A DNA stretch of 56,087 nt from positions 1 to 56,087 of the forward strand of contig JBFLZD010000020.1 of assembly GCA_040756435.1 (NCBI GenBank). Reading direction: 5' to 3'. Every line of letters begins with the position of its first letter. Position 1 is the stretch's first letter. The translations under genes and the position numbers were made by a program. The notes beneath the pieces are model-generated. The model was not told the DNA's origin, searched no databases, and was given only the letters and a program-made list of their open reading frames with translations. This stretch comes from Spirochaetota bacterium. GTDB taxonomy: Bacteria; Spirochaetota; UBA4802; UB4802. Below are positions 1-56,087 of the stretch, piece after piece.

Positions 1-285
1 CTGCGACTGAAAACCTGCTTCATACCATTGCCGTGTATAGGCAACATCAGTGGAAAGCTGTGGCCACAACATTCCCCAGCTTTCACGTACTTTATAGCGG
101 TTTTCCTCCACTTTTAAAAGAGCAGCCTTATAGGTATTATTATTTTGTATGGCAGTAGTAATTGCCTGTTGCAGTGTAAGCGGTTGAGCGTTTACCTGCG
201 ATACACTGAAAATAATAACCACTGTCATGAATGAAAGAACACCACTTTTTTGAAACAAATATTTATAAATCTTTTGACAATGCAT
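1..285 (-). CDS. TolC-family outer membrane efflux protein, N-terminal part (cut by window edge)
   Basis: The start codon at 285 has a good ribosome binding site (AGGGAGA) and the frame stays open to the window edge, giving 95 residues. Residues 1-34 form a signal peptide: basic start, hydrophobic stretch (VVIIFSVSQ), cleavage near VNA-Q. What follows (LTLQQAITTAIQNN, then KVEENRYKVRESWGMLWPQL) is the usual opening of TolC-type outer membrane factors, whose long helices form the exit duct of tripartite efflux pumps. The start lies 23 bases inside the upstream tetR gene, so the two are co-transcribed and probably translationally coupled. The rest of the pump would lie beyond position 1. Only the N-terminus is seen, so the subfamily and substrate cannot be judged. 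Confidence 0.75.
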   Translation of the reverse strand, partial: MHCQKIYKYLFQKSGVLSFMTVVIIFSVSQVNAQPLTLQQAITTAIQNNNTYKAALLKVEENRYKVRESWGMLWPQLSTDVAYTRQWYEAGFQSQ

Positions 286-1006
286 ATCGTTCTCCCTGAG
301 CACTTTTAAGCTTATCAATAATTGTATGTAATTTGTGTTGTAATTCATTACTTATGTGAGGCAAAGCAAATACCTTCCCCTTTGGGGTCAGAGCCTTAAA
401 GGTGGCTGTTAGTGTATATTCAAACAATCTTCTTCCATCATCACCACCATAAAAACGGCCATACCATAGAGTATCTTTAAGATACTGCTTGTTATTTTCA
501 AAGGAGATAATAAAATTTACCAGATTAAAAACTATCAAAAATGGGTCGCTGGTTTCAAAATATCCCTGTTCAATACCCTGTTGGATTATTAATGTAATTC
601 TATCCAATCGTGGATAAAGATACTCTATTAAAAGCCTTTTAAATGTTTCACCGCCTTCAGCAATTTCCCAAGAAATTATGCGGTTTGTTTCAGGATCAAT
701 TGCATCATGATGCAGGTACACCAGAATATAGATGGCCACATACAATGCTTCAGGTGGAGTTAGCACATCTTCTTTAAAATATTCTTCAATTATACGTGAT
801 TCTTCATGATGAAATAAAAACTCCAGAACCTCCCTGTATAGCTTTTCTTTACTAGAAAAGTAATAGTGAATAAGTGCCTGATTAACCCCTGCTCGTTTTG
901 CAATAGAACTCATCCGTGCACCACTGTAGCCGCGCTCAGCAAACTCCTTTTTTGCAGCATTCAGAATTACATCATGGGTTTCCTTGGAATATTTGAATGA
1001 TTGCAT
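263..1006 (-). CDS. TetR/AcrR-family transcriptional regulator
   Basis: A 247-residue protein. Residues 1-60 are a typical TetR DNA-binding domain: an N-terminal helix (ILNAAKKEFAERGYSGARMSSIAKRAG) followed by the recognition helix and the signature VNQALIHYYFSSKEKLYREVL. The remaining 180 residues are the variable ligand-binding and dimerisation domain, which gives no clue to the effector. It overlaps the start of a TolC-type efflux gene by 23 bases, the usual arrangement of a local repressor of its own efflux operon. A perfect palindrome at 1030-1047, 24 bases upstream of the start, is a likely autoregulatory operator. Family assignment is secure; the effector is unknown. Confidence 0.92.
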   Translation of the reverse strand: MQSFKYSKETHDVILNAAKKEFAERGYSGARMSSIAKRAGVNQALIHYYFSSKEKLYREVLEFLFHHEESRIIEEYFKEDVLTPPEALYVAIYILVYLHHDAIDPETNRIISWEIAEGGETFKRLLIEYLYPRLDRITLIIQQGIEQGYFETSDPFLIVFNLVNFIISFENNKQYLKDTLWYGRFYGGDDGRRLFEYTLTATFKALTPKGKVFALPHISNELQHKLHTIIDKLKSAQGERYALSKDL

Positions 1007-1029
1007 GTTGTCCCTTAATCTAAAACTTT

Positions 1030-1047
1030 TATGAGCGATAGCTCATA
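1030..1047. promoter_or_regulatory. Probable TetR operator palindrome
   Basis: TATGAGC-GATA-GCTCATA is a perfect inverted repeat with 7-base arms and a 4-base spacer, 24 bases upstream of the tetR start. Position and symmetry fit a TetR-dimer operator; the assignment is inferred. Confidence 0.45.
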
Positions 1048-1166
1048 CTATTAACCATTTGATTTAATTAGAAAGTTTAACTATTTAGTTAAAATACTGC
1101 ATCTTGCTGAAAGCGTCAATATTTTTATTACAAAATTTTAAAAATTTTTTTATTTAAGATTTATTT

Positions 1167-1288
1167 TCACTAATTATTCCTAAATGTGGAAATTTGAATA
1201 AAATATAAAGTAATGTACACCCCCGCCGCCTTTGGCGGCGGGTGTGTACATTATATTCATCATGAAATTTTTAAGGAATTATTGCTGA
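1167..1288 (+). repeat. Dispersed repeat family A, copy 1 (complete)
   Basis: A non-coding element of about 122 bp in the gap between tetR and the acyltransferase gene. Its centre is a hairpin with 20-base arms (1211-1230 and 1234-1253, one mismatch, TTT loop) containing CCGCCGCC/GGCGGCGG, very unlike the AT-rich surroundings. The outer ends are imperfect inverted repeats (TCACTAATTATTCCTA and, on the other strand, TCAGCAATAATTCCTTA). The same sequence recurs at 26464-26756 and at the right edge of the window. No coding capacity. The rest of the 1007-1412 gap is plain AT-rich DNA apart from the operator and a weak promoter. Confidence 0.75.
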
Positions 1289-1356
1289 TTTATTTTGGAA
1301 AACTAAACTTATCTACAGTGTCACAATCATCAAAATTCATTTTTTGTATAAATAGA

Positions 1357-1385
1357 TTGACAGAGAACCATTCATATACTATTTT
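1357..1385 (+). promoter_or_regulatory. Possible promoter of the acyltransferase gene
   Basis: TTGACA at 1357-1362 is followed after 17 bases by TATTTT at 1380-1385. A better-looking TATACT at 1375-1380 is too close (12 bases). A GGAGG ribosome binding site follows just before the start at 1413. Confidence 0.3.
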
Positions 1386-1412
1386 TTAATTATCAAAAGT
1401 GGAGGATAAACT

Positions 1413-2570
1413 ATGCAGCACTCTAATGGCATTATTTACGAATTTTTTTTGTTTTGTTTTAAAGTTGCCTCCATTATGATGCGTCATAGACCTCATCTTA
1501 AAGGCAAAGAATATCTAAAACACATACCTGATTTAGTAATATTTACACCAACCCATGACAGCTATTTTGAAGTTCCCTCGCTTTCAAAAGTATATTACGC
1601 ATTAAAGCCACGTCCTCACTTCGTTATTATGGCTAAAAAGGATTTTTTAAGCGGTAACTATCTGTCATCAAATTTTGGCAAAAAAAACAAATTAGCCTAT
1701 TATCTATTTTATTTTCTGGACAAAACAGGGCTTCCAAAAGCTTTTTTTAAAAAAATGAAACTGATTGATATCCCGCGCCCATTTATAGAGGATTTCAATA
1801 ACAAAGAAGCAATGAAGTCAGAAATATATGCTCAGATGGAAAAATTAAAAAGCTCAATTCACAGTGGGTTTTCCACACTCATTTTCCCTGAAGGCACCAC
1901 ATGGGGCTTTGGAGGTCTTAAAAATCTACGAAGTGGTATTTTTCAGTTAGTTGATAGCACCTTTCGTCATTTTCAAAAAAAGCTCTATATTCTTCCCATT
2001 AACGTCAAAGTTGACCGATGTATGGTAGGGAAAAAAGATATTTTTATTAATGTTGGCAAACCAGTTTTCATTCTTGATGAAAAGGAAAAATTTTTAGCCA
2101 AGGTTTCAGAGATATTAAAGGATCTGCATACCATTACCTTCAGCCAGATTGCGTCAGTATACATGCAGCGTTTGTCTATGGCTGTTGAGGAAATTGATAG
2201 GGTAATTGTTCTTAAAAAAGAAGAAATTGTATCACATCTTGATTCTATTATCGCCGATATTATGGCTCTGGTGAAAGAAGGCAGGCTTCCCAATATTGAT
2301 GAATATCTCAATGACAAAAACTATCGCCATAAAAAATTAAAACGTTTTTTAAAATTTTGTATAAACAAAGGCTATATTGAGAAAAGAAATGGCTCTTTTA
2401 TTATAAACACAAAAAAAGTGCTGGCATCATTCCCCATTAAATCATACCGCAAGGAAAATCCCATTGGTTTTTCAGCAAATGAATTATTATCAATTAATTA
2501 CAACGTTCTCATTGCAGTATACGAAAAGTATTGTAATAGATTCAAATCTATTTCAGCACCTGCTTTGTAG
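1413..2570 (+). CDS. PlsC-like 1-acyl-glycerol-3-phosphate acyltransferase family protein
   Basis: A 385-residue protein with the two main sequence blocks of glycerolipid acyltransferases: THDSYFE at about residues 47-53 in the place of the catalytic HX4D box, and LIFPEGTTWGFGG at 156-168, the acceptor-binding FPEGT block. Such enzymes transfer an acyl chain to a lysolipid at the inner membrane. The catalytic aspartate is replaced by glutamate (HX4E), so the charge relay may differ or the substrate may not be a normal lysophosphatidate. The C-terminal half (about 230-385) carries a lysine-rich extension longer than in housekeeping PlsC. A GGAGG site lies 10 bases before the start. It stands alone, head-to-head with tetR. 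Exact substrate unknown. Confidence 0.7.
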   Translation: MQHSNGIIYEFFLFCFKVASIMMRHRPHLKGKEYLKHIPDLVIFTPTHDSYFEVPSLSKVYYALKPRPHFVIMAKKDFLSGNYLSSNFGKKNKLAYYLFYFLDKTGLPKAFFKKMKLIDIPRPFIEDFNNKEAMKSEIYAQMEKLKSSIHSGFSTLIFPEGTTWGFGGLKNLRSGIFQLVDSTFRHFQKKLYILPINVKVDRCMVGKKDIFINVGKPVFILDEKEKFLAKVSEILKDLHTITFSQIASVYMQRLSMAVEEIDRVIVLKKEEIVSHLDSIIADIMALVKEGRLPNIDEYLNDKNYRHKKLKRFLKFCINKGYIEKRNGSFIINTKKVLASFPIKSYRKENPIGFSANELLSINYNVLIAVYEKYCNRFKSISAPAL

Positions 2571-2573
2571 CAA

Positions 2574-3092
2574 CTAATGAATTGTTCGTAACCCCTTTTT
2601 AACGCCTTCTTTAATATTATGCTGAACCTCTGGTGTAAATAATAAACTTTTTATAAGTGCAGGGTCAAGGCTATAAAACAGGGCAATCGATGTAAGTAAA
2701 ATCACCAGCGCTAACCATCGTGTGTAAATACCAGCCGTTCTTTTGAAAAGAAACACAGCTATGATTACCAGCACCACCGGTGCAATTAATCCTGCTGGCA
2801 CAAGTTTAACACTCACAGGCATACTGATAAATTTTGTAATAAAGGGTATACTATCAATCATTACATTTTTATATATAACATATAATGCAACGATTGTCAC
2901 CAGCAGTGCTAACCACGATGCTATTTTAGTAAAAACACCTTCTGTCCTGTATATCTCATAGATAATAGCGGGGATAATGCTCAATACTATTACTATTGGC
3001 ATAGATAGCCATATACCAATAACACAACCTATAACAGCAATTACTGTAATACTCCCACAAACAATTGGTGCGTGCTGGTATTCTTTTGCCAC
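2574..3092 (-). CDS. Small integral membrane protein, unknown function
   Basis: A 172-residue hydrophobic protein with about five predicted membrane segments (roughly residues 10-28, 28-46, 56-74, 93-114 and 122-142) and a short basic C-terminal tail. The start is GTG at 3092, supported by an AAGGAGG site 9 bases upstream; no ATG start fits. No recognisable catalytic motif. It ends tail-to-tail with the acyltransferase gene, only 3 bases away. The amino-acid pattern looks like a true conserved membrane protein, but I do not recognise the family. Confidence 0.65.
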   Translation of the reverse strand: MAKEYQHAPIVCGSITVIAVIGCVIGIWLSMPIVIVLSIIPAIIYEIYRTEGVFTKIASWLALLVTIVALYVIYKNVMIDSIPFITKFISMPVSVKLVPAGLIAPVVLVIIAVFLFKRTAGIYTRWLALVILLTSIALFYSLDPALIKSLLFTPEVQHNIKEGVKKGLRTIH

Positions 3093-3206
3093 GGCAAACC
3101 TCCTTATCTAAACGTTAAAATTCCAAAATCTTTTTAACTATTTGTATTATTTTTATATTGTTAACAACCAAAATCCTTTAGTAGCAACAAAAATTAATAT
3201 ATCCTC

Positions 3207-4517
3207 TTATTCATTAATCATCGCAGATGGTTGGCCTGTTGCATCAAGTACACTGCTGTAAAAGCGTGAACGAGGATCAATACGTTTGCGCTGTGAGATA
3301 GCAACCTCTATAGGTACATGCGTATAGATATTGCTCCACTGGCCAATGACTAAATCAGTTTTGCCTGCCATGCCTGCATGTACTGCATTTTGCCCCAGCA
3401 ATGTGCAGTAGATTGAATCATTGGGAACAGCAGGTGCACTTCGTATCATGTAGCTTGGATCAATATATTTTAAATTAATCTCTATGCCCTTTTTATTAAA
3501 ATATTCCTGTATTTTTTCTTTAAGATAGATACCTATATCAGCCAACTTTACATTACCCGATGCATCGTACTTCTTTTCTGAATCTTTTTGCAAAATCTCC
3601 TGCCCTGCACCTTCCGCTACACAGATAACCGCATGCCCTCTTTTTTTCAGGCGCTCTTCTAAATGTGCACATAGCCCATTTGGTCCCTCCAGTTCAAAGG
3701 GGACTTCAGGCACCAGAACAAAATTGACATCATTGCTTGCAAGTGCTGCATTTGCTGCAATAAATCCTGAATGGCGCCCCATTAATTTTACCAAACCAAT
3801 CCCGTTGGGTGCACCTTCTGCTTCGGTATGCGCTGCATAAATTGCATCCACTGCAATGGAAAATGCAGTTTCAAAGCCAAATGAACGTTGTATAAAGCTT
3901 ATATCATTATCGATGGTTTTTGGTATACCAACAACTGCTAACTTCAGGCCTCTTTTCTCTGCAATCATTGCAATGTCATGTGCACCTCTTAGTGTACCAT
4001 CACCACCTATGGTATATAATATTTTGACGTTGAGCCTTTCAAGAGTATCAACTAACTTGTCCATATCCTTAGTACCACCCCGTGAAGAGCCCAATATACT
4101 TCCCCCCTGCATGTGAATTGATTTAACAAAATCAGGAGTTAACTCAACGGGTTTATAATTATAATCCGGATTAAGACCATTGTATCCATAAGGTATACCA
4201 ATAATATTCTTTACCCCATACCCATAATATGACTCCATTACCAGGGAACGTATTACATCATTTATGCCAGGGCACAATCCCCCGCAACTGGCAATAGCAA
4301 CTCTTGTTTTTTCAGGATCAAAGAAAATCTTTTCTCGTGGCCCTGCTGCCTCAAAGCTTTCAATATGTTCCCCGCCTTTAGGTGGGTTTTTCCCAATAAA
4401 CGCATTAAGGCGGACTCGTATAGTATCGTCTACAAATGCTGCATCACGCTGGCTGTATTTTTTTAACAATGGTGAATCAATAGTACATGGCCCTAAATTT
4501 TTTATTGTTGTTGGCAT
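3207..4517 (-). CDS. 6-phosphofructokinase, plant/spirochaete-type
   Basis: A 436-residue phosphofructokinase that phosphorylates fructose 6-phosphate in glycolysis. Seen: the nucleotide loop GGLCPGIND at 79-87, GGDGT at 171-175 and PKTIDND at 199-205, plus the MGRHSGF substrate block. Family knowledge: a glycine in GGDGT goes with ATP use, whereas pyrophosphate-dependent enzymes carry GGDD. The lysine in PKTIDND is shared by the long group that includes plant ATP enzymes, so ATP dependence is the best reading but not certain. About 75 residues precede the catalytic core, which makes it longer than the 320-residue E. coli PfkA. It follows the cyclase gene after 15 bases, with a GGGAG site, probably in one operon. 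Confidence 0.9.
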   Translation of the reverse strand: MPTTIKNLGPCTIDSPLLKKYSQRDAAFVDDTIRVRLNAFIGKNPPKGGEHIESFEAAGPREKIFFDPEKTRVAIASCGGLCPGINDVIRSLVMESYYGYGVKNIIGIPYGYNGLNPDYNYKPVELTPDFVKSIHMQGGSILGSSRGGTKDMDKLVDTLERLNVKILYTIGGDGTLRGAHDIAMIAEKRGLKLAVVGIPKTIDNDISFIQRSFGFETAFSIAVDAIYAAHTEAEGAPNGIGLVKLMGRHSGFIAANAALASNDVNFVLVPEVPFELEGPNGLCAHLEERLKKRGHAVICVAEGAGQEILQKDSEKKYDASGNVKLADIGIYLKEKIQEYFNKKGIEINLKYIDPSYMIRSAPAVPNDSIYCTLLGQNAVHAGMAGKTDLVIGQWSNIYTHVPIEVAISQRKRIDPRSRFYSSVLDATGQPSAMINE

Positions 4518-4532
4518 ACACAGCTCCCCAAA

Positions 4533-5969
4533 CTATTTTTTATGAACATACATGATCACCGTTACATCCGGCCAGTTTGATGCATCAAGGGGATACACAC
4601 CCTTTGGTGCTACTATCTTTGTAGTAAGTTTAAGACTCTGCTGAATACCATTAATATATATTGGCGTTGTAGTCAAATAAATATCTTCCGGGTTTTCAAG
4701 ATCTGTTGTATACAATATTGGTATTTTTGAAGGGCTTACATCTATAGAAGTAATTTCATAACCCGGTGGCAATGAACCAACAAGCTGAGGTTTTATTTCA
4801 ACATCACGCTGTTGCATTGTATGCAGTACAAGTTTTACCTGAGGCGGCTCTATATCAATAATATGGACATCATTACTGATATTAAAATTTTTCTGCTGCA
4901 AATTCACCAAATGCTCACCAGGTGATACATTGGTCAGGTCAATAAAAGCTTTCAGTTCATAGGCCTTAATACTTTCTATTTCGCTGGCCGAGCCTGATAC
5001 TGATATACGCACCGTTTGTGGCTTTTCACCAATTATCACCATGTTAGGGGGTAAAGTATACTGCACCGGTATGGTATACGTACGCTGCACTACCTGACTG
5101 GCATTAATGGCAATAGCAAGCCAGATACAGCACCCAACAATCAGGCTTAAAAAAACCTCGGCTATACGAATGCTTCTGGCTCTTCGTTTTGATGATACTG
5201 GAAAAATAGAACTGATATGCTGCAGGTGGTTTTTAATTTCATTTTCTAATTTTTCCTCACTGTCAACCTGCATGTATGAACCAGAATGGAAAACTGATAC
5301 AGTCCCTCGTTCTTCAGATACCGTGATAATCAGTGCATCACACGCTTCAGATAAGCCCAATGACGCATGGTGGCGTGTTCCAAACCGGTAATCTAACTTC
5401 TCAGATGATGATAGTGGCAGCCTGTAGCCAAAGCCCACAATTTTACCGTTTTCCAATACAAGGGCACCATCATGGCCTGGTGAATGAGGATCAAATATGC
5501 TTACGATAAGCGGCACGCTTACCTCGGCATTGATGATAAAGCCGCCATTAATTTTGTTTGTAACCTCATCTTTTCCCGGTATAACGATGATTGCACCCCA
5601 GCGCCGTTCAGCCAGTATAAACGCAGCCTTTGCTATCTCACTAATAAATCCCGATGATTCTTTAAGAAGTTTCTTAACCTTAAACGCTGATGCTGCTCTT
5701 TCAAATATCTTTCGAATTTCAGGTTGAAAGATTACGATTAACGCAATTAACGCAATATTACTTACATTATTGAAAACCCATTCAACCCCGGGAAGTCGTA
5801 TAAATCGTGCCACAAGATAAAATAACACCGCAACGATGATACCCAACCCAATACGCCATGACCCGGAAGAACGCAGGGTTGTATAAAACAAAAATACGAT
5901 AAATGACAAAATGGGAATATCTATTAAACTGCGCCAGTCAAATAATGTTATCAGTGTCTGAATACTCAT
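4533..5969 (-). CDS. cdaA: Diadenylate cyclase CdaA fused to YbbR (CdaR-like) repeats
   Basis: Makes the second messenger c-di-AMP from two ATP. From the preferred start at 5969 (478 residues) there are three membrane helices (about 18-32, 40-56, 70-83), a cytoplasmic DAC domain with both catalytic motifs, DGA at 167-169 and RHHAS at 199-203, then a fourth helix (about 270-288) and an extracytoplasmic region of some 190 residues that resembles YbbR repeats. In Firmicutes the YbbR part is a separate protein, CdaR, encoded next to cdaA; here both are one polypeptide. An in-frame start at 6050 would add a basic stretch with no support. The phosphofructokinase gene follows closely. Domain calls are firm for DAC, good for YbbR. 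Confidence 0.9.
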   Translation of the reverse strand: MSIQTLITLFDWRSLIDIPILSFIVFLFYTTLRSSGSWRIGLGIIVAVLFYLVARFIRLPGVEWVFNNVSNIALIALIVIFQPEIRKIFERAASAFKVKKLLKESSGFISEIAKAAFILAERRWGAIIVIPGKDEVTNKINGGFIINAEVSVPLIVSIFDPHSPGHDGALVLENGKIVGFGYRLPLSSSEKLDYRFGTRHHASLGLSEACDALIITVSEERGTVSVFHSGSYMQVDSEEKLENEIKNHLQHISSIFPVSSKRRARSIRIAEVFLSLIVGCCIWLAIAINASQVVQRTYTIPVQYTLPPNMVIIGEKPQTVRISVSGSASEIESIKAYELKAFIDLTNVSPGEHLVNLQQKNFNISNDVHIIDIEPPQVKLVLHTMQQRDVEIKPQLVGSLPPGYEITSIDVSPSKIPILYTTDLENPEDIYLTTTPIYINGIQQSLKLTTKIVAPKGVYPLDASNWPDVTVIMYVHKK

Positions 5970-6068
5970 AATGATTTTCTTTCTTGTTATAGAATGTATT
6001 GTATGTAAATGTAATTTTATGCAATTACTTTTTTTTACTCTATGATTCAAACATAAGAATTTTGTTAC

Positions 6069-6080
6069 AGTAACTATCGC
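6069..6080 (-). repeat. GCGATAGTTACT 12-mer, copy 1
   Basis: Exact copy of a 12-base motif found four times in the window at gene borders. Here it lies 100 bases upstream of the cdaA start, in the divergent gap with the GH1 gene. Confidence 0.4.
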
Positions 6081-6186
6081 CTATACTTATTTTTTTATTG
6101 ATTTTTCATACTGGTACTTTTTTACTAAAAGCCATAGATACGGTTATATCTTCATAATTTATAGTATAGGTAAAAGGAGACTGCGT

Positions 6187-7515
6187 ATGCCAGCAAAATC
6201 AAACGACATACATTTCCCCAAAGGCTTTTTATGGGGAACAGCAACTGCCGCACATCAGATAGAAGGTGGCAACACCAATAATAACTGGTGGCTTTTTGAA
6301 AAAAGCGGGAAAATAAAAAATAATGATAGCGCTCTTGTTGCGTGCGATCACTGGAATCGTTATAAACAGGACTTTGACCTTTTAAAAAAATTAAACTGCA
6401 ATGCCTATCGTATGTCCATTGAATGGTCGCGCATTTTTCCTAAAGCAGGAACGCTGGATAAAAAGGCACTGGACCACTATGTTACAATGATTGATGAGCT
6501 TATAAAACGAAAAGTTACTCCATTTGTAACGCTTTTTCATTTTACATTGCCCCTATGGTGGTGTAATGAGGGTGGGCTCCTTAACCGTGACAGGGAACAT
6601 TTAGAACATTTTGCACAGTTCTGCCGCGTTGTGGCAACTACATTTAAAGGCAAAGTCAAATTCTACAATACTATCAATGAGCCAAGCATCGTAATGTTAG
6701 GCTACCTTACCGATATGTTTGCCCCTGGTGAAAAAAATATAGTTAAGGCCATTAAAGCGTTAGGTACCGTGATGCTTATGCATGCTATTGCCTACCATAC
6801 AATAAAATCTGTTGACCCCACTGCTAAGGTTGGTATTGTCCATAATGTTCAGATTCCTATACCCTACAATACGAAATGTATCATGGATAATCTTTTAGCA
6901 AAATTTGTTGATTACCTTTTTAACGGTGCTGTTATACGGGCATTACAAATTGGTAAGCTTCCCTTCCAGCTTTTTTCACGGCATAATGAACTTCTTAATT
7001 CAAACGATTTTATTGGGCTTAATTTCTATAATTTTATCAGAGTATCACTAAAACTCAAAGACCTTGCAACATCAGCAACGGACAACCCGCTCTGTGGCAC
7101 AGATAAACTGTGTGCTGGCCTTGGCTGGGAGCCCTATCCTGAAGGCTTTTACCTTGCAATTAAAAGAATGCATAATGCCTTCCCCAACCTTCCCTTGTAC
7201 ATTACCGAAAATGGCATTGGCACCGATGATGATAGCTGGCGACAGAATGTACTCATAGACCATTTAAAGATGATGCATAAAGCATTACAGGAAGGCATTG
7301 ACATAAAAGGCTATTTCCACTGGTCACTTATTGACAATTTTGAATGGGCTCAAGGCTATATGTCACGCTTTGGTCTTGTTGCGGTTGATTTTAAAACACA
7401 AAAACGAACAATAAAACCCAGTGGTAAACTATACGCCCAGATAGCAAAGGCAAATGCCATTCCTTCTTCAATACTCAAAAAATTTCCTGAAGACATTTAC
7501 AGGCCTACGTTTTAA
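6187..7515 (+). CDS. Glycoside hydrolase family 1 beta-glycosidase
   Basis: A 442-residue cytoplasmic GH1 enzyme, full length for the family, hydrolysing beta-glucosides or beta-galactosides. Seen: the N-terminal signature FPKGFLWGTATAAHQIEGG, SIEWSRIFP at 77-85, the acid/base glutamate in NEP (E165), the nucleophile glutamate in ITENG (E341) and YFHWSLIDNFEWAQGY near the C-terminus, which lines the sugar pocket. No phosphate-binding signature of 6-phospho-beta-glucosidases stands out, and no PTS gene is nearby, so an unphosphorylated substrate is more likely. The start has an AAGGAG site at 6174-6180. Transcribed alone, divergent from cdaA. No signal peptide. Confidence 0.92.
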   Translation: MPAKSNDIHFPKGFLWGTATAAHQIEGGNTNNNWWLFEKSGKIKNNDSALVACDHWNRYKQDFDLLKKLNCNAYRMSIEWSRIFPKAGTLDKKALDHYVTMIDELIKRKVTPFVTLFHFTLPLWWCNEGGLLNRDREHLEHFAQFCRVVATTFKGKVKFYNTINEPSIVMLGYLTDMFAPGEKNIVKAIKALGTVMLMHAIAYHTIKSVDPTAKVGIVHNVQIPIPYNTKCIMDNLLAKFVDYLFNGAVIRALQIGKLPFQLFSRHNELLNSNDFIGLNFYNFIRVSLKLKDLATSATDNPLCGTDKLCAGLGWEPYPEGFYLAIKRMHNAFPNLPLYITENGIGTDDDSWRQNVLIDHLKMMHKALQEGIDIKGYFHWSLIDNFEWAQGYMSRFGLVAVDFKTQKRTIKPSGKLYAQIAKANAIPSSILKKFPEDIYRPTF

Positions 7516-7520
7516 TATGT

Positions 7521-7532
7521 GCGATAGTTACT
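7521..7532 (+). repeat. GCGATAGTTACT 12-mer, copy 2
   Basis: Exact copy of the 12-mer, 5 bases after the GH1 stop codon and about 10 bases before a family B element. Confidence 0.4.
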
Positions 7533-7542
7533 GATAAAAAAA

Positions 7543-7717
7543 AGGGGCGTCCCAAAAGACACCTCTTTGCAATGACTTTTGTTTTCCTGTCATTGCGAGG
7601 AACGAAGTGACGAAGCAATCTTGCTTTTAAGGGGCATTGAGATTGCTTCACTTCGTTCGCAATGACATTGCGCTCACGCCATTGCATGCCCTATAGTTTC
7701 TTTTGAGACGGCCCCTT
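7543..7717. mobile_element. MITE-like element, repeat family B, copy 1
   Basis: About 175 bp with imperfect terminal inverted repeats (AGGGGCGTCCCAAAAGA at the left; its counterpart, TCTTTTGAGACGGCCCCT, at the right). Inside are inverted CATTGCGAGGAACGAAG / CTTCGTTCGCAATG modules around GAAGCAATC. No transposase gene, so it would be moved in trans. Related copies lie at 26519-26712 and 51191-51528. The gap between the GH1 gene and fdnH holds little else. Confidence 0.75.
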
Positions 7718-7745
7718 TCTATTGCCTTATAAAAGTAGTGTTTGC

Positions 7746-8570
7746 TTATGCTTTCTTCTCAGCACCTGCCAGAGCTTTTGCAACAGTATATGCTTTTTTC
7801 TGCAAATATGGAATTCCCATAGTAAATACAGACAATGTGTGATAGATACTGTTGATTGATTCATAATGTGAAAGGTCAATCTTCTGCGCATCTTTGCCAA
7901 CAGGCAATCCATATTTTAAAGGCTTATCCCTAAGAACAGATATCACACCAAGGCCACCAAACTCTTCAAGCCCATAAACGCTTGCATTAGGGAAATCTTT
8001 TTTAAGCTCTTTTACCCGTGCTAAAGCTTTTTTGATTATTGCCTGTTTGTGACCAAACTGTAATGCTCCTGATGGGCATGTTGCAACACATGCAGGTATA
8101 TCACGTTTGTTCATAGTGCAGGCATTGCACTTATGCGATTTTCCCCTATGTATAATGTGCTGTCCCATATCATTCTTATGGTTTATTTCACTTAAGCCAG
8201 GTACTTTATACACGCAGGCACTCACACAGGCACCGCATCCAATACATTTTTCCTGGTCAATAACTGTCCAACCATCAACTTTAGAAATAGCCATTTGTGG
8301 GCATACTGCAATACAGTTAGCTTCCGAACAGTGATAGCATTTAGTATGCTTGATGTTCCACACTGGCCGTTCAGGTTTACTTTTATCCAGTGGATAAAAT
8401 ACTACATGGTTCCATGTTAAAGCTGATAGGCTTGCAGGATTGGTATACTCGGGTCCCCCAAAGAAGGTGGTTTTTTCACCGGGCAATCCGTTCCACTGCT
8501 TACAGGCAACCTGACAGCCCCTGCAACCCTGACATTTTGATATATCAACTAAAAACGCTTTTTCTGACAT
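7746..8570 (-). CDS. fdnH: Formate dehydrogenase iron-sulfur (beta) subunit
   Basis: A 274-residue ferredoxin-like electron-transfer subunit. Four cysteine clusters are visible in order: CQGCRGCQVAC near residue 14, CYHCSEANCIAVCP around 79, CIGCGACVSAC around 109, and CNACTMNKRDIPACVATCP around 146, enough for four [4Fe-4S] centres carrying electrons away from the molybdenum or tungsten site. It directly follows the alpha-subunit gene (16 bases), so the pair forms one transcription unit. Unlike E. coli FdnH there is no convincing C-terminal membrane helix, and no cytochrome b gamma subunit lies nearby, so the partner that links it to the membrane or to a soluble carrier must be encoded elsewhere. 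No signal peptide; it would be carried across by the alpha subunit's Tat signal. Confidence 0.9.
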   Translation of the reverse strand: MSEKAFLVDISKCQGCRGCQVACKQWNGLPGEKTTFFGGPEYTNPASLSALTWNHVVFYPLDKSKPERPVWNIKHTKCYHCSEANCIAVCPQMAISKVDGWTVIDQEKCIGCGACVSACVYKVPGLSEINHKNDMGQHIIHRGKSHKCNACTMNKRDIPACVATCPSGALQFGHKQAIIKKALARVKELKKDFPNASVYGLEEFGGLGVISVLRDKPLKYGLPVGKDAQKIDLSHYESINSIYHTLSVFTMGIPYLQKKAYTVAKALAGAEKKA

Positions 8571-8586
8571 AGTTCCACCTCCTCAC

Positions 8587-11586
8587 TTAAGCCTTTCGTA
8601 TATCAACCAGAAATACTTTGAATTCTGGTATGAATGTATTGGGGTCACCACACTGTGGCGTCAGGAAATTACAGGTAGAACCTGAAGCGTGCCCACCATA
8701 GCCAAAATGCCATACCATACCAACCATCTCCACCATCTGGCCGTTTACCTGTAGTGGTTGTACTCTATCGGTAACCAGCGCAAAGGTTTCAATTGAACCA
8801 CGCTGTGATGAGATGATAACTTTATCGCCATTCTTAATTCCCTTCTTTGCAGCCAAACTTGGGCTTATTTCACAGAACATATCCGGAACTAGCTCATCAA
8901 GCCATGGAAGGTTACGTGTCATTGCTCCAGCCTGCCAATGTTCGGTTACACGATATGAAGTGCCAATATACGGGAACCGTGCACTTGTACCAAACTCACC
9001 CTGAGTGCCAGGATACAGTGATACAGCCGGGTTATACTGATGTGAATTGAATATATTCCGTGTTACTGCCTCCACAGCCTCATAATGTTCTGGGAATGGA
9101 CCATCATTGAGGGTTGGGGCAAAGAGCCGTCCAACACCTTCCGGAATCATGATAAATGGCAATTTTTTACCTGCCGGTGCTGGGCCATCTGGCACATCAC
9201 CTTTCCATTCATCACCATCCCACCATATTACCGGCTTTTGGGGATTCCATGGTTCTCCTTTCATGTTGACGCTGGCACGGTTATAGATGATCCTTCTATT
9301 CATTGGCCATGCCCATGCCCATCCATGGTACATGCCCATCTTTGTTTTATCCTTCTTGCTGCGTCTAGCCATATTATTGCCATCTTCATTATAACTGCCA
9401 CTATAGATCCAGCACCCACATGCAGTTTTACCATCATCAGTAAGCTTGGTAAAGTTTTCTACCTGATCGCCATGTTCCCCATTCTTTTCCCATTCAAAAC
9501 CATTGATCTCCTTTGCAACCATGTGAGGATCAGGTTCATGATGACCTTCAGGGGTAAAATTCCAGTATGCTTTCAGTATTGGATCAGGGTTGGCTACTTT
9601 CTTGCCTGCTTTAACATCTTCCTCATATAATTTTTTTACAGTCCTGAATAGCCTGTCAACAAATTCAAGGTCGGTGATAGCTTCACCTGGTGGATTCTGA
9701 GCTTTATAACGCCATTGTGCCCATCTTCCTGAATTGGATACACTTCCTTCTTTTTCAACGGAAGATGCCATTGGCAATAAAAATACCTCCGTCTTAATGG
9801 CTTTAGGATTTGCACCCGGGCGCTTCCAGAAAATAGAAGTTTCTGTTTCCCACAGGTCAGCACATACCAGCCAGTTAAGCTTCTCAAGCGACTTAGCTTC
9901 TTTCATCGAATTTGGCCCGCCAACAACAGGGTTGGTACCCATTAAAATGACACCTTCTATTTTACTCCCAGCATACAGTTCTTCATAAATGTGAACGTGT
10001 GAGTGTGGCTTTGATGCTTTTGGCAGCCAGTCAAACCCATAATCATTTTCCTTAGTGGCATTATCGCCAAACCATGCTTTAAGTAAGTTAATCATATATT
10101 TTGGTTTATTCTGCCACCAGTTAACACTCATTGGATCCTTGGTGGTTGGAGTGTTGTTAGCTATCCATGCTTTAAGGTCAGTGTCCTTCTTGGGACCAAA
10201 TACCTTGGGAGCGTCCAGATACCCCGGTAATATATGCCACAGCAGTGCATGGTCAGTGGAGCCCTGAACATTGGATTCACCACGCAGTGCGTTAATGCCA
10301 CCACCTGCCAAACCCATATTGCCCATAAGCATCTGCAAAATAGCATAAGCACGGATGTTCTGTACACCAATGGTATGCTGCGTTGCACCCATTGCATATA
10401 GTATTGTAGCAACACGATCAGGCTTATGTGTGCTGGTATACAGTTCAGCAACTTTTAAAAATACATCAACAGGACATCCTGTAGCTGCCGAAACCTTTTT
10501 AGGTGTATAGCGCGACATAAATTTTTTCATAAGTTGATAGACACACTGAGGATTTTGCAATGATTCATCCTTGAGCGGTATACCATCAGCATCCAGCTGA
10601 TATTTCCATGTCTTTTTGTCATATTTACGTTCAGCAGCATTATATCCACTAAAGATACCATCATTGAAAGCAAAACCCGGATCTATCAGATATGCAGCAT
10701 TGGTATATTTTACTACATATTCTTTCTGAATCAGGTCATTCTGCAAAGCATAGTTTATTATACCATTGATAAATACTATATCGGTACCGGGACGTATTGG
10801 CGCATAAAGGTCAGCCAGCGATGAGGTACGGGTAAACCGCGGATCAACACTGATGAGCTTGCCACCTTTATCACGTGCCTTCTGAACCCACTTAAATGAT
10901 ATTGGATGGTTTTCAGCAGCATTGCTTCCAATGATCATGATAACATCTGCATGCTGAATATCAATCCAGTGATTTGTCATTGCGCCACGACCAAATGAAG
11001 CCGCCAAACTGGCGACAGTTGAGCTGTGTCAAAGCCGTGCCTGATGTTCTAACCGTGTAATGCCCAAAAGACGTGAACACTTTGACCATGCATAGCATTC
11101 CTCATTATCCAGTGCTGCACCACCAAATCCTGCCAGGCCATCACAACGGTTTACTGTAATGCCATTTTCCCTTTCTACAAATGTTCGGTCACGGGTTTCT
11201 TTTACACGCTGAGCTATCATTTTGATAGCATCATCCCAGCTTAACGTCTCCCATTCTTCACCAAAAGGTTTGCGATAGTAAACCTTATCAAGACGCCGTT
11301 TTACCGGATTTACTGCTATCTGGTATAATGACATCCCCTTTGAACAAAGAGCTCCTTCGTTAATTGGATGATCTGGATCGCCTTCGGCATTTATTACTTT
11401 GCCATCCCGCGATGATACAATAATACCACAACCAACACCACAGAACGGGCATATGGTGGTAGATTCTTTTGCACCTCTTAACTTGTCAGTGGATTTACAT
11501 CCTGTTAAGAAGGTTACTCCACCTAAAAAAGAACCCGCTGCAGTGACTCCTGTTAACTTAAATAAATCTCTTCTGGTAACCGGCAT
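8587..11586 (-). CDS. fdnG: Formate dehydrogenase alpha subunit, selenocysteine-containing, Tat-exported
   Basis: One gene of 999 residues read through an in-frame UGA at 11029-11031. The context, HQARL-Sec-HSSTVASLAASFGRGAMTNHW, matches the selenocysteine site of FdnG-type enzymes, so UGA is decoded, not a stop. N-terminus: twin-arginine signal TRRDLFKL, then CPFCGVGCG...C for the proximal [4Fe-4S] cluster; the rest is the bis-MGD molybdopterin oxidoreductase fold, ending in a molydopterin dinucleotide-binding domain (DKVIISSQRGSIE). It oxidises formate to CO2 in the periplasm. Start chosen at 11586 because AGGAGG lies 5 bases upstream; a GTG two codons earlier is unsupported. The Tat region also contains LTGC, a possible but doubtful lipobox. 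The fdnH gene follows; fdhE and mobA diverge upstream. Confidence 0.95.
11002..11031 (-). promoter_or_regulatory. Selenocysteine UGA codon and SECIS-like hairpin
   Basis: The UGA is at 11031-11029 on the minus strand. Fourteen bases later a small hairpin is possible, CGCCA (11014-11010), loop GTT, TGGCG (11006-11002), at the position where bacterial SECIS elements sit to recruit SelB. The UGA is certain; the hairpin's role is inferred from position and a G/U-containing loop. Confidence 0.6.
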
Positions 11587-11696
11587 GAGCACCTCCTATA
11601 AAAAGTAAACATTAGTTCTTAAGAAAATATGCAATACTGTAAAGTTTTGCCTCTTTAATAATAAACGGTATTGTATTAAATTTTGGCGTGATAGAA

Positions 11697-11785
11697 GCCT
11701 CCCATATAATACAAAAAAAAGTATAAAGAAATCCCTTGCCCTTTGCAGAAAGGGAATCTATTTCTTCTTTCCAAAAATGGGAGGC
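11697..11785 (-). ncRNA. Structured leader region upstream of fdnG, possible regulatory RNA
   Basis: In the 427-base gap between fdnG and fdhE, an 89-base segment can fold into a long hairpin: outer arms GCCTCCCA (11697-11704) and TGGGAGGC (11778-11785), inner arms AGAAAT/ATTTCT, and TCCCTT/AAGGGA at the tip. It would lie about 110 bases upstream of the fdnG start in its 5' leader. It may be a cofactor-sensing riboswitch, an attenuator or simply an inverted repeat; I could not match it to a known motif such as the Moco RNA. Confidence 0.3.
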
Positions 11786-11950
11786 AAAAAGATTTCTCTT
11801 TTTACCCTTTCGACCCTGCATTCATAGCGTTACATAAGCCTTAGAAAACAGGGTTCGAAGAAACCTCTAACATTAAAAATTATTGTATATAATTGTCAAA
11901 CATAATTGGTTATGTTCCTATAAAACTTTATAAGAAATAACTGTAAAGTA

Positions 11951-11965
11951 TTGACAAATATGTCA
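11951..11965 (+). promoter_or_regulatory. Inverted repeat and -35-like box upstream of fdhE
   Basis: TTGACA (11951-11956) is also the left arm of TGACA-AATA-TGTCA. A TATAGC lies 19 bases further, a loose spacing for a promoter. A similar palindrome, TGACA-TAGTA-TGTCA, occurs at 14137-14151, so a shared regulator is possible. Confidence 0.3.
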
Positions 11966-12013
11966 CAATGAGGACTATAGCTTCAATTGAAGAAAACAGC
12001 AGGAATTATAAGT

Positions 12014-12871
12014 ATGCCATGGATCAATCATACACAACATCTTGAACTGCACAAAGAAACGCTGGTGAATAATTCTTCATTTTCAGAAGACCTTTTTACC
12101 CTGTATCATTTACTTTTTTCATTGCAGTTTCAAAGCCTTCAGCACCTTGCATCAATCATTACGGCTTCAAAGCTTATTGTTGATACCACGCAATACCCAA
12201 TGATCCAGCCACACACTTTACGGTTCACTGATGAAATCATTACTATCATAAAGAAAATATTTTATACTATAGCTTCTCTTATTACTCAGTTTCAAACCGC
12301 TTACTCATTTGACACATTACTTGCAAACCTTGACAGCAATCCTGAGCTCTATAAAGACATAATCATAGCGCTATTATCAAAAGACAGCACATTTGAGGCG
12401 ATAGCTCGTAATAATAAACTGGATACCGATGAACTGATATTCATGACAATTAATGCATACAAGCCATTATTTATTGCTCTTAAAGAGGCAGTATTGCAGG
12501 ATATAACCCAATTCCCTGATTACACTAAAAGCTTGTGCCCCTTTTGCGGATTTTTACCTGATATGGCTAAAATTGTTGAGTCAAAGACCAACAAACGATT
12601 TCTCCACTGTGCTCTGTGCGAATGCGAATGGGAATACAAACGCGTTAAATGCGTTGCCTGTGGAAACGAAAACATCAATACACTCGGGTATTACAGTTAT
12701 GAACCTGATGAAAAATACCGCTTTGATTACTGCAACAAATGCAACACATACATAAAAACAATCCGCATAACAAAACAGCATGACGAATCACAGTTTGACC
12801 TGACTGTAGAAAATCTCTTTACTAATTTTCTGGATGCTTCAGCATTACAGATGGGATACACACGCCAGTAA
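12014..12871 (+). CDS. fdhE: FdhE-like formate dehydrogenase accessory protein
   Basis: A 285-residue protein with a helical N-terminal two-thirds and a C-terminal zinc-ribbon-like region holding four CxxC pairs: CPFCG, CALCECEWEYKRVKC, CVACGN and YCNKCNTY. This arrangement is that of FdhE, a rubredoxin-like protein needed for active periplasmic formate dehydrogenase, thought to act on the exported selenoenzyme before translocation. The context, directly divergent from fdnG and followed after one base by mobA, supports the role. Start taken as ATG 12014 with AGGA upstream; an in-frame TTG at 11987 is possible. It lacks a signal peptide and is cytoplasmic. Confidence 0.85.
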   Translation: MPWINHTQHLELHKETLVNNSSFSEDLFTLYHLLFSLQFQSLQHLASIITASKLIVDTTQYPMIQPHTLRFTDEIITIIKKIFYTIASLITQFQTAYSFDTLLANLDSNPELYKDIIIALLSKDSTFEAIARNNKLDTDELIFMTINAYKPLFIALKEAVLQDITQFPDYTKSLCPFCGFLPDMAKIVESKTNKRFLHCALCECEWEYKRVKCVACGNENINTLGYYSYEPDEKYRFDYCNKCNTYIKTIRITKQHDESQFDLTVENLFTNFLDASALQMGYTRQ

Positions 12872-12872
12872 T

Positions 12873-13454
12873 ATGGAAGCAATAGAGGCATTTATCCTTG
12901 CAGGTGGCAAAAGCAGCCGTTTTGGTAGTGACAAAACCTTACATCTGTTCAATGGTAGGCCACTTATTGAACATGTGTTACACTCACTCAAACCACTGTT
13001 TCACACAATTTCAATTATTGCCAATGATTCTAATAAATATAACTATCTCACAATACCTGTATATCCTGATATAATACCTGGTCTTGGCCCACTTGGCGGT
13101 ATTTATACTGCACTCAAGCGTTCAGCAACAGATTACATTTTTGTATGCGCTGCCGACATGCCATTTTTAAATCAGGAATTTATTGCTTTTATGCTGCAAA
13201 TTCCGCACATGTATGATTGCATAATTCCTTCCTGGGCAGGTAACACTGAGCCACTGCATGCAATTTATTCAAAACAATGCATCCCTTATATTGAAAAACT
13301 TATAGAGGGAAAAAATTACAAAATCAGTTTCCTTTTTGAAAAAGTAAAGATGCGCTATATCATGGACGATGAGCTTATCTTTTATGCCGATGACCCTTCA
13401 GAGCTTTTTTATAACATCAATAAACAAAGCGATATCCCACCTTCGTTTCAATAA
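12873..13454 (+). CDS. mobA: Molybdenum cofactor guanylyltransferase MobA
   Basis: Transfers GMP from GTP to molybdopterin to make the guanine dinucleotide cofactor required by formate dehydrogenase. The nucleotide-binding signature FILAGGKSSRFGSDK is at residues 6-20, followed by GPLGGIYTAL and the metal-binding CAADMPFL. At 193 residues it is the normal family length. The start at 12873 is one base after the fdhE stop, so translation is probably coupled; an upstream start at 12834 would overlap fdhE and separates the family's N-terminus from its start. Together with fdhE it equips the adjacent fdnG product. Its end overlaps the convergent membrane-protein gene by 7 bases. Confidence 0.92.
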   Translation: MEAIEAFILAGGKSSRFGSDKTLHLFNGRPLIEHVLHSLKPLFHTISIIANDSNKYNYLTIPVYPDIIPGLGPLGGIYTALKRSATDYIFVCAADMPFLNQEFIAFMLQIPHMYDCIIPSWAGNTEPLHAIYSKQCIPYIEKLIEGKNYKISFLFEKVKMRYIMDDELIFYADDPSELFYNINKQSDIPPSFQ

Positions 13455-14098
13455 TTCCAGCCCAATATTCCCAATGCTACTATATTCATGATGATAGGTA
13501 CCGCATAGATGCACGATACAGCAATAATCTTTTTTTGAATTGTCGATAGCCCTATCACAATAATAGCAAAGAAAAAGAAATGAAAATATCCAAATAAGAA
13601 GATAAGCCACACTCCTTTGAGTGAAAGATTCCAGTATTCATATTCCCACACTAAATGGCCACCAATATTAAGCAGGCACTCAACAAATACGCAAAATGCT
13701 GAATACACGATAGCCCAAAACCATTTTTCAGGAATGCCCAGGATTTTAATGTTTTTACCACTGAGTGTGTGATAAAAGATGATCCCTAACAATGCAAACA
13801 TAAACATTATCTCAATATTCCATCCAACCATGGTGCGTAGTGCTGTATCGCCCGGTGTAGTCCATACTGCAGAGCGCTGTGTTAGATACATCACCCATCC
13901 ATTCCATGTTTCATTAAAAAAATCCACACCAAAAATAGTAGCACCCGCAAGTACTGCATTCCAGTCACCAGTTTTACGTGCTTCCTTGATTTCCTTTGTA
14001 TAAATATAAAATACAATAGCCAGTAGCGGTATACTATACCATTTGACCATGGATAAATCACGCAAACCCTGAAACGCCTGAACAGTTGCCTGTGTCAT
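13448..14098 (-). CDS. Integral membrane protein, unknown function
   Basis: A 216-residue protein with about six predicted membrane helices (near residues 20-36, 45-60, 92-110, 124-142, 156-178 and 188-210). Tryptophan- and asparagine-rich loops stand out: FFNETWNGWVMYLTQ around 60-74 and NIGGHLVWEYEYWN around 144-157. These polar residues at helix ends could line a substrate or cofactor site, but I do not recognise the family. A GGAGG site precedes the start. The gene is divergent from the GT2 gene, sharing a region with a perfect palindrome, so the two may be co-regulated. Confidence 0.7.
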   Translation of the reverse strand: MTQATVQAFQGLRDLSMVKWYSIPLLAIVFYIYTKEIKEARKTGDWNAVLAGATIFGVDFFNETWNGWVMYLTQRSAVWTTPGDTALRTMVGWNIEIMFMFALLGIIFYHTLSGKNIKILGIPEKWFWAIVYSAFCVFVECLLNIGGHLVWEYEYWNLSLKGVWLIFLFGYFHFFFFAIIVIGLSTIQKKIIAVSCIYAVPIIMNIVALGILGWNY

Positions 14099-14136
14099 AC
14101 AAACCTCCAGTAATTAATATTGACATACAAATGACT

Positions 14137-14151
14137 TGACATAGTATGTCA
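14137..14151. promoter_or_regulatory. Perfect palindrome between divergent genes
   Basis: TGACATA-G-TATGTCA, a perfect 15-base palindrome, with a further TGACATA half-site at 14121-14127. It lies 39 bases upstream of the membrane-protein gene and 123 bases upstream of the GT2 gene. Probably an operator for a dimeric regulator; the regulator is not identified. Confidence 0.45.
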
Positions 14152-14273
14152 TTTATTAATTTTTGCAAATATTTTTTTATGTGGTATAGTTCTCTATCAA
14201 TATAATAAATTTGCTCAAATACTACATGATACCGTACTAAATAATATTTTAATATTTAAGGAAGATATACCCT

Positions 14274-15818
14274 ATGAAGCTGTTTATTCTTATTTTTTAT
14301 GGATTAATACTTTTACTTCTATCAATTTTTGGTGCACATAGATATTATACATTGTATCTTTTTCTAAAATACGCCAAAAAGAAAATTCAACCTAAATCTA
14401 TGTTTAAAACTCTTCCTAAAGTAACTGTTCAGCTTCCTATTTTCAATGAACAGTACGTTGTTGAGCGCCTTATCAACACTATAACACAATTAGATTACCC
14501 CAAAAAGAAGCTGGAAATTCAGGTACTTGATGACTCAACCGACGAGACCTCGATTATTGCCGAACAAATATGCAAACTCAAACGCAAGGAAGGATTTAAC
14601 ATCAAATATATTCACAGAACCAACAGAACAGGATTCAAAGCAGGTGCACTGGAAAACGGGCTTAAACTTACCGATAGCGAATTTTTAGCAGTCTTTGATG
14701 CAGATTTTTTGCCCAATCCTGACTTTTTGCAAAAAACTATCCATTACTTCACCAACCCTGAGATTGGAATGGTTCAGACACGCTGGGATCATATTAATCG
14801 TCATTATTCTTTGCTGACTGAATGTCAAAGCATTTTGTTAGATGGTCATTTTATGATAGAGCATACCGCTCGCAACCGTTCAGGCCGCTTCTTTAATTTC
14901 AATGGCACTGCTGGCATATGGCGAAGGCAGGCAATTATTGATGGTGGCGGCTGGCAACATGATACCATAACCGAAGATCTTGATTTAAGCTACAGATCAC
15001 AGATGAAAGGATGGAAGTTTTTATATCTTCCTGATGTTACCGTGCCTGCAGAACTCCCCATTGAGATTTCAGCATTTAAGGCTCAGCAATTTAGATGGGC
15101 AAAGGGATCCATTCAGGTATTTAGAAAATTATATAAAACTATCCTGCATTCACACTTGCCCCTTAAAGTTAAGCTTGAATCATTCATGCACCTGGGGGCT
15201 AACTTTGCATATCTTCTCATGGTTTTTCTGACACTTCTTATGCCTGTAGCGTTATGGGTTCGTTATTACGGGGGATTTAAAAAATTTGCCTATCTTGACC
15301 TACCAATATTTCTTCTTGCTACACTTTCAGTCATGATTTTCTACTATTTTACCGAGCTTATTGTTCTTTATCAAAACAAAAACCTTTATGATTCAAAGAT
15401 TAAACCTCTACTCTACCTGCCCATGGTCCTTTCGCTGGGCATTGGTTTATCCATTAATAACAGTAAAGCTGTCATAGAAGCATTGCTTGATAAAAAAAGT
15501 GATTTTAACAGAACTCCAAAATACAATGTGGTGGCACTCAATCGTATTAATGCAATAGACCATGTGAAAACACTATTAAAAAACAAATATAGCCTGCATA
15601 CCATTAATGTTGTATCCATCATTGAGTTTGTGTTGGGGCTTTATATGACATTAGCTGTGTATTTTGCATTTGATAAAAATCTGTATATATCCATTCCGCT
15701 GATTATGCTGTTTCAGGTTGGATACTTGTATACATCACTGTTTACCATCATAAACAGCATAACACATCAGGTACTCATGTACTTCAGTATTTTTCGCAGA
15801 GGCCTGGCAAATGAATAA
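14274..15818 (+). CDS. Membrane-bound family 2 glycosyltransferase, cellulose-synthase-like
   Basis: A 514-residue enzyme with an N-terminal membrane helix (3-22), a cytoplasmic GT-A domain (about 45-280) and about four C-terminal helices (about 300-490). Catalytic blocks of processive GT2 enzymes are all present: DDSTDET, the metal-binding DAD (FDADFLPNP), ITEDLDLSYR with the catalytic ED, and QQFRWAKGS, the QxxRW motif of chain-extending or ceramide-type transferases. It likely polymerises or transfers a sugar from an NDP-sugar at the inner membrane. No BcsB-like partner or PilZ domain lies nearby, so cellulose is not indicated; a beta-mannan, glucan or glycolipid product are all possible. 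An AAGGAAGATAT site precedes the start. Confidence 0.85.
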   Translation: MKLFILIFYGLILLLLSIFGAHRYYTLYLFLKYAKKKIQPKSMFKTLPKVTVQLPIFNEQYVVERLINTITQLDYPKKKLEIQVLDDSTDETSIIAEQICKLKRKEGFNIKYIHRTNRTGFKAGALENGLKLTDSEFLAVFDADFLPNPDFLQKTIHYFTNPEIGMVQTRWDHINRHYSLLTECQSILLDGHFMIEHTARNRSGRFFNFNGTAGIWRRQAIIDGGGWQHDTITEDLDLSYRSQMKGWKFLYLPDVTVPAELPIEISAFKAQQFRWAKGSIQVFRKLYKTILHSHLPLKVKLESFMHLGANFAYLLMVFLTLLMPVALWVRYYGGFKKFAYLDLPIFLLATLSVMIFYYFTELIVLYQNKNLYDSKIKPLLYLPMVLSLGIGLSINNSKAVIEALLDKKSDFNRTPKYNVVALNRINAIDHVKTLLKNKYSLHTINVVSIIEFVLGLYMTLAVYFAFDKNLYISIPLIMLFQVGYLYTSLFTIINSITHQVLMYFSIFRRGLANE

Positions 15819-15828
15819 AAGGCAGGAT

Positions 15829-16638
15829 TTATCTTTCCTGCTGTAAAACAATATTTGCTATTATATTAGACAGTTTTCGTGGAAGCAATCGTGGCAAGAA
15901 AAGATGAATCAATGTATTCAAGGGCCCGGGCACATACAATCTTTTTCCTTTCTTTACTGCCTTGATTGCTTTGCGTGCAATATCTTCAGGCTTTGCCAGC
16001 CCTGAAATATGGTACCACCAGATTTTATCTGGAAAATTATTTTTTTTAAGCAACGGCGTATCCGTATAGGATGGATTTATTGTATGCACGCTAACACCGG
16101 TACCCCTACACTCCTGATCAACAGCTTCGCTTAAACTCTGCACAAACGCTTTAACCGCTCCATAGACAGCATGGTGCGGAGTTGGCTGGAATGCTGACAC
16201 AGACGATATATTAATGATAACTCCTTCCTTTTGTTGTATCATATCTTCAATAAATAATCGCATGAGGGAAAAATATGCCATAAGGTTAATAGAAATTAAT
16301 GTTTGCTGTTGTTTGTGCGATAGTTCATGGAAATAACCATAGGCTATTATACCAGCATTATTGACAAGGCAATAAACCTGTTTTTGCAGCTTTTTACATT
16401 GATCATAAAATTTTTTTGTTCCATCCGGCTTTGCAAAATCTTGATAGATAGTAACTGCTTGAATAGCATATTGCTTTTGAAGATGATCTTTAATGCCTTC
16501 AAGTATGTATTTTTCACTGGGTAGAGAGCCTAATATAAGATGAGCCCCTTCCCTGGCAAAGCACTCTGCCAGCGCCTTTCCTATGCCGGAAGAGGCTCCT
16601 GTGATGACCACCCACCTGTTGTTAAAATTAATAGCCAT
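15829..16638 (-). CDS. Short-chain dehydrogenase/reductase (SDR)
   Basis: A 269-residue classical SDR. Seen: the cofactor loop TGASSGIGKA at 14-23, NNAG at about 91-94, a catalytic serine in NISSVSAF and the YGAVK active-site pair at about 158-162. The C-terminal 30 residues (LIHLFLPRLLPRKLSNIIANIV) are hydrophobic and basic, as in membrane-associated lipid-handling SDRs. It is the last gene of the acyl-CoA cluster, 18 bases after the thiolase stop, so it probably reduces or oxidises an intermediate of that pathway, such as a 3-oxo or 3-hydroxy group; the substrate is inferred from context only. Convergent with the GT2 gene. Confidence 0.85.
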   Translation of the reverse strand: MAINFNNRWVVITGASSGIGKALAECFAREGAHLILGSLPSEKYILEGIKDHLQKQYAIQAVTIYQDFAKPDGTKKFYDQCKKLQKQVYCLVNNAGIIAYGYFHELSHKQQQTLISINLMAYFSLMRLFIEDMIQQKEGVIINISSVSAFQPTPHHAVYGAVKAFVQSLSEAVDQECRGTGVSVHTINPSYTDTPLLKKNNFPDKIWWYHISGLAKPEDIARKAIKAVKKGKRLYVPGPLNTLIHLFLPRLLPRKLSNIIANIVLQQER

Positions 16639-16651
16639 TGATTACTTTGTA

Positions 16652-16663
16652 AGTAACTATCGC
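16652..16663 (-). repeat. GCGATAGTTACT 12-mer, copy 3
   Basis: Exact copy of the 12-mer. Here it spans the thiolase stop codon (TAG at 16659-16657) and ends 14 bases before the SDR start, inside the acyl-CoA operon. Confidence 0.4.
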
Positions 16664-17898
16664 ACCTTTTCTAAGATGTGAATACACATTGCTGCTTCTT
16701 CAACGCCAATATTGCCCCCACCATTTTCTGCAAGTCCCAACCGTGCATTTTCAACCTGGCGTGCTCCGGCCTCCCCCCGCAATTGTTGTACAAGTTCATG
16801 AATCTGGGCAAGGCCAGATGCACCTATGGGATGCCCTCTGCACTCCAGCCCCCCACTGGTATTAATGGGCTTTTTGCCACCTAATGTTGTTGCTCCACTT
16901 TCAGCAAAAGGACCGCCTTCGCCAACTGGGCAAAAACCCATTGATTCTGTTTGATGTAACTCACCCCAGCTTGTAGCATCATGTAGTTCTGCTAAGCTTA
17001 TATCACCAGGACCAACGCCAGCCTGCTCATACGCTAACCTTGATAATCGCTCACCAATATCCGGCGCATCAAGGTCCCTATCCTCGCCCTGTCCCATAAC
17101 CGATGCTATAATTTTTACGGGGCGAGTTCCAGACAATTTTCTTAAAAACTTTTCAGAGCATATAATTGTGGCAGCCGCACCATCGCCAACCGGTGCACAC
17201 ATCGCACGAGTCAGTGGCCATGCAACCAGCTTATCTGCCAATACTTCTTCTACTGTCATTTTGTGTTGATACTGTGACAAAGGGTTGAGTGATCCATGTA
17301 AATGATTCTTAGAGCAGATAACCGCTAACTGATACTGTGTGGATCCAAACCTGTCCATATGCCATCGCGCTCCGACAGCATATGCATCCATAAATACACT
17401 ACGGCCTTCACCTGGCTTGCTTTCATCATGCGGTATGGTTATTTTGAATGACTTACTCACTTCAACTATCATGTTTATATGCTTCTCAAAATTTTCAACA
17501 TCCATACACGATGCATAAGCACCCAGCGACAGTGCCTTATTAGGATTGGTAATTTTTTCTGAGCCAACAGCTATTGCCACATCATACATTCCTGCTTTTA
17601 TGCCAGTATATGCTAAATGCAATGCTGAAGAACCACCTGCACAGGCATTTTCTACATTAACAACAGGAATTTTATCAATTCCCATTCCCCTGAAAATAAC
17701 CTGCCCCCGTATGGAATGCTGTCCTGAGAACATGCCCCAGAAAGTATTTGAAAAAAATCCTGCCTGGATATCTTTTTTATCTATTCCAGCATCTTCCAGC
17801 GCAAGCTTTATAGCCTTTTCTGCCATTGACCTGACTGTTTCATCAGGATATTTGTTAAACCGTATCATACCGGATCCAATTATGTAGACATTACTCAT
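16657..17898 (-). CDS. SCPx-like thiolase family protein (acyl-CoA acetyltransferase)
   Basis: A 413-residue thiolase-fold protein of the sterol-carrier-protein-x type. The nucleophilic cysteine is C86 in VENACAGGSSALH; the second active-site block CRGHPIGASGLAQIHE lies near residue 355 and NGGGNIGVEEAAMCIHIL near the end. It would cleave a 3-oxoacyl-CoA to shortened acyl-CoA plus acetyl- or propionyl-CoA. The start at 17898 overlaps the dehydrogenase gene by 8 bases and has AAGGAG upstream; a start seven residues earlier lacks one. SCPx thiolases usually work with an SCP2 lipid carrier, and the first gene of this same cluster encodes one. The exact substrate is unknown. Confidence 0.88.
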   Translation of the reverse strand: MSNVYIIGSGMIRFNKYPDETVRSMAEKAIKLALEDAGIDKKDIQAGFFSNTFWGMFSGQHSIRGQVIFRGMGIDKIPVVNVENACAGGSSALHLAYTGIKAGMYDVAIAVGSEKITNPNKALSLGAYASCMDVENFEKHINMIVEVSKSFKITIPHDESKPGEGRSVFMDAYAVGARWHMDRFGSTQYQLAVICSKNHLHGSLNPLSQYQHKMTVEEVLADKLVAWPLTRAMCAPVGDGAAATIICSEKFLRKLSGTRPVKIIASVMGQGEDRDLDAPDIGERLSRLAYEQAGVGPGDISLAELHDATSWGELHQTESMGFCPVGEGGPFAESGATTLGGKKPINTSGGLECRGHPIGASGLAQIHELVQQLRGEAGARQVENARLGLAENGGGNIGVEEAAMCIHILEKVR

Positions 17899-19135
17899 CT
17901 CCCAATTTCTCCTTAACAATAATATTTCCTGCTGTCATTGATAACGTGTCATTTGAGCCATCCTCAATCATCCCTGCACGGGCATCTCTAAACAGTTTTT
18001 CAATGGTAAATTCTTTCGATAGCCCATAACCGCCAAATAGCTGTATGGCATCACTGGTTACCTGAAATGCTGCTTCAGTGCAATATACTTTAGAGGCAAT
18101 AGAATATTTAACATCGGGTGGTGTAGTATTCATATTGTATATCATGGCAGCGCGGGAAAATGCTCTAGCTGTTTCAACTTTTACAAACATATCGAATAAT
18201 TTTTTCTGCACCCACTGATGGTCACACAATCGCTTCCCACCCTGTATGCGTTCAGTACAATATTGCAATGTCATATCATATGCTGCTTGAGCAAGTCCAG
18301 TAAAATAGGCACCCATGGTTGCATTAGCGTGCCCCAATGTTAATTCCGTCATTGCCTCATAACTTTCCGGATCTACTATCATATACTCTTCAGGGCAGAT
18401 AACATTATCAAAAAATATCTCGCCCTGGGGGAGTTCTCTCTGCCCCATTTTATCCAGAGGCTTACCTCGGGTAACACCATCCTGATTTAAATCAATAAGG
18501 CAAATACCCCCTCCAGACAAACCTTTTGAAGGGTCAAGGTTCAGAAATAATGCACAGTTTGAAGCAACAGGGCCATTTGAAATCCATGCTGATTTTTGCC
18601 CGGAAATGATCCATTCACCATTTTTTTTATGTGCCTTGACCTGTTGTGTCAATGAAGCATCTTTGAAAAAGCTGGTTCGTGGAGCTAAATTATCACTTCC
18701 ATGATCAGGCTCAGTAATTCCCCAGCAACTCATGACGCTTGCATCCTTGCAATTTACAAACGGAATAACAAACTTTTCTATAAGCTTGTCCTCAGCCAAC
18801 ATAGTAGCATAAAATGCAGCAAAGCAGCTACAGCCTAATGATACTGCAAATCCCACACTACCATATGCCAGCTCCTCCCAGAAGATATGAACAGCCAATG
18901 GGTCAAGCCCTAATCCACCATATTCATCAGAAATCAAAACAGTATGGTAGCCATTCTTGTACATCTTTGCCATGCAATCCCAATAAATTGAGCCTTTTTT
19001 AACAACATCATCAGCCGGAAGTTTATCTAATTCCAGAGAAGCAGGCCGCAATACTTCCATAGAAAACCTATGTACCTGCTCTTTAAGATGTTGATGCTCA
19101 TCCGTTAGTTCTATATTGAGTTCTGTATACAGCAT
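17891..19135 (-). CDS. Acyl-CoA dehydrogenase
   Basis: A 414-residue FAD-dependent dehydrogenase that introduces a 2,3-double bond into an acyl-CoA. Seen: the substrate and flavin block SCWGITEPDHGSDN, the flavin-binding IQLFGGYGLSKEFTIEKLFRDAR, and a glutamate in MIEDGSNDT at the usual catalytic-base position. Length is typical. It starts a closely linked group with thiolase (overlap of 8 bases) and SDR, separated from the upstream ligase gene by a family C repeat. Electrons would pass to an electron-transfer flavoprotein not found in the window. Substrate chain length cannot be read from the sequence. Confidence 0.92.
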   Translation of the reverse strand: MLYTELNIELTDEHQHLKEQVHRFSMEVLRPASLELDKLPADDVVKKGSIYWDCMAKMYKNGYHTVLISDEYGGLGLDPLAVHIFWEELAYGSVGFAVSLGCSCFAAFYATMLAEDKLIEKFVIPFVNCKDASVMSCWGITEPDHGSDNLAPRTSFFKDASLTQQVKAHKKNGEWIISGQKSAWISNGPVASNCALFLNLDPSKGLSGGGICLIDLNQDGVTRGKPLDKMGQRELPQGEIFFDNVICPEEYMIVDPESYEAMTELTLGHANATMGAYFTGLAQAAYDMTLQYCTERIQGGKRLCDHQWVQKKLFDMFVKVETARAFSRAAMIYNMNTTPPDVKYSIASKVYCTEAAFQVTSDAIQLFGGYGLSKEFTIEKLFRDARAGMIEDGSNDTLSMTAGNIIVKEKLGDE

Positions 19136-19170
19136 ATGAACCTCCGTAAGTACATGTTATTTCTATAGAT

Positions 19171-19290
19171 TTTGGGCACTTTTCAAAAACTGCTTTCTTC
19201 CAAAATTATTCATATAATAGAAAGCGGTTTTATTCTATAATAGTGTGCCCACAAGGGAACATTCAAAAAATATTTTTTAAAGTCCCCCTA
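19171..19290 (+). repeat. Dispersed repeat family C, copy 1
   Basis: A two-hairpin element between the ligase and dehydrogenase genes. Hairpin 1 has an outer GGGCAC/GTGCCC stem and an inner stem CTGCTTTC/GAAAGCGG (with a G-T pair); hairpin 2 is formed by GGGAAC and a degenerate partner. Copies with the same order lie at 21605, 44195 and (inverted) 39526. It occupies the whole gap inside an otherwise tight operon and abuts the ligase stop codon. Confidence 0.75.
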
Positions 19291-20904
19291 TTATTTATAA
19301 TCCTCAAATGCATATATTGTCCCAACACCTTTTAAGAAATCTTCTTTAAGAACACGTGTTAAAGCTTTCTCGGTAATTGTTTTGGGAATTTCCGGAACAA
19401 TCTGCAAATATGAAGGAATAAAATTTGCTTCCAGGTTTTTTTTCAGATAATCATAAAATAATTTTGGATCAATTGATTTCCCTTCAAAACAGGCAATAGC
19501 AGCTACAAGATCACTTTCGCCAGGGGCACCAGAAGCAGCAGGAACACCATACACCGACACTTCTGATACATCCGGGTGTTTACCAATGATAGTTTCAATA
19601 TATTCTGGTTGGATGAAATCACCAGACCTTCTAAGCTCTGACCCTTTACGATAATCAAAATAATACCAGCCCTCTGAATCCCTATGTACCATATCACCGG
19701 TTCTGAGCCAACCGCCACGTGTCTTTTCTTTTGATTCTTCAGGTTTACCAAGATAATCAACTTTTGTTTCACCCTTCAATAATCTGCATATTAACTCCCC
19801 CGTCTGCCCCACTGGAACTTCATTGTCGTTTTCATCCACTATCTTAAATTCCATAACACCTGGTACAGGTTTGCCAAAAGAACCAATGGGCCCTTTCCCT
19901 ATAGGTTTATACGCAAAGCCACCTTCAACTGACCCATACCATTCAAGTATTTTAACATTGAATCGTTTTTCAAATGCTTCCCAAATTGATGCAGGAGTGC
20001 CGGCACTAATGACCACTTTGACAGGGTTATCGGCATCATCCGGTTTTTCCGGCTCATTGTATATTCCTGCCATCATTCCACCTAAAAGTGAAAATGATGT
20101 ACACCCATACTTTCTACATATATCCCATATTCTGCTTTTGGTGAATCGCGGGCTGAATACTGCAGTTATTCCCATAGAAAGTGCTGGAAATAGAGTGACT
20201 GCCTGTGCATTTCCATGCGTCAGTGATAATCCATTATATAGGATATCATCCTTCTGGTAGCGCCACACAATACTATTTAAGATATTAAACAATCCAGTTC
20301 TATTATTTCTGATTGCCACCCCTTTTGGATCGCCAGTAGTCCCCGAGGTGTATATAATCTGCATTGGGTGACGAACATCCATTATCATCTGATCAACTGT
20401 ATCCCAGGTATTCTTTTCAATTGTTTCATTCAATGCATGGTATTTATCAAGAACTGGTACAGCATGTCCTTTTTTATATAGCACACTGATTAATTTTATA
20501 GCCGGTAGATTAGGCAATACCTCTTCCAGACTGCTTAGCAGTTCATCTTCAACTATCACTGCTTTCGCATTACAATTGTGTAAAAGGAACCGTAGTTTAT
20601 CACCCCTGCTTCGCGGATCAATTGGCACCATGATGGCTCCTATCGTAGTTCCTGCTAGCAGAGCATAGACAAATTCAGGATAATTTTTCATAAAGACAGC
20701 AAATGTATCCCCCTTATCTATTCCATTATTAAGGAATAGCCGTGCTATTTTATTTGAATTTTCATAAAGGTCTTTATACGTACAGCGCTCATCTCCCATC
20801 TCACCCTGTTCAAAAATATAAACCAGAGTATCAGGATTTTCATCTGCTTTAATTTCAACCAGGTGTGAAGCTATAACTGGATTAAGATGTGCTTTTGTTG
20901 CCAT
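19291..20904 (-). CDS. Acyl-CoA synthetase (AMP-forming), CaiC-like
   Basis: A 537-residue ANL-superfamily ligase that activates a carboxylic acid with ATP and CoA. Seen: the P-loop-like IYTSGTTGDPKGVAI around residue 172, EWYGSVEGG in the adenylate site, GWLRTGDMVHRDSEGWYYFDYRK with the catalytic hinge aspartate, and the late PKTITEKALTR lysine region. Overall it resembles crotonobetaine/carnitine- and fatty-acid-CoA ligases. Start set to 20904 because GGAGGGGA lies just upstream; the ATG at 20916 overlaps that site. It is the entry enzyme of the cluster, likely feeding the dehydrogenase and thiolase. Substrate unknown. Confidence 0.9.
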   Translation of the reverse strand: MATKAHLNPVIASHLVEIKADENPDTLVYIFEQGEMGDERCTYKDLYENSNKIARLFLNNGIDKGDTFAVFMKNYPEFVYALLAGTTIGAIMVPIDPRSRGDKLRFLLHNCNAKAVIVEDELLSSLEEVLPNLPAIKLISVLYKKGHAVPVLDKYHALNETIEKNTWDTVDQMIMDVRHPMQIIYTSGTTGDPKGVAIRNNRTGLFNILNSIVWRYQKDDILYNGLSLTHGNAQAVTLFPALSMGITAVFSPRFTKSRIWDICRKYGCTSFSLLGGMMAGIYNEPEKPDDADNPVKVVISAGTPASIWEAFEKRFNVKILEWYGSVEGGFAYKPIGKGPIGSFGKPVPGVMEFKIVDENDNEVPVGQTGELICRLLKGETKVDYLGKPEESKEKTRGGWLRTGDMVHRDSEGWYYFDYRKGSELRRSGDFIQPEYIETIIGKHPDVSEVSVYGVPAASGAPGESDLVAAIACFEGKSIDPKLFYDYLKKNLEANFIPSYLQIVPEIPKTITEKALTRVLKEDFLKGVGTIYAFEDYK

Positions 20905-20919
20905 ACTCCCCTCCATATT

Positions 20920-21570
20920 TTATTCTTCGATAGCTCCTATAAATCCTCTTGTGAAAGTTGGGAATTCCTTTGCAAAAATTTCATCCCAGTGTTCTTTTGT
21001 CCAATACTGATGTCGATCAAAGAAAGGATCAGCTTTTGCAGCACTCACTGCAACTGACGTTGCAATATCAATACCTTCAAGCTTATTGAGGGCAAAAGCA
21101 GCAAATGCTATTGTACTGAACACCCTACAATGTAAGCCCAAACGCCATGCCATTGATGCAGCAGCACCAGCAGCTATATTAATATTTATATTTTTAAACT
21201 GGCAGCTTGGTCCACGTGCGGTTAATGCTTCAACTTCCTCCGCTTTATTCAGTTCAGCACAGGTTCTGTATCCACAGGCTCCGCAATTATAATTAAAATC
21301 CGATTTTCGTTTATCACCAATTAAAAGCACTGCACATGGCTCTTTTACCAGTTCCATTAGAAACCTTCCATCCCGTGCAGCCAACGGCGACATGTCCCCT
21401 AAGGAATAGCAAAACTCAGCTATATCCTTTAAATCATCAATAGAAAGGCTTACCATTTTTATGGTATTGCGCTTGCCAAATCTAAACGAATTATAGGCAG
21501 CTAAGGCCATAAGCTCAACTGCCCTATTTAATCCATTCTGTATAAGCTCATTCATATCTATTGCTGGCAT
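20920..21570 (-). CDS. DUF2148 ferredoxin-domain protein (second copy)
   Basis: A 216-residue protein of the DUF2148 family, whose members carry a ferredoxin-like cluster motif but have no established function. Seen: C96-x2-C99-x4-C104 (NCGACGYRTC) followed by C123 in GPSCQ, a likely [4Fe-4S] site, then a helical, alanine-rich region (NIAAGAAASMAWRLGL) where a small ligand could bind. It lies between the other DUF2148 gene and the acyl-CoA ligase, 15 bases before the ligase start. Being part of a beta-oxidation cluster, it may pass electrons to or from an acyl-CoA enzyme; that is inference. Confidence 0.8.
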   Translation of the reverse strand: MPAIDMNELIQNGLNRAVELMALAAYNSFRFGKRNTIKMVSLSIDDLKDIAEFCYSLGDMSPLAARDGRFLMELVKEPCAVLLIGDKRKSDFNYNCGACGYRTCAELNKAEEVEALTARGPSCQFKNININIAAGAAASMAWRLGLHCRVFSTIAFAAFALNKLEGIDIATSVAVSAAKADPFFDRHQYWTKEHWDEIFAKEFPTFTRGFIGAIEE

Positions 21571-21604
21571 AAAAAACCTCCATAAACTATTTGTTATATA
21601 TTAT

Positions 21605-21723
21605 GAAAACCTCTAAAAACTGCTTTCTTCCAAAATTATTTATATAATAGAAAGCAGTTTTATCCTATATAGTGTGCCTAAAAGGAAACATCCGAAAAAA
21701 TAGTTTTTTAGAAGTTCCCTTAT
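21605..21723 (+). repeat. Dispersed repeat family C, copy 2
   Basis: Fills the gap between the two DUF2148 genes. Inner stem of hairpin 1 is 12 paired bases, AAAACTGCTTTC with GAAAGCAGTTTT; hairpin 2 pairs AGG(G)AAC with GTTCCCT after an A/T-rich loop. The outer GGGCAC arm is degraded here. Same orientation as copy 1, opposite to transcription of the operon. Confidence 0.75.
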
Positions 21724-21743
21724 AATGAAGCCGTGATGCACTA

Positions 21744-22421
21744 TTAACTGTAAATAGACCTGAACTGAGGCCATAATCGCTTGATGATCCTGTCATTCAT
21801 AGTTTTTTCATTTATTTCATCATACCGCAATGGGATATCCCTGAATGGGCTCTTTTCTGTTACTGATATCCCAACAGCCAAACAAAAGCCAGTATTCTTT
21901 GGCACTATACCCATACGCATAGCTGCTGCACCTGCTGACCAGAAGACTCCATAATCAATACCTAAATTGCGAGCCAGTGACACTATACCATCAATAGCAT
22001 AAGCAATATTATTAGCTCTGAATATACATAACGGGCCCTTGTAAGCAATACCCGGATCATCAGGTAATTTTTCACTTTCTTTCAAATATTCACAGGTGAG
22101 CTTTCCACACATATTGCAGTTAGTATCTGCAGGGTCTGTATAACATCGTAGCGATGTAATAATTAGCACTGCATCAGCATCTCTAAGCATCATGGCATCA
22201 CGGTTAAAAAAAGCCCAGCGTTCATTTTCTTTTGCCATCTTTTCGATTGCCTGGCATAAATCCTCAATTTTACATTCATCATCAATTATGTGAACAGTAC
22301 ATTCCCCCACACCTCCTACACGTGGTGTTGTGGTTGCACTTGCCAGTAACAAGTGTGCTGCTATCTTAACGGCTGCTTTTCTATCTTCCTCAAATTGCTT
22401 CATGCTTCGTTCAATACTCAT
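21744..22421 (-). CDS. DUF2148 ferredoxin-domain protein (first copy)
   Basis: A 225-residue DUF2148 protein. The cluster cysteines are C102-x2-C105-x4-C110 (NCNMCGKLTC) and C132 (GPLCIF), the same spacing type as in the second copy 200 bases on, but the sequences otherwise differ widely, so this is an old pair rather than a recent duplication. Residues 131-165 repeat the paralogue's pattern of a helical region after the last cysteine. Start at 22421 is supported by GAGGAGGG; a GTG two codons upstream is not. Twelve bases after the SCP2 gene. The two may form a heterodimer with two clusters; this is untested. Confidence 0.8.
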   Translation of the reverse strand: MSIERSMKQFEEDRKAAVKIAAHLLLASATTTPRVGGVGECTVHIIDDECKIEDLCQAIEKMAKENERWAFFNRDAMMLRDADAVLIITSLRCYTDPADTNCNMCGKLTCEYLKESEKLPDDPGIAYKGPLCIFRANNIAYAIDGIVSLARNLGIDYGVFWSAGAAAMRMGIVPKNTGFCLAVGISVTEKSPFRDIPLRYDEINEKTMNDRIIKRLWPQFRSIYS

Positions 22422-22433
22422 CTGCACCCTCCT

Positions 22434-22829
22434 CTACACCAGCCCATGTTTTTTAGCAATTTCAGGATATGCCGCATATGCAGGTTTCAGAAGTGGAAGG
22501 AGTTTAATGACTTTGGGCATGGGTCCTTTTGCCTTTATTAACCCTTTGGCCAATGCAACAGGCATCGTTAATTCCTGCAGCCAGAATTTGTGGCATGAAT
22601 CACCTGAAAGTGTCATTTCGATCGTTGGCTTTAACTGTGTCGAGCCACATATAACCTTGCCCCCATCTTCATTTGATATCCATATCTGACCAGCAGGATC
22701 ATGAATATCAAACTTTATAATAATGTCTGATTCTAAAAATTTTTCTCTGGCTGTTGTATCACCTAATAAAGCATTAAACAGCTCACCCAATACTTCATAC
22801 ATTTTTTCAGTATTTGAAAAAACTGGCAT
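22434..22829 (-). CDS. SCP2 sterol-carrier-type lipid transfer protein
   Basis: A 131-residue single-domain protein with the SCP2 pattern: IIIKFDIHDPAGQIWISNEDG, a glycine-containing turn (GGKVICGSTQLKPTIEMTLSGDSCHKFWLQELTMPVALAKGLIKAKGPMPKVIKLLPLL), in which MxxALAKGxIKxKG is the well-conserved C-terminal block. Such proteins hold a fatty acyl chain or sterol-like ligand in a hydrophobic tunnel. It is the first gene of the minus-strand acyl-CoA cluster and probably presents the substrate to the SCPx-like thiolase or ligase. The start has TGGAGG 8 bases upstream. A 150-base leader runs back to a promoter with an operator palindrome. Confidence 0.85.
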   Translation of the reverse strand: MPVFSNTEKMYEVLGELFNALLGDTTAREKFLESDIIIKFDIHDPAGQIWISNEDGGKVICGSTQLKPTIEMTLSGDSCHKFWLQELTMPVALAKGLIKAKGPMPKVIKLLPLLKPAYAAYPEIAKKHGLV

Positions 22830-22978
22830 GGCTAACCTCCATTTAAGTTATTGTTAATTTTATATCTGAGCGCTGAATGCAAGCATCTATGTGGAAAGTC
22901 TAATTAGATTATATCGTTTGTTTAATTTTTACAACTAATTAAGTTTCTTGGCAATCACCTCCTTACAAAAATAAAATT

Positions 22979-23006
22979 ATTATAGTTGGTTGATTGTACA
23001 ACCAAC
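22979..23006 (-). promoter_or_regulatory. Promoter and operator of the acyl-CoA cluster
   Basis: On the minus strand TATAAT (22984-22979) is a perfect -10 box. Immediately upstream is a near-ideal operator, GTTGGTTG-N6-CAACCAAC (22985-23006), covering the -35 region, so a repressor bound there would block RNA polymerase. This type of palindrome is used by TetR- and FadR-like regulators of acyl-CoA metabolism. Further down the leader, AAGGAGGTGAT (22964-22954) is a perfect ribosome binding sequence with no good gene behind it. The rest of the 22830-23162 gap is AT-rich. Confidence 0.6.
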
Positions 23007-23162
23007 ACCAATTTTGTCAATTCAATTTTTCTTTATTCTTGAATCTACGACTTATCAAACTTGTTATCTATTGTAACTTGATAATAATTATAAAAATTAC
23101 TTGCATATTGCAAAATGCCACAGCATTATTGATTTATACTATACAACATATGAGGTCAGAGC

Positions 23163-23582
23163 ATGAATAATGTAATACGTTTTGGCGTATCAATAGATGA
23201 AAAACTGTTGGACAGGTTTGATGCCTTGATTAATGAAAAGGGATACGTAAACCGTTCTGAAGCCATACGCGATCTTATTCGAGATATGCTGGTGAAAGAA
23301 GAAATCACTGACCCAAATGCGGAAGTCATAGGGACACTGACTCTTGTATACAGCCATGATGTTCGCGAGATAGCTGATAAACTGAATGACCTTCAGCATG
23401 ATAATTACAAATACATAATTTCATCAGTCCATGTACATTTGGATGAACATAACTGCCTGGAAGTTCTGCTATTACGTGGCACATCATCACAGGTTAAAAA
23501 GATAGCTGATAATTTATTGGCCATAAAAAACGTACGCCATGGAAAATTAACTATCACCACCACTGTTGATTATCATGAATAA
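23163..23582 (+). CDS. nikR: Nickel-responsive regulator NikR
   Basis: A 139-residue NikR: an N-terminal ribbon-helix-helix (IRFGVSIDEKLLDRFDALINEKGYVNRSEAIRDLIRDML) and a C-terminal ACT-like nickel-binding domain with the ligand set H-x13-H-x10-C represented by YSHDV, HVHLDEHNCLEVLLLRG. Family knowledge: the protein represses nickel uptake when nickel is bound. No nickel transporter lies next to it here; it is divergent from the acyl-CoA cluster and followed by a cell-wall lipoprotein gene, so its targets are elsewhere. A GAGGTCAGAGC site precedes the start. Confidence 0.93.
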   Translation: MNNVIRFGVSIDEKLLDRFDALINEKGYVNRSEAIRDLIRDMLVKEEITDPNAEVIGTLTLVYSHDVREIADKLNDLQHDNYKYIISSVHVHLDEHNCLEVLLLRGTSSQVKKIADNLLAIKNVRHGKLTITTTVDYHE

Positions 23583-23690
23583 AAAAAATTAATTACTCAA
23601 CTATCCAGCCAAATCTTCCGATAATCTGATAAGGGTTTTTATATCCTTTCTGGTAAATGTGCGTTTAAACGGAACATAAGGAGATGTTCC

Positions 23691-24584
23691 ATGGTTTCAT
23701 GGATGAGTGCCAATGACATACGTTTTATCATAATTTTATTAATATTCCATATGGGATGTGTTCCTCCTGCATATCGTCATACACAGGATATTAACAAAAA
23801 AAACAGCACACAAAAAATATACCAGCAGTTCAATTATAACGAAGACGATAATACCCCCATTATCCCTGACGAGAATACATATTACATTAAAAACGAATCC
23901 TATACAACACAACCAGTGTACTATGAAACAGCTCAGGTTGAAAGCAATCCTGTCTATCAAAATAGTCAATCAAACGAAAATAATAATAGTAGAAAATCGC
24001 TAGCAAAAGGCAAATGGCATAGTATTAAAAAAGGAGAAACACTATACCGACTTTCCAAACAGTACAATACTACTGTTGAGGCAATCTGTGATGCAAACAA
24101 TATTAAAGATTTCACCACAATAAAGGTTGGACAAAAAATTTTTATTCCTTCTCATGTTTCAGGTAATAATTCTCAAACAAAGAAATCTTCTGCAGATCAA
24201 ATACCAACAAAAAAATTTGACAGTAGCTTTTCTTTTATCTGGCCAGTACCATCTGTTATTACATACACTCGCGATCAGGGTGGAGTCCACCCCATAGGCA
24301 TTATTATAACCAGCAGGCCAAAAAGCAAAGTTGTTGCAAGTGCTGAAGGCACTATAGCAAAAATTGGGACTATGCGAGGATTTGGAAACTTTGTGGTCAT
24401 CATGCATAAAAAGGACTTTTATACCATCTATTCTAAGCTGGATGCAATTACTGTAAAGGAAGGCCAGTCCGTTATACGGGGCACAACAATTGGATTTTTA
24501 AGCGATAGCAACCCGTCACTACACTTTCAGATAAACCACTCTGGCAAGCCATTAGATCCTTTGCACTATCTATCTCAGAAATAG
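23691..24584 (+). CDS. LysM and degenerate M23 (LytM) lipoprotein, NlpD-like
   Basis: A 297-residue envelope protein. A hydrophobic segment ends in FHMGC, a lipobox, so it is a probable lipoprotein. Then a low-complexity N/Q/T-rich linker, a LysM peptidoglycan-binding domain (HSIKKGETLYRLSKQYNTTVEAI..., about 107-152) and an M23 fold (about 180-295). The zinc ligands are lost: the HxxxD motif reads HPIGIII and the HxH motif LHFQI, so it cannot be an active endopeptidase. This matches NlpD/EnvC-type proteins that activate amidases during cell division. AAGGAG lies 7 bases before the start. Confidence 0.85.
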   Translation: MVSWMSANDIRFIIILLIFHMGCVPPAYRHTQDINKKNSTQKIYQQFNYNEDDNTPIIPDENTYYIKNESYTTQPVYYETAQVESNPVYQNSQSNENNNSRKSLAKGKWHSIKKGETLYRLSKQYNTTVEAICDANNIKDFTTIKVGQKIFIPSHVSGNNSQTKKSSADQIPTKKFDSSFSFIWPVPSVITYTRDQGGVHPIGIIITSRPKSKVVASAEGTIAKIGTMRGFGNFVVIMHKKDFYTIYSKLDAITVKEGQSVIRGTTIGFLSDSNPSLHFQINHSGKPLDPLHYLSQK

Positions 24585-24596
24585 ATTATACTTTGA

Positions 24597-24800
24597 TTAT
24601 ACTTTTCCGGCTTGAACCAACCGTGCAAAGTGCTCAAATGACCTGTCGTAGGTTCTTTCAGCATCTTTGGGGAAAGCACATCCAGGAAGCTGCCGCTTCT
24701 TCAGATGATATGCAATACAATCACAACATAACCCCTTTCGTGAACAGGGATCATAACTGCAGGTACACAGTGAAAGATTTCGTTCTTTTTTACATTCCAT
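24597..24800 (-). CDS. Small cysteine-rich protein, DUF6485-like
   Basis: A 67-residue protein with eight cysteines in the first 41 residues (CKKERNLSLCTCSYDPC...GLCCDCIAYH...PGC), followed by FPKDAERTYDRSFEHFARL. This is the pattern of the DUF6485 family, small presumably metal-binding proteins of anaerobes with unknown function. It lies 4 bases after the flavin reductase gene in a three-gene minus-strand group with the M28 peptidase. A redox or metal-handling role is plausible but inferred. Confidence 0.7.
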   Translation of the reverse strand: MECKKERNLSLCTCSYDPCSRKGLCCDCIAYHLKKRQLPGCAFPKDAERTYDRSFEHFARLVQAGKV

Positions 24801-24804
24801 GGCA

Positions 24805-25353
24805 TTATTTTTCCTGTGATTTTAATATTCCAAAATGAGTACCACCCAGGTGATGAATTAATTGTACTTTGTTAATATCAATAACTCCATCCGGGGTAAA
24901 AAGATGTTTCTGTGCCATAGCACCAACAACATTACCAACCACAATGGTATGGTCCCCTGCTTCAATCATTGAATATAACTCACATTCAATGTGGGCAACA
25001 CAATCCTCAATGTAAAACCCATGTATTTTAGAACACGGCACAGCAGTTAAATTTGCTTCTTTACATTTGTCAACTTTCCTGCCCGAATAGGTGCCACAAA
25101 AGACAACAGCATCTAGCAGTTTAAATTCAGGGATATTTATGCAAAAACATCTGGATTCCTTAATTAGTTCAAGGCTATAGCGCTTATTTGCCAGGGCACA
25201 TGATAATAGCTTTGGTTGACTTGAAACCGGCATATGCCATGCAACAGTGGTTACCGTTTTCTTTTCCTGTGATTGAGCAGATACTAAAATAACATTACCT
25301 GCATTAACCAGTCGATGTGCATCCTGAATTGGAATAGTAATAAAATCACTCAT
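24805..25353 (-). CDS. Flavin reductase-like FMN-binding domain protein
   Basis: A 182-residue protein with the split-barrel flavin-binding fold typical of the flavin reductase domain: VTTVAWHMPVSSQPKLLSCALANKRYSLELIKESRCFCINIP and a C-terminal GDHTIVVGNVV with GGTHFG. Binds FMN and may use NAD(P)H to reduce flavin or serve as a small flavoprotein electron carrier. It shares an ATGA overlap with the preceding M28 peptidase gene, so translation is coupled; why the two are joined is not evident. Cysteines in CFCI and FCGTYSG are unusually many for the family. Confidence 0.83.
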   Translation of the reverse strand: MSDFITIPIQDAHRLVNAGNVILVSAQSQEKKTVTTVAWHMPVSSQPKLLSCALANKRYSLELIKESRCFCINIPEFKLLDAVVFCGTYSGRKVDKCKEANLTAVPCSKIHGFYIEDCVAHIECELYSMIEAGDHTIVVGNVVGAMAQKHLFTPDGVIDINKVQLIHHLGGTHFGILKSQEK

Positions 25354-26270
25354 TCAAGGATATCCCTTTCATTTGCTATTGTTTTTATTGCCATAAATGT
25401 ATTAAATATAGCTTCTGCCAGAAATTTAAAATTTATAGTCGCGTAGGTATCTCCTTCCGTGTGATAATTTTTATTTCTATAAAAAGCGGTATCAGTAATC
25501 ATTATAGCTGGAAAACTATACTTATTGAATGAATAATGATCGGATAGATTAATACCAGGTATTGAAGCAGGGCCTATCATATCAAATATTTTATTTTTTG
25601 CAAACCTGTTATACTCCCGTTTCCATTTATAGGCATAGGGAGCATAACTTGGCAACGCAACAACAGCCAGAAAATTGCCATACGGAGGATACTCTTTTTG
25701 CATACTGCTCAACGGATAATCCTGATGCATCCTGTTACCAGCGTAGCCAATCATCTCCAGGCAAATCATCAAATCAATATGTTCGTCTCTTTCCTTGCAA
25801 CCCTTTGCATGTACCATACTACCCATATAGGGTCCTGAGAAAAAAGGAGGTTCTTCTAACGTAAATGCTACAAAACGCAATTTTTTTCTGAAACTGTAAT
25901 GCGATAGTAACCTGTGAAGTTCCAATAATCCAGCTATCGCTGAACCATTATCATCTGCACCGGGAGTATCTTCAATAGTATCATAATGCGCCCCGATAAT
26001 GATGATTTCATCATTATCCTCAAAACCCGGAATTTCAGCAATGACGTTGCCAACTTCCATGCCATTCACAAGGTATTTTTCTTCATATACCCTGTCATTA
26101 TATTTCTTTAAATAATCATGAATATACTGCCGTGTACGATCTAAATTATCATATCTCCTTAATGTGCGTTCACCAATCTCTTCTGCTAAAAAATGTAAAA
26201 TATCCCTGGAATTTTCCTGTATCTCTTTTACATCATTATGTGTTGCATCTATTAATGATAATAACCACAT
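25350..26270 (-). CDS. M28-family zinc aminopeptidase
   Basis: A 306-residue M28 peptidase. Metal ligands and catalytic residues visible: IIGAHYDT (H), PGADDNGSA (bridging D), TLEEPPF (catalytic and ligand glutamates), CLEMIGY and YHTEGDT (final H). It lacks a signal peptide, which is unusual for this mostly secreted family, and no membrane helix is seen. Two zinc ions are expected. First gene of a coupled group with flavin reductase and the DUF6485-like gene. It probably removes N-terminal residues from peptides in the cytoplasm. The start is set at 26270; an AGGTCGTGGG stretch is the nearest, weak, ribosome site. Confidence 0.83.
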   Translation of the reverse strand: MWLLSLIDATHNDVKEIQENSRDILHFLAEEIGERTLRRYDNLDRTRQYIHDYLKKYNDRVYEEKYLVNGMEVGNVIAEIPGFEDNDEIIIIGAHYDTIEDTPGADDNGSAIAGLLELHRLLSHYSFRKKLRFVAFTLEEPPFFSGPYMGSMVHAKGCKERDEHIDLMICLEMIGYAGNRMHQDYPLSSMQKEYPPYGNFLAVVALPSYAPYAYKWKREYNRFAKNKIFDMIGPASIPGINLSDHYSFNKYSFPAIMITDTAFYRNKNYHTEGDTYATINFKFLAEAIFNTFMAIKTIANERDILE

Positions 26271-26463
26271 CCCACGACCTCTTGATATATCTATCTATAG
26301 TAGCAATTAAAACCTGCTATTCATTTATTAGATGAGTAATACAAAATTACAAGATATTAATGCAAGCAAATTCAAAAAAAATTTTATACTATATACAATT
26401 ATACAGCCTGAACAAAATTCAGTGAGTTTATATGTTTTAGTAACTAAAAATTATTTATCGATT

Positions 26464-26756
26464 TCACTAATTATTCCTAAATGTGGAAATTTGAATAAAA
26501 TATAAAATAGTGTACACCAGGGTTGTCTCAAAAGACATCTTCTGCAATGACTTTTGCCATACTGTCATTGCGAGGAACGAAGTGACGAAGCAATCTTGTC
26601 TTCTGCGGCATTGAGATTGCTTTGCTTCGACAAGCTCAGCACTGGCGCTACGCTCGCAATGACTTTGCACCCGCGTCATTGAGAACTCCACGGATTGTTT
26701 TGGGATACCCCCTGTACACTATTTTCATTATGAAATTTTTTAAGGAATTATTGCTG
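26464..26756 (+). repeat. Dispersed repeat family A, copy 2, interrupted by a family B element
   Basis: Left half (about 26464-26518) and right half (about 26713-26756) match copy 1 base for base over most of their length, including TGGAAATTTGAATAAAATATAAA, the GTGTACAC hairpin arms, and TTTTTAAGGAATTATTGCTG. The GC-rich hairpin tip is missing and a family B element stands in its place. Same orientation as copy 1. It occupies part of the 719-base gap before the hypothetical gene at 26990; the remainder of that gap (26271-26463 and 26757-26989) is AT-rich with no clear signal. Confidence 0.8.
26519..26712. mobile_element. MITE-like element, repeat family B, copy 2 (nested)
   Basis: About 194 bp between the two halves of a family A repeat. 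Ends: AGGGTTGTCTCAAAAGA and, at the right, TGTTTTGGGATACCCCC, imperfect inverted repeats shared with the other copies. The internal module CATTGCGAGGAACGAAGTG...GAAGCAATC is followed by GACAAGCTCAGCAC and CGCTCGCAATGAC. No transposase. Its position inside another repeat is direct evidence of insertion. Confidence 0.8.
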
Positions 26757-26989
26757 TATCGATTTATACACTTTATATTAATATTAGTAAAGCAAATAAA
26801 TGTGCAGTATTTTTTTGGGGTTTAAACTTTTTTTTATTTTATTAAAATATTAATTGACTAAAAATTAATTTATTATAGTATGTTTATCAATTAATTTCAT
26901 AGCAATAGTTGCTCACACAGTGCATTCAAATATCATATACTTTTGCCAGTTACTATATCGTAAAATTTTCAATGGGGTTAAAGAAAACA

Positions 26990-27853
26990 ATGAAACATTC
27001 AGCTGATGTGACATCACATCGGTTCAGATCAACAATTAATAATCTGGCACTGTATGCACTTGAACATGAGCTCACCAATGACCTGATTGCTCGCGAAATT
27101 GAAAAACGGTTTGCAACGAAAAAAACAGGCAAAAAAGATAAAATTATGAAAGATGTTCTTCAATCATGTTATAGACTAGTGTGGGATTCAACCCTACCAT
27201 TTGAAAACTCAATTATTATAAAAGAAGTAAAGGACGAATACACACAAACAATAGAAGCCACAACCGCAATTACACTGGCTCAATGCATCATCCAGACAAT
27301 AAAGCGTTTTGACATATATCCTGAAAAAAATAAACCATTACCACAAAATTTTTACTCTTTATGCGTGGATAAGCTTTTAGAGGGACCATTATCCCAGTAT
27401 GATCCTGATTTACTTGTTATTTACTGCAAGCAAACAGTTATCATGCTAAAGACAGCAGGAATTATTAATGAACATTCAGTTGATACAGTGAACGTAGTAG
27501 ATCTATACCGCAGGCTATTTTCAGCATTCTGGAATAAATGTAATTGGAAAAATCTGTTCCCTTCAGGTGGTTATATTTCAAATGATATTAAAAATAACCG
27601 GCAGCTTTTATTAGATATTCTTCTTTCTTCAAATAAACCTGTACAGTTAGATTCAATAGCCCATACATATTTTGAACTAACCGGCATTGCAAATCCTTAT
27701 GACCTTTTTGCCATATCCCTTCTTGATTTTTCTGTTATTACATGGTTATCCTTTTTTGGCATTATTGAATACGTTCATACTGCTGCGGATATGCCCGTCA
27801 CAATAGCTTTAACCAATACTGCATATCATCTTGTACATTTGATATCCCAGTAA
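26990..27853 (+). CDS. Hypothetical protein upstream of galactokinase
   Basis: A 287-residue, mostly helical, presumably cytoplasmic protein with no signal peptide, membrane helix or motif that I recognise. The N-terminal third is rich in K/E helices (FRSTINNLALYALEHELTNDLIAREIEKRFATKK), the middle holds an IIKEVKDEYTQTIEATTAITL stretch, and the C-terminal region is hydrophobic and aromatic. The start is most likely 26990 (or 26972); 27 residues further upstream do not look like coding sequence. It stops 5 bases before galK, so the two are co-transcribed. Function unknown; a partner or regulator of galactose use is possible only by position. Confidence 0.65.
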   Translation: MKHSADVTSHRFRSTINNLALYALEHELTNDLIAREIEKRFATKKTGKKDKIMKDVLQSCYRLVWDSTLPFENSIIIKEVKDEYTQTIEATTAITLAQCIIQTIKRFDIYPEKNKPLPQNFYSLCVDKLLEGPLSQYDPDLLVIYCKQTVIMLKTAGIINEHSVDTVNVVDLYRRLFSAFWNKCNWKNLFPSGGYISNDIKNNRQLLLDILLSSNKPVQLDSIAHTYFELTGIANPYDLFAISLLDFSVITWLSFFGIIEYVHTAADMPVTIALTNTAYHLVHLISQ

Positions 27854-27858
27854 ACACT

Positions 27859-29034
27859 ATGTCCTCAATCATCGATACCGTTATAGCCCATCATCAAGAA
27901 CATTTCCCACATTCAACTGATTGTGCACTCTTTGCTTCTCCTGGCAGAATCAATATTATTGGTGAACACATTGACTACAATGGTGGGGCTGTTCTCCCGG
28001 CTGCTATCGACAAACACATATACATATGTGTTTCCCGAAATGATGATGGCATTATCCGCTTTGTATCTGCAAATCACAAAGAAACAGGTGAAGTAGCAAT
28101 TAACAATCTCCATTCTCCACAAACTAAGACCCATGCAGCACATACGTGGTGGGTATATCCCTATGGCGCCTGTGCACTCAGTGATATTGAATTTGACTAT
28201 GGTCTTGATTTTAGTTTTTACAGTACTCTCCCCGTAGGTGCTGGGATGTCAAGTTCAGCTTCTATCACGGTGGGAACGCTGTATGCACTCTATTCACTAT
28301 ACAACAAAAAAATAAAAAATACTGAAATTGCTTTGCAAGCTCAAAGGGTTGAATGGGATTTTGCAGGGGTTAAATGTGGCATTATGGACCAGATGGCAAT
28401 TATTAATGGCAAGAAAGACAATGCAATACTGCTCAATACTCAAACTATGAATTATAACTTTATCCCTGTGGATACATCAGCTGTCAGGTTTGTCCTTGTC
28501 AACAGTGACGTTAAACACAGCTTGCGTGAATCAGGCTACAATGATAGGAGACAAGAATGTGAACGCGCTACCGCGATGTTAAAAAAAGCAGGTTTTGGCA
28601 TACAATATCTGTGTGATTGTAGTATCGATGACCTTCCAACAATTCATAATATCCTATCTCCAACTGAATATAAGCGTGCATATCATGCTATTTCGGAACA
28701 TCATCGCGTACATCAATTTGCAAGGGAAATCCAAAATTATAACTTAATGAAAGCGGGTGAATTGCTCTATAAATCTCATGAAAGCTTAAGTGTTTACTAT
28801 GAAGTCAGCATCCCTCTTATAGATGAAATGGTAGAATGGGCATCTCAAATTGATGGAGTGTACGGCTCACGGCTTATGGGAGGGGGATTTGGTGGTTGTA
28901 CTATCAGCATGGTGGCATTATACGCAGTAGAACATTTTACAAGAGCTATCGCCCAGAAATTTAAAAAGAAAGAAAATAGAACCCCTGAAATTTACGAATG
29001 CAGTATACAAGACGGAACCCACCGTATTGAATAA
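27859..29034 (+). CDS. galK: Galactokinase
   Basis: A 391-residue GHMP kinase that phosphorylates galactose at C1 with ATP, first step of the Leloir pathway. The galactokinase signature GRINIIGEHIDYNGGAVLPAAID (residues about 28-50) is intact, followed by the ATP-binding LPVGAGMSSSASI and the C-terminal GSRLMGGGFGGCTISMV. Full length. No galT or galE lies in the window; a GntR regulator follows, though it is more probably tied to glpD. The catalytic aspartate is expected in KCGIMDQMA. A GH1 glycosidase 20 kb away could supply galactose, but there is no linkage. Confidence 0.95.
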   Translation: MSSIIDTVIAHHQEHFPHSTDCALFASPGRINIIGEHIDYNGGAVLPAAIDKHIYICVSRNDDGIIRFVSANHKETGEVAINNLHSPQTKTHAAHTWWVYPYGACALSDIEFDYGLDFSFYSTLPVGAGMSSSASITVGTLYALYSLYNKKIKNTEIALQAQRVEWDFAGVKCGIMDQMAIINGKKDNAILLNTQTMNYNFIPVDTSAVRFVLVNSDVKHSLRESGYNDRRQECERATAMLKKAGFGIQYLCDCSIDDLPTIHNILSPTEYKRAYHAISEHHRVHQFAREIQNYNLMKAGELLYKSHESLSVYYEVSIPLIDEMVEWASQIDGVYGSRLMGGGFGGCTISMVALYAVEHFTRAIAQKFKKKENRTPEIYECSIQDGTHRIE

Positions 29035-29052
29035 AAAAATTGTACAAATATT

Positions 29053-29106
29053 TTGATTTACAATAAACTAATGGTATACTATTAGTGGTTGAACCACTGA
29101 ACCACT
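29053..29106 (+). promoter_or_regulatory. Promoter and operator of the GntR-glpD pair
   Basis: TTGATT (29053-29058), 16 bases, TATACT (29075-29080) form a plausible promoter. Directly after the -10 box is AGTGGTT-G-AACCACT (29084-29098), a perfect palindrome, followed by a further half-site AACCACT (29100-29106). The core TGGTTGAACCA fits TNGTNNNACNA, the operator type of FCD-group GntR regulators, and the gene that follows encodes one. This points to autoregulation. Confidence 0.65.
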
Positions 29107-29121
29107 ATAAAAGGTGGCGTT

Positions 29122-29835
29122 ATGAAAAAAAATACGTTAGGAAAAATACAGAAAAACACCCTTCACCAGCAGATAGTTTCCCTGCTGGCAAAACGCATTA
29201 TTAATCAGATGCAGCCTGGTGATAAACTGCCATCCGAACGCGATATTGCTGCTGATTTAGATGTCAACAGGGCAACTGTGCGTGAAGCATTGAAGAAACT
29301 GGAGACATTGGGGTTTATTGAAATTCGTCATGGTGAAGGCATCTTTATTAAAGATTACTTGACCAGCGGCAATCTGGAACTTTTCAAAATGCTGATATAC
29401 CTTAATGATACTATTCCGCTTTCAATACTGCAAAACCTTCTTGAGATCCGAAGAATTATTGTACCCCAGATGGCAGCCAATGCTTCAGAAAACATCACCA
29501 AAGAAGAGGTACAGCAATTTGAAGCGATAGTAACCGGTCAGGATACTATCCTGGAAAAAGACTTAGCTGTTCATCAACTCATTGCTAAAGCAAGCAGGAA
29601 TATGCTCTATATATTTATCTTAAATTTCTTCAACCAGATATTCAGGGATTTTGGCTATCTGTATTTTGAAAATCCTGATAACAAGAAACGCTCTGAAATA
29701 TTTCACCGTGAACTTCTGGAAGCCTTTAAAACTAAAAACAGCAAAAAGGCATATACTATAACGCACAGAGTACTGGAATACACTGAAAAAAGAATTTATG
29801 CATACTATTCGCAAATCTATAACAATAAGGGGTAA
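29122..29835 (+). CDS. GntR-family regulator, FadR/FCD group
   Basis: A 237-residue regulator. Residues 15-80 are a winged helix-turn-helix with the GntR signature (MQPGDKLPSERDIAADLDVNRATVREALKKLETLGFIEIRHGEGIFI); the C-terminal part is an FCD-type helical effector domain, with the metal-binding pattern D..H..H seen as KDLAVHQLIA, FHRELLEAF and THRVLEY. It lies five bases upstream of the glycerol-3-phosphate dehydrogenase gene. Its own promoter carries a matching palindrome, so it probably represses itself and glpD until an acid or phosphorylated effector appears. The effector is not known. Confidence 0.88.
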   Translation: MKKNTLGKIQKNTLHQQIVSLLAKRIINQMQPGDKLPSERDIAADLDVNRATVREALKKLETLGFIEIRHGEGIFIKDYLTSGNLELFKMLIYLNDTIPLSILQNLLEIRRIIVPQMAANASENITKEEVQQFEAIVTGQDTILEKDLAVHQLIAKASRNMLYIFILNFFNQIFRDFGYLYFENPDNKKRSEIFHRELLEAFKTKNSKKAYTITHRVLEYTEKRIYAYYSQIYNNKG

Positions 29836-29839
29836 TGCT

Positions 29840-31468
29840 ATGAAACGTTTTATTGAAGAAAATACTAAAGAACACTTTGATTGCATCATTGTAGGGGCAG
29901 GCATTACCGGTGCTGCTGTTGCCTATGAGGCTGCATCACGGGGCTTAAATGTTGCACTTCTTGAAAAAAACGATTTTGGATGGGCAACGTCTGCAGCAAC
30001 ATCAAAACTTATTCATGGGGGATTGCGATACCTGAATTATTTTGAATTTGGACTTGTTCGTGAATCGCTTCGTGAACGCAGGATACTTGAAAATATTGCG
30101 CCAAACCTTGTGTATCCTTTCCCATTCATGATACCCAATTATAACAGACTGGAAAACAACCGATGGGTTCTTAAAATTGGAATGATACTGTATGATATAC
30201 TATCCTATGATAAAGGCTTTACCTGGGATAAATCAAAAAATATTCCCATGCACTTTACTTTAAGCAAAGAAAAAGCCCTGCAGGAAGAACCAAACATCAG
30301 ACCTGAAGGTTTAACTGCTGCTACAGTATACTATGACTGCCAGAGTATATTTCCAGAACGCTTAACCTTAGCATTTATCAAATCTGCTGTACAGTATGGC
30401 GCTAAAGTTGCTAATTATGCTGAGGTTGTGAATTTTGTATACACCAATAATTTCATTACAGGTGTTATTGTTCATGACAGGCTTACTGGCAAGGAAGTAA
30501 CCATCAAAGGCAATCTCATCATTAACTGCGGCGGACCATGGGCTGATATTATCCTGAAAAAAGCAGAAAATGGAAACACAAAGCATCAGATACGGCGATC
30601 AGAAGGGATTCACATAATCACAAAACCAATGGTAAATAAATATGCTGTTGGACTTATGCCACGGAAAGGAAGGCATTTTTTCCTTATTCCCTGGAGAGGG
30701 TACTCTCTCATTGGAACCACTGATAAAGAGTATATTGGCAACCCCGATGAGTACACCGTCACAAAACAGAGTATACAGGAACTGCTTGATGATGTAAACA
30801 GTGCTTTTGGTGATGGCAACCTCTCATTTAAAGACATTACATTTGCCTATGGCGGATTGCGACCATTGGTTGAAGATCAGGTAGAAGGCACATACCAGTC
30901 ATCACGGCGATATGAAATTTACGATAATGCTGAAGAAGGTGTTAATGGCCTGATTACTGTTGAAGGTGGTAAATATACTACCAGCCGCAACCTTGCCGTT
31001 AACGTCATGAAGCTTGTAGAAAAGAAAATTCAGCGCAAACTTCCTCCTTCAGTTACCCATACACAATATTTAGCAGGATGCAAGATAACCGACCTTAATG
31101 CCTTTTTTAACAAGGTGTACACTTCATATTCTTCATTTAATAAAAACACCCTTACAGTCCTGGCAAAATATTACGGGTCAGAATTGGATGCATTAATGAA
31201 CATAGCTACTTCAAACAAGAAGTACAGGGAGATAGTTACTCATGATGGGGAAATTCTTGCAGAAGTTATCTATGCAATCCGTCATGAGATGGCACGCACT
31301 CTATCCGATATCGTTTTCAGGCGAACAGGTATCTGTACTGCGGGAAATCCTGGCAATGATATACTCAAATTGGTTGCTGAAACCGCAGCAAAAGAACTTA
31401 AATGGGATGAAAAAGAATTAAAACGAGAGCTTAAAAGCGTACAACAGCGGCTTCAACTTCCCAAATAA
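29840..31468 (+). CDS. glpD: FAD-dependent glycerol-3-phosphate dehydrogenase
   Basis: A 542-residue flavoenzyme that oxidises glycerol 3-phosphate to dihydroxyacetone phosphate at the inner membrane. Seen: the FAD-binding fingerprint DCIIVGAGITGAAVAYEAASRG near residues 13-34, the GlpD signature SAATSKLIHGGLRYL, the FAD/substrate block GGPWADII and the C-terminal helical domain (about 380-542) that supports dimer and membrane contact. Length suits both GlpD and the anaerobic GlpA; no glpB or glpC genes follow, so GlpD is the better name. Start at 29840 has AAGGGG; an earlier in-frame start overlaps the GntR gene. Confidence 0.9.
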   Translation: MKRFIEENTKEHFDCIIVGAGITGAAVAYEAASRGLNVALLEKNDFGWATSAATSKLIHGGLRYLNYFEFGLVRESLRERRILENIAPNLVYPFPFMIPNYNRLENNRWVLKIGMILYDILSYDKGFTWDKSKNIPMHFTLSKEKALQEEPNIRPEGLTAATVYYDCQSIFPERLTLAFIKSAVQYGAKVANYAEVVNFVYTNNFITGVIVHDRLTGKEVTIKGNLIINCGGPWADIILKKAENGNTKHQIRRSEGIHIITKPMVNKYAVGLMPRKGRHFFLIPWRGYSLIGTTDKEYIGNPDEYTVTKQSIQELLDDVNSAFGDGNLSFKDITFAYGGLRPLVEDQVEGTYQSSRRYEIYDNAEEGVNGLITVEGGKYTTSRNLAVNVMKLVEKKIQRKLPPSVTHTQYLAGCKITDLNAFFNKVYTSYSSFNKNTLTVLAKYYGSELDALMNIATSNKKYREIVTHDGEILAEVIYAIRHEMARTLSDIVFRRTGICTAGNPGNDILKLVAETAAKELKWDEKELKRELKSVQQRLQLPK

Positions 31469-31484
31469 TTATTGCATACAATAC

Positions 31485-31539
31485 CTATTGGTGCTATCTC
31501 TGGTAATACGTAAAAAATAATATGAGGTAGCACCAATGG
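31485..31539 (+). promoter_or_regulatory. Hairpin masking the GNAT ribosome binding site and start codon
   Basis: Sixteen bases at 31485-31500 pair with 31524-31539 (only G-U wobbles, no mismatch) around a 23-base loop. The right arm contains the ribosome binding site GAGG and the start codon ATG at 31536-31538. In RNA this would close translation of the following gene unless opened. Confidence 0.5.
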
Positions 31540-32015
31540 TTGAGATACACCCGCTTAACGATTTTCCCAGTTATGCGCCAGTGCTGGCATACTGGTCATA
31601 TAATCAATGGTACAGTAAAAGGGATATACCTTTCACTGCGCTGGTTCAGTCATATATAGAACGCGCCCGCAATACAACGGTACCCCTGGCATGGGTTGCC
31701 ATTAATGATAAAAAGCTTCCCGTAGGCATGGCTTCACTAAAAAATAATGACCTGTGGTCCCGTACTGACCTCAATCCGTGGCTTGCATCACTGTATATTG
31801 TCCCCGAATACCGCTTCCAGGGAATTGGCGACAGGATAATTAGAGCAATAATCGCTAAAACAAAAGAATTGGGATACAAAACACTATACCTTTTTGAAGG
31901 ACACAATGATACTGTCAATCTTATCCAGTATTATACCAAACGTGGATTTTCAATACTTGAAGAGGCTATTGATAACGATGGCAAACTGACCACAATTATG
32001 TATATTAATCTGTAA
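31536..32015 (+). CDS. GNAT-family N-acetyltransferase
   Basis: A 159-residue Gcn5-related acetyltransferase. The acetyl-CoA-binding motif A reads LYIVPEYRFQGIGDRIIRAII, with QGIGD as the pyrophosphate loop; motif B follows with YKTLYLFEGHNDTVNLIQYYTKRGFS. It would transfer an acetyl group to an amine on a small molecule or protein; the substrate cannot be told. The 5' end is striking: start codon and ribosome binding site lie inside a 16-base-pair hairpin, so expression is probably controlled at translation. It follows glpD after 67 bases on the same strand. Confidence 0.85.
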   Translation: MVEIHPLNDFPSYAPVLAYWSYNQWYSKRDIPFTALVQSYIERARNTTVPLAWVAINDKKLPVGMASLKNNDLWSRTDLNPWLASLYIVPEYRFQGIGDRIIRAIIAKTKELGYKTLYLFEGHNDTVNLIQYYTKRGFSILEEAIDNDGKLTTIMYINL

Positions 32016-32071
32016 TAAACTATTGACAGGTCCATGATAATGCAATACATACAGTTGAAAGGAAACACCGT

Positions 32072-33037
32072 ATGAGTAAAACAATTGTATTTTTAGATGC
32101 TTCAACGGTTGATTTTGGCGATATTGATTTTAGTCCCATTGCATCATTGGGAACATTCATTACCTATCCCGTCACAAAACCACATGAAACCATATCGCGA
32201 AGCAAGGATGCTGATATTATTATCACCAACAAGGTTGTCTTTTATGCTGATGAAATAGCTCAATTGCATAAGTGCTCACTTATAGCTGTTGCAGCAACTG
32301 GCTACAACACTATTGATATTAAGCAAGCAAAGAATAAAAACATCGCCGTTGCCAATGTTCCCGGTTATTCACGAGAAGCAGTTGCACAGCTCACCATGTG
32401 TTTTATACTGGCATTGGCAACGAATCTTGTTAAATACAACACTGCCACTCATGATGGAAGCTGGAGCCGTTCACCCATTTTTACTATGGGGAACTGGCCC
32501 ACCATGTGCATCAATGATAAAGTGTTAGGCATCATGGGCTACGGTGACATTGGGAAACGAGTGGGACAACTGGCACAAGCGTTTGGCATGAAGGTCATTG
32601 CGCTTAAACGGGAAAACTCATATACCGATACCGCAGTTGAACGATATCCCCTTGAAGAATTTTGTAAAATGGCTGATTTCATATCTATCCACATGCCGCT
32701 GAATGAATCCACACACCATATGGTCAATAAAGATTTTCTTGCTATGATGAAATCATCAGCGTATATAATAAATATGGCACGAGGCCCTATTGTTGATACA
32801 AAAGCGCTTGCGCATGCACTCCATAATAACGTGATTGCCGGTGCAGCTCTGGATGTGCTTGAACAGGAACCACCTGATATCAATGAACCTATTCTTTCAG
32901 CACCCAACTGTATTATAACCCCACATATTGGTTGGGCTTCTCGAGAAACCAGGCAGGCTCTTATTAATGAGATTGCTCAAAATATCAAAGCATTTTTGAA
33001 TGGCACAAAAAGAAATATAGTTAACGAAACCGTATAA
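32072..33037 (+). CDS. D-2-hydroxyacid dehydrogenase (glycerate dehydrogenase-like)
   Basis: A 321-residue NAD-dependent enzyme. Seen: the NAD-binding GYGDIGKRVGQLAQAFGMKV at about residues 151-170, the substrate-binding arginine in NMARGPIVDTKAL, the catalytic glutamate in EQEPP and the histidine in PHIGWASRETR. These make up the Arg-Glu-His catalytic set. Sequence closest in style to hydroxypyruvate/glycerate dehydrogenases, reversibly reducing hydroxypyruvate to glycerate, though lactate- or other 2-hydroxyacid dehydrogenases cannot be excluded. It precedes the 3-hydroxyacyl-CoA dehydrogenase gene by 11 bases, likely in one operon. Confidence 0.88.
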   Translation: MSKTIVFLDASTVDFGDIDFSPIASLGTFITYPVTKPHETISRSKDADIIITNKVVFYADEIAQLHKCSLIAVAATGYNTIDIKQAKNKNIAVANVPGYSREAVAQLTMCFILALATNLVKYNTATHDGSWSRSPIFTMGNWPTMCINDKVLGIMGYGDIGKRVGQLAQAFGMKVIALKRENSYTDTAVERYPLEEFCKMADFISIHMPLNESTHHMVNKDFLAMMKSSAYIINMARGPIVDTKALAHALHNNVIAGAALDVLEQEPPDINEPILSAPNCIITPHIGWASRETRQALINEIAQNIKAFLNGTKRNIVNETV

Positions 33038-33048
33038 CGGAGGTATAT

Positions 33049-33888
33049 ATGTTACTAGGAATTGTTGGTGCAGGCATAATGGGTACAGACATTGCACATT
33101 TAGCCATTGAAAATAATTTTGATGTTATTCTTCACGATATTGATGAATCACAATTGAAACACGCATATGAAACAATAACAGGTCGCCTTGACAGATATGT
33201 TGAAGAAAAACGACTGGAGCAGTCACAACGGGGAAAGATAATTTCCAAATTAAAATTACATAAAAACATTAAAGACCTACATAAAGCTGATATCATCATT
33301 GAATGTATTCCTGAAAATCTTGAATTCAAAAAAAATGTTTTTAAGTCACTGGACGCTATATGTAAAGCAGGTACAATACTTGCAAGTAATACATCATCAC
33401 TGCCCATTACCAGCATTGCAGCCGCCACACGACGCCCTGAATATGTCATTGGTATTCACTTCATGAATCCCGCTCGCGCAATGCGTCTGGTGGAGATAGT
33501 TGGTGGTATTGCTACAACCCGTGAAACAATTGAATCGGCAAAAAGTTTTGTAAAATCCTTAGGCAAAACACCTGTAGAATCAAAAGATTACCCTGGTTTT
33601 GTGTTAAACAGAATCCTTATGCCAATGATCAATGAGGCAATCTTTACTTTGTATGAAGGAGCTGCTACTGCAGAAACTATCGACAAAACCATGAAGTTAG
33701 GCCTTAATTTGCCAATGGGCCCATTACAGCTTGCAGATTTGATTGGGCTTGATGTTGTTCTTGCTATTATTGAAGAATTATACGAAGGCTTTGGCGATCC
33801 AAAATACAGGCCATGTCCGCTTCTAAAAAAATATGTTGAGGCTGGCTATTTAGGTAAAAAGACGGGAAGAGGATTTTATTCCTATTAA
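33049..33888 (+). CDS. 3-hydroxyacyl-CoA dehydrogenase (3-hydroxybutyryl-CoA type)
   Basis: A 279-residue, single-function dehydrogenase interconverting 3-hydroxyacyl-CoA and acetoacyl-CoA with NAD(H). Seen: GAGIMGTDIAHLAIE at 6-20, SNTSSLPIT, the catalytic histidine in GIHFMNPARAMRLVEIV and the second-domain PGFVLNRILMPMINEAIF. Length and domain order are those of the butyrate-pathway Hbd enzymes, so it could serve in fermentation or in the beta-oxidation cluster at 16-23 kb, which lacks its own. A CGGAGG site lies 6 bases before the start. It ends tail-to-tail with nadC, one base apart. Confidence 0.92.
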   Translation: MLLGIVGAGIMGTDIAHLAIENNFDVILHDIDESQLKHAYETITGRLDRYVEEKRLEQSQRGKIISKLKLHKNIKDLHKADIIIECIPENLEFKKNVFKSLDAICKAGTILASNTSSLPITSIAAATRRPEYVIGIHFMNPARAMRLVEIVGGIATTRETIESAKSFVKSLGKTPVESKDYPGFVLNRILMPMINEAIFTLYEGAATAETIDKTMKLGLNLPMGPLQLADLIGLDVVLAIIEELYEGFGDPKYRPCPLLKKYVEAGYLGKKTGRGFYSY

Positions 33889-33889
33889 A

Positions 33890-34729
33890 CTACAGCAAAC
33901 GCATTGAAAGGTCAAATGCCTTAACTGAATGGGTTAGTGCACCTATTGATACATAATCAATGGGCAAATCAGAAAATTCTTTTAATTTATGTTCATCCAT
34001 ATTGCCGGATACTTCAACTTTTGCTTTCCCATTGATGATTGATAGCGCTAATGCAATTCGGTCTTTTGACATGTTATCCAGCATGATGATATCAGCCCCT
34101 GCTTCAACCGCTTCCTGCACCTGATTCAGTGTTTCAACCTCAACTTCAATAACAAACTGTTTATCATACGCCTTTTTAACCATTTCAACTGCCTGCAAAA
34201 TTCCACCTGCTGCCTTTATATGATTATCTTTTATCAAAACCATATCATACAGCCCCATACGGTGGTTGGTACCACCACCACACCATACTGCATATTTATC
34301 AAGGAGTCTAAAACCTGGTAATGTCTTCCGTGTATCAAGTATTTTTATATTGGTATTACGCACAATCGAAACCATTCTGGCAGTACGTGTAGCTATTCCG
34401 CAGGTTCGCTGTAAAAAATTAAGTACTGTGCGCTCTCCCGAAAGAAGCGTCCGTACATTGCCTTCAATATCTGCAACGACATCGTCTTCTTTTACCGGTG
34501 CCCCTTCATTGCGGTACAGCGTCACTGACACCGATGGGTCCATGGTATGGTATATATATTCAATCAAAAATCCGCCGCAAAAAACACCTTCACTTTTGGA
34601 ATGAATCCGCGCACGTGCAAATTGATACTCATCAAAAATTGCGTTACTGGTAATATCGCCACTACCAATGTCTTCTTTCAATGCCATTTCAATAAGTGTC
34701 GATAGCTCATCATATGAAGGTATTTCCAT
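33890..34729 (-). CDS. nadC: Nicotinate-nucleotide pyrophosphorylase NadC
   Basis: A 279-residue quinolinate phosphoribosyltransferase that makes nicotinate mononucleotide from quinolinate and PRPP in NAD synthesis. Seen: TRKTLPGFRLLDKYAVWCGGGTNHRMGLYDMVLIKDNHI, the family's substrate block with the key Arg, Lys and His, and the PRPP-binding EVEVETLNQVQEA and VEVSGNM. Length is usual. It follows uvrB by 21 bases, probably co-transcribed. No nadA or nadB lies in the window. Confidence 0.94.
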   Translation of the reverse strand: MEIPSYDELSTLIEMALKEDIGSGDITSNAIFDEYQFARARIHSKSEGVFCGGFLIEYIYHTMDPSVSVTLYRNEGAPVKEDDVVADIEGNVRTLLSGERTVLNFLQRTCGIATRTARMVSIVRNTNIKILDTRKTLPGFRLLDKYAVWCGGGTNHRMGLYDMVLIKDNHIKAAGGILQAVEMVKKAYDKQFVIEVEVETLNQVQEAVEAGADIIMLDNMSKDRIALALSIINGKAKVEVSGNMDEHKLKEFSDLPIDYVSIGALTHSVKAFDLSMRLL

Positions 34730-34750
34730 ATATTATTCCTCGCATAACTG

Positions 34751-36757
34751 TCAATGTGCCACCTTGCTGTACAGTCCAATCTTCTTCTCAATATCAAATA
34801 ACTGATCACGAAGTATTGCTGCTTTTTCAAATTCAAGATTGTCAGCCGCTTCAAGCATATCATGCTTTATTTTATCGCGAACCTTTTTCAAGTCTTCTAT
34901 ATTGCCAGTCCTATAGCTCTCTTTATATTCTGCAATTACATCGGCAAAAACATCGTCAGAATGATATTCACGTTCAATTATGTCAACTATCTCTTTGGAA
35001 ATGCTCCTGGGTGTAATCTTATGTTTTTTATTGAAATCCATCTGCAATGTTCTACGCCGGTTGGTTTCATCAATTGCTTCCTGCATTGAACGGGTAACAG
35101 TGTCGGCATACATAATGACTTTTCCATTAATATTGCGCGCTGCTCTTCCTGCAGTCTGAATGAGTGAACGCGTTGAACGTAAAAATCCTTCCTTATCCGC
35201 ATCAAGTATGGCAACAAGTGACACTTCAGGTATATCAAGCCCCTCACGTAAAAGGTTAATCCCAATAAGGCAGTCAAATTCTCCTTTTCGTAAATCTCGT
35301 ATTATTTCAACACGCTCAATTGTTTCTATTTCCGAATGAAGATAGCGCACCTTCAATCCAACTTCTGTCAGGTACTCAGTTAGGTCTTCTGCCATCTTTT
35401 TCGTTAACGTTGTAACCAGCACCCGCTCACTGGCAGCAACGCGTTTTTTAATCTCGCCAATTAAATCATCAACCTGATTTGTTGCAGGCCTTACTTCAAT
35501 TTCAGGGTCAATTAAACCTGTCGGTCGTATAACCTGCTCAACCACCTGCTGGGATTTTTCTATCTCATAGTCAGCAGGGGTTGCGGAAACAAACACCACC
35601 TGATCTATCATTTCTTCAAATTCGTGAAACTTCAATGGCCTGTTATCAAGTGCTGATGGCAGCCTGAAACCATATTCAACTAAGTTCACTTTTCGGGATC
35701 TATCGCCTTCATACATACCCCGTACCTGTGGTATTGTTACATGGGACTCATCAATAAACATGAGATAGTTACTTTTAAAATAATGAAGCAGGCAATGCGG
35801 TGGCTGGCCTGGCTCTCGGTGGTCAATGATCCGTGAATAATTTTCAATGCCATTACAATACCCAACAGTCCTAAGCATCTCAATATCATAGCGTGTGCGC
35901 ATCTCTAACCGCTGTGCCTCTACGAGCTTTCCTGCATCCACAAATTCCTTTATCCTGTGCTCAAGTTCAATTTCAATCATGCGTATGGTTTCTTCCATTT
36001 CTTCTTTACTGGAAACATAGTGTTTGGCTGGATAAATGTACGCCTTTTCAAGCGTTTCTATACGTGCGCCCGTCACCGGGTTAATTTTGTACAGTGCCTC
36101 AATTTCATCGCCAAAAAACACTATACGCAATGCATCCTGCAGGTTGGCAGGAAATACCTCAACCGTATCACCGCGCACCCTGAATGTACCTCGGGTAAAC
36201 GCTATATCATTGCGGTCATAATGGATTGACACAAGCTTCATTAAAAGATCCTGACGATCAACCATATCCCCCAAAATTAGCCGTATATGATTTTTTTCAA
36301 AGCTTTCCGGATTTCCAATGCCATAGATACATGATACGGACGAAACAATGATCACATCTTCCCGTTCAACCAGTGATGATGTAGCTTTGAGGCGCAGGCG
36401 GTCTATCTCATCATTAATGCTTGCATCCTTTTCTATATACAAATCCTGTGAAACGACGTAAGCTTCAGGCTGGTAGTAGTCATAATATGACACAAAATAC
36501 TCAACAGCATTATTGGGAAAGAATTCCTTAAACTCACGGTAAAGCTGAGCGGCAAGCGTTTTATTATGGGTGAGTACCAGAGTAGGCTTCTGTACTTTTT
36601 CTATCACCTTTGCCATGGTATATGTTTTTCCTGAGCCGGTAACCCCAAGCAGTGTCTGGTATTTATAACCGCTGGCAATTCCTTCTGCCAATTTTTCTAT
36701 TGCCTGTGCCTGATCACCTGAAGGTTTATATGCTGATACCACCTTAAATTGAGGCAT
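34751..36757 (-). CDS. uvrB: Excinuclease ABC subunit B
   Basis: A 668-residue DNA-damage-recognition helicase of nucleotide excision repair; it clamps the lesion delivered by UvrA and recruits UvrC. Seen: Walker A GVTGSGKT at about 38-45, the beta-hairpin region with [15 protein letters not shown] of Walker B, the helicase motif [11 protein letters not shown], and a C-terminal UVR domain ([35 protein letters not shown]) that contacts UvrC. All conserved elements are present at full length. It starts a minus-strand unit with nadC. Confidence 0.97.
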
Positions 36758-36847
36758 GCTTCACCTTTGATTTTATAATAGTATATACAATGTAGCTATA
36801 CTACATTAAAAAATACAAGAAAATACTACAAGCGGAACCAATCATAC

Positions 36848-37471
36848 TTAAAGTGTTGCCGAGGTAAAGGGTTGGCCATCAAGTACAAAAAAACCATATT
36901 CTGCAAAAAGATTAGGCATTGCCGGAATAATGACCGAACGGGACCGAATTGTTGAAAAATGCATTTCTTTTTTTATGGGGTATTTAAAATCACTGCAGTA
37001 ATCTCTGAAGTCCTTTATTGTCAAAAGGTGAATATTAGGTGTTTCATACCATTCATAGGGTAACAGTTTATTTTTTGGCATCCTTCCATACAGTGATAGG
37101 TATAACCGCAATGAGTAATGGGCAAAATTAGGGAAGCTGAAAACCGCATTCAGTGAAATCCTAAGCGACTCGCGGATAACAATATCCGGTTTCTTTGTGC
37201 TCTGCAATGTCTGGTTAACAATAACATAATCAAAAGAGTTGTCTTTATAGTCCGACAATCCTTCATCTATATCACCCTGATAGCAATACAGCCCCTTCTC
37301 CACACACTGGCTGACTCCTCCCGGAGATATCTCCACTCCAAAGCCTTTTACCTTCTTTTTTTCCTGTAGTAGCTTTAATAAAAGCCCATCGCCACATCCC
37401 AAATCAAGCACTCGCGAACCAGCAGGTATTAAATCAAGTATCAGATCATAGGCCACACGGTATTCTTTCAT
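36848..37471 (-). CDS. metW: Methionine biosynthesis protein MetW
   Basis: A 207-residue class-I methyltransferase-fold protein with the SAM loop [16 protein letters not shown] at about 20-35 and the MetW pattern [16 protein letters not shown] and QGDIDEGL. It supports or regulates MetX; whether it is catalytic is not settled. Its start overlaps the metX stop by 4 bases (ATGA), so translation is coupled. Both genes follow a SAM-I riboswitch. A G-rich end near FFVLDGQPF is a usual terminus. Confidence 0.9.
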
Positions 37472-38628
37472 TTATTATAAACCTTCTCAAATTCCCGTTT
37501 TAAAAAGTTAGCAATATTATGTTCAAGCTGTTCATTGGGCAATAAAAATGTATCGTGCCCCTTATCACTTTGAATTTCAGTAAACACTACATTTTTGCTG
37601 TTCATACGCAGTGCCCTAACAATCTCACGTGACTGCGATGTTGGATATAGCCAGTCAGATGAAAAGCTTATAACCAGGTAATCTGAATTGACATGCACAA
37701 ATGCATTTGCCAGATCACCTCCAAAATCATTCTTTAAATCAAAATAGTCAATGGCTTTGGTAATATATAAATATGAATTTGCATCAAACCTCTGGACAAA
37801 ATCATTTCCCTTATGGTGCAGGTACGATTCAACCTCAAACTCTAAGTCAAACTGAAATTTAAATATATCGGCTTGTTGTAACCTTCGCCCAAATTTCTCG
37901 TGCATAAGCTTTTCACTAAGATATGTGATATGCCCAATCATTCGGGCAAGCGATAATCCATTGGATGGATTGGTTGCATGGTAATAATTTCCATTATTCC
38001 AGTTTGGATCGCGCATGATGGCTTGCCTGCCAACTTCATGAAACGCAATACCCTGTGCTGATAGAGAAGCTGCAGTAGCTATAGCTATAACCGATTGCAC
38101 TCTGTCCGGATATGATATTGACCACTGCAAAGCCTGCATGCCACCCATTGAGCCACCGGCAACTGCCAGAAGCTTTTCAATTCCCAAATAATCAATTAAA
38201 TGTCTCTGGGCATTTACCATGTCCTGTATGGTTACGATGGGAAAATCCAGAGCATATTCTTTCCCTGTGTTAGGGTTTATTGACGAAGGGCCGGTGGAAC
38301 CACTGCAGCCACCAATGACGTTGGAACAGATGACAAAATATTTACTGGTATCAAATGCTTTGCCAGGACCAATATAGTGATCCCACCACCCAGGGTAGGC
38401 ATCAGCTTCAGTATGATATCCTGCAGCATGTGCAGACCCTGAAAGAGCATGCAGAATTAATATTGCATTACTTTTACTCTCATTTAATGAGCCGTATGTT
38501 TCATACGCTAAGGTTATGGGTCCCAGTTTTTTACCTGAAACAAGTACCATTTCATGTGGTTCTGCAAACGTATAGTACTGCGTTTGAACTATGCCTACGG
38601 ATGTATCTAAGGTAATTTCACTTTTCAT
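37468..38628 (-). CDS. metX: Homoserine O-acetyltransferase MetX
   Basis: A 386-residue alpha/beta-hydrolase enzyme that acylates homoserine with acetyl-CoA (some relatives use succinyl-CoA) in methionine synthesis. Catalytic triad visible: serine in [12 protein letters not shown] (about residue 158), aspartate in FSSDWLYP and histidine in KGHDTFLL. The N-terminal [25 protein letters not shown] is typical of the family. It is transcribed with metW and preceded by a SAM-I riboswitch with an intrinsic terminator, so it is switched off when SAM is plentiful. The acyl donor is not decided by the features I can read. Confidence 0.95.
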
Positions 38629-38658
38629 GAATATTGTAACTCCTTTATAAAAATAAAA

Positions 38659-38690
38659 AACCGCTTACCGGAAGGTTGGAATAAGCGGTT
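38659..38690 (-). terminator. Riboswitch-controlled intrinsic terminator
   Basis: On the minus strand AACCGCTTA (38690-38682) pairs with TAAGCGGTT (38667-38659), followed by a T-rich run. It lies right after the SAM-I aptamer and before metX. High SAM would favour it. Confidence 0.85.
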
Positions 38691-38698
38691 GCCAGTTG

Positions 38699-38808
38699 CC
38701 TATCTCATCTTCCGGAATTTCTTCCGCTGGAATTGGCACCGACTTTTACCCGTGCCGGTTGCCGTGGCTTCACAGGGCCAGTCCCTCCACCACTCTTGAT
38801 AAGATAGT
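38699..38808 (-). ncRNA. SAM-I (S-box) riboswitch aptamer
   Basis: On the minus strand the aptamer runs from CTTATCAAGAG to GATGAGATAGG. Conserved S-box pieces are exact: TTATCAAGAGTGGTGGAGGGA, ACTGGCCCTGTGAAGCC, GGCAACC and GGTGCCAATTCC, then the closing P1 strand. The four-helix junction can be drawn without effort. It sits 70 bases upstream of metX with a terminator between them, the standard OFF-switch design for methionine genes. Confidence 0.95.
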
Positions 38809-38810
38809 AC

Positions 38811-39061
38811 GATTAAAATTTATAATCGTGCTATAATACAAACTTAAAATACTATATCGAATATATCAATATACTAATTTAGCACAAATATAGCACATTA
38901 TTAAGTAATGATAAAATAAATTTTAATATGCCATGTAATCAGAATGAAATACCTACATGTAAAGCAAAGGATACATTGTATTCACATTATATATATAATT
39001 TATTATTAACGTATCCACCCCTGCTGCCTTCAGCAGTATGAGTATATATAATTTCATGTAC
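38811..39061. other. Non-coding gap after the STAS gene, possible degraded family A copy
   Basis: AT-rich, no coding capacity. At about 39010-39050 the hairpin CTGCTG-AAGG-CAGCAG, flanked by GTATCC and ATATATAATTTCATG, recalls the middle and right flank of family A but is too divergent to call firmly. No terminator T-run follows. Confidence 0.3.
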
Positions 39062-39391
39062 TTAAAAACTCTGAAGAGCTGCTTCAACTGAATTAAATAC
39101 TTTTATCATTGACGTAACTTTTGTTAATTCTAACACTTTCTGAACTTCTGGAGTGGGTGCAGCTAATCTGAATTGTGATTTAAGATTCTGATTAATATTT
39201 AAGAAAATACCTATACCGGAGCTGGTAATCATCTTCACATCTGAAAGATCAACAACCATACGCTTTATTCCTTTGTTGACTATAGCCTGCTGAAGCTTTT
39301 CTTTAAGGTCTGGAACATCTAATGTATGTACTTCCTGCATAATTATCTTTACAACGAATGTACCATTTCCTTTATCTGTTAATTCTATCAT
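39062..39391 (-). CDS. STAS-domain anti-sigma factor antagonist
   Basis: A 109-residue single STAS domain protein. Seen: VVDLSDVKMITSSGIGIFLNI, with the serine (TSSG) that a partner kinase would phosphorylate, and the usual beta-alpha pattern ending in KVFNSVEAAL. Such proteins bind an anti-sigma kinase and free a sigma factor or phosphatase target. Start set at 39391 (AAGGTGAG upstream); an in-frame TTG at 39421 has no support. No kinase or sigma gene lies next to it. The gap to putP holds an inverted family C repeat. Confidence 0.88.
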   Translation of the reverse strand: MIELTDKGNGTFVVKIIMQEVHTLDVPDLKEKLQQAIVNKGIKRMVVDLSDVKMITSSGIGIFLNINQNLKSQFRLAAPTPEVQKVLELTKVTSMIKVFNSVEAALQSF

Positions 39392-39525
39392 ACCGCTCAC
39401 CTTTTTATGTAATGTGCTCAATCATTTGAAATAATAGCCACAGCGATTTCTTTTAGTCAATAAAAAAATTGATTTCTTCACCTGTTAATTTCCATATTAT
39501 TTTTTTATACATTCCATGAGAAAAA

Positions 39526-39643
39526 AGGGAACTTTTAAAAACTTTAATTTTGGATATCCCCTTGTGGGCCCATACATATGATAAAACCGATTTCTATTAT
39601 ATGAATAATTGCGGAAGAACGCAGTTTTTTTAAGGTGCCCATA
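39526..39643 (-). repeat. Dispersed repeat family C, copy 4 (inverted)
   Basis: Read on the minus strand: GGGCACCTTAAAAAAACTGC, then TTCTTCCGCAATTATTCATA, the GAAATCGGTTTT partner arm, GGGCCCACAAGGGGATATCC and finally GTTCCCT. The order of hairpins is the same as in the other copies, with base changes in both arms of the inner stem. It occupies the 39392-39833 gap between the STAS gene and putP; what remains of that gap is AT-rich. Confidence 0.7.
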
Positions 39644-39833
39644 ATTTTTTAAAAATACCTTCTAGTATAATGCAATGAAACATATATCATCGGTTACTAT
39701 GGTAACACGGGTGGTAAAATATTTCTTGCCTTAAAAAAAGGTAATTAATACATACTGATAGTACATTGACAATCAATGCTATACATGGCAATTTTTGATT
39801 ACTTTCTTTTCATTTAATATAGGATAGTAGACT

Positions 39834-41285
39834 ATGATAACAACCTTCATAACTTTTGGATTATATCTGGTTTTGTTACTGGCAATTGGAGTATATTATT
39901 ACAATAAATCACATGATATCTCTGATTTTATACTAGGTGGCAGGAAATTAGGCAAATTTGTCATGGCACTATCTGCACAGGCCAGTGACATGAGTGGCTG
40001 GTTGCTCATGGGATTACCTGGTGCGCTGTATACCAAAGGCATGCCTGCTATATGGATTGCTGTGGGACTTTTAATTGGGACATACTGTAACTGGAAATTT
40101 GTGGCAAAACGGCTTCGTGTTTATACTGAAATTACTGATTCTATTACACTGCCAACCTTTTTTGAAGACCGCTTTAAAGACCCCACAGGGCTGCTCCGTA
40201 TTATCTCGGCTTTGATAATTCTTATTTTCTTCACCATTTATCTTTCTTCTGGATTTGTTGCATCGGGAAAACTGTTTGAGTCAATGCTTGGCATAGAATA
40301 TCACATTGCAGTACTGGTGGGTGCTGCCATTATTCTTTTTTACACATCGCTGGGAGGGTTCTTTGCCGTCAGTATTACCGATGTTGTACAGGGCTCACTT
40401 ATGTTTATTGCCATTGTTGTTGTTCCCATTGTTGCCATGCAGCACATTGGTTCCTTCAATGCTATAACTTGTGTCATGCAAAAATCATCCATACCTATTA
40501 ACCCATTTACATCAGTAACAGTACTCTCTGTAATCTCTACGGTATCATGGGGGCTTGGCTATTTTGGTCAGCCGCATATACTGGCACGATTCATGGGAAT
40601 ACATTCACACCATGATATCAAGAGTGCCCGTCAGATAGCAATGACATGGGTAACTATTTCATTATGTGGTGCCTCCTTCATTGGGATACTAGCAGTGTAT
40701 CTATTTCCACAGCTATCGGAACACAATGCCGAAAAAGTTTTTATCTTTATGATACAGAAATTTTTTACACCTTTAGTGGGTGGAATACTTCTTGCAGCAA
40801 TACTTTCGGCAATCATGTCCACAGCTGATTCACAACTTTTGGTGTGTTCAGCAGCTTTAACTGAAGACTTTTACCAGCGTATTATTAAACGCAATGCATC
40901 ACAGAAAGAATTAATTCACATTGGTCGAATTACCACAATGCTTATTACAGCCATTGCGGCACTATTTGCCATGAATCCTGAAAATACAGTTCTGGGACTG
41001 GTAGCCTATGCATGGGGCGGTTTTGGTGCTGCGTTTGGCCCTATAGTACTTTTTGCACTTTTTTCAAAGAATACCTCATGGCAATCCGTATTGGGGGGAA
41101 TGCTTGCAGGGACAATTGCACTGGTTTCATGGAATTTTTTAGGCTTAAGTAAATATTGTTATGAGATAGTTCCCGGATTTATTGCAAATGTGATAACCAT
41201 TATTGTTCTTAACAGAATCTATCCTCCACAAAATTCCACAATCAATGCCGAATTTGAAAAAATGACAAAAGAGATGCTATCCTAA
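39834..41285 (+). CDS. putP: Sodium/solute symporter, proline permease-like
   Basis: A 483-residue secondary transporter of the sodium-solute symporter family with about 13 membrane helices. The family block GGRKLGKFVMALSAQASDMSGWLLMGLPG near residues 36-64 contains the sodium-site residues, and AAILSAIMSTADSQLLVCSAALTEDFYQ around 325-352 is the helix-8/9 block conserved in PutP. Proline uptake with sodium is the best guess. Transcribed alone from an upstream region with a family C repeat. No metabolic gene for proline nearby. Confidence 0.9.
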   Translation: MITTFITFGLYLVLLLAIGVYYYNKSHDISDFILGGRKLGKFVMALSAQASDMSGWLLMGLPGALYTKGMPAIWIAVGLLIGTYCNWKFVAKRLRVYTEITDSITLPTFFEDRFKDPTGLLRIISALIILIFFTIYLSSGFVASGKLFESMLGIEYHIAVLVGAAIILFYTSLGGFFAVSITDVVQGSLMFIAIVVVPIVAMQHIGSFNAITCVMQKSSIPINPFTSVTVLSVISTVSWGLGYFGQPHILARFMGIHSHHDIKSARQIAMTWVTISLCGASFIGILAVYLFPQLSEHNAEKVFIFMIQKFFTPLVGGILLAAILSAIMSTADSQLLVCSAALTEDFYQRIIKRNASQKELIHIGRITTMLITAIAALFAMNPENTVLGLVAYAWGGFGAAFGPIVLFALFSKNTSWQSVLGGMLAGTIALVSWNFLGLSKYCYEIVPGFIANVITIIVLNRIYPPQNSTINAEFEKMTKEMLS

Positions 41286-41526
41286 TAATTCATAAAAGTA
41301 TTTTTTTGTAAAATAATGAATAATATGTCTCCAAAGTCTATAGCGGAGGAGATAATAGATAGCTTTTTTCCTTAAAAAATTTTGAGGATACATATTGTAT
41401 TAACTTACGAATTTCTTTAATAAATAATTATAAAATATTAATTAAAATAACTATATTTTTTTTTATTGATAAAAATACCATATTTTGTAAGATGTCATAC
41501 AAATACTAAGAATGATGGAGCTATCT

Positions 41527-42918
41527 ATGGATGCTTTTTTTAACCCACGGTCAATTGCCATAATAGGTGCTTCAAACAAACCATTTAATTTAGGTGCAAC
41601 AATCTGTGAATACCTCACATTTCTTAATTATGATGCAAAAATCTATGCCATAAACCGTAAAGGCGAAGATGTTAAAGGCTGTAAGGGATACCAAAGCCTT
41701 TTAGAAATTCCTCATGATGTTGATTTAGCCATTATCCTAACTCCTGCTCCTACCGTACCTGATGTAATAGAAGATTGCGGAAAAAAAGGCATACAGTCAG
41801 TTATCATTGAAACTGCTGGCTTTACTGAAGAAGGTCAATATGGGAAGCAGTTACAGAAACAGGTAAATGAAATTGCTAAGCGATATACTATACGTTTCAT
41901 AGGCCCAAACTGTCTTGGCACATTAAATGCACATAACAGGTTCTGTTGTTTTTTTGGTGCTCGTCCCGGTGAATATGATGGTGTGTTTGAACGCCCTGGT
42001 GATATTTCTTACGTTATCCAGAGTGGAGGAGTTGGCGTGCTTATAATGGACTCATTGCGTAGTGACATTGTCAATGTTAATAAAATGATGAGTATAGGTA
42101 ATAAGGAAGATATCGACGAAGCTGACTGCATTGATTACTTCAACACTGATGGTACAAAAGTTATTGGCATGTATCTTGAAAGCATCAAGAATGGCAAACG
42201 ATTTCTTGAAGCTGCCAAACGCTCATCAATACCCATCCTTGTATACAAAGTTGGCAGGACTAATGAAGGTGCAAAGGCTGCTATGTCGCATACCGCTGGC
42301 ATGGCAAATAACGATACCATTTTTGATGCAGCATGCAGACAGGTGGGTATTATCCGCTGTAAAGCCATAAGTGAATTGCATTCCATGCCAAAGATTTTTA
42401 CCACCATGCCTCTACTCAAAGGCAAACGCATTGCAATCTTTACCAATTCAGGTGCTTTTGGCGGTATAACATCTGATTTGCTGGTTGAAGCTGGTTTTGA
42501 AATACCTACATTATCAGGCCAACTTCAGCAAAGAATTGCACAGTGTGGTAAACTCTATAATGTTTCAAATCCAATAGATTTAGGGCCTACATTATCACTG
42601 CAAACATTTATTGATATTTTTACTACATTATTGTCTTCAGATGAAATTGATGGCATCTGTGCAGTACCCAACGTATGGCAGCAGGTTGTTATTGATGGTA
42701 TTCTTGAATTAATGAAGTTGTGTAAAGAATATGACAAACCGGCAGGTATATACATACCTAATGCTGTTGATCGTATACTAAAAGTACGCACCGCATATTC
42801 TATTCCCAGTTTTGAATCACCTGAAGAAGCGGTCCGTGCTTTACAGATATCATATCAATATTATTGCGCCAGTCAAAAAAGGTCATTCACCAAATCAAAA
42901 ACCAGTGCTGGTGTATGA
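41527..42918 (+). CDS. CoA-binding acyl-CoA synthetase (ADP-forming) alpha-type protein
   Basis: A 463-residue protein of the NDP-forming acyl-CoA synthetase superfamily. N-terminal CoA-binding Rossmann domain (SIAIIGASNKPFNLGATICEYL), then a succinyl-CoA-ligase-like flavodoxin domain with QSGGVGVL, and the third subdomain with the phosphorylatable histidine in AAMSHTAGMANND (about residue 260). The ATP-grasp beta part is absent from the polypeptide and from its neighbours, so its partner is either encoded elsewhere or it works differently. Start at 41527 chosen for GGAG 8 bases upstream. A role in making or using acetyl- or short acyl-CoA is likely. It ends 8 bases from the AraC gene. Confidence 0.85.
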   Translation: MDAFFNPRSIAIIGASNKPFNLGATICEYLTFLNYDAKIYAINRKGEDVKGCKGYQSLLEIPHDVDLAIILTPAPTVPDVIEDCGKKGIQSVIIETAGFTEEGQYGKQLQKQVNEIAKRYTIRFIGPNCLGTLNAHNRFCCFFGARPGEYDGVFERPGDISYVIQSGGVGVLIMDSLRSDIVNVNKMMSIGNKEDIDEADCIDYFNTDGTKVIGMYLESIKNGKRFLEAAKRSSIPILVYKVGRTNEGAKAAMSHTAGMANNDTIFDAACRQVGIIRCKAISELHSMPKIFTTMPLLKGKRIAIFTNSGAFGGITSDLLVEAGFEIPTLSGQLQQRIAQCGKLYNVSNPIDLGPTLSLQTFIDIFTTLLSSDEIDGICAVPNVWQQVVIDGILELMKLCKEYDKPAGIYIPNAVDRILKVRTAYSIPSFESPEEAVRALQISYQYYCASQKRSFTKSKTSAGV

Positions 42919-42926
42919 TAGTTATT

Positions 42927-43931
42927 TCATCCATTGGGTCGTTCTTTTCTCATTTGTTGAGGTGATTTTTTAAAGTGCTTTACAAACTGCCGGTAAAATG
43001 TGGCTAAATTTTCATAGCCTACATCAAAAGCAACTTCAATTATTTTTTTATCAGAATATAATAATAAATGACGCGCTTTTTCCAGGCGTACAATTTGTAT
43101 ATATTTATTTATGGTTATACCTTCTTCACTTTTAAAGACTTTAGATATATAATCAGGATGCATTTCGCATTGTAGTGCAATGGTATACCTATCAATAGGT
43201 GAATTATAGTACTCATTGACATGTTCTTTAATTATTTTGATCAATGTTTTATATTTTTCAGTTGTATATAATAACTCATTATCTATTGCAATATAATCTA
43301 TGGGATTATCATTATATAAACTGATTAAAAATTTTGCAATAAAACTGATTATAGATACCGATATCACAGCAAAAACAAATAGTGAAGACATCATTATATA
43401 ACTATCCATAACCAGTATGCAATAACCAATGGTTAATAGTACTAAGATCAGGAATGATTCCCTGTAAGGGAAATGTACCTTGAAACATGGTAAATTCACT
43501 GGTTTTACAAAAAAAATACTGAAAGAAAGAATCATATCAACGCCAGGAATTATAATCTTTTGATGATCATAAACATTATTTGAAAATAGAATAAAAAATA
43601 CTATGATTATACTTTTACCAACAACCGAGTACATATTTCTATGAAAATAACTACTTCTATCCCTATAAGGGGATTCTGCCACCATCAAACAATAAATACC
43701 TATAAAAATTATAACAAGGGCAACCATATAATGGGGTATAAAAATATACATAGAAAGAGGATATACATAAATTAACGAAACAAACATCAGTGCTACACAT
43801 AATAGTAAAACTGGCACAATTATTTTGTCTTTCTTTATTGTATAGATAGTAGCTGTAACTATAATGCAGCAACAATAAGAAATAAAAATGCTTATTGGGA
43901 GATAGTAAATAACAATAATATCTTTAACCAT
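42927..43931 (-). CDS. Membrane-anchored AraC-family regulator
   Basis: A 334-residue protein. The N-terminal 210 residues contain about seven hydrophobic helices; the C-terminal 100 are an AraC double helix-turn-helix: YTIALQCEMHPDYISKVFKSEEGITINKYIQIVRLEKARHLL and IEVAFDVGYENLATFYRQFVKHFKKSPQQMRKE. This 7TM-AraC design senses something in or through the membrane and acts on DNA directly; it is frequent in Leptospira-like spirochaetes. No target is obvious; the sensor-like lipoprotein gene lies upstream on the other strand. The gap 43932-44389 contains the third C repeat and nothing else recognised. Confidence 0.88.
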   Translation of the reverse strand: MVKDIIVIYYLPISIFISYCCCIIVTATIYTIKKDKIIVPVLLLCVALMFVSLIYVYPLSMYIFIPHYMVALVIIFIGIYCLMVAESPYRDRSSYFHRNMYSVVGKSIIIVFFILFSNNVYDHQKIIIPGVDMILSFSIFFVKPVNLPCFKVHFPYRESFLILVLLTIGYCILVMDSYIMMSSLFVFAVISVSIISFIAKFLISLYNDNPIDYIAIDNELLYTTEKYKTLIKIIKEHVNEYYNSPIDRYTIALQCEMHPDYISKVFKSEEGITINKYIQIVRLEKARHLLLYSDKKIIEVAFDVGYENLATFYRQFVKHFKKSPQQMRKERPNG

Positions 43932-44194
43932 GACAACAATTCCTTCCTTTTATTTTTTAAAACATTGCTATTGCAACGTTTTCTATTCTTTCTTTTTTTA
44001 TTTTAATTTTCTCTGTTTTCAATAATCTGTTTATTATCTTTTTTTAAGCTAATGCAATACACTTTATATAATATGTCAAATATTTTTACAATATTTATCA
44101 GAATATCAACCTTCACACCGTCGCAATGCTTTATACTTTAAAATACCCATAAATAACACATTATTAAAATTTCTAATGTATTTATGGTAAAAAA
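43932..44194. other. AT-rich gap, no recognised signal
   Basis: Between the AraC regulator and family C copy 3. Long T and A runs but no convincing promoter, hairpin or reading frame. Confidence 0.5.
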
Positions 44195-44318
44195 TTTTGG
44201 GCACTTCTAAAAACTGCTTTCTTCCAAAATTATTTATATAATCGAAATCAGTTTTAACCTAAATATTGTGCCCACAAGGGAACATCCAAAAAAATAATTT
44301 TCAGATGTTCCCTTATTT
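44195..44318 (+). repeat. Dispersed repeat family C, copy 3
   Basis: TTTTGGGCACTTCTAAAAACTGC, then GCCCACAAGGGAACATCC and finally GATGTTCCCTT, so GGGCAC/GTGCCC and AAGGGAACATC/GATGTTCCCTT stems are both intact; the second hairpin is the most regular of the four copies. The inner stem of hairpin 1 is weaker. It lies 70 bases upstream of the lipoprotein gene. Confidence 0.75.
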
Positions 44319-44404
44319 TATAATTGTGATTAACCACATACAAACCGATTATTATATAAGAACTCTAAAAAAAGTAACCTGCAATATCCATGAATTACAA
44401 TTTT

Positions 44405-45133
44405 ATGAAGATACAAAACCTAATTATACCTGTATTATTTTTTTTATATCTATCATCCTGCAGCACAAAAATAACAACAAAATCTGATGTGCGGCTTATA
44501 TCAGCTTTGTTTGCCCCTTATATTAATGATATGAGTAATGCTGTTACTATCATACAAAAACATGAACTTATAGCCAATCTTACACATCTTATGACTATGG
44601 ATAATGGTGGCCGTAAGTATTATCTGCTTGAATATGAGCACATAAACGAGATGATTGGTAATGTCACACAACAACTCTATGAAGATATGATTATAATCAA
44701 TAGCTCTTATACAATACTATTTTCTATGAAAAGCATTGATCTTTATGGAAGAAGATTATCGCAACTATCTCCTATGTTGCATTACTTTGTTTCAAATCTT
44801 CCATATGATGATATAGCCATATATAAACCCTTTGAATATCCTCCTATGTCAGGCAATTACAGTTTCTGTATATGCTACCCTATTCAAATAAATGACAGAA
44901 ACAAGGGATTTTGTATTGGGCTTATCAATCAGAACAAGTTTTATGACATATTACCCGCTGATTCAATCATTGCTGAAACCAATGGCCAGGTTATTTTCAA
45001 TATAATACAAAGAGGTTCATTGAAGCTTGATGAAGATAAATTAAATAAATCATCAATTAATGTATCCGGGAAAAATTATACTATAAGTTTGTTACAATAT
45101 AAGAATATTACCTGGTATATACTATATCCGTAA
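44405..45133 (+). CDS. Sensor-like lipoprotein, unknown function
   Basis: A 242-residue protein from the start at 44405 (an upstream ATG at 44390 is also in frame). N-terminus MKIQNLIIPVLFFLYLSSC is a lipoprotein signal with the lipobox LSSC. The mature part has a helix-rich first half (LISALFAPYINDMSNAVTIIQKHELI) and a beta-rich second half (SFCICYPIQINDRNKGFCIGLINQNKFYDIL, VINFNIIQRGSL) that resembles Cache-type extracellular sensor domains, though without the following membrane helix and output domain. It could bind a small ligand at the membrane surface. I do not recognise a named family. Confidence 0.55.
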   Translation: MKIQNLIIPVLFFLYLSSCSTKITTKSDVRLISALFAPYINDMSNAVTIIQKHELIANLTHLMTMDNGGRKYYLLEYEHINEMIGNVTQQLYEDMIIINSSYTILFSMKSIDLYGRRLSQLSPMLHYFVSNLPYDDIAIYKPFEYPPMSGNYSFCICYPIQINDRNKGFCIGLINQNKFYDILPADSIIAETNGQVIFNIIQRGSLKLDEDKLNKSSINVSGKNYTISLLQYKNITWYILYP

Positions 45134-45138
45134 ATGTA

Positions 45139-46383
45139 CTATAATACTTTCTGTATGGTTTCTGTGATACTGTACATATTTTCAGCACTGTCAATATCAA
45201 GATTTGCTTCATATAAAGCTTTACCTATGGCAATTAGTTGCTCATCGTTTGGAGAATGTATCTGTTCTTTTATCATTTTTTCAGCCAGGCCAGGTAGCAG
45301 CAGGTAAGAATTTTCGGTAATAAGTAATTCATAATCTTTTAATCCCCTTTCCTGAAATACCAGCGTATCATAATGTATAGCTGGATTAATTAACACAATC
45401 TGACCTTTCCCTAACTTATAAAAATCTTCACTGGTACAGCAATTCGAAATAAAAATCACAACATCCGCATTCTCAAAAACATTATCAATGTTTGTGGCAA
45501 TTCCTTTTTCTTTTTCAAAATGATACAGATTCACTTCACTTGTATCAAATCCCAGTACCTTGCTGCATCCAATGCCATATACCAATCGAGTTAAACGAAG
45601 GGATGAGGTTGTAATCCCAACAATCCCAATTACTGAATCAGCCAGTGATATATGATGGCGTTTTAAAATATTCATAACCTTAATGAGGCAATAGAGGGGA
45701 ATCTCATCATATTCCCTGCTTAAAACTAGAGTCTGAATTTCATCCATCTGGTGAAAAAGTGAAACTTCTTGAAATGTATCAGGCATAGCAATCCGCATCA
45801 AAGCATAATTAGCGGAAACGGAATCAACAATTTTCAGTATATCCTCTTTTGTCCTGTATCGCATCAAAAGTGGTTGCGGATTTAGTTTACTGCAATGGCT
45901 CAGTAGTAGTGAATCCCTTTCAATCAGAATATAATGATATATTTCCCTTGGCTGTATCTGTTTACTATCTTCTGTCAGGATAATCATGCCACAATTGCTG
46001 GACATACCTGTAAGTTTGCGTGTTTCTTCTGTAATGAGATTATCTTTAAGAATCTCTATATAGCCAAGAATTTTACCCTCAAATTCACCAGCTGAATCAA
46101 ACGGTATTGTGCTTGCTACCTTTAGCAAACCGCCTTCAATACCTTTTGACATGATATCACTACAGTCAATCAATGTTATTTCCTTAGATACCCAGCTTAA
46201 AATTTTTTCCTTAAAAATTTTTCTATCCGTATACATAAGATCAGCTTTATAGGTAGCATAATTCCCTTCCGAAGATATATAATTAATACTGCGGATTGCA
46301 CATCCCGATTCAACCACCTTTTTAACGAACAATGCCAGATCCTGGCTGGTGCAGGAAAAGGTCAGTGTAACATATAATTTCAT
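45139..46383 (-). CDS. ACT-domain protein with a degenerate malic-enzyme fold
   Basis: A 414-residue protein. Residues 1-75 look like an ACT domain (MKLYVTLTFSCTSQDLALFVKKVVESGCAIRSINYISS). What follows tracks the malic enzyme layout: GGLLKVASTIP, LTGMSSNCGMIILTEDS, DILKIVDSVSANYALMRIAMPDTF, then ADSVIGIVGITTSSLRLTRLVYGIGCSKVLGFDTSE where malic enzymes bind NAD. Key residues are gone: the metal-binding FHDDQHGT stretch reads LSREYDEIPLY, and GAGAAG reads VGITTSS. So it is probably an inactive relative, maybe a sensor of a small acid. The 3' neighbour is a flavoprotein gene, 12 bases upstream; the family link is my reading and should be tested. Confidence 0.6.
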   Translation of the reverse strand: MKLYVTLTFSCTSQDLALFVKKVVESGCAIRSINYISSEGNYATYKADLMYTDRKIFKEKILSWVSKEITLIDCSDIMSKGIEGGLLKVASTIPFDSAGEFEGKILGYIEILKDNLITEETRKLTGMSSNCGMIILTEDSKQIQPREIYHYILIERDSLLLSHCSKLNPQPLLMRYRTKEDILKIVDSVSANYALMRIAMPDTFQEVSLFHQMDEIQTLVLSREYDEIPLYCLIKVMNILKRHHISLADSVIGIVGITTSSLRLTRLVYGIGCSKVLGFDTSEVNLYHFEKEKGIATNIDNVFENADVVIFISNCCTSEDFYKLGKGQIVLINPAIHYDTLVFQERGLKDYELLITENSYLLLPGLAEKMIKEQIHSPNDEQLIAIGKALYEANLDIDSAENMYSITETIQKVL

Positions 46384-46394
46384 ACTTCCCTCTT

Positions 46395-46979
46395 TTATAG
46401 CAATTTTTGTATATAGCTGGCAGTAGCAGCAATCTTTTTAGTAATATCGTCATTTTTTATATCTTTTTTGTTATTTATATCTGGCAACAGCAAATACTTT
46501 TTTTCATCAAAGCGATAGTTTAGTGAATTAAAAAAATGTCGCAATGTAATCACCGATGGCACAAACATATTGCCATAGTTGCCTGCACCAAGCAGCAATG
46601 CAAAGCCATATTGCTGGTGGAGTGGTTTATTCCCCCGATTGTAATATTCCCACAAAACCTGACAGCGGTCAATGATGGATTTTAACGGTGAAGGAAGATG
46701 TGAAAAATATAATGGTGAAGCAATGACGATTACATGAGCACGTTGCAGGACATCATACAGTTCATTCATAGCATCGTCAAAAACACAACCATATTCTCTG
46801 CTGCAATACCCACATCCTGTGCAGGGATGTACAGCTAACTTATAGGCAAAATATATTTTTTTTGATATACCCGATAGTTCATGAAACAGTAACCGCAGTG
46901 CAGTAGCAGTATTGCCCTGTGTATGGGGACTTCCACACAACGCAACTATTGTTGCATTAGTCTTCTTTGATCCTGGCAA
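46395..46979 (-). CDS. NADPH-dependent FMN reductase / iron-sulfur flavoprotein-like
   Basis: A 194-residue flavodoxin-fold protein. Seen: the FMN phosphate loop [15 protein letters not shown] at 14-28, the ligand cysteines [13 protein letters not shown] around 53-65, which could bind an iron-sulfur cluster as in archaeal iron-sulfur flavoproteins, and the flavin-contact [20 protein letters not shown]. It likely moves electrons between ferredoxin-type carriers and a small acceptor. It overlaps the preceding PIN/TRAM gene by 23 bases. The cluster motif here is compact and its ligand count needs checking. Confidence 0.83.
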
Positions 46980-47958
46980 ATATCATTCTCCCTGCAGTTG
47001 TTTGTAAAACTGACGTCACAATTACATCAACGTTGGAATTGAGCCTTGATCTTCCGTTTTCAACAACAACCATTGTCCCATCATCCAGATATCCAATGGC
47101 CTGATTGGGGTCCTTCCCTTCTTTAATGAGGGAAACAGACATCTCTTCACCAGGAAGCACAATGGGCTTTAATGCATTAGAAAGCTGATTTATATTCAGT
47201 ACCTTTACTCCATGGAATTCGGCAACTTTATTAAGATTAAAATCATTGGTTATAATTTTTGCATCCATAAGCTTGGCAAGTTTCACCAGTTTTGCATCCA
47301 CCTCATTTACTTCGGGGAAATCCACATCGGATATCTTTACAAGAATACGCTGGTCCTTTTGCATCTTATTTAAGATATCCAGCCCTCTTCTTCCTCTATT
47401 ACGCTTGATAGAATCAGCTGAATCAGCTATCATCTGCAATTCATTTAACACAAAGTTTGGAATAACCAGTATACCCTCTATAAACCCTGTATCGCATATA
47501 TCTGAAATCCTGCCATCAATGATAACGCTGGTATCAAGTATTTTATATGAAGCCCCATCACGCCCTTCTTCCCGTTTCACCGGAACTATCGTATCAAAAA
47601 TTGCAATATCATCACAATTAATAACAAAGAATAAAACAGTAGCATATCCCACCACATGGTATATGATGGCACTGATAAGCTTTACTGTTGATGGCTGTAG
47701 ATTAAGTGGAATTGAAACAAATGCTATCACCAGAAGGTGGGCAAAAATAAGCCCAATGAAAACACCAACAAGTGCAGCAATAACCATACGTGTAGAGATG
47801 GTATGTGAAATATACTCAACAGCAATAATAAAAACCAGTGCTGCAACCGAAGCAATAATTACGGCAATAATTGCTGCCTGAAGAGAATACTGGAAAAAAA
47901 ACAAACCTGAAAATAATGCTGATGTGACAATGAATAACATCCGTATAATAGCTATCAT
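46957..47958 (-). CDS. PIN/TRAM-domain membrane protein, YacL-type
   Basis: A 333-residue protein with four N-terminal membrane helices (about 5-30, 34-50, 58-82 and 92-113), a cytoplasmic PIN domain (about 135-265, with the acidic nuclease residues in [17 protein letters not shown] and [11 protein letters not shown]) and a C-terminal TRAM RNA-binding domain ([32 protein letters not shown]). An RNase role is likely. The family is found next to carD in spirochaetes and clostridia, as here. AAAGGAG precedes the start. Confidence 0.9.
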
Positions 47959-48093
47959 AGCCTTTGAACTCCTTTATTTTTTTAAAATAATAGTATACCC
48001 ATCCTCTGATATTAATATAACAACAATATAGTGATGGAGGATACAATAAAACTAACTATTTGTGAGAATACAAGTTACAGTATTGCAGGCAGA

Positions 48094-48573
48094 TTATGAG
48101 GATAACGCTTCGGAAACCAAATTGCCAGCTTCATCAACATCAATGCCCTTTGCCAGGGCTATCTCATGTATCATAAGCTGATAAGCATTTTCATACAGTT
48201 TTCTTTCCATTATAGAAAGCTCCTTGTCCTTCCCCCGCTTGTACAGGTCACGCGCAACTTCTGCTACTGCAAAAATTGACCCACTTTTAATCTTATCCAC
48301 ATTATTCTGATACCTGATCTTCCAGTCATCTTCGGTTTCAACATCTGATTTTTTCAGCAGGTTCAATACTTTGGTTACATCTTTTTTTGCAATAACCCTG
48401 CGCAATCCTATTGATTCAGCTTTCTCAGTGGGAATCATTACCTTCATCCCGCTGTTAATAATGGTTATGATGTAAAATTCATTCCGTTTACTTAATACTA
48501 CTTTTTTTTCGATAGCTTCTATAATGCCAACCCCATGCAAAGGATAAACAATCTTATCACCTACTTTAAACAT
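48094..48573 (-). CDS. carD: CarD/CdnL-family transcriptional regulator
   Basis: A 159-residue CarD protein. The N-terminal 65 residues form the RNA-polymerase-interacting domain (FKVGDKIVYPLHGVGIIEAIEKKVV), the rest a helical DNA-binding part (SIFAVAEVARDLYKRGKDKELSIMERKLYENAYQLMIHEIALAKG) with the usual ERKLY signature. It stabilises open promoter complexes, particularly at rRNA genes, in mycobacteria and relatives; the role here is inferred from the family. AGGG site before the start. Together with the PIN/TRAM gene it forms a unit upstream of which lies PBP1A. Confidence 0.93.
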   Translation of the reverse strand: MFKVGDKIVYPLHGVGIIEAIEKKVVLSKRNEFYIITIINSGMKVMIPTEKAESIGLRRVIAKKDVTKVLNLLKKSDVETEDDWKIRYQNNVDKIKSGSIFAVAEVARDLYKRGKDKELSIMERKLYENAYQLMIHEIALAKGIDVDEAGNLVSEALSS

Positions 48574-48712
48574 AGGATACCCTCATATGTAAATTAACCC
48601 GCAATAATATAACCTACAAGCTATTAATAGTAGCACATAAAAATTATAAAATCAAGAATAAAATATTTATTTTTATGCGATAGGCAGGAGCATTATTGCC
48701 TTTTTTAAAAAA

Positions 48713-51115
48713 CTATTCTTCGTATTTCAGGCCTTCTTTTTCCATATACCGTTCAAAAACTGATTTCATCTTGTAATGAACACCATTACATACACACCGG
48801 GGAGTACCACCGGGTATCATAAGATCCCCAATAAGTTCATGGCAATTTGGTCCAGGGGCACATCCTGAATATTTACAGGTTGCCCCATAGAAGACATCCT
48901 TAGGTGCAGCAGGCCACTGTGGATCGGGCATGCCATTATAAACTTCACGCATGTAATGGCCCCATATTGGTGCAGCCACAGCAGCACCTGCCTGATGCCT
49001 TCCCAGTGACATAAATGGTTTATCATACCCCACCCATACTACTGTGGCAATATCAGGCGTAAATCCACAAAACCATGCATCTGTCCAGTTTTGCGTTGTT
49101 CCTGTTTTCCCGGCACATTTTTTATCAAATTTTGCCACAACGCGTAATGCTTCCGTAGGAGTACCGCTTTCAGCAACGCTTAGCAATAATGAAGTCATGA
49201 CATAGTTAACATTTTCAGGCACTATCTGTATTGACCCATCTGCTTCTTTAGCAGCAATGATGTTGCCAATATCCTCTTCAATATTTTCTATCTCATTACC
49301 ATCCCTGTCAGTAATATACCGTATTGCAAACGGTATAACATCCCTACCCCTATTAGCATATATTGCATATCCGGTCACCATTTCAAAGGGAGTCAGTTCC
49401 GAACTACCCAACGCCAGTGAAGGTCCTGGATGAAATCGTGTTGGAGAAACCTTTAACACTCTTGAAGCAAAATCTATGATGGTATCAGCACCAATAATAT
49501 CGTAAATCCTTACAGAGATAACATTAATAGATGCAGCAAGTGCCCTTCGCAAGTGCACCATTCCCGAGAATTCACCTTCATAATTGTCAGGGCTCCAGGT
49601 GCTTCCCTGTGCATCAATATCCACGATTGGCGCATCAGGCAACGCCATGGCAGCATTAATCAGTTTTGACTCAATACCAGCACCATACACAAAAGGCTTG
49701 AATGCTGAACCAGGCTGGCGTCGTGCTTGAATTGCCCTGTTGTACTGATTGCTTACGGCAAATTCGGAACCACCAATCATTGTGGTGATATAGCCAGTCT
49801 TTGGTTCTACTGCAATTAAAGCACCTTCAACCTTTAATGAAGTTGAAATGCCACTGGTCACTACATGAAATTTTTCTATATCACTATGTATGGCATCAGC
49901 ATTGCATAATAACGATACAAGTTCCATTTCATCAAGGAGGTTATCTACCATGAATTTTTTAAATATAGTTTCGGTGTCACTTTTTACAATAACTCTTGGT
50001 AGATTGAAAAGCAGGCCCAACTGCTGGTATACAGAAAATAAACCCCTGTCAACGGCGCCTGACATGTACTGGTTTGCCCGTGCTGATATCTCATTTTGTT
50101 TAATTAAACCTTCTGTTAAATATTTTTCTCCCGCACGCTGGCGCTTCAAATTCAGTGTAGTATATACCTGAAGCCCTTCATTATATACCACATCTTTGCC
50201 ATAACGAGAAATCAAAATCTGTCGTACATAATCAGTAAAAAAAGGTGCGTTATCAATTATTCTGGAATATGCTGTTTTTGTAGGAAATTCTGTTTTGATT
50301 GCATCGACATAGTGGGGCCAGAAAGAGGTATAGACTGCTTCAGCTTTCTGTTTTGTTAAAAAGCCACAATCAACCATCCTGTTTAATATATCCCAGTTTT
50401 TGTAATAGGCATTGCGTGTATTCATGAAAGGGGAATATCTTCCCGGTGCTGAGGGTAGCGCAGCTAACACACTGCCTTCAGCTAAGCTTAAAAACCTCAC
50501 TTCCTTATTAAAAAATAATTCTGCTGCAGAGGCAATACCATAACAGCCATGCCCTAAATATATCTGGTTAAAGTACATCTCTAAAATTTCATCTTTGGTG
50601 AACCGTTTTTCTATTTGCAGCGTTAATACAAGCTCCAGTGCTTTTCTGGTGAATGTTCGCTCTCCAGAAGTAAAAAGCCGTTTTGCTAGCTGCTGTGTAA
50701 TGGTAGAACCACCCTGAACAATCTTTAAAGAGATAATATTTTTCACCATTGCCCGAGCCATAGCCATGGGGCTTATGCCAATATGTCCATAAAAGTCCTG
50801 GTCTTCAGTTGCTACAAATGCCTTAATAAGCGTTTTTGGAAGTTCATCAAAAGATACTAAATCTCTTTTTTCCTGGAAGAGCTCGGCAATGAGTTCACCA
50901 TTAACATCATACAATTTTGTGGGAACACTTGGCTGAAACCGCTTTAAATTGTCTATACCCAGACAATTCTGCACCTGAGCTACAATATATCCAAAAAGCA
51001 GTCCTCCAATAATTGAAACTGCAATGATACCATAAAACCACGTACGCACATCATTGATATATATATTCAAAATTTTCTTTGTTTTATCCAGCCCGATTTT
51101 TATTTGTTCTTTCAC
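48713..51115 (-). CDS. mrcA: Penicillin-binding protein 1A (transglycosylase and transpeptidase)
   Basis: An 800-residue bifunctional class A PBP that builds peptidoglycan. After a membrane anchor (about 25-52) come the GT51 glycosyltransferase (EDQDFYGHIGIS with the catalytic Glu, then GGSTITQQLAKRL and KDEILEMYFNQIYLG), and a penicillin-binding transpeptidase with SAFK (SxxK), ASIN (SxN) and KTG (AGKTGTTQNW). An additional domain with CKYSGCAPGPNCHE near the C-terminus carries four cysteines, of possible structural use. Standalone minus-strand gene. Confidence 0.95.
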   Translation of the reverse strand: MKEQIKIGLDKTKKILNIYINDVRTWFYGIIAVSIIGGLLFGYIVAQVQNCLGIDNLKRFQPSVPTKLYDVNGELIAELFQEKRDLVSFDELPKTLIKAFVATEDQDFYGHIGISPMAMARAMVKNIISLKIVQGGSTITQQLAKRLFTSGERTFTRKALELVLTLQIEKRFTKDEILEMYFNQIYLGHGCYGIASAAELFFNKEVRFLSLAEGSVLAALPSAPGRYSPFMNTRNAYYKNWDILNRMVDCGFLTKQKAEAVYTSFWPHYVDAIKTEFPTKTAYSRIIDNAPFFTDYVRQILISRYGKDVVYNEGLQVYTTLNLKRQRAGEKYLTEGLIKQNEISARANQYMSGAVDRGLFSVYQQLGLLFNLPRVIVKSDTETIFKKFMVDNLLDEMELVSLLCNADAIHSDIEKFHVVTSGISTSLKVEGALIAVEPKTGYITTMIGGSEFAVSNQYNRAIQARRQPGSAFKPFVYGAGIESKLINAAMALPDAPIVDIDAQGSTWSPDNYEGEFSGMVHLRRALAASINVISVRIYDIIGADTIIDFASRVLKVSPTRFHPGPSLALGSSELTPFEMVTGYAIYANRGRDVIPFAIRYITDRDGNEIENIEEDIGNIIAAKEADGSIQIVPENVNYVMTSLLLSVAESGTPTEALRVVAKFDKKCAGKTGTTQNWTDAWFCGFTPDIATVVWVGYDKPFMSLGRHQAGAAVAAPIWGHYMREVYNGMPDPQWPAAPKDVFYGATCKYSGCAPGPNCHELIGDLMIPGGTPRCVCNGVHYKMKSVFERYMEKEGLKYEE

Positions 51116-51190
51116 ACTATATGCTCCGCATCATACATAATTTCATACATATCATTCCAAAGCTGTAATTGGAATCTATTGCCACATCAA

Positions 51191-51528
51191 AGGGAACCCA
51201 AAGATATTGCTTTACAATGACTTTTACCCTCCTATCATTGCAAGAAACGAAGTGACGAAGCAATCCCATAGTTGCGAGCGCCGCAGGCGCGTGGCAATCT
51301 CATCTTCTGCGGCATTGAGATTGCTTCACTTCGTTCGCAATGACACATCGGCCAATCCCGTCATTGCGAGTGCCGCAGGCACGAAGCAATCTTGTCTTAT
51401 ACAATTGAGATTGCCACACTCCGAAAAGTGGTTGCTGAGCCTGTCGAAGTACTCAGTACAGGTACTACTCTCGCAATGACTTTGCACCCACATCATTGAG
51501 ATCCCCACTGTTTGTTTTGGGACACCCT
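51191..51528. mobile_element. MITE-like element, repeat family B, copy 3 (long)
   Basis: About 338 bp, nearly twice the other copies. Ends AGGGAACCCAAAGA and TGTTTTGGGACACCCT are imperfect inverted repeats. The internal CATTGCGAG...GAAGCAATC unit occurs about four times in alternating orientation, and an inserted GCCGCAGGC motif appears twice. It fills most of the 51116-51652 gap between PBP1A and the small membrane protein. No transposase. Confidence 0.75.
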
Positions 51529-51652
51529 CGATTATCGCTATTGTATTTTGTAAGACTTACTTTCTACTCTCATATCATCAACAATAATTTCCCCGCATGG
51601 AGAAAAATACATGATATCTCTCTTCTTATTATCCTTCATACGTCAACTATTT

Positions 51653-51862
51653 TTACATAGTATGTGTTTTATAGATACGTGCTACATAGCCAATGATAAG
51701 TATTACAATTGCTATAGCTATAGCCACAGCAATACTATACGCAACAAAACTTACAATTATACCCAATAATTGTAATAATAGCGGGATAATATAGCGAAAT
51801 ACTATATACACTATCGCTACTATCCCTGCTATTATTACTATGTAACGATATTTTTTATCCAT
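51653..51862 (-). CDS. Small hydrophobic membrane protein
   Basis: A 69-residue, strongly hydrophobic protein from the start at 51862 (five residues fewer than the earliest start). It has two to three predicted helices (about YIVIIAGIVAIVYIVF, and IIVSFVAYSIAVAIAIAIVILIIGYV) with basic ends. The composition is simple and very rich in isoleucine; it may be a genuine small membrane protein or a chance frame in AT-rich DNA. No ribosome binding site stands out. It lies upstream of the HtrA protease gene on the same strand. Confidence 0.4.
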   Translation of the reverse strand: MDKKYRYIVIIAGIVAIVYIVFRYIIPLLLQLLGIIVSFVAYSIAVAIAIAIVILIIGYVARIYKTHTM

Positions 51863-51916
51863 GATTGATGCTATCAACTATCGCTTTTATTCTTAACCAC
51901 ACAAACTATAACGCAT

Positions 51917-53062
51917 TTATGGCCTTTCCTTAACGGTTACAAACAGATATATTTTGGCTTTATTACGCCATACACCAATTTTCAAGGTTTTGCCAATTGG
52001 CGTTTTGCTTACTATATCCACCAGATCTTCATACGTTTTAATGGGTTTTTCATCAACAGAAAGTATTACATCACCTGGCTGAATTCCTGCCTTTTCAGCA
52101 GGGCTGTCTTCCATGATACCACCCACCAGAGCACCCTCAATATTTTTAAGTCCTAATTCCTTTGCATACTCTTCGGTCAACGGTACAATCTGTACACCAA
52201 TGTAACCGGTTTTTACTTTCTTATATTTTTTAAGCTGTTCAAGCACTGCTTTTGCTGTATTAATAGGAATAGCAAAACCAATTCCCATATACCCACCACT
52301 TTGTGAATATATCATACGGTTTATTCCTATCACTTCACCATTTATATTGACAAGCGGCCCACCTGAATTTCCGGGATTAATAGCTGCATCAGTTTGTAAA
52401 TGTGACTGAGAACCTCCCATCATATCAACATCTTTGCGGCTTGTTGCGCTTATGACTCCAACCGTAAATGTTCTATCAAGACCAAAAGGGTTGCCTATAG
52501 CAATAGCCCAGTCGCCAACCTTTACCTGATCAGAATCGCCCAAAAATACAGGTTCCAGTTTTTCATCAGGATTAATTTTCAGCAATGCTAAATCAGTACG
52601 CTGGTCATACCCAATTACGGTAGCTTTATAGTCCTTATTCTTTACTTTAACCTTAACAGAGTCAACATTGGCTATAACATGATAATTGGTGCAAATATAT
52701 CCATCACTGGAAAGCACAAATCCACTGCCCAAACCACTTCGTTTTTGCTTACGTGATTTCTGCTCAGGTACACCAAAAAACTGCCTGAAAAACGGATCAT
52801 CAAAGAATGGATTGGGCGGTAACTCAACAACCTGTTCAGTAGTAATAAACACTACCCTGTCCTTGTACAGTTCATATATTTTTCTAAATGTATCCTGAAT
52901 TTCAACAGCCCGAGCTGTTTCCTGGTCCCCTTTCAGGGGTGAACTGCTGCTATTTCCAAACACAGATGGGCCGCTATTGGAACAAGAAAAATTATTAAAC
53001 ACAAAAAGCACTACACCTGTCAGGATTAACACTGGAATAATCTGGAATGCTCTTCTTTTCAT
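51917..53062 (-). CDS. degQ: HtrA/Deg-type periplasmic serine protease
   Basis: A 381-residue periplasmic protease and quality-control chaperone. N-terminus: basic MKRRAFQ then a hydrophobic segment (VLILTGVVLFVFNNFSC), a signal or membrane anchor with a possible lipobox. Trypsin-like domain with catalytic triad seen in TNYHVI (H), TDLALLK (D) and GNSGGPL (S), then one PDZ domain (GYIGVQIVPLTEEYAKELGL ... GIQPGDVILSVDEKPI). E. coli DegP and DegQ have two PDZ domains; one fits the DegS and other shorter types. The 12-mer lies 19 bases upstream of the start. Confidence 0.92.
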   Translation of the reverse strand: MKRRAFQIIPVLILTGVVLFVFNNFSCSNSGPSVFGNSSSSPLKGDQETARAVEIQDTFRKIYELYKDRVVFITTEQVVELPPNPFFDDPFFRQFFGVPEQKSRKQKRSGLGSGFVLSSDGYICTNYHVIANVDSVKVKVKNKDYKATVIGYDQRTDLALLKINPDEKLEPVFLGDSDQVKVGDWAIAIGNPFGLDRTFTVGVISATSRKDVDMMGGSQSHLQTDAAINPGNSGGPLVNINGEVIGINRMIYSQSGGYMGIGFAIPINTAKAVLEQLKKYKKVKTGYIGVQIVPLTEEYAKELGLKNIEGALVGGIMEDSPAEKAGIQPGDVILSVDEKPIKTYEDLVDIVSKTPIGKTLKIGVWRNKAKIYLFVTVKERP

Positions 53063-53080
53063 ACTATACCCCTTTTTAGT

Positions 53081-53092
53081 AGTAACTATCGC
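53081..53092 (-). repeat. GCGATAGTTACT 12-mer, copy 4
   Basis: Exact copy of the 12-mer, 19 to 30 bases upstream of the HtrA protease start, on the same strand as that gene. Confidence 0.4.
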
Positions 53093-53217
53093 TTACACAT
53101 TATATAATTTTATTAACAATTAAGTTTTAATACATACTTCTTATAAGTTCATTAGTATGCTTACTATAAAAAATGCTACAAAAAAATGTATATTTATTAA
53201 TGCCACATCATGTAGTA

Positions 53218-53883
53218 TCAAACAACAAAAATTTCTTTTAAAAGATTATAGTGCGCATTAATTTCTTTAATCATTGTTGTATCACCATGGTAATGATCGG
53301 GATGATACTTTTTCACAAGTTCACGATAGCGTTTTTGTAGTAATGCTTTATTACAATATTCAATGGCACTAAATGAAAAAAAAGATAGAGCCTGCTCAAC
53401 CTTCCTGCGATTAATAAGATACTTTGTAAAGCCACTATATACTTTTTTCAATTCATCCGAAAATTCATAATTAATATTGTACGGGTCACTATAAAACTCA
53501 TTCAGTGGATCATATATCATAGCACTTCTAAACGGAGCATGAAAATTATAGTGAAATGCACAATACGTACCATCCACAGTTTGATTTTCACAAAAACTAT
53601 CTGTCCAGGGATTATAGTCAATGCATTTATTATATGCAGGATAGTTCCTGATAACTATATTCATTGGATGGATATGTACCATATAGGTAAAATAATCAGG
53701 ATTGTTTTTTATGCTGTATAATGTATGAAACAGCGAAAAGTGCTTTTGATACAATGTAGTATCACCATTGCATAAAGGATTCACAATTTCCCTGATTATA
53801 ACTGATTCCATCACTGGCCATGGCGTATTAAGACAATAGGCAATTAATCTATCTTTAGGGATTTCAATGAGCTTATTCATCAA
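53218..53883 (-). CDS. Protein with a C-terminal J domain, otherwise unknown
   Basis: A 221-residue protein whose last 60 or so residues form a J domain: LLQKRYRELVKKYHPDHYHGD with the HPD motif at 194-196 that stimulates Hsp70. In most J proteins the domain is N-terminal. The first 160 residues have no family that I know but contain conserved-looking features: NPWTDSFCENQTVDGTYCAFHYNFH, with two cysteines and histidines that might hold a metal, and an aromatic-rich core. No signal peptide. It may recruit DnaK to a particular client. It overlaps the upstream small lipoprotein gene by 11 bases. Confidence 0.75.
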   Translation of the reverse strand: MMNKLIEIPKDRLIAYCLNTPWPVMESVIIREIVNPLCNGDTTLYQKHFSLFHTLYSIKNNPDYFTYMVHIHPMNIVIRNYPAYNKCIDYNPWTDSFCENQTVDGTYCAFHYNFHAPFRSAMIYDPLNEFYSDPYNINYEFSDELKKVYSGFTKYLINRRKVEQALSFFSFSAIEYCNKALLQKRYRELVKKYHPDHYHGDTTMIKEINAHYNLLKEIFVV

Positions 53884-54070
53884 AAGGACCTTTTTTATAT
53901 CGTTGTTGTTCCTTTTTTTCTTTGTCTATGATATCTTTAAATAGTAAAGAATAATCATGTGACCCATCAATCTGAATTTGCTCCCGGGGTATTCTGTTTT
54001 CTTCTTTCTTCTTGCATGAAATGCTGCATATCATACATAGACAGCAGATTATAATTACTAATTTCTTCAT
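53873..54070 (-). CDS. Small lipoprotein
   Basis: A 65-residue protein: MKKLVIIICCLCMICSISC is a lipoprotein signal with lipobox SISC, followed by 46 charged residues (KKKEENRIPREQ..., then DIIDKEKKEQQRYKKGPFDE). The mature part is hydrophilic, without a recognised fold. AAAGGAATT precedes the start. The overlap with the J-domain gene suggests co-expression but not a shared function. Confidence 0.7.
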   Translation of the reverse strand: MKKLVIIICCLCMICSISCKKKEENRIPREQIQIDGSHDYSLLFKDIIDKEKKEQQRYKKGPFDE

Positions 54071-54368
54071 AATTCCTTTACCATACTATTTGCCCCCAGC
54101 CGAATACAGCAAGGATGTAGTGTGATTGAAAACAAATTTTTTAAATCAAAAATACCATAATACATCATTACTACAATAGTACAATACCATTACCTATTTT
54201 TCAATATTGTTTTTTATACATTTTTCTAAAAATAAAAAATTAAATTTAAAAGTGTCACATTGTATATTGTAGTATTATTTTCATCTATTAAAGTATCTTC
54301 AACAGATATGACTGACACTTATAAAGCCCTAATACCTATATGCCCAGAACATGCACAATAAATACTTG
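54071..54368. other. AT-rich gap, no recognised signal
   Basis: Divergent region between the small lipoprotein and the 54421 gene. Long A/T stretches and short CATTACT-like motifs only; the promoter for the rightward genes follows at 54369. Confidence 0.5.
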
Positions 54369-54395
54369 TTGACATTATAGTATACCTACTATACT
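54369..54395 (+). promoter_or_regulatory. Promoter of the 54421 gene pair
   Basis: TTGACA (54369-54374), a 15-base spacer and TATACT (54390-54395). The spacer and -10 contain AGTATA-N5-TATACT, an inverted repeat that may bind a regulator. GGGAGGGGG follows 20 bases on, a strong ribosome site. Confidence 0.5.
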
Positions 54396-54420
54396 CTTTT
54401 ATCTGATCGGGAGGGGGATT

Positions 54421-55014
54421 ATGAGAATAACCAATATTATCCCAGCAGTACCACCAGCACAGCTGGCTACTAACAAAAAAAGTAGTATACAAATACAACA
54501 ACCTGTGGAATCTATACAGGTTTATCCTTCACTGAAAAAAGCTATTTCAGCTTACACCATTATTAGCCAAGCCCATCAGCTTGTTACCATGGCTATAAAC
54601 ATATCCTATGAACTTATACAGAAAGCATTTACACCTCAAGACCACACTGAAATCCTGGCAAAAATTGCAACTATAAATAATTATTTTACCCGTCTTTCAC
54701 CGGGTTCTGCTACTGTTACAAATATTCCTCAATCTGACACATTGCAGGAAACAACAAAGCTTATTGAACAATTGGGAAATGCAGTAAAAAATAATGATAC
54801 AGCATCAATGAAAGCTATACATGAAACGCTCATCTCGCATGCACAAATTCTTGACAATACACAAAAACAAATTTACATGGCTTTAAGCCAGCCTGCAGGT
54901 ACAGAAAAACCAGACATTAATGCTATAAAAAGTGCTATTGAACAAAATCAGAACATGGTTTTTTATGCTCATAAACCATTACAGTATGAGCATATACAAA
55001 AACTGCTGGCCTGA
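54421..55014 (+). CDS. Helical protein, unknown; possible partner of the next gene
   Basis: A 197-residue protein. It begins with a disordered, Q/P/S/T-rich stretch (about 1-40: PAVPPAQLATNKKSSIQIQQ) with no signal peptide, then turns to an all-helical region of about 150 residues (AYTIISQAHQLVTMAINISYELI, LQETTKLIEQLGNAVKNND, LISHAQILDNTQKQIYMALS). I do not recognise the family. The layout resembles secreted coiled-coil proteins exported without a classical signal, but nothing proves that. AGGGGG lies 6 bases before the start. The next gene follows after 26 bases. Confidence 0.65.
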   Translation: MRITNIIPAVPPAQLATNKKSSIQIQQPVESIQVYPSLKKAISAYTIISQAHQLVTMAINISYELIQKAFTPQDHTEILAKIATINNYFTRLSPGSATVTNIPQSDTLQETTKLIEQLGNAVKNNDTASMKAIHETLISHAQILDNTQKQIYMALSQPAGTEKPDINAIKSAIEQNQNMVFYAHKPLQYEHIQKLLA

Positions 55015-55040
55015 AAAATTTTTACAGTAAAAGGTGATGT

Positions 55041-55445
55041 ATGGAATTGTTTGATGGATTTATTGCAGCAATTGCATCCGAATTTCAGTTAAAATTTCAT
55101 AAAACAAAAGAGGGTGCATATACCACAACCGTTGAATTTGAGAATGACAGATCTCAGGAAATATTAATTACTCTGAACAAAGATGAGTCGGGAGATAGGA
55201 TTGTAAATTACTATTCGATTATTGGAACAATAAAAAATGAATCATTTGAGCTGTATAAGTTTGCCCTGAAACTCAACAGTACACTGGATTATGGCGCACT
55301 GGCATTGCTCAATGATACATTGATTCTTAGGAATTCACTATTGCTGAAAGATTGTGATCCACAGCGATTTATGAAATCACTGTTTTATATTGCTGCAAAA
55401 GCTGATGAATTAGAAGAGATGCTCATTTCAAAAAATATTTATTAG
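55041..55445 (+). CDS. YbjN/CesT-like small acidic protein, possible chaperone
   Basis: A 134-residue protein with a moderate excess of acidic residues (about 21 D/E against 15 K/R). The predicted order of helix, beta strands, helix and the closing LLLKDCDPQRFMKSLFYIAAKADELEEMLI recall YbjN-type and type III secretion chaperone folds, which are small, acidic and dimeric. This is a fold-level impression, not a motif match. It follows an unknown helical protein in the same transcript, as chaperones often follow their client. Its end overlaps the convergent gene by 4 bases. Confidence 0.5.
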   Translation: MELFDGFIAAIASEFQLKFHKTKEGAYTTTVEFENDRSQEILITLNKDESGDRIVNYYSIIGTIKNESFELYKFALKLNSTLDYGALALLNDTLILRNSLLLKDCDPQRFMKSLFYIAAKADELEEMLISKNIY

Positions 55446-55963
55446 TTGAGTCTTTCCTGCAGTTTTTGGCCCAACTCTGCAATATATTTATAATTATCAA
55501 CATCATCAGCAAAAAGCAATAGTGCAATGTTGTCTTTTGTAATGAGAACTATCCTGTCTTTGTTAAATTGATAATAATCCTGAAGCTTTTTTATCTCAAC
55601 TGATGCTGCTTTGCTGTCTTTGAATACAAGCAGATAGTACACCAGATCATCCCCATAAGGCCTTGATTCCGCAGCCATGATGGCAACGTACATGCTCTTT
55701 ATATTTGCGGCATTGCCTTCCGGATATAGTTTGGAAGCAAGAAATCGTATGCCATCCGGGTTCACAATACATGGATTTCCCGTGAACACCTTCTTTGCAA
55801 AATTAGGTATTTTCCCAAATATAAAACCCTGGGGCACATCTTCAGGAGCTATCGCTAAATTAGAAAAAAGTGAATTATCATTTGAATACACCATTCCCAT
55901 GGCCATGCCCAATGCCATGATGACACTTATATACATGACTATCGCTACATTACGTACTCTCAT
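55442..55963 (-). CDS. Secreted or membrane-anchored protein, unknown
   Basis: A 173-residue protein from the start at 55963, which has AAGGTAAAGCT upstream. The N-terminus MRVRNVAIVMYISVIMALGMAMGMVYS is a signal peptide or anchor. The mature part contains PNFAKKVFTGNPCIVNPDGIRFLASKLYPEGNA and a later YLLVFKDSKAASVEIKKLQDYYQFNKDRIVLITKDNIALLLFADD, which could be a small mixed alpha/beta envelope domain. A longer version reaching 56077 would run into family A repeat DNA and is rejected. I do not recognise the family. Confidence 0.7.
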   Translation of the reverse strand: MRVRNVAIVMYISVIMALGMAMGMVYSNDNSLFSNLAIAPEDVPQGFIFGKIPNFAKKVFTGNPCIVNPDGIRFLASKLYPEGNAANIKSMYVAIMAAESRPYGDDLVYYLLVFKDSKAASVEIKKLQDYYQFNKDRIVLITKDNIALLLFADDVDNYKYIAELGQKLQERLN

Positions 55964-56031
55964 AGCTTTACCTTTTATATTGTAAATTGTATTGATTAAT
56001 ATCACTATACTATCGGAAAAATAATTAAATT

Positions 56032-56087
56032 TCAGCAATAATTCCTTAAAAAATTTCATAATGAATATAGTGTACATCCCCGCCGCC
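56032..56087 (-). repeat. Dispersed repeat family A, copy 3 (cut by window edge)
   Basis: Right half in inverted orientation: TCAGCAATAATTCC, then TTCATAATGAATATAGTGTAC and CCCCGCCGCC, where the window ends in the left arm of the GC hairpin. Same order as copy 1 read from the other strand. It lies just upstream of the secreted-protein gene. Confidence 0.75.

Follow-up and report, generated by a model that had tools for sequence, protein, structure and literature searches.

A two-hairpin MITE family of uncultured spirochetes, probably mobilized by an IS5-type transposase

The 56,087-nucleotide stretch of spirochete DNA analyzed here (the window) contains four copies of one 121-122 bp element, whose consensus is TATGGGCACCTCTAAAAACTGCTTTCTTCCNAAATTATTCATATAATAGAAAGCRGTTTTATCCTATATATTGTGCCCACAAGGGAACATCCNAAAAAACAGTTTTTAGAAGTTCCCTTAT and which fits the definition of a prokaryotic MITE, because it is short (121 bp) and non-coding, is dispersed in about 77 copies over this 3.6-Mb draft genome (G000), carries terminal inverted repeats, and is flanked on both sides by TTAT at sites that are empty in a sister species in six clean cases. 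Given that its ends are shared with IS5-family insertion sequences, which produce 4-bp target duplications, the elements are best read as MITEs that were very probably mobilized by an IS5-type transposase. An order-wide MITE family of uncultured spirochetes is now known, along with a candidate for its mobilizer. The copies in the window, with their neighboring genes and the parts of the copy at 44196, are as follows.

19171-19291, + strand: MITE copy 1 (covariance model, 119.7 bits), between the stop of an AMP-binding ligase gene (19291-20916, - strand) and the start of an acyl-CoA dehydrogenase gene (17891-19135, - strand)
21602-21723, + strand: MITE copy 2 (119.9 bits), between two DUF2148 genes
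39523-39643, - strand (inverted): MITE copy 3 (109.5 bits), between a STAS-domain gene (39062-39421, - strand) and a sodium:solute symporter gene (39834-41285, + strand)
44196-44316, + strand: MITE copy 4 (137.1 bits), between an AraC-type regulator gene (42927-43931, - strand) and an open reading frame (44390-45133, + strand)
44199-44214, + strand: left terminal inverted repeat of copy 4, GGGCACTTCTAAAAAC
44298-44312, - strand: right terminal inverted repeat of copy 4, GGGAACATCTGAAAA on the - strand
44199-44273, + strand: hairpin 1 of copy 4, with a GGGCAC/GTGCCC outer stem and a covarying inner stem
44276-44314, + strand: hairpin 2 of copy 4, AAGGGAAC...GTTCCCTT

The element runs from a GGGCAC outer stem through a 12-bp inner stem (AAAACTGCTTTC / GAAAGCRGTTTT), GTGCCC, and ACAA to the GGGAAC...GTTCCC hairpin. 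The preliminary description had reported four two-hairpin copies in this order, two of them filling gaps of an acyl-CoA operon, and both statements hold, with the limits of the copies refined and E values down to 1e-24 in the genomic search. The operon, on the minus strand, encodes the acyl-CoA dehydrogenase, the AMP-binding ligase, and two DUF2148 ferredoxin-type proteins, and hosts copies 1 and 2. The flanks are TTTT/CTAT for copy 1, derived from a TTAT target, TTAT/TTAT for copy 2, and TTTT/TTAT for copy 4. In copy 2, the outer arm has decayed to GAAAAC and hairpin 2 reads GGAAAC, while copy 3 has GGGCCC in its outer 3' arm and GGGGAT in hairpin 2. When the four copies were folded on both strands, seven of the eight folds were more stable than all 200 shuffles (z -3.6 to -6.7); the eighth, copy 3 in element orientation, was weak (z -2.25) and was equaled by 5 of 200 shuffles. 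The element had no match in Rfam at the gathering threshold.

A covariance model made from 31 copies gave about 80 matches in G000, from which 77 distinct copies were gathered, whereas 5-9 copies were found in each of four congeneric genomes. The copies differ from the consensus by a mean of 13.6%, with a nearest-neighbor value of 87%. A second model, built from 25 copies of many genera and applied with stricter filters that make its counts lower bounds, matched at least 25 genomes of the order and, among about 250 further genomes of the phylum, at least 3. The genome G029 contains 37 copies, and the variation of copy number between genera, from none to dozens, suggests separate bursts of amplification in different genera. 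Among named records, the conserved core was found in uncultured Spirochaetes and one Leptospiraceae genome; a match in Asaia was rejected because it does not fit the covariance model, and GTGCCCACAAGGGAACATCC was not matched in viral contigs. Single strong copies exist in G094, a genome outside the order (L309, 109 bits), and in a named Leptospiraceae MAG (L265, 104.6 bits), for both of which horizontal transfer is possible.

The copies are insertions, since six orthologous sites in a sister species are empty, and the insertion events are recent. A comparison of 36 G000 loci, the element itself excluded from the flanking sequence, to about 0.6 Mb of the sister genome G001 gave six clean empty sites, namely those of the window copies at 19171 and 44196 and of the copies in L032, L040, L042, and L043. 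Each of them contains one TAT, mostly as TTAT, where G000 reads TTAT-GGGCAC...GTTCCC-TTAT, so that one copy of the target precedes the insertion and two follow it. The 44196 site is empty in G001 with a single TTAT, and the 19171 site is empty in both G001 and another sister genome, G003. The 21602 copy is also absent from these two genomes, but G001 carries 28 bp of other sequence at the position, which is therefore not a clean empty site. Over the 77 copies, the bases T-T-A-T are found at 94, 97, 91, and 95% in the left flank and at 84, 94, 88, and 92% in the right flank, while the bases beyond them show an A/T bias and are otherwise unconstrained. The target is oriented relative to the element, since the left flank reads TTAT rather than ATAA; in G019 most elements are flanked on both sides by ATAA, and a copy in G144 has ATAT flanks. 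By itself, the pattern of the empty sites would be just as expected if the right end of the element included a TTAT.

The terminal inverted repeat, GGGNACYTCTAAAAA, occupies the outermost 15 bases at both ends and is conserved across genera. An IS5-type element in G035 gave a lead; related proteins are encoded by 21 genomes of the phylum, and the ends were compared in those relatives for which they are readable. The left-end consensus of the family, GGGCACCTCTAAAAAC, is identical to both ends of an insertion sequence in G275 (16/16 bases). The right-end form, GGGAACYTCTAAAAA, recurs in the right end of an insertion sequence in G310 (left GGGCATCTCTAAAAACTC, right GGGAACCTCTAAAAACC); this right end agrees with the element at 15 of 16 bases, and the insertion sequence has the same C/A asymmetry between its ends. 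The IS5-family insertion sequences of the phylum are 1.2-1.3 kb long, their transposases score above the NF033581 IS5 cut-off, and they are flanked by the 4-bp duplications TTTA, ATAT, ATAT, AATA, and TTAA, while two copies have unequal flanks; TTAT of the element would likewise be a 4-bp duplication. Other observations are less favorable to the IS5 reading. IS5-type targets are usually symmetric, whereas that of the element is TTAT in one orientation. No homology beyond the approximately 16 terminal bases was seen between the element and the insertion sequences found, though mobilization in trans does not require it, and an autonomous element with internal GTGCCCACAAGGGAACATCC was not found. 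In addition, neither a DDE_Tnp_1 nor an IS5-type gene was detected in G000, G029, or G038, which are three of the highest-copy genomes. Judging from the shared ends, we infer that an NF033581-type DDE transposase supplied in trans would bind the GGGNACYTCTAAAAA ends, excise the element, and insert it at TTAT with duplication of those four bases. In this reading, the family in G000 grew to about 77 copies and later decayed, with a transposase of the NF033581 type now undetected there.

Besides noting that the elements may be mobile, for which the empty sites, the 4-bp repeats at the ends, the terminal repeats shared with IS5, and the excess of about 77 copies over 5-9 now speak, the preliminary description considered them as possible RNA processing sites or transcript stabilizers. 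A transcribed regulatory RNA, whose hairpins would be retained as RNase III sites or stabilizers in the manner of the Correia/NEMIS elements, could explain why seven of the eight window folds surpass every shuffle on both strands, why two copies sit inside an operon, and why compensatory change between genera is so strong. Between genera, 63 doubly changed cells were counted against 20 in shuffles, a comparison inflated by relatedness, and against 3-10 in slid controls, which are less so, and 11 pairs have changes on both sides. In further families both outer stems have changed in step; in G019, for example, GGGCAC/GTGCCC is replaced by GGGAAC/GTTCCC and hairpin 2, GGGAAC/GTTCCC, by GGTTAC/GTAACC; hairpin 2 elsewhere becomes GGGTAC/GTACCC or GGTCAC/GTGACC, and the inner stem retains pairing while its sequence differs between genera. 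Within G000, by contrast, covariation is slight: in the first 31 copies 93.4% of cells are paired versus 92.8% in shuffles, and the 21 doubly compensated cells in 77 copies, versus 8.3 expected, could be explained by shared ancestry. Variation per site is 0.079 at paired and 0.179 at unpaired positions, although much of the latter comes from loop positions that differ between subfamilies. If one transcript strand were selected, G-U pairs would be retained and A-C mismatches purged, but their ratio in the 77 copies is 80:79, with one pair polymorphic by subfamily left out, where 1:1 is expected without strand-specific selection. No transcript strand is thus under visible selection. This result argues against a strong constraint on the RNA of one strand when the copies are taken together, and is compatible with roles of single copies or with selection on DNA structure. 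Moreover, no consistent orientation of the element relative to the flanking genes was seen among the 77 copies, 31 of which a simple ORF-based call places between divergent genes, with the remainder split. A terminator-like site was absent from the two copies and their regions that were scanned, and promoter-like sites there were no commoner than in shuffles. The insertions are also species-specific, the operon copy at 19171 being missing from two sister species, which does not favor an RNA role for it. Conservation as regulatory RNA is, on this evidence, quite unlikely, and nothing shows an RNA job for single copies; for the fatty-acid operon, the guess at RNA regulation is replaced by a species-specific insertion event.

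Two other types of mobile element deserve consideration beside the IS5 type. A single-strand HUH element, either IS200/IS605- or REP/RAYT-like, would use the hairpins as recognition structures and TTAT as an oriented target without true duplication. It would accord with the orientation of that target, with the conservation of structure rather than of inner-stem sequence, and with the 15 RAYT-like Y1 transposase genes present in G000 (L154-L168). The element, however, lies near none of the 15 Y1 genes of G000 and near none of 36 Y1 loci searched, and no palindromes of the element flank a Y1 gene there, while further Y1 loci gave one chance-level match; several of the RAYT genes have GGGGTCAGAGC palindromes on their flanks instead, and G029, with its 37 copies, has just one, distant Y1 gene. 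Orientation linked to the replication strand, as in IS200/IS605, was not seen either: neighboring copies on a contig have the same orientation in 18 cases and different ones in 14, and no link appeared with local GC skew, which is a weak proxy. The change from one TTAT when empty to two when filled would look alike if the element bore a TTAT at its right end. The terminal repeats are the same as in DDE insertion sequences, whose 4-bp duplications vary. An HUH origin is quite improbable. Movement as an IS630/Tc1-type MITE with TA duplication could draw on AT-rich targets and on the duplicated central TA of TTAT. This reading, already disfavored, seems extremely improbable, since a DDE_3 (PF13358) gene is absent from G000 and every high-copy genome, the outer T bases are fixed at both ends too and are mostly present in empty sites, and the ends match IS5-family elements.

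For MITEs mobilized by an IS5-type enzyme, the two hairpins would be selected, if at all, at the DNA level in mobile master copies and not as RNA in residents. That the two-hairpin fold itself is required for movement of the DDE element, with single-strand structure and the oriented TTAT taking part, is an unlikely extension of this reading. Such a requirement, if real, would explain the order-wide covariation of the hairpins despite freely decaying single copies, and would bring single-strand structure into a type of transposition thought to need double-stranded ends only. The preliminary description had set compensatory change against plain MITE remains, which proves a false alternative, because compensation between genera is strong and the elements are nevertheless MITEs. 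The family therefore serves as a caution: stems may covary strongly between genera although the resident copies show no strand-specific selection, and covariation alone is no proof of RNA function.

Comparison with known systems places the element closest to the IS5 family (NF033581 transpos_IS5_4, DUF772 + DDE_Tnp_1), which it resembles in the GGGNACYTCTAAAAA repeat, in the asymmetry seen in G310, in the 4-bp AT-rich duplication, and in a short palindrome that some right ends possess. It differs in being 121 bp long without a gene, in having nothing recognizable in common past the terminal bases, and in a target that is nearly always TTAT and in a single orientation. The Correia/NEMIS elements of Neisseria are also small and dispersed, with more than 100 copies, 24-bp terminal repeats ending in TA, stable stem-loops in transcripts, and reported processing by RNase III (PMC2229807, PMC10969869); the element shares their small size, dispersal, terminal repeats with TA at the ends, and stem-loops, but it differs from them in the length of those repeats, in its IS5-type ends, and in a duplication of 4 bp. 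RUP of Streptococcus pneumoniae, related to IS630-Spn1 (PMC2229807), is similarly a MITE tied to an insertion sequence by terminal repeats and target alone, but it is of the IS630 type with a TA target, in contrast with the IS5 type and 4-bp target here. REP/BIME sequences with RAYT are high-copy intergenic palindromes as well, while the element is longer, is flanked by a 4-bp repeat, and has no cognate RAYT nearby. Our literature search, of incomplete coverage, returned reviews of prokaryotic MITEs and no paper on this family.

Several structures were found around the copies. On contig C37 of G000, copies are clustered or abut end to end: L181 (G000:C37:10797-11226) holds three copies in the same orientation within 430 bp, and two of them abut with one TTAT in common. 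A pattern search for solo element ends gave one extra place among the matches listed, G000:C1:80568-80585 (L174), a remnant of about 40 bp that looks like a collapsed derivative in which both ends are joined directly. In G033, a DDE_Tnp_4 pseudogene beside an element end (L339, 1368-2168 of G033:C37) was considered as a parent and rejected, because its homologue in G022 (L343) has its own ends, GAGTTGTTGCAAAAC; the likeliest reading of the remnant is a nested insertion, apparently in the loop of an element whose other half is missing from the contig. Another repeat family, TGTCATTGCGAGGAACGAAGTGACGAAGCAATC, is clustered at 7552-7654, 26527-26710, and 51197-51527 of the window and also adjoins the element cluster of C37 in G000. 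The window further contains a Moco riboswitch (11748-11872, - strand) and a SAM riboswitch (38702-38805, - strand), each scoring well over the Rfam gathering threshold. Finally, 44-bp inverted repeats at 26713-26756 and 56033-56076 and 57-bp direct repeats at 1165-1221 and 26462-26518 have TGTACAC ends; one of these repeats lies at the contig end, and they are possibly the ends of another mobile element.

Follow-up and report, generated by a model that had tools for sequence, protein, structure and literature searches.

In bacteriophage T4, the lysozyme gene e (as well as soc, 49 and I-TevI) carries a hairpin over its ribosome binding site, and mapped late promoters exclude the left arm of that hairpin from the RNA, as reported in PMC3014915. 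A different arrangement is described in PMC8092293 for the mgtC-mgtQ-mgtB region of Salmonella, where an intergenic stem hides the ribosome binding site of the downstream operon gene, which is freed by translation of mgtQ. RNA thermometers such as ROSE and fourU keep both the Shine-Dalgarno (SD) sequence and the AUG paired. Classical translational coupling, as known from the gal and trp operons, concerns neighbouring genes within one mRNA (PMC5318159), and general background is offered by PMC10434192 and PMC5972666.

The element described here is a 55-nt intergenic hairpin from an uncultured spirochaete lineage, which lies between a glpD-like gene and a gene for a GNAT acetyltransferase in a window (the whole stretch of DNA analysed) of 56,087 nucleotides. 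As in T4 gene e, long transcripts through this junction would contain both arms and hide the SD and the start codon, although late promoters have been mapped for the phage gene and the GNAT locus offers only a weak promoter-like match (PMC3014915). As with mgtQ, an intergenic stem covers a downstream ribosome binding site and a short frame is found between the genes; the action of mgtQ, however, has been shown experimentally and needs ribosome-destabilising acidic codons, whereas the candidate frame at our locus, recognised from the sequence alone, starts with UUG and has neither an SD nor a conserved peptide (PMC8092293). The pairing of both SD and AUG recalls the RNA thermometers, from which the GNAT stem departs in being long and nearly perfect, with no opening predicted in the physiological range. 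With classical coupling the locus shares two neighbouring genes on one presumed mRNA, but no stop-start overlap exists at the glpD-GNAT junction (PMC5318159). We consider it probable that the element is a selected, RNA-level intercistronic hairpin which sequesters a ribosome binding site in the mRNA of a gene row made up of glpD, GNAT and a D-2-hydroxyacid dehydrogenase gene. It would add a conserved and genus-wide case to start-site sequestration, which is a known kind of control; none of the titles found in the literature describes the element, and nothing was found under UBA2205.

The hairpin and its gene row

The glpD-like gene, for an FAD-dependent glycerol-3-phosphate dehydrogenase (29798 to 31468, forward strand; PF01266 and PF16901), has a possible alternative start at the ATG at 29840, and its best NCBIfam model, PRK12266, reaches 330 bits, below the cut-off of 360. 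Directly upstream of it lies a FadR/GntR-like regulator gene (29122 to 29835), which the NCBIfam FadR models match far under their cut-offs. The GNAT gene (31536 to 32015, forward strand; 159 aa, PF00583), whose start residue is supported by its homologues, is followed by a gene for a D-2-hydroxyacid dehydrogenase (32072 to 33037, forward strand) whose own SD-like sequence, AAAGGA, is not part of the hairpin; also downstream of GNAT is a gene like those for 3-hydroxyacyl-CoA dehydrogenases. The gap between glpD and GNAT, of about 65 to 72 nt, is mostly taken up by the hairpin, at which there is no T tract. Since no terminator-like site was detected on the forward strand between 29000 and 33200, a common transcript for the row is likely.

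The left, anti-SD arm of the hairpin (31485 to 31500, with the core GGTGCTATCT), delimited by folding and species comparison, pairs with the right arm (31524 to 31539, obtained from folding) across a 23-nt loop of non-conserved sequence (31501 to 31523), all of them on the forward strand. The helix is an unbroken run of 16 pairs that includes two G-U pairs. The sequence-only reading of this DNA had described a 16-bp stem with a 23-base loop, and folding returned exactly those arms; the folding energy calculation that it had proposed gave a minimum of -23.7 kcal/mol, against a mean of -7.07 for shuffled sequences (z = -8.2, with 0 of 200 shuffles equally stable). The same hairpin is also predicted in a context of 201 nt. 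The right arm carries the GNAT SD, which from the sequence is GAGG (31524 to 31527, forward strand; GGGA and AGGA in two relatives) and begins 12 nt ahead of the GNAT ATG (31536 to 31538), so that both lie wholly within this arm. The modelled hairpin is likely to act by sequestering the GNAT SD and start codon.

Stems of at least 16 bp, with a loop of up to 35 nt and no more than two G-U pairs, occur once in the whole 56 kb window, whereas 40 shuffles of the window gave a mean of 0.05 and a maximum of 1. Moreover, the uninterrupted stem over the SD is of 16 bp at GNAT and of at most 12 bp at the other 280 sites in a sample of 281 SD-start sites, taken from 456 kb (the window together with 20 stretches of its genome) as mechanically picked ORFs of at least 120 codons, not all of which are true genes. 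No Rfam family matched between 31000 and 32100 at E values up to 1. In a search for additional copies in six genomes, where 150 of 536 to 2516 candidate stretches were scored per genome, the best match outside the five loci compared below and their reverse strands had an E value of 0.24, and the hairpin looks like a single locus in each genome.

In glpD-initiated transcripts, the left arm would pair with the GNAT start region from the SD across the spacer to the AUG, and translation of this gene would be strongly held down as a result, with the D-2-hydroxyacid dehydrogenase escaping through its ribosome site outside the stem. We infer the polycistronic transcript, the low translation of GNAT and the mode of its relief alike. 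Relief might come from a ribosome that re-initiates at a UUG after the glpD stop and moves through the left arm, in the manner of mgtQ, or from an RNA whose 5' end lies within the left arm or beyond it, in the manner of T4 gene e, two options that we judge about equally likely; as a third option, there would be no specific opener and the hairpin would be a fixed brake. If one of the first two were true, a single 55-nt element would tie the middle gene of a metabolic operon to its upstream neighbour or uncouple it from that neighbour; otherwise, it would be an ordinary translational brake.

Conservation within the genus

Five species of one genus of uncultured Spirochaetota (G000 to G004) were compared, all of them with the GNAT gene, and the named contigs matched by the GNAT protein are MAGs. 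In every one of the five, the hairpin is present at the same glpD-GNAT junction, and GNAT is preceded by glpD and followed by the same two dehydrogenase genes, as judged by eye from the translations. The placement of the GNAT ribosome binding site and start codon in a stable stem, as claimed by the sequence-only reading, is thus borne out both by folding and by these congeneric species, where the pairing is kept. Because it has been kept in every related species checked, the hairpin is probably a real translation control.

Folded alone, the hairpins of G000, G001, G003, G004 and G002 reach -21.2, -25.1, -19.9, -18.7 and -17.6 kcal/mol, with z values of -6.1, -6.8, -3.9, -3.2 and -4.6, respectively. 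Over a wider segment (-75 to +12), z is -4.5 in G000, -6.0 in G001, -3.5 in G003 and -2.7 in G002, and only -1.63 in G004, where 11 of 200 shuffles make the value non-significant. On the alignment of the five species (A1), 91.1% of 79 cells are paired, a percentage reached by 19 of 500 shuffles. All 50 sequence-by-pair cells of the ten-pair core are paired, and the seven unpaired cells are confined to the innermost pair and the five outer ones, the outer stem being broken in G003 and G004. Five of the core pairs are G-U in some species. RNAalifold independently recovers the same helix, and register slides of 1 to 3 columns lower the paired fraction to 30-61%. Conservation with compensatory changes among relatives, which had been put forward as a check on the stem, was found as far as the kept pairing goes; double changes with pairing kept occur at two pairs (columns 29/72 and 37/64), but both are in G002, and at least two such changes also arise in 35 of 500 shuffles.

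None of the 10 positions of the left-arm core differs in any of the six comparisons among G000, G001, G003 and G004, and in five of those six the four-fold sites of the two neighbouring genes differ by 44-61% (between G000 and G001, by 26% in GNAT and 21% in glpD). Against G002, the core has 3 of 10 differences, with the pairing kept. The loop differs at 4 to 14 of its 23 to 24 places, and the stretch ahead of the stem diverges too. The SD and the AUG constrain the right arm in any case, so its conservation partly needs no hairpin, and the purine-for-purine changes in the SD could likewise be explained without one through the same SD constraint. The comparison covers few sequences, five of a single genus, and its covariation statistics are modest.

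Opening of the stem and other readings

It is a reasonable possibility, although short of probable, that the hairpin has no specific opener and serves as a fixed brake or as an mRNA stabiliser, so that the GNAT level would be constantly low or the end of the glpD mRNA would be protected or processed. A loop without conservation, the lack of any Rfam match and the single copy agree with this possibility, as does a left arm for which no alternative partner has been kept across all five species. Plain mRNA stability, on the other hand, leaves unexplained why the stem spans exactly the SD and the AUG.

Given the ribosome footprint, a ribosome terminating at the glpD stop codon (31466 to 31468) would be expected to stay clear of the stem, which lies 16 nt further on. 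The earlier remark that the upstream gene ends before the stem fits this spacing, but the conclusion drawn from it, that coupling alone would not open the stem, is unsafe because a UUG frame crosses the left arm in all five species. This candidate relay frame (31472 to 31513, forward strand; UUG to UAA, 13 codons) begins 3 nt past the glpD stop, crosses the left arm and ends in the loop. Ribosomes terminating at glpD might re-initiate at its UUG, read 12 to 19 codons through the left arm, terminate in the loop or shortly ahead of the GNAT start and so open the stem, with GNAT translated in step with glpD, an idea that we put forward only tentatively. Consistent with it, the frame spans the whole left arm in 5/5 species, the TTG is invariant within an otherwise variable stretch, the spacing between stop and UUG is 3 nt in four species and 7 nt in G004, and the frame ends ahead of the GNAT ATG at -23 (G000), -22 (G001), -26 (G003), -6 (G004) and -12 (G002). 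A precedent is mgtQ, situated between mgtC and mgtB, through which a sequestered ribosome binding site is released, as PMC8092293 describes. However, the UUG lacks an upstream SD, the encoded peptide is not conserved, and the frame is not constant, since it differs in relation to the left arm in G002 and in relation to glpD in G004. Short open frames are, moreover, common by chance in such DNA, other near-start frames cross the arm too, and the same TTG also takes part in the promoter pattern considered below. That such an SD-less relay would be the sole way in which the GNAT hairpin opens, with acetyltransferase synthesis proportional to glpD translation, seems doubtful to us.

Rather doubtful is also the idea of an insulator against read-through, in which a promoter overlapping the left arm would give a short and translated GNAT mRNA without this arm, and long glpD transcripts would fold and stay silent. 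The putative promoter is a weak match, TTGCAT-N17-TATCTC with TGC ahead of the second hexamer (31472 to 31500, forward strand), which overlaps the left arm; a pattern TTGnnn-N16/17-TATnnn, again with TGC before the second hexamer, is found at the same place in the five species. The start predicted from it, about 28 to 30 nt upstream of the ATG, would fall past the left arm, and the T4 lysozyme gene e provides the precedent (PMC3014915). Nevertheless, the -10-like hexamers (TATCTC, TATCTG and TATTCA) lack the final T, and with E. coli scoring weights the sites rank only among the best 0.9-3.0% of coding positions. The stem alone already conserves the TGCTAT part, and a separate promoter scan did not report the pattern.

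An inverted operator acting at the DNA level, to which for example the FadR-like GntR protein encoded just ahead of glpD (29122 to 29835) would bind, is very unlikely. Neither arm is itself palindromic, and no second copy of the element was found in the five genomes at E values below 0.1. Furthermore, the one-sided changes in the core all involve G-U, keeping the pairing in the RNA and breaking the symmetry of the DNA, which favours RNA pairing over a symmetric DNA site.

As for temperature, the models for all five species keep either the entire SD or three quarters of it paired between 10 and 60 °C; in G004 and G002 its mean unpaired probability is about 0.25, flat up to 55 °C, which we read as one of the four SD bases being unpaired. 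In the model for the window's sequence, the SD bases are on average unpaired with a probability of 0.001 at 37 °C, which rises to 0.026 at 65 °C and 0.083 at 75 °C, and in the relatives SD opening hardly shifts below 60 °C. An RNA thermometer, suggested earlier for a stem that holds both the SD and the AUG, is scarcely credible, since the hairpin, closed in silico to at least 65 °C, seems too stable for a temperature sensor, and no Rfam thermometer family matched at E values up to 1 between 31000 and 32100.

Rejected partners and more distant relatives

Two alternative partners for the left arm within the row were considered and set aside, namely glpD codons at about -240 (GAGATGGCACG, about -15 to -16.5 kcal/mol) and GNAT codons at about +36. 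Each of them pairs in G000, G001, G003 and G004 and not in G002, in which the left arm has no comparable alternative partner; both are located within conserved protein motifs, and for this reason no switch is claimed. A candidate partner in trans is offered by a glutamine synthetase-like gene of G000, in which 15 nt (L005, 1501 to 1515) are perfectly complementary to the left arm; this stretch has mismatches in the other four species and is taken as chance. From its motifs, we take this gene to encode a type III glutamine synthetase. Leader control of the GlpP type was also rejected, the antiterminator GlpP (PF04309) being over its family cut-off in none of the five genomes.

Matches to the GNAT protein were obtained in 38 genomes, eight of which fall outside the comparison. 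The hairpin was not seen in any of the 25 GNAT homologues that are more distant (L011 to L035), with no z below -2.2 in segments that are slightly off where a match begins at least one codon past the true start, and it is therefore regarded as a genus-level feature. In G005, of the same family and another genus, a small hairpin can form over the SD, within what is expected by chance (z = -0.77, 44 of 200 shuffles), and a glpD-like gene also precedes the GNAT gene. The glpD-like upstream gene of the genus and of G005 is unlike that found elsewhere: outside the family, a gene for an FAD-linked oxidase (PF01565 and PF02913) often lies upstream of the GNAT homologue, as in the three cases tested (L012, L023 and L025), and similar upstream C-termini were seen by eye in L011, L013, L014 and L017. 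Judging from these neighbourhoods, the link of GNAT to FAD enzymes may be a functional one.
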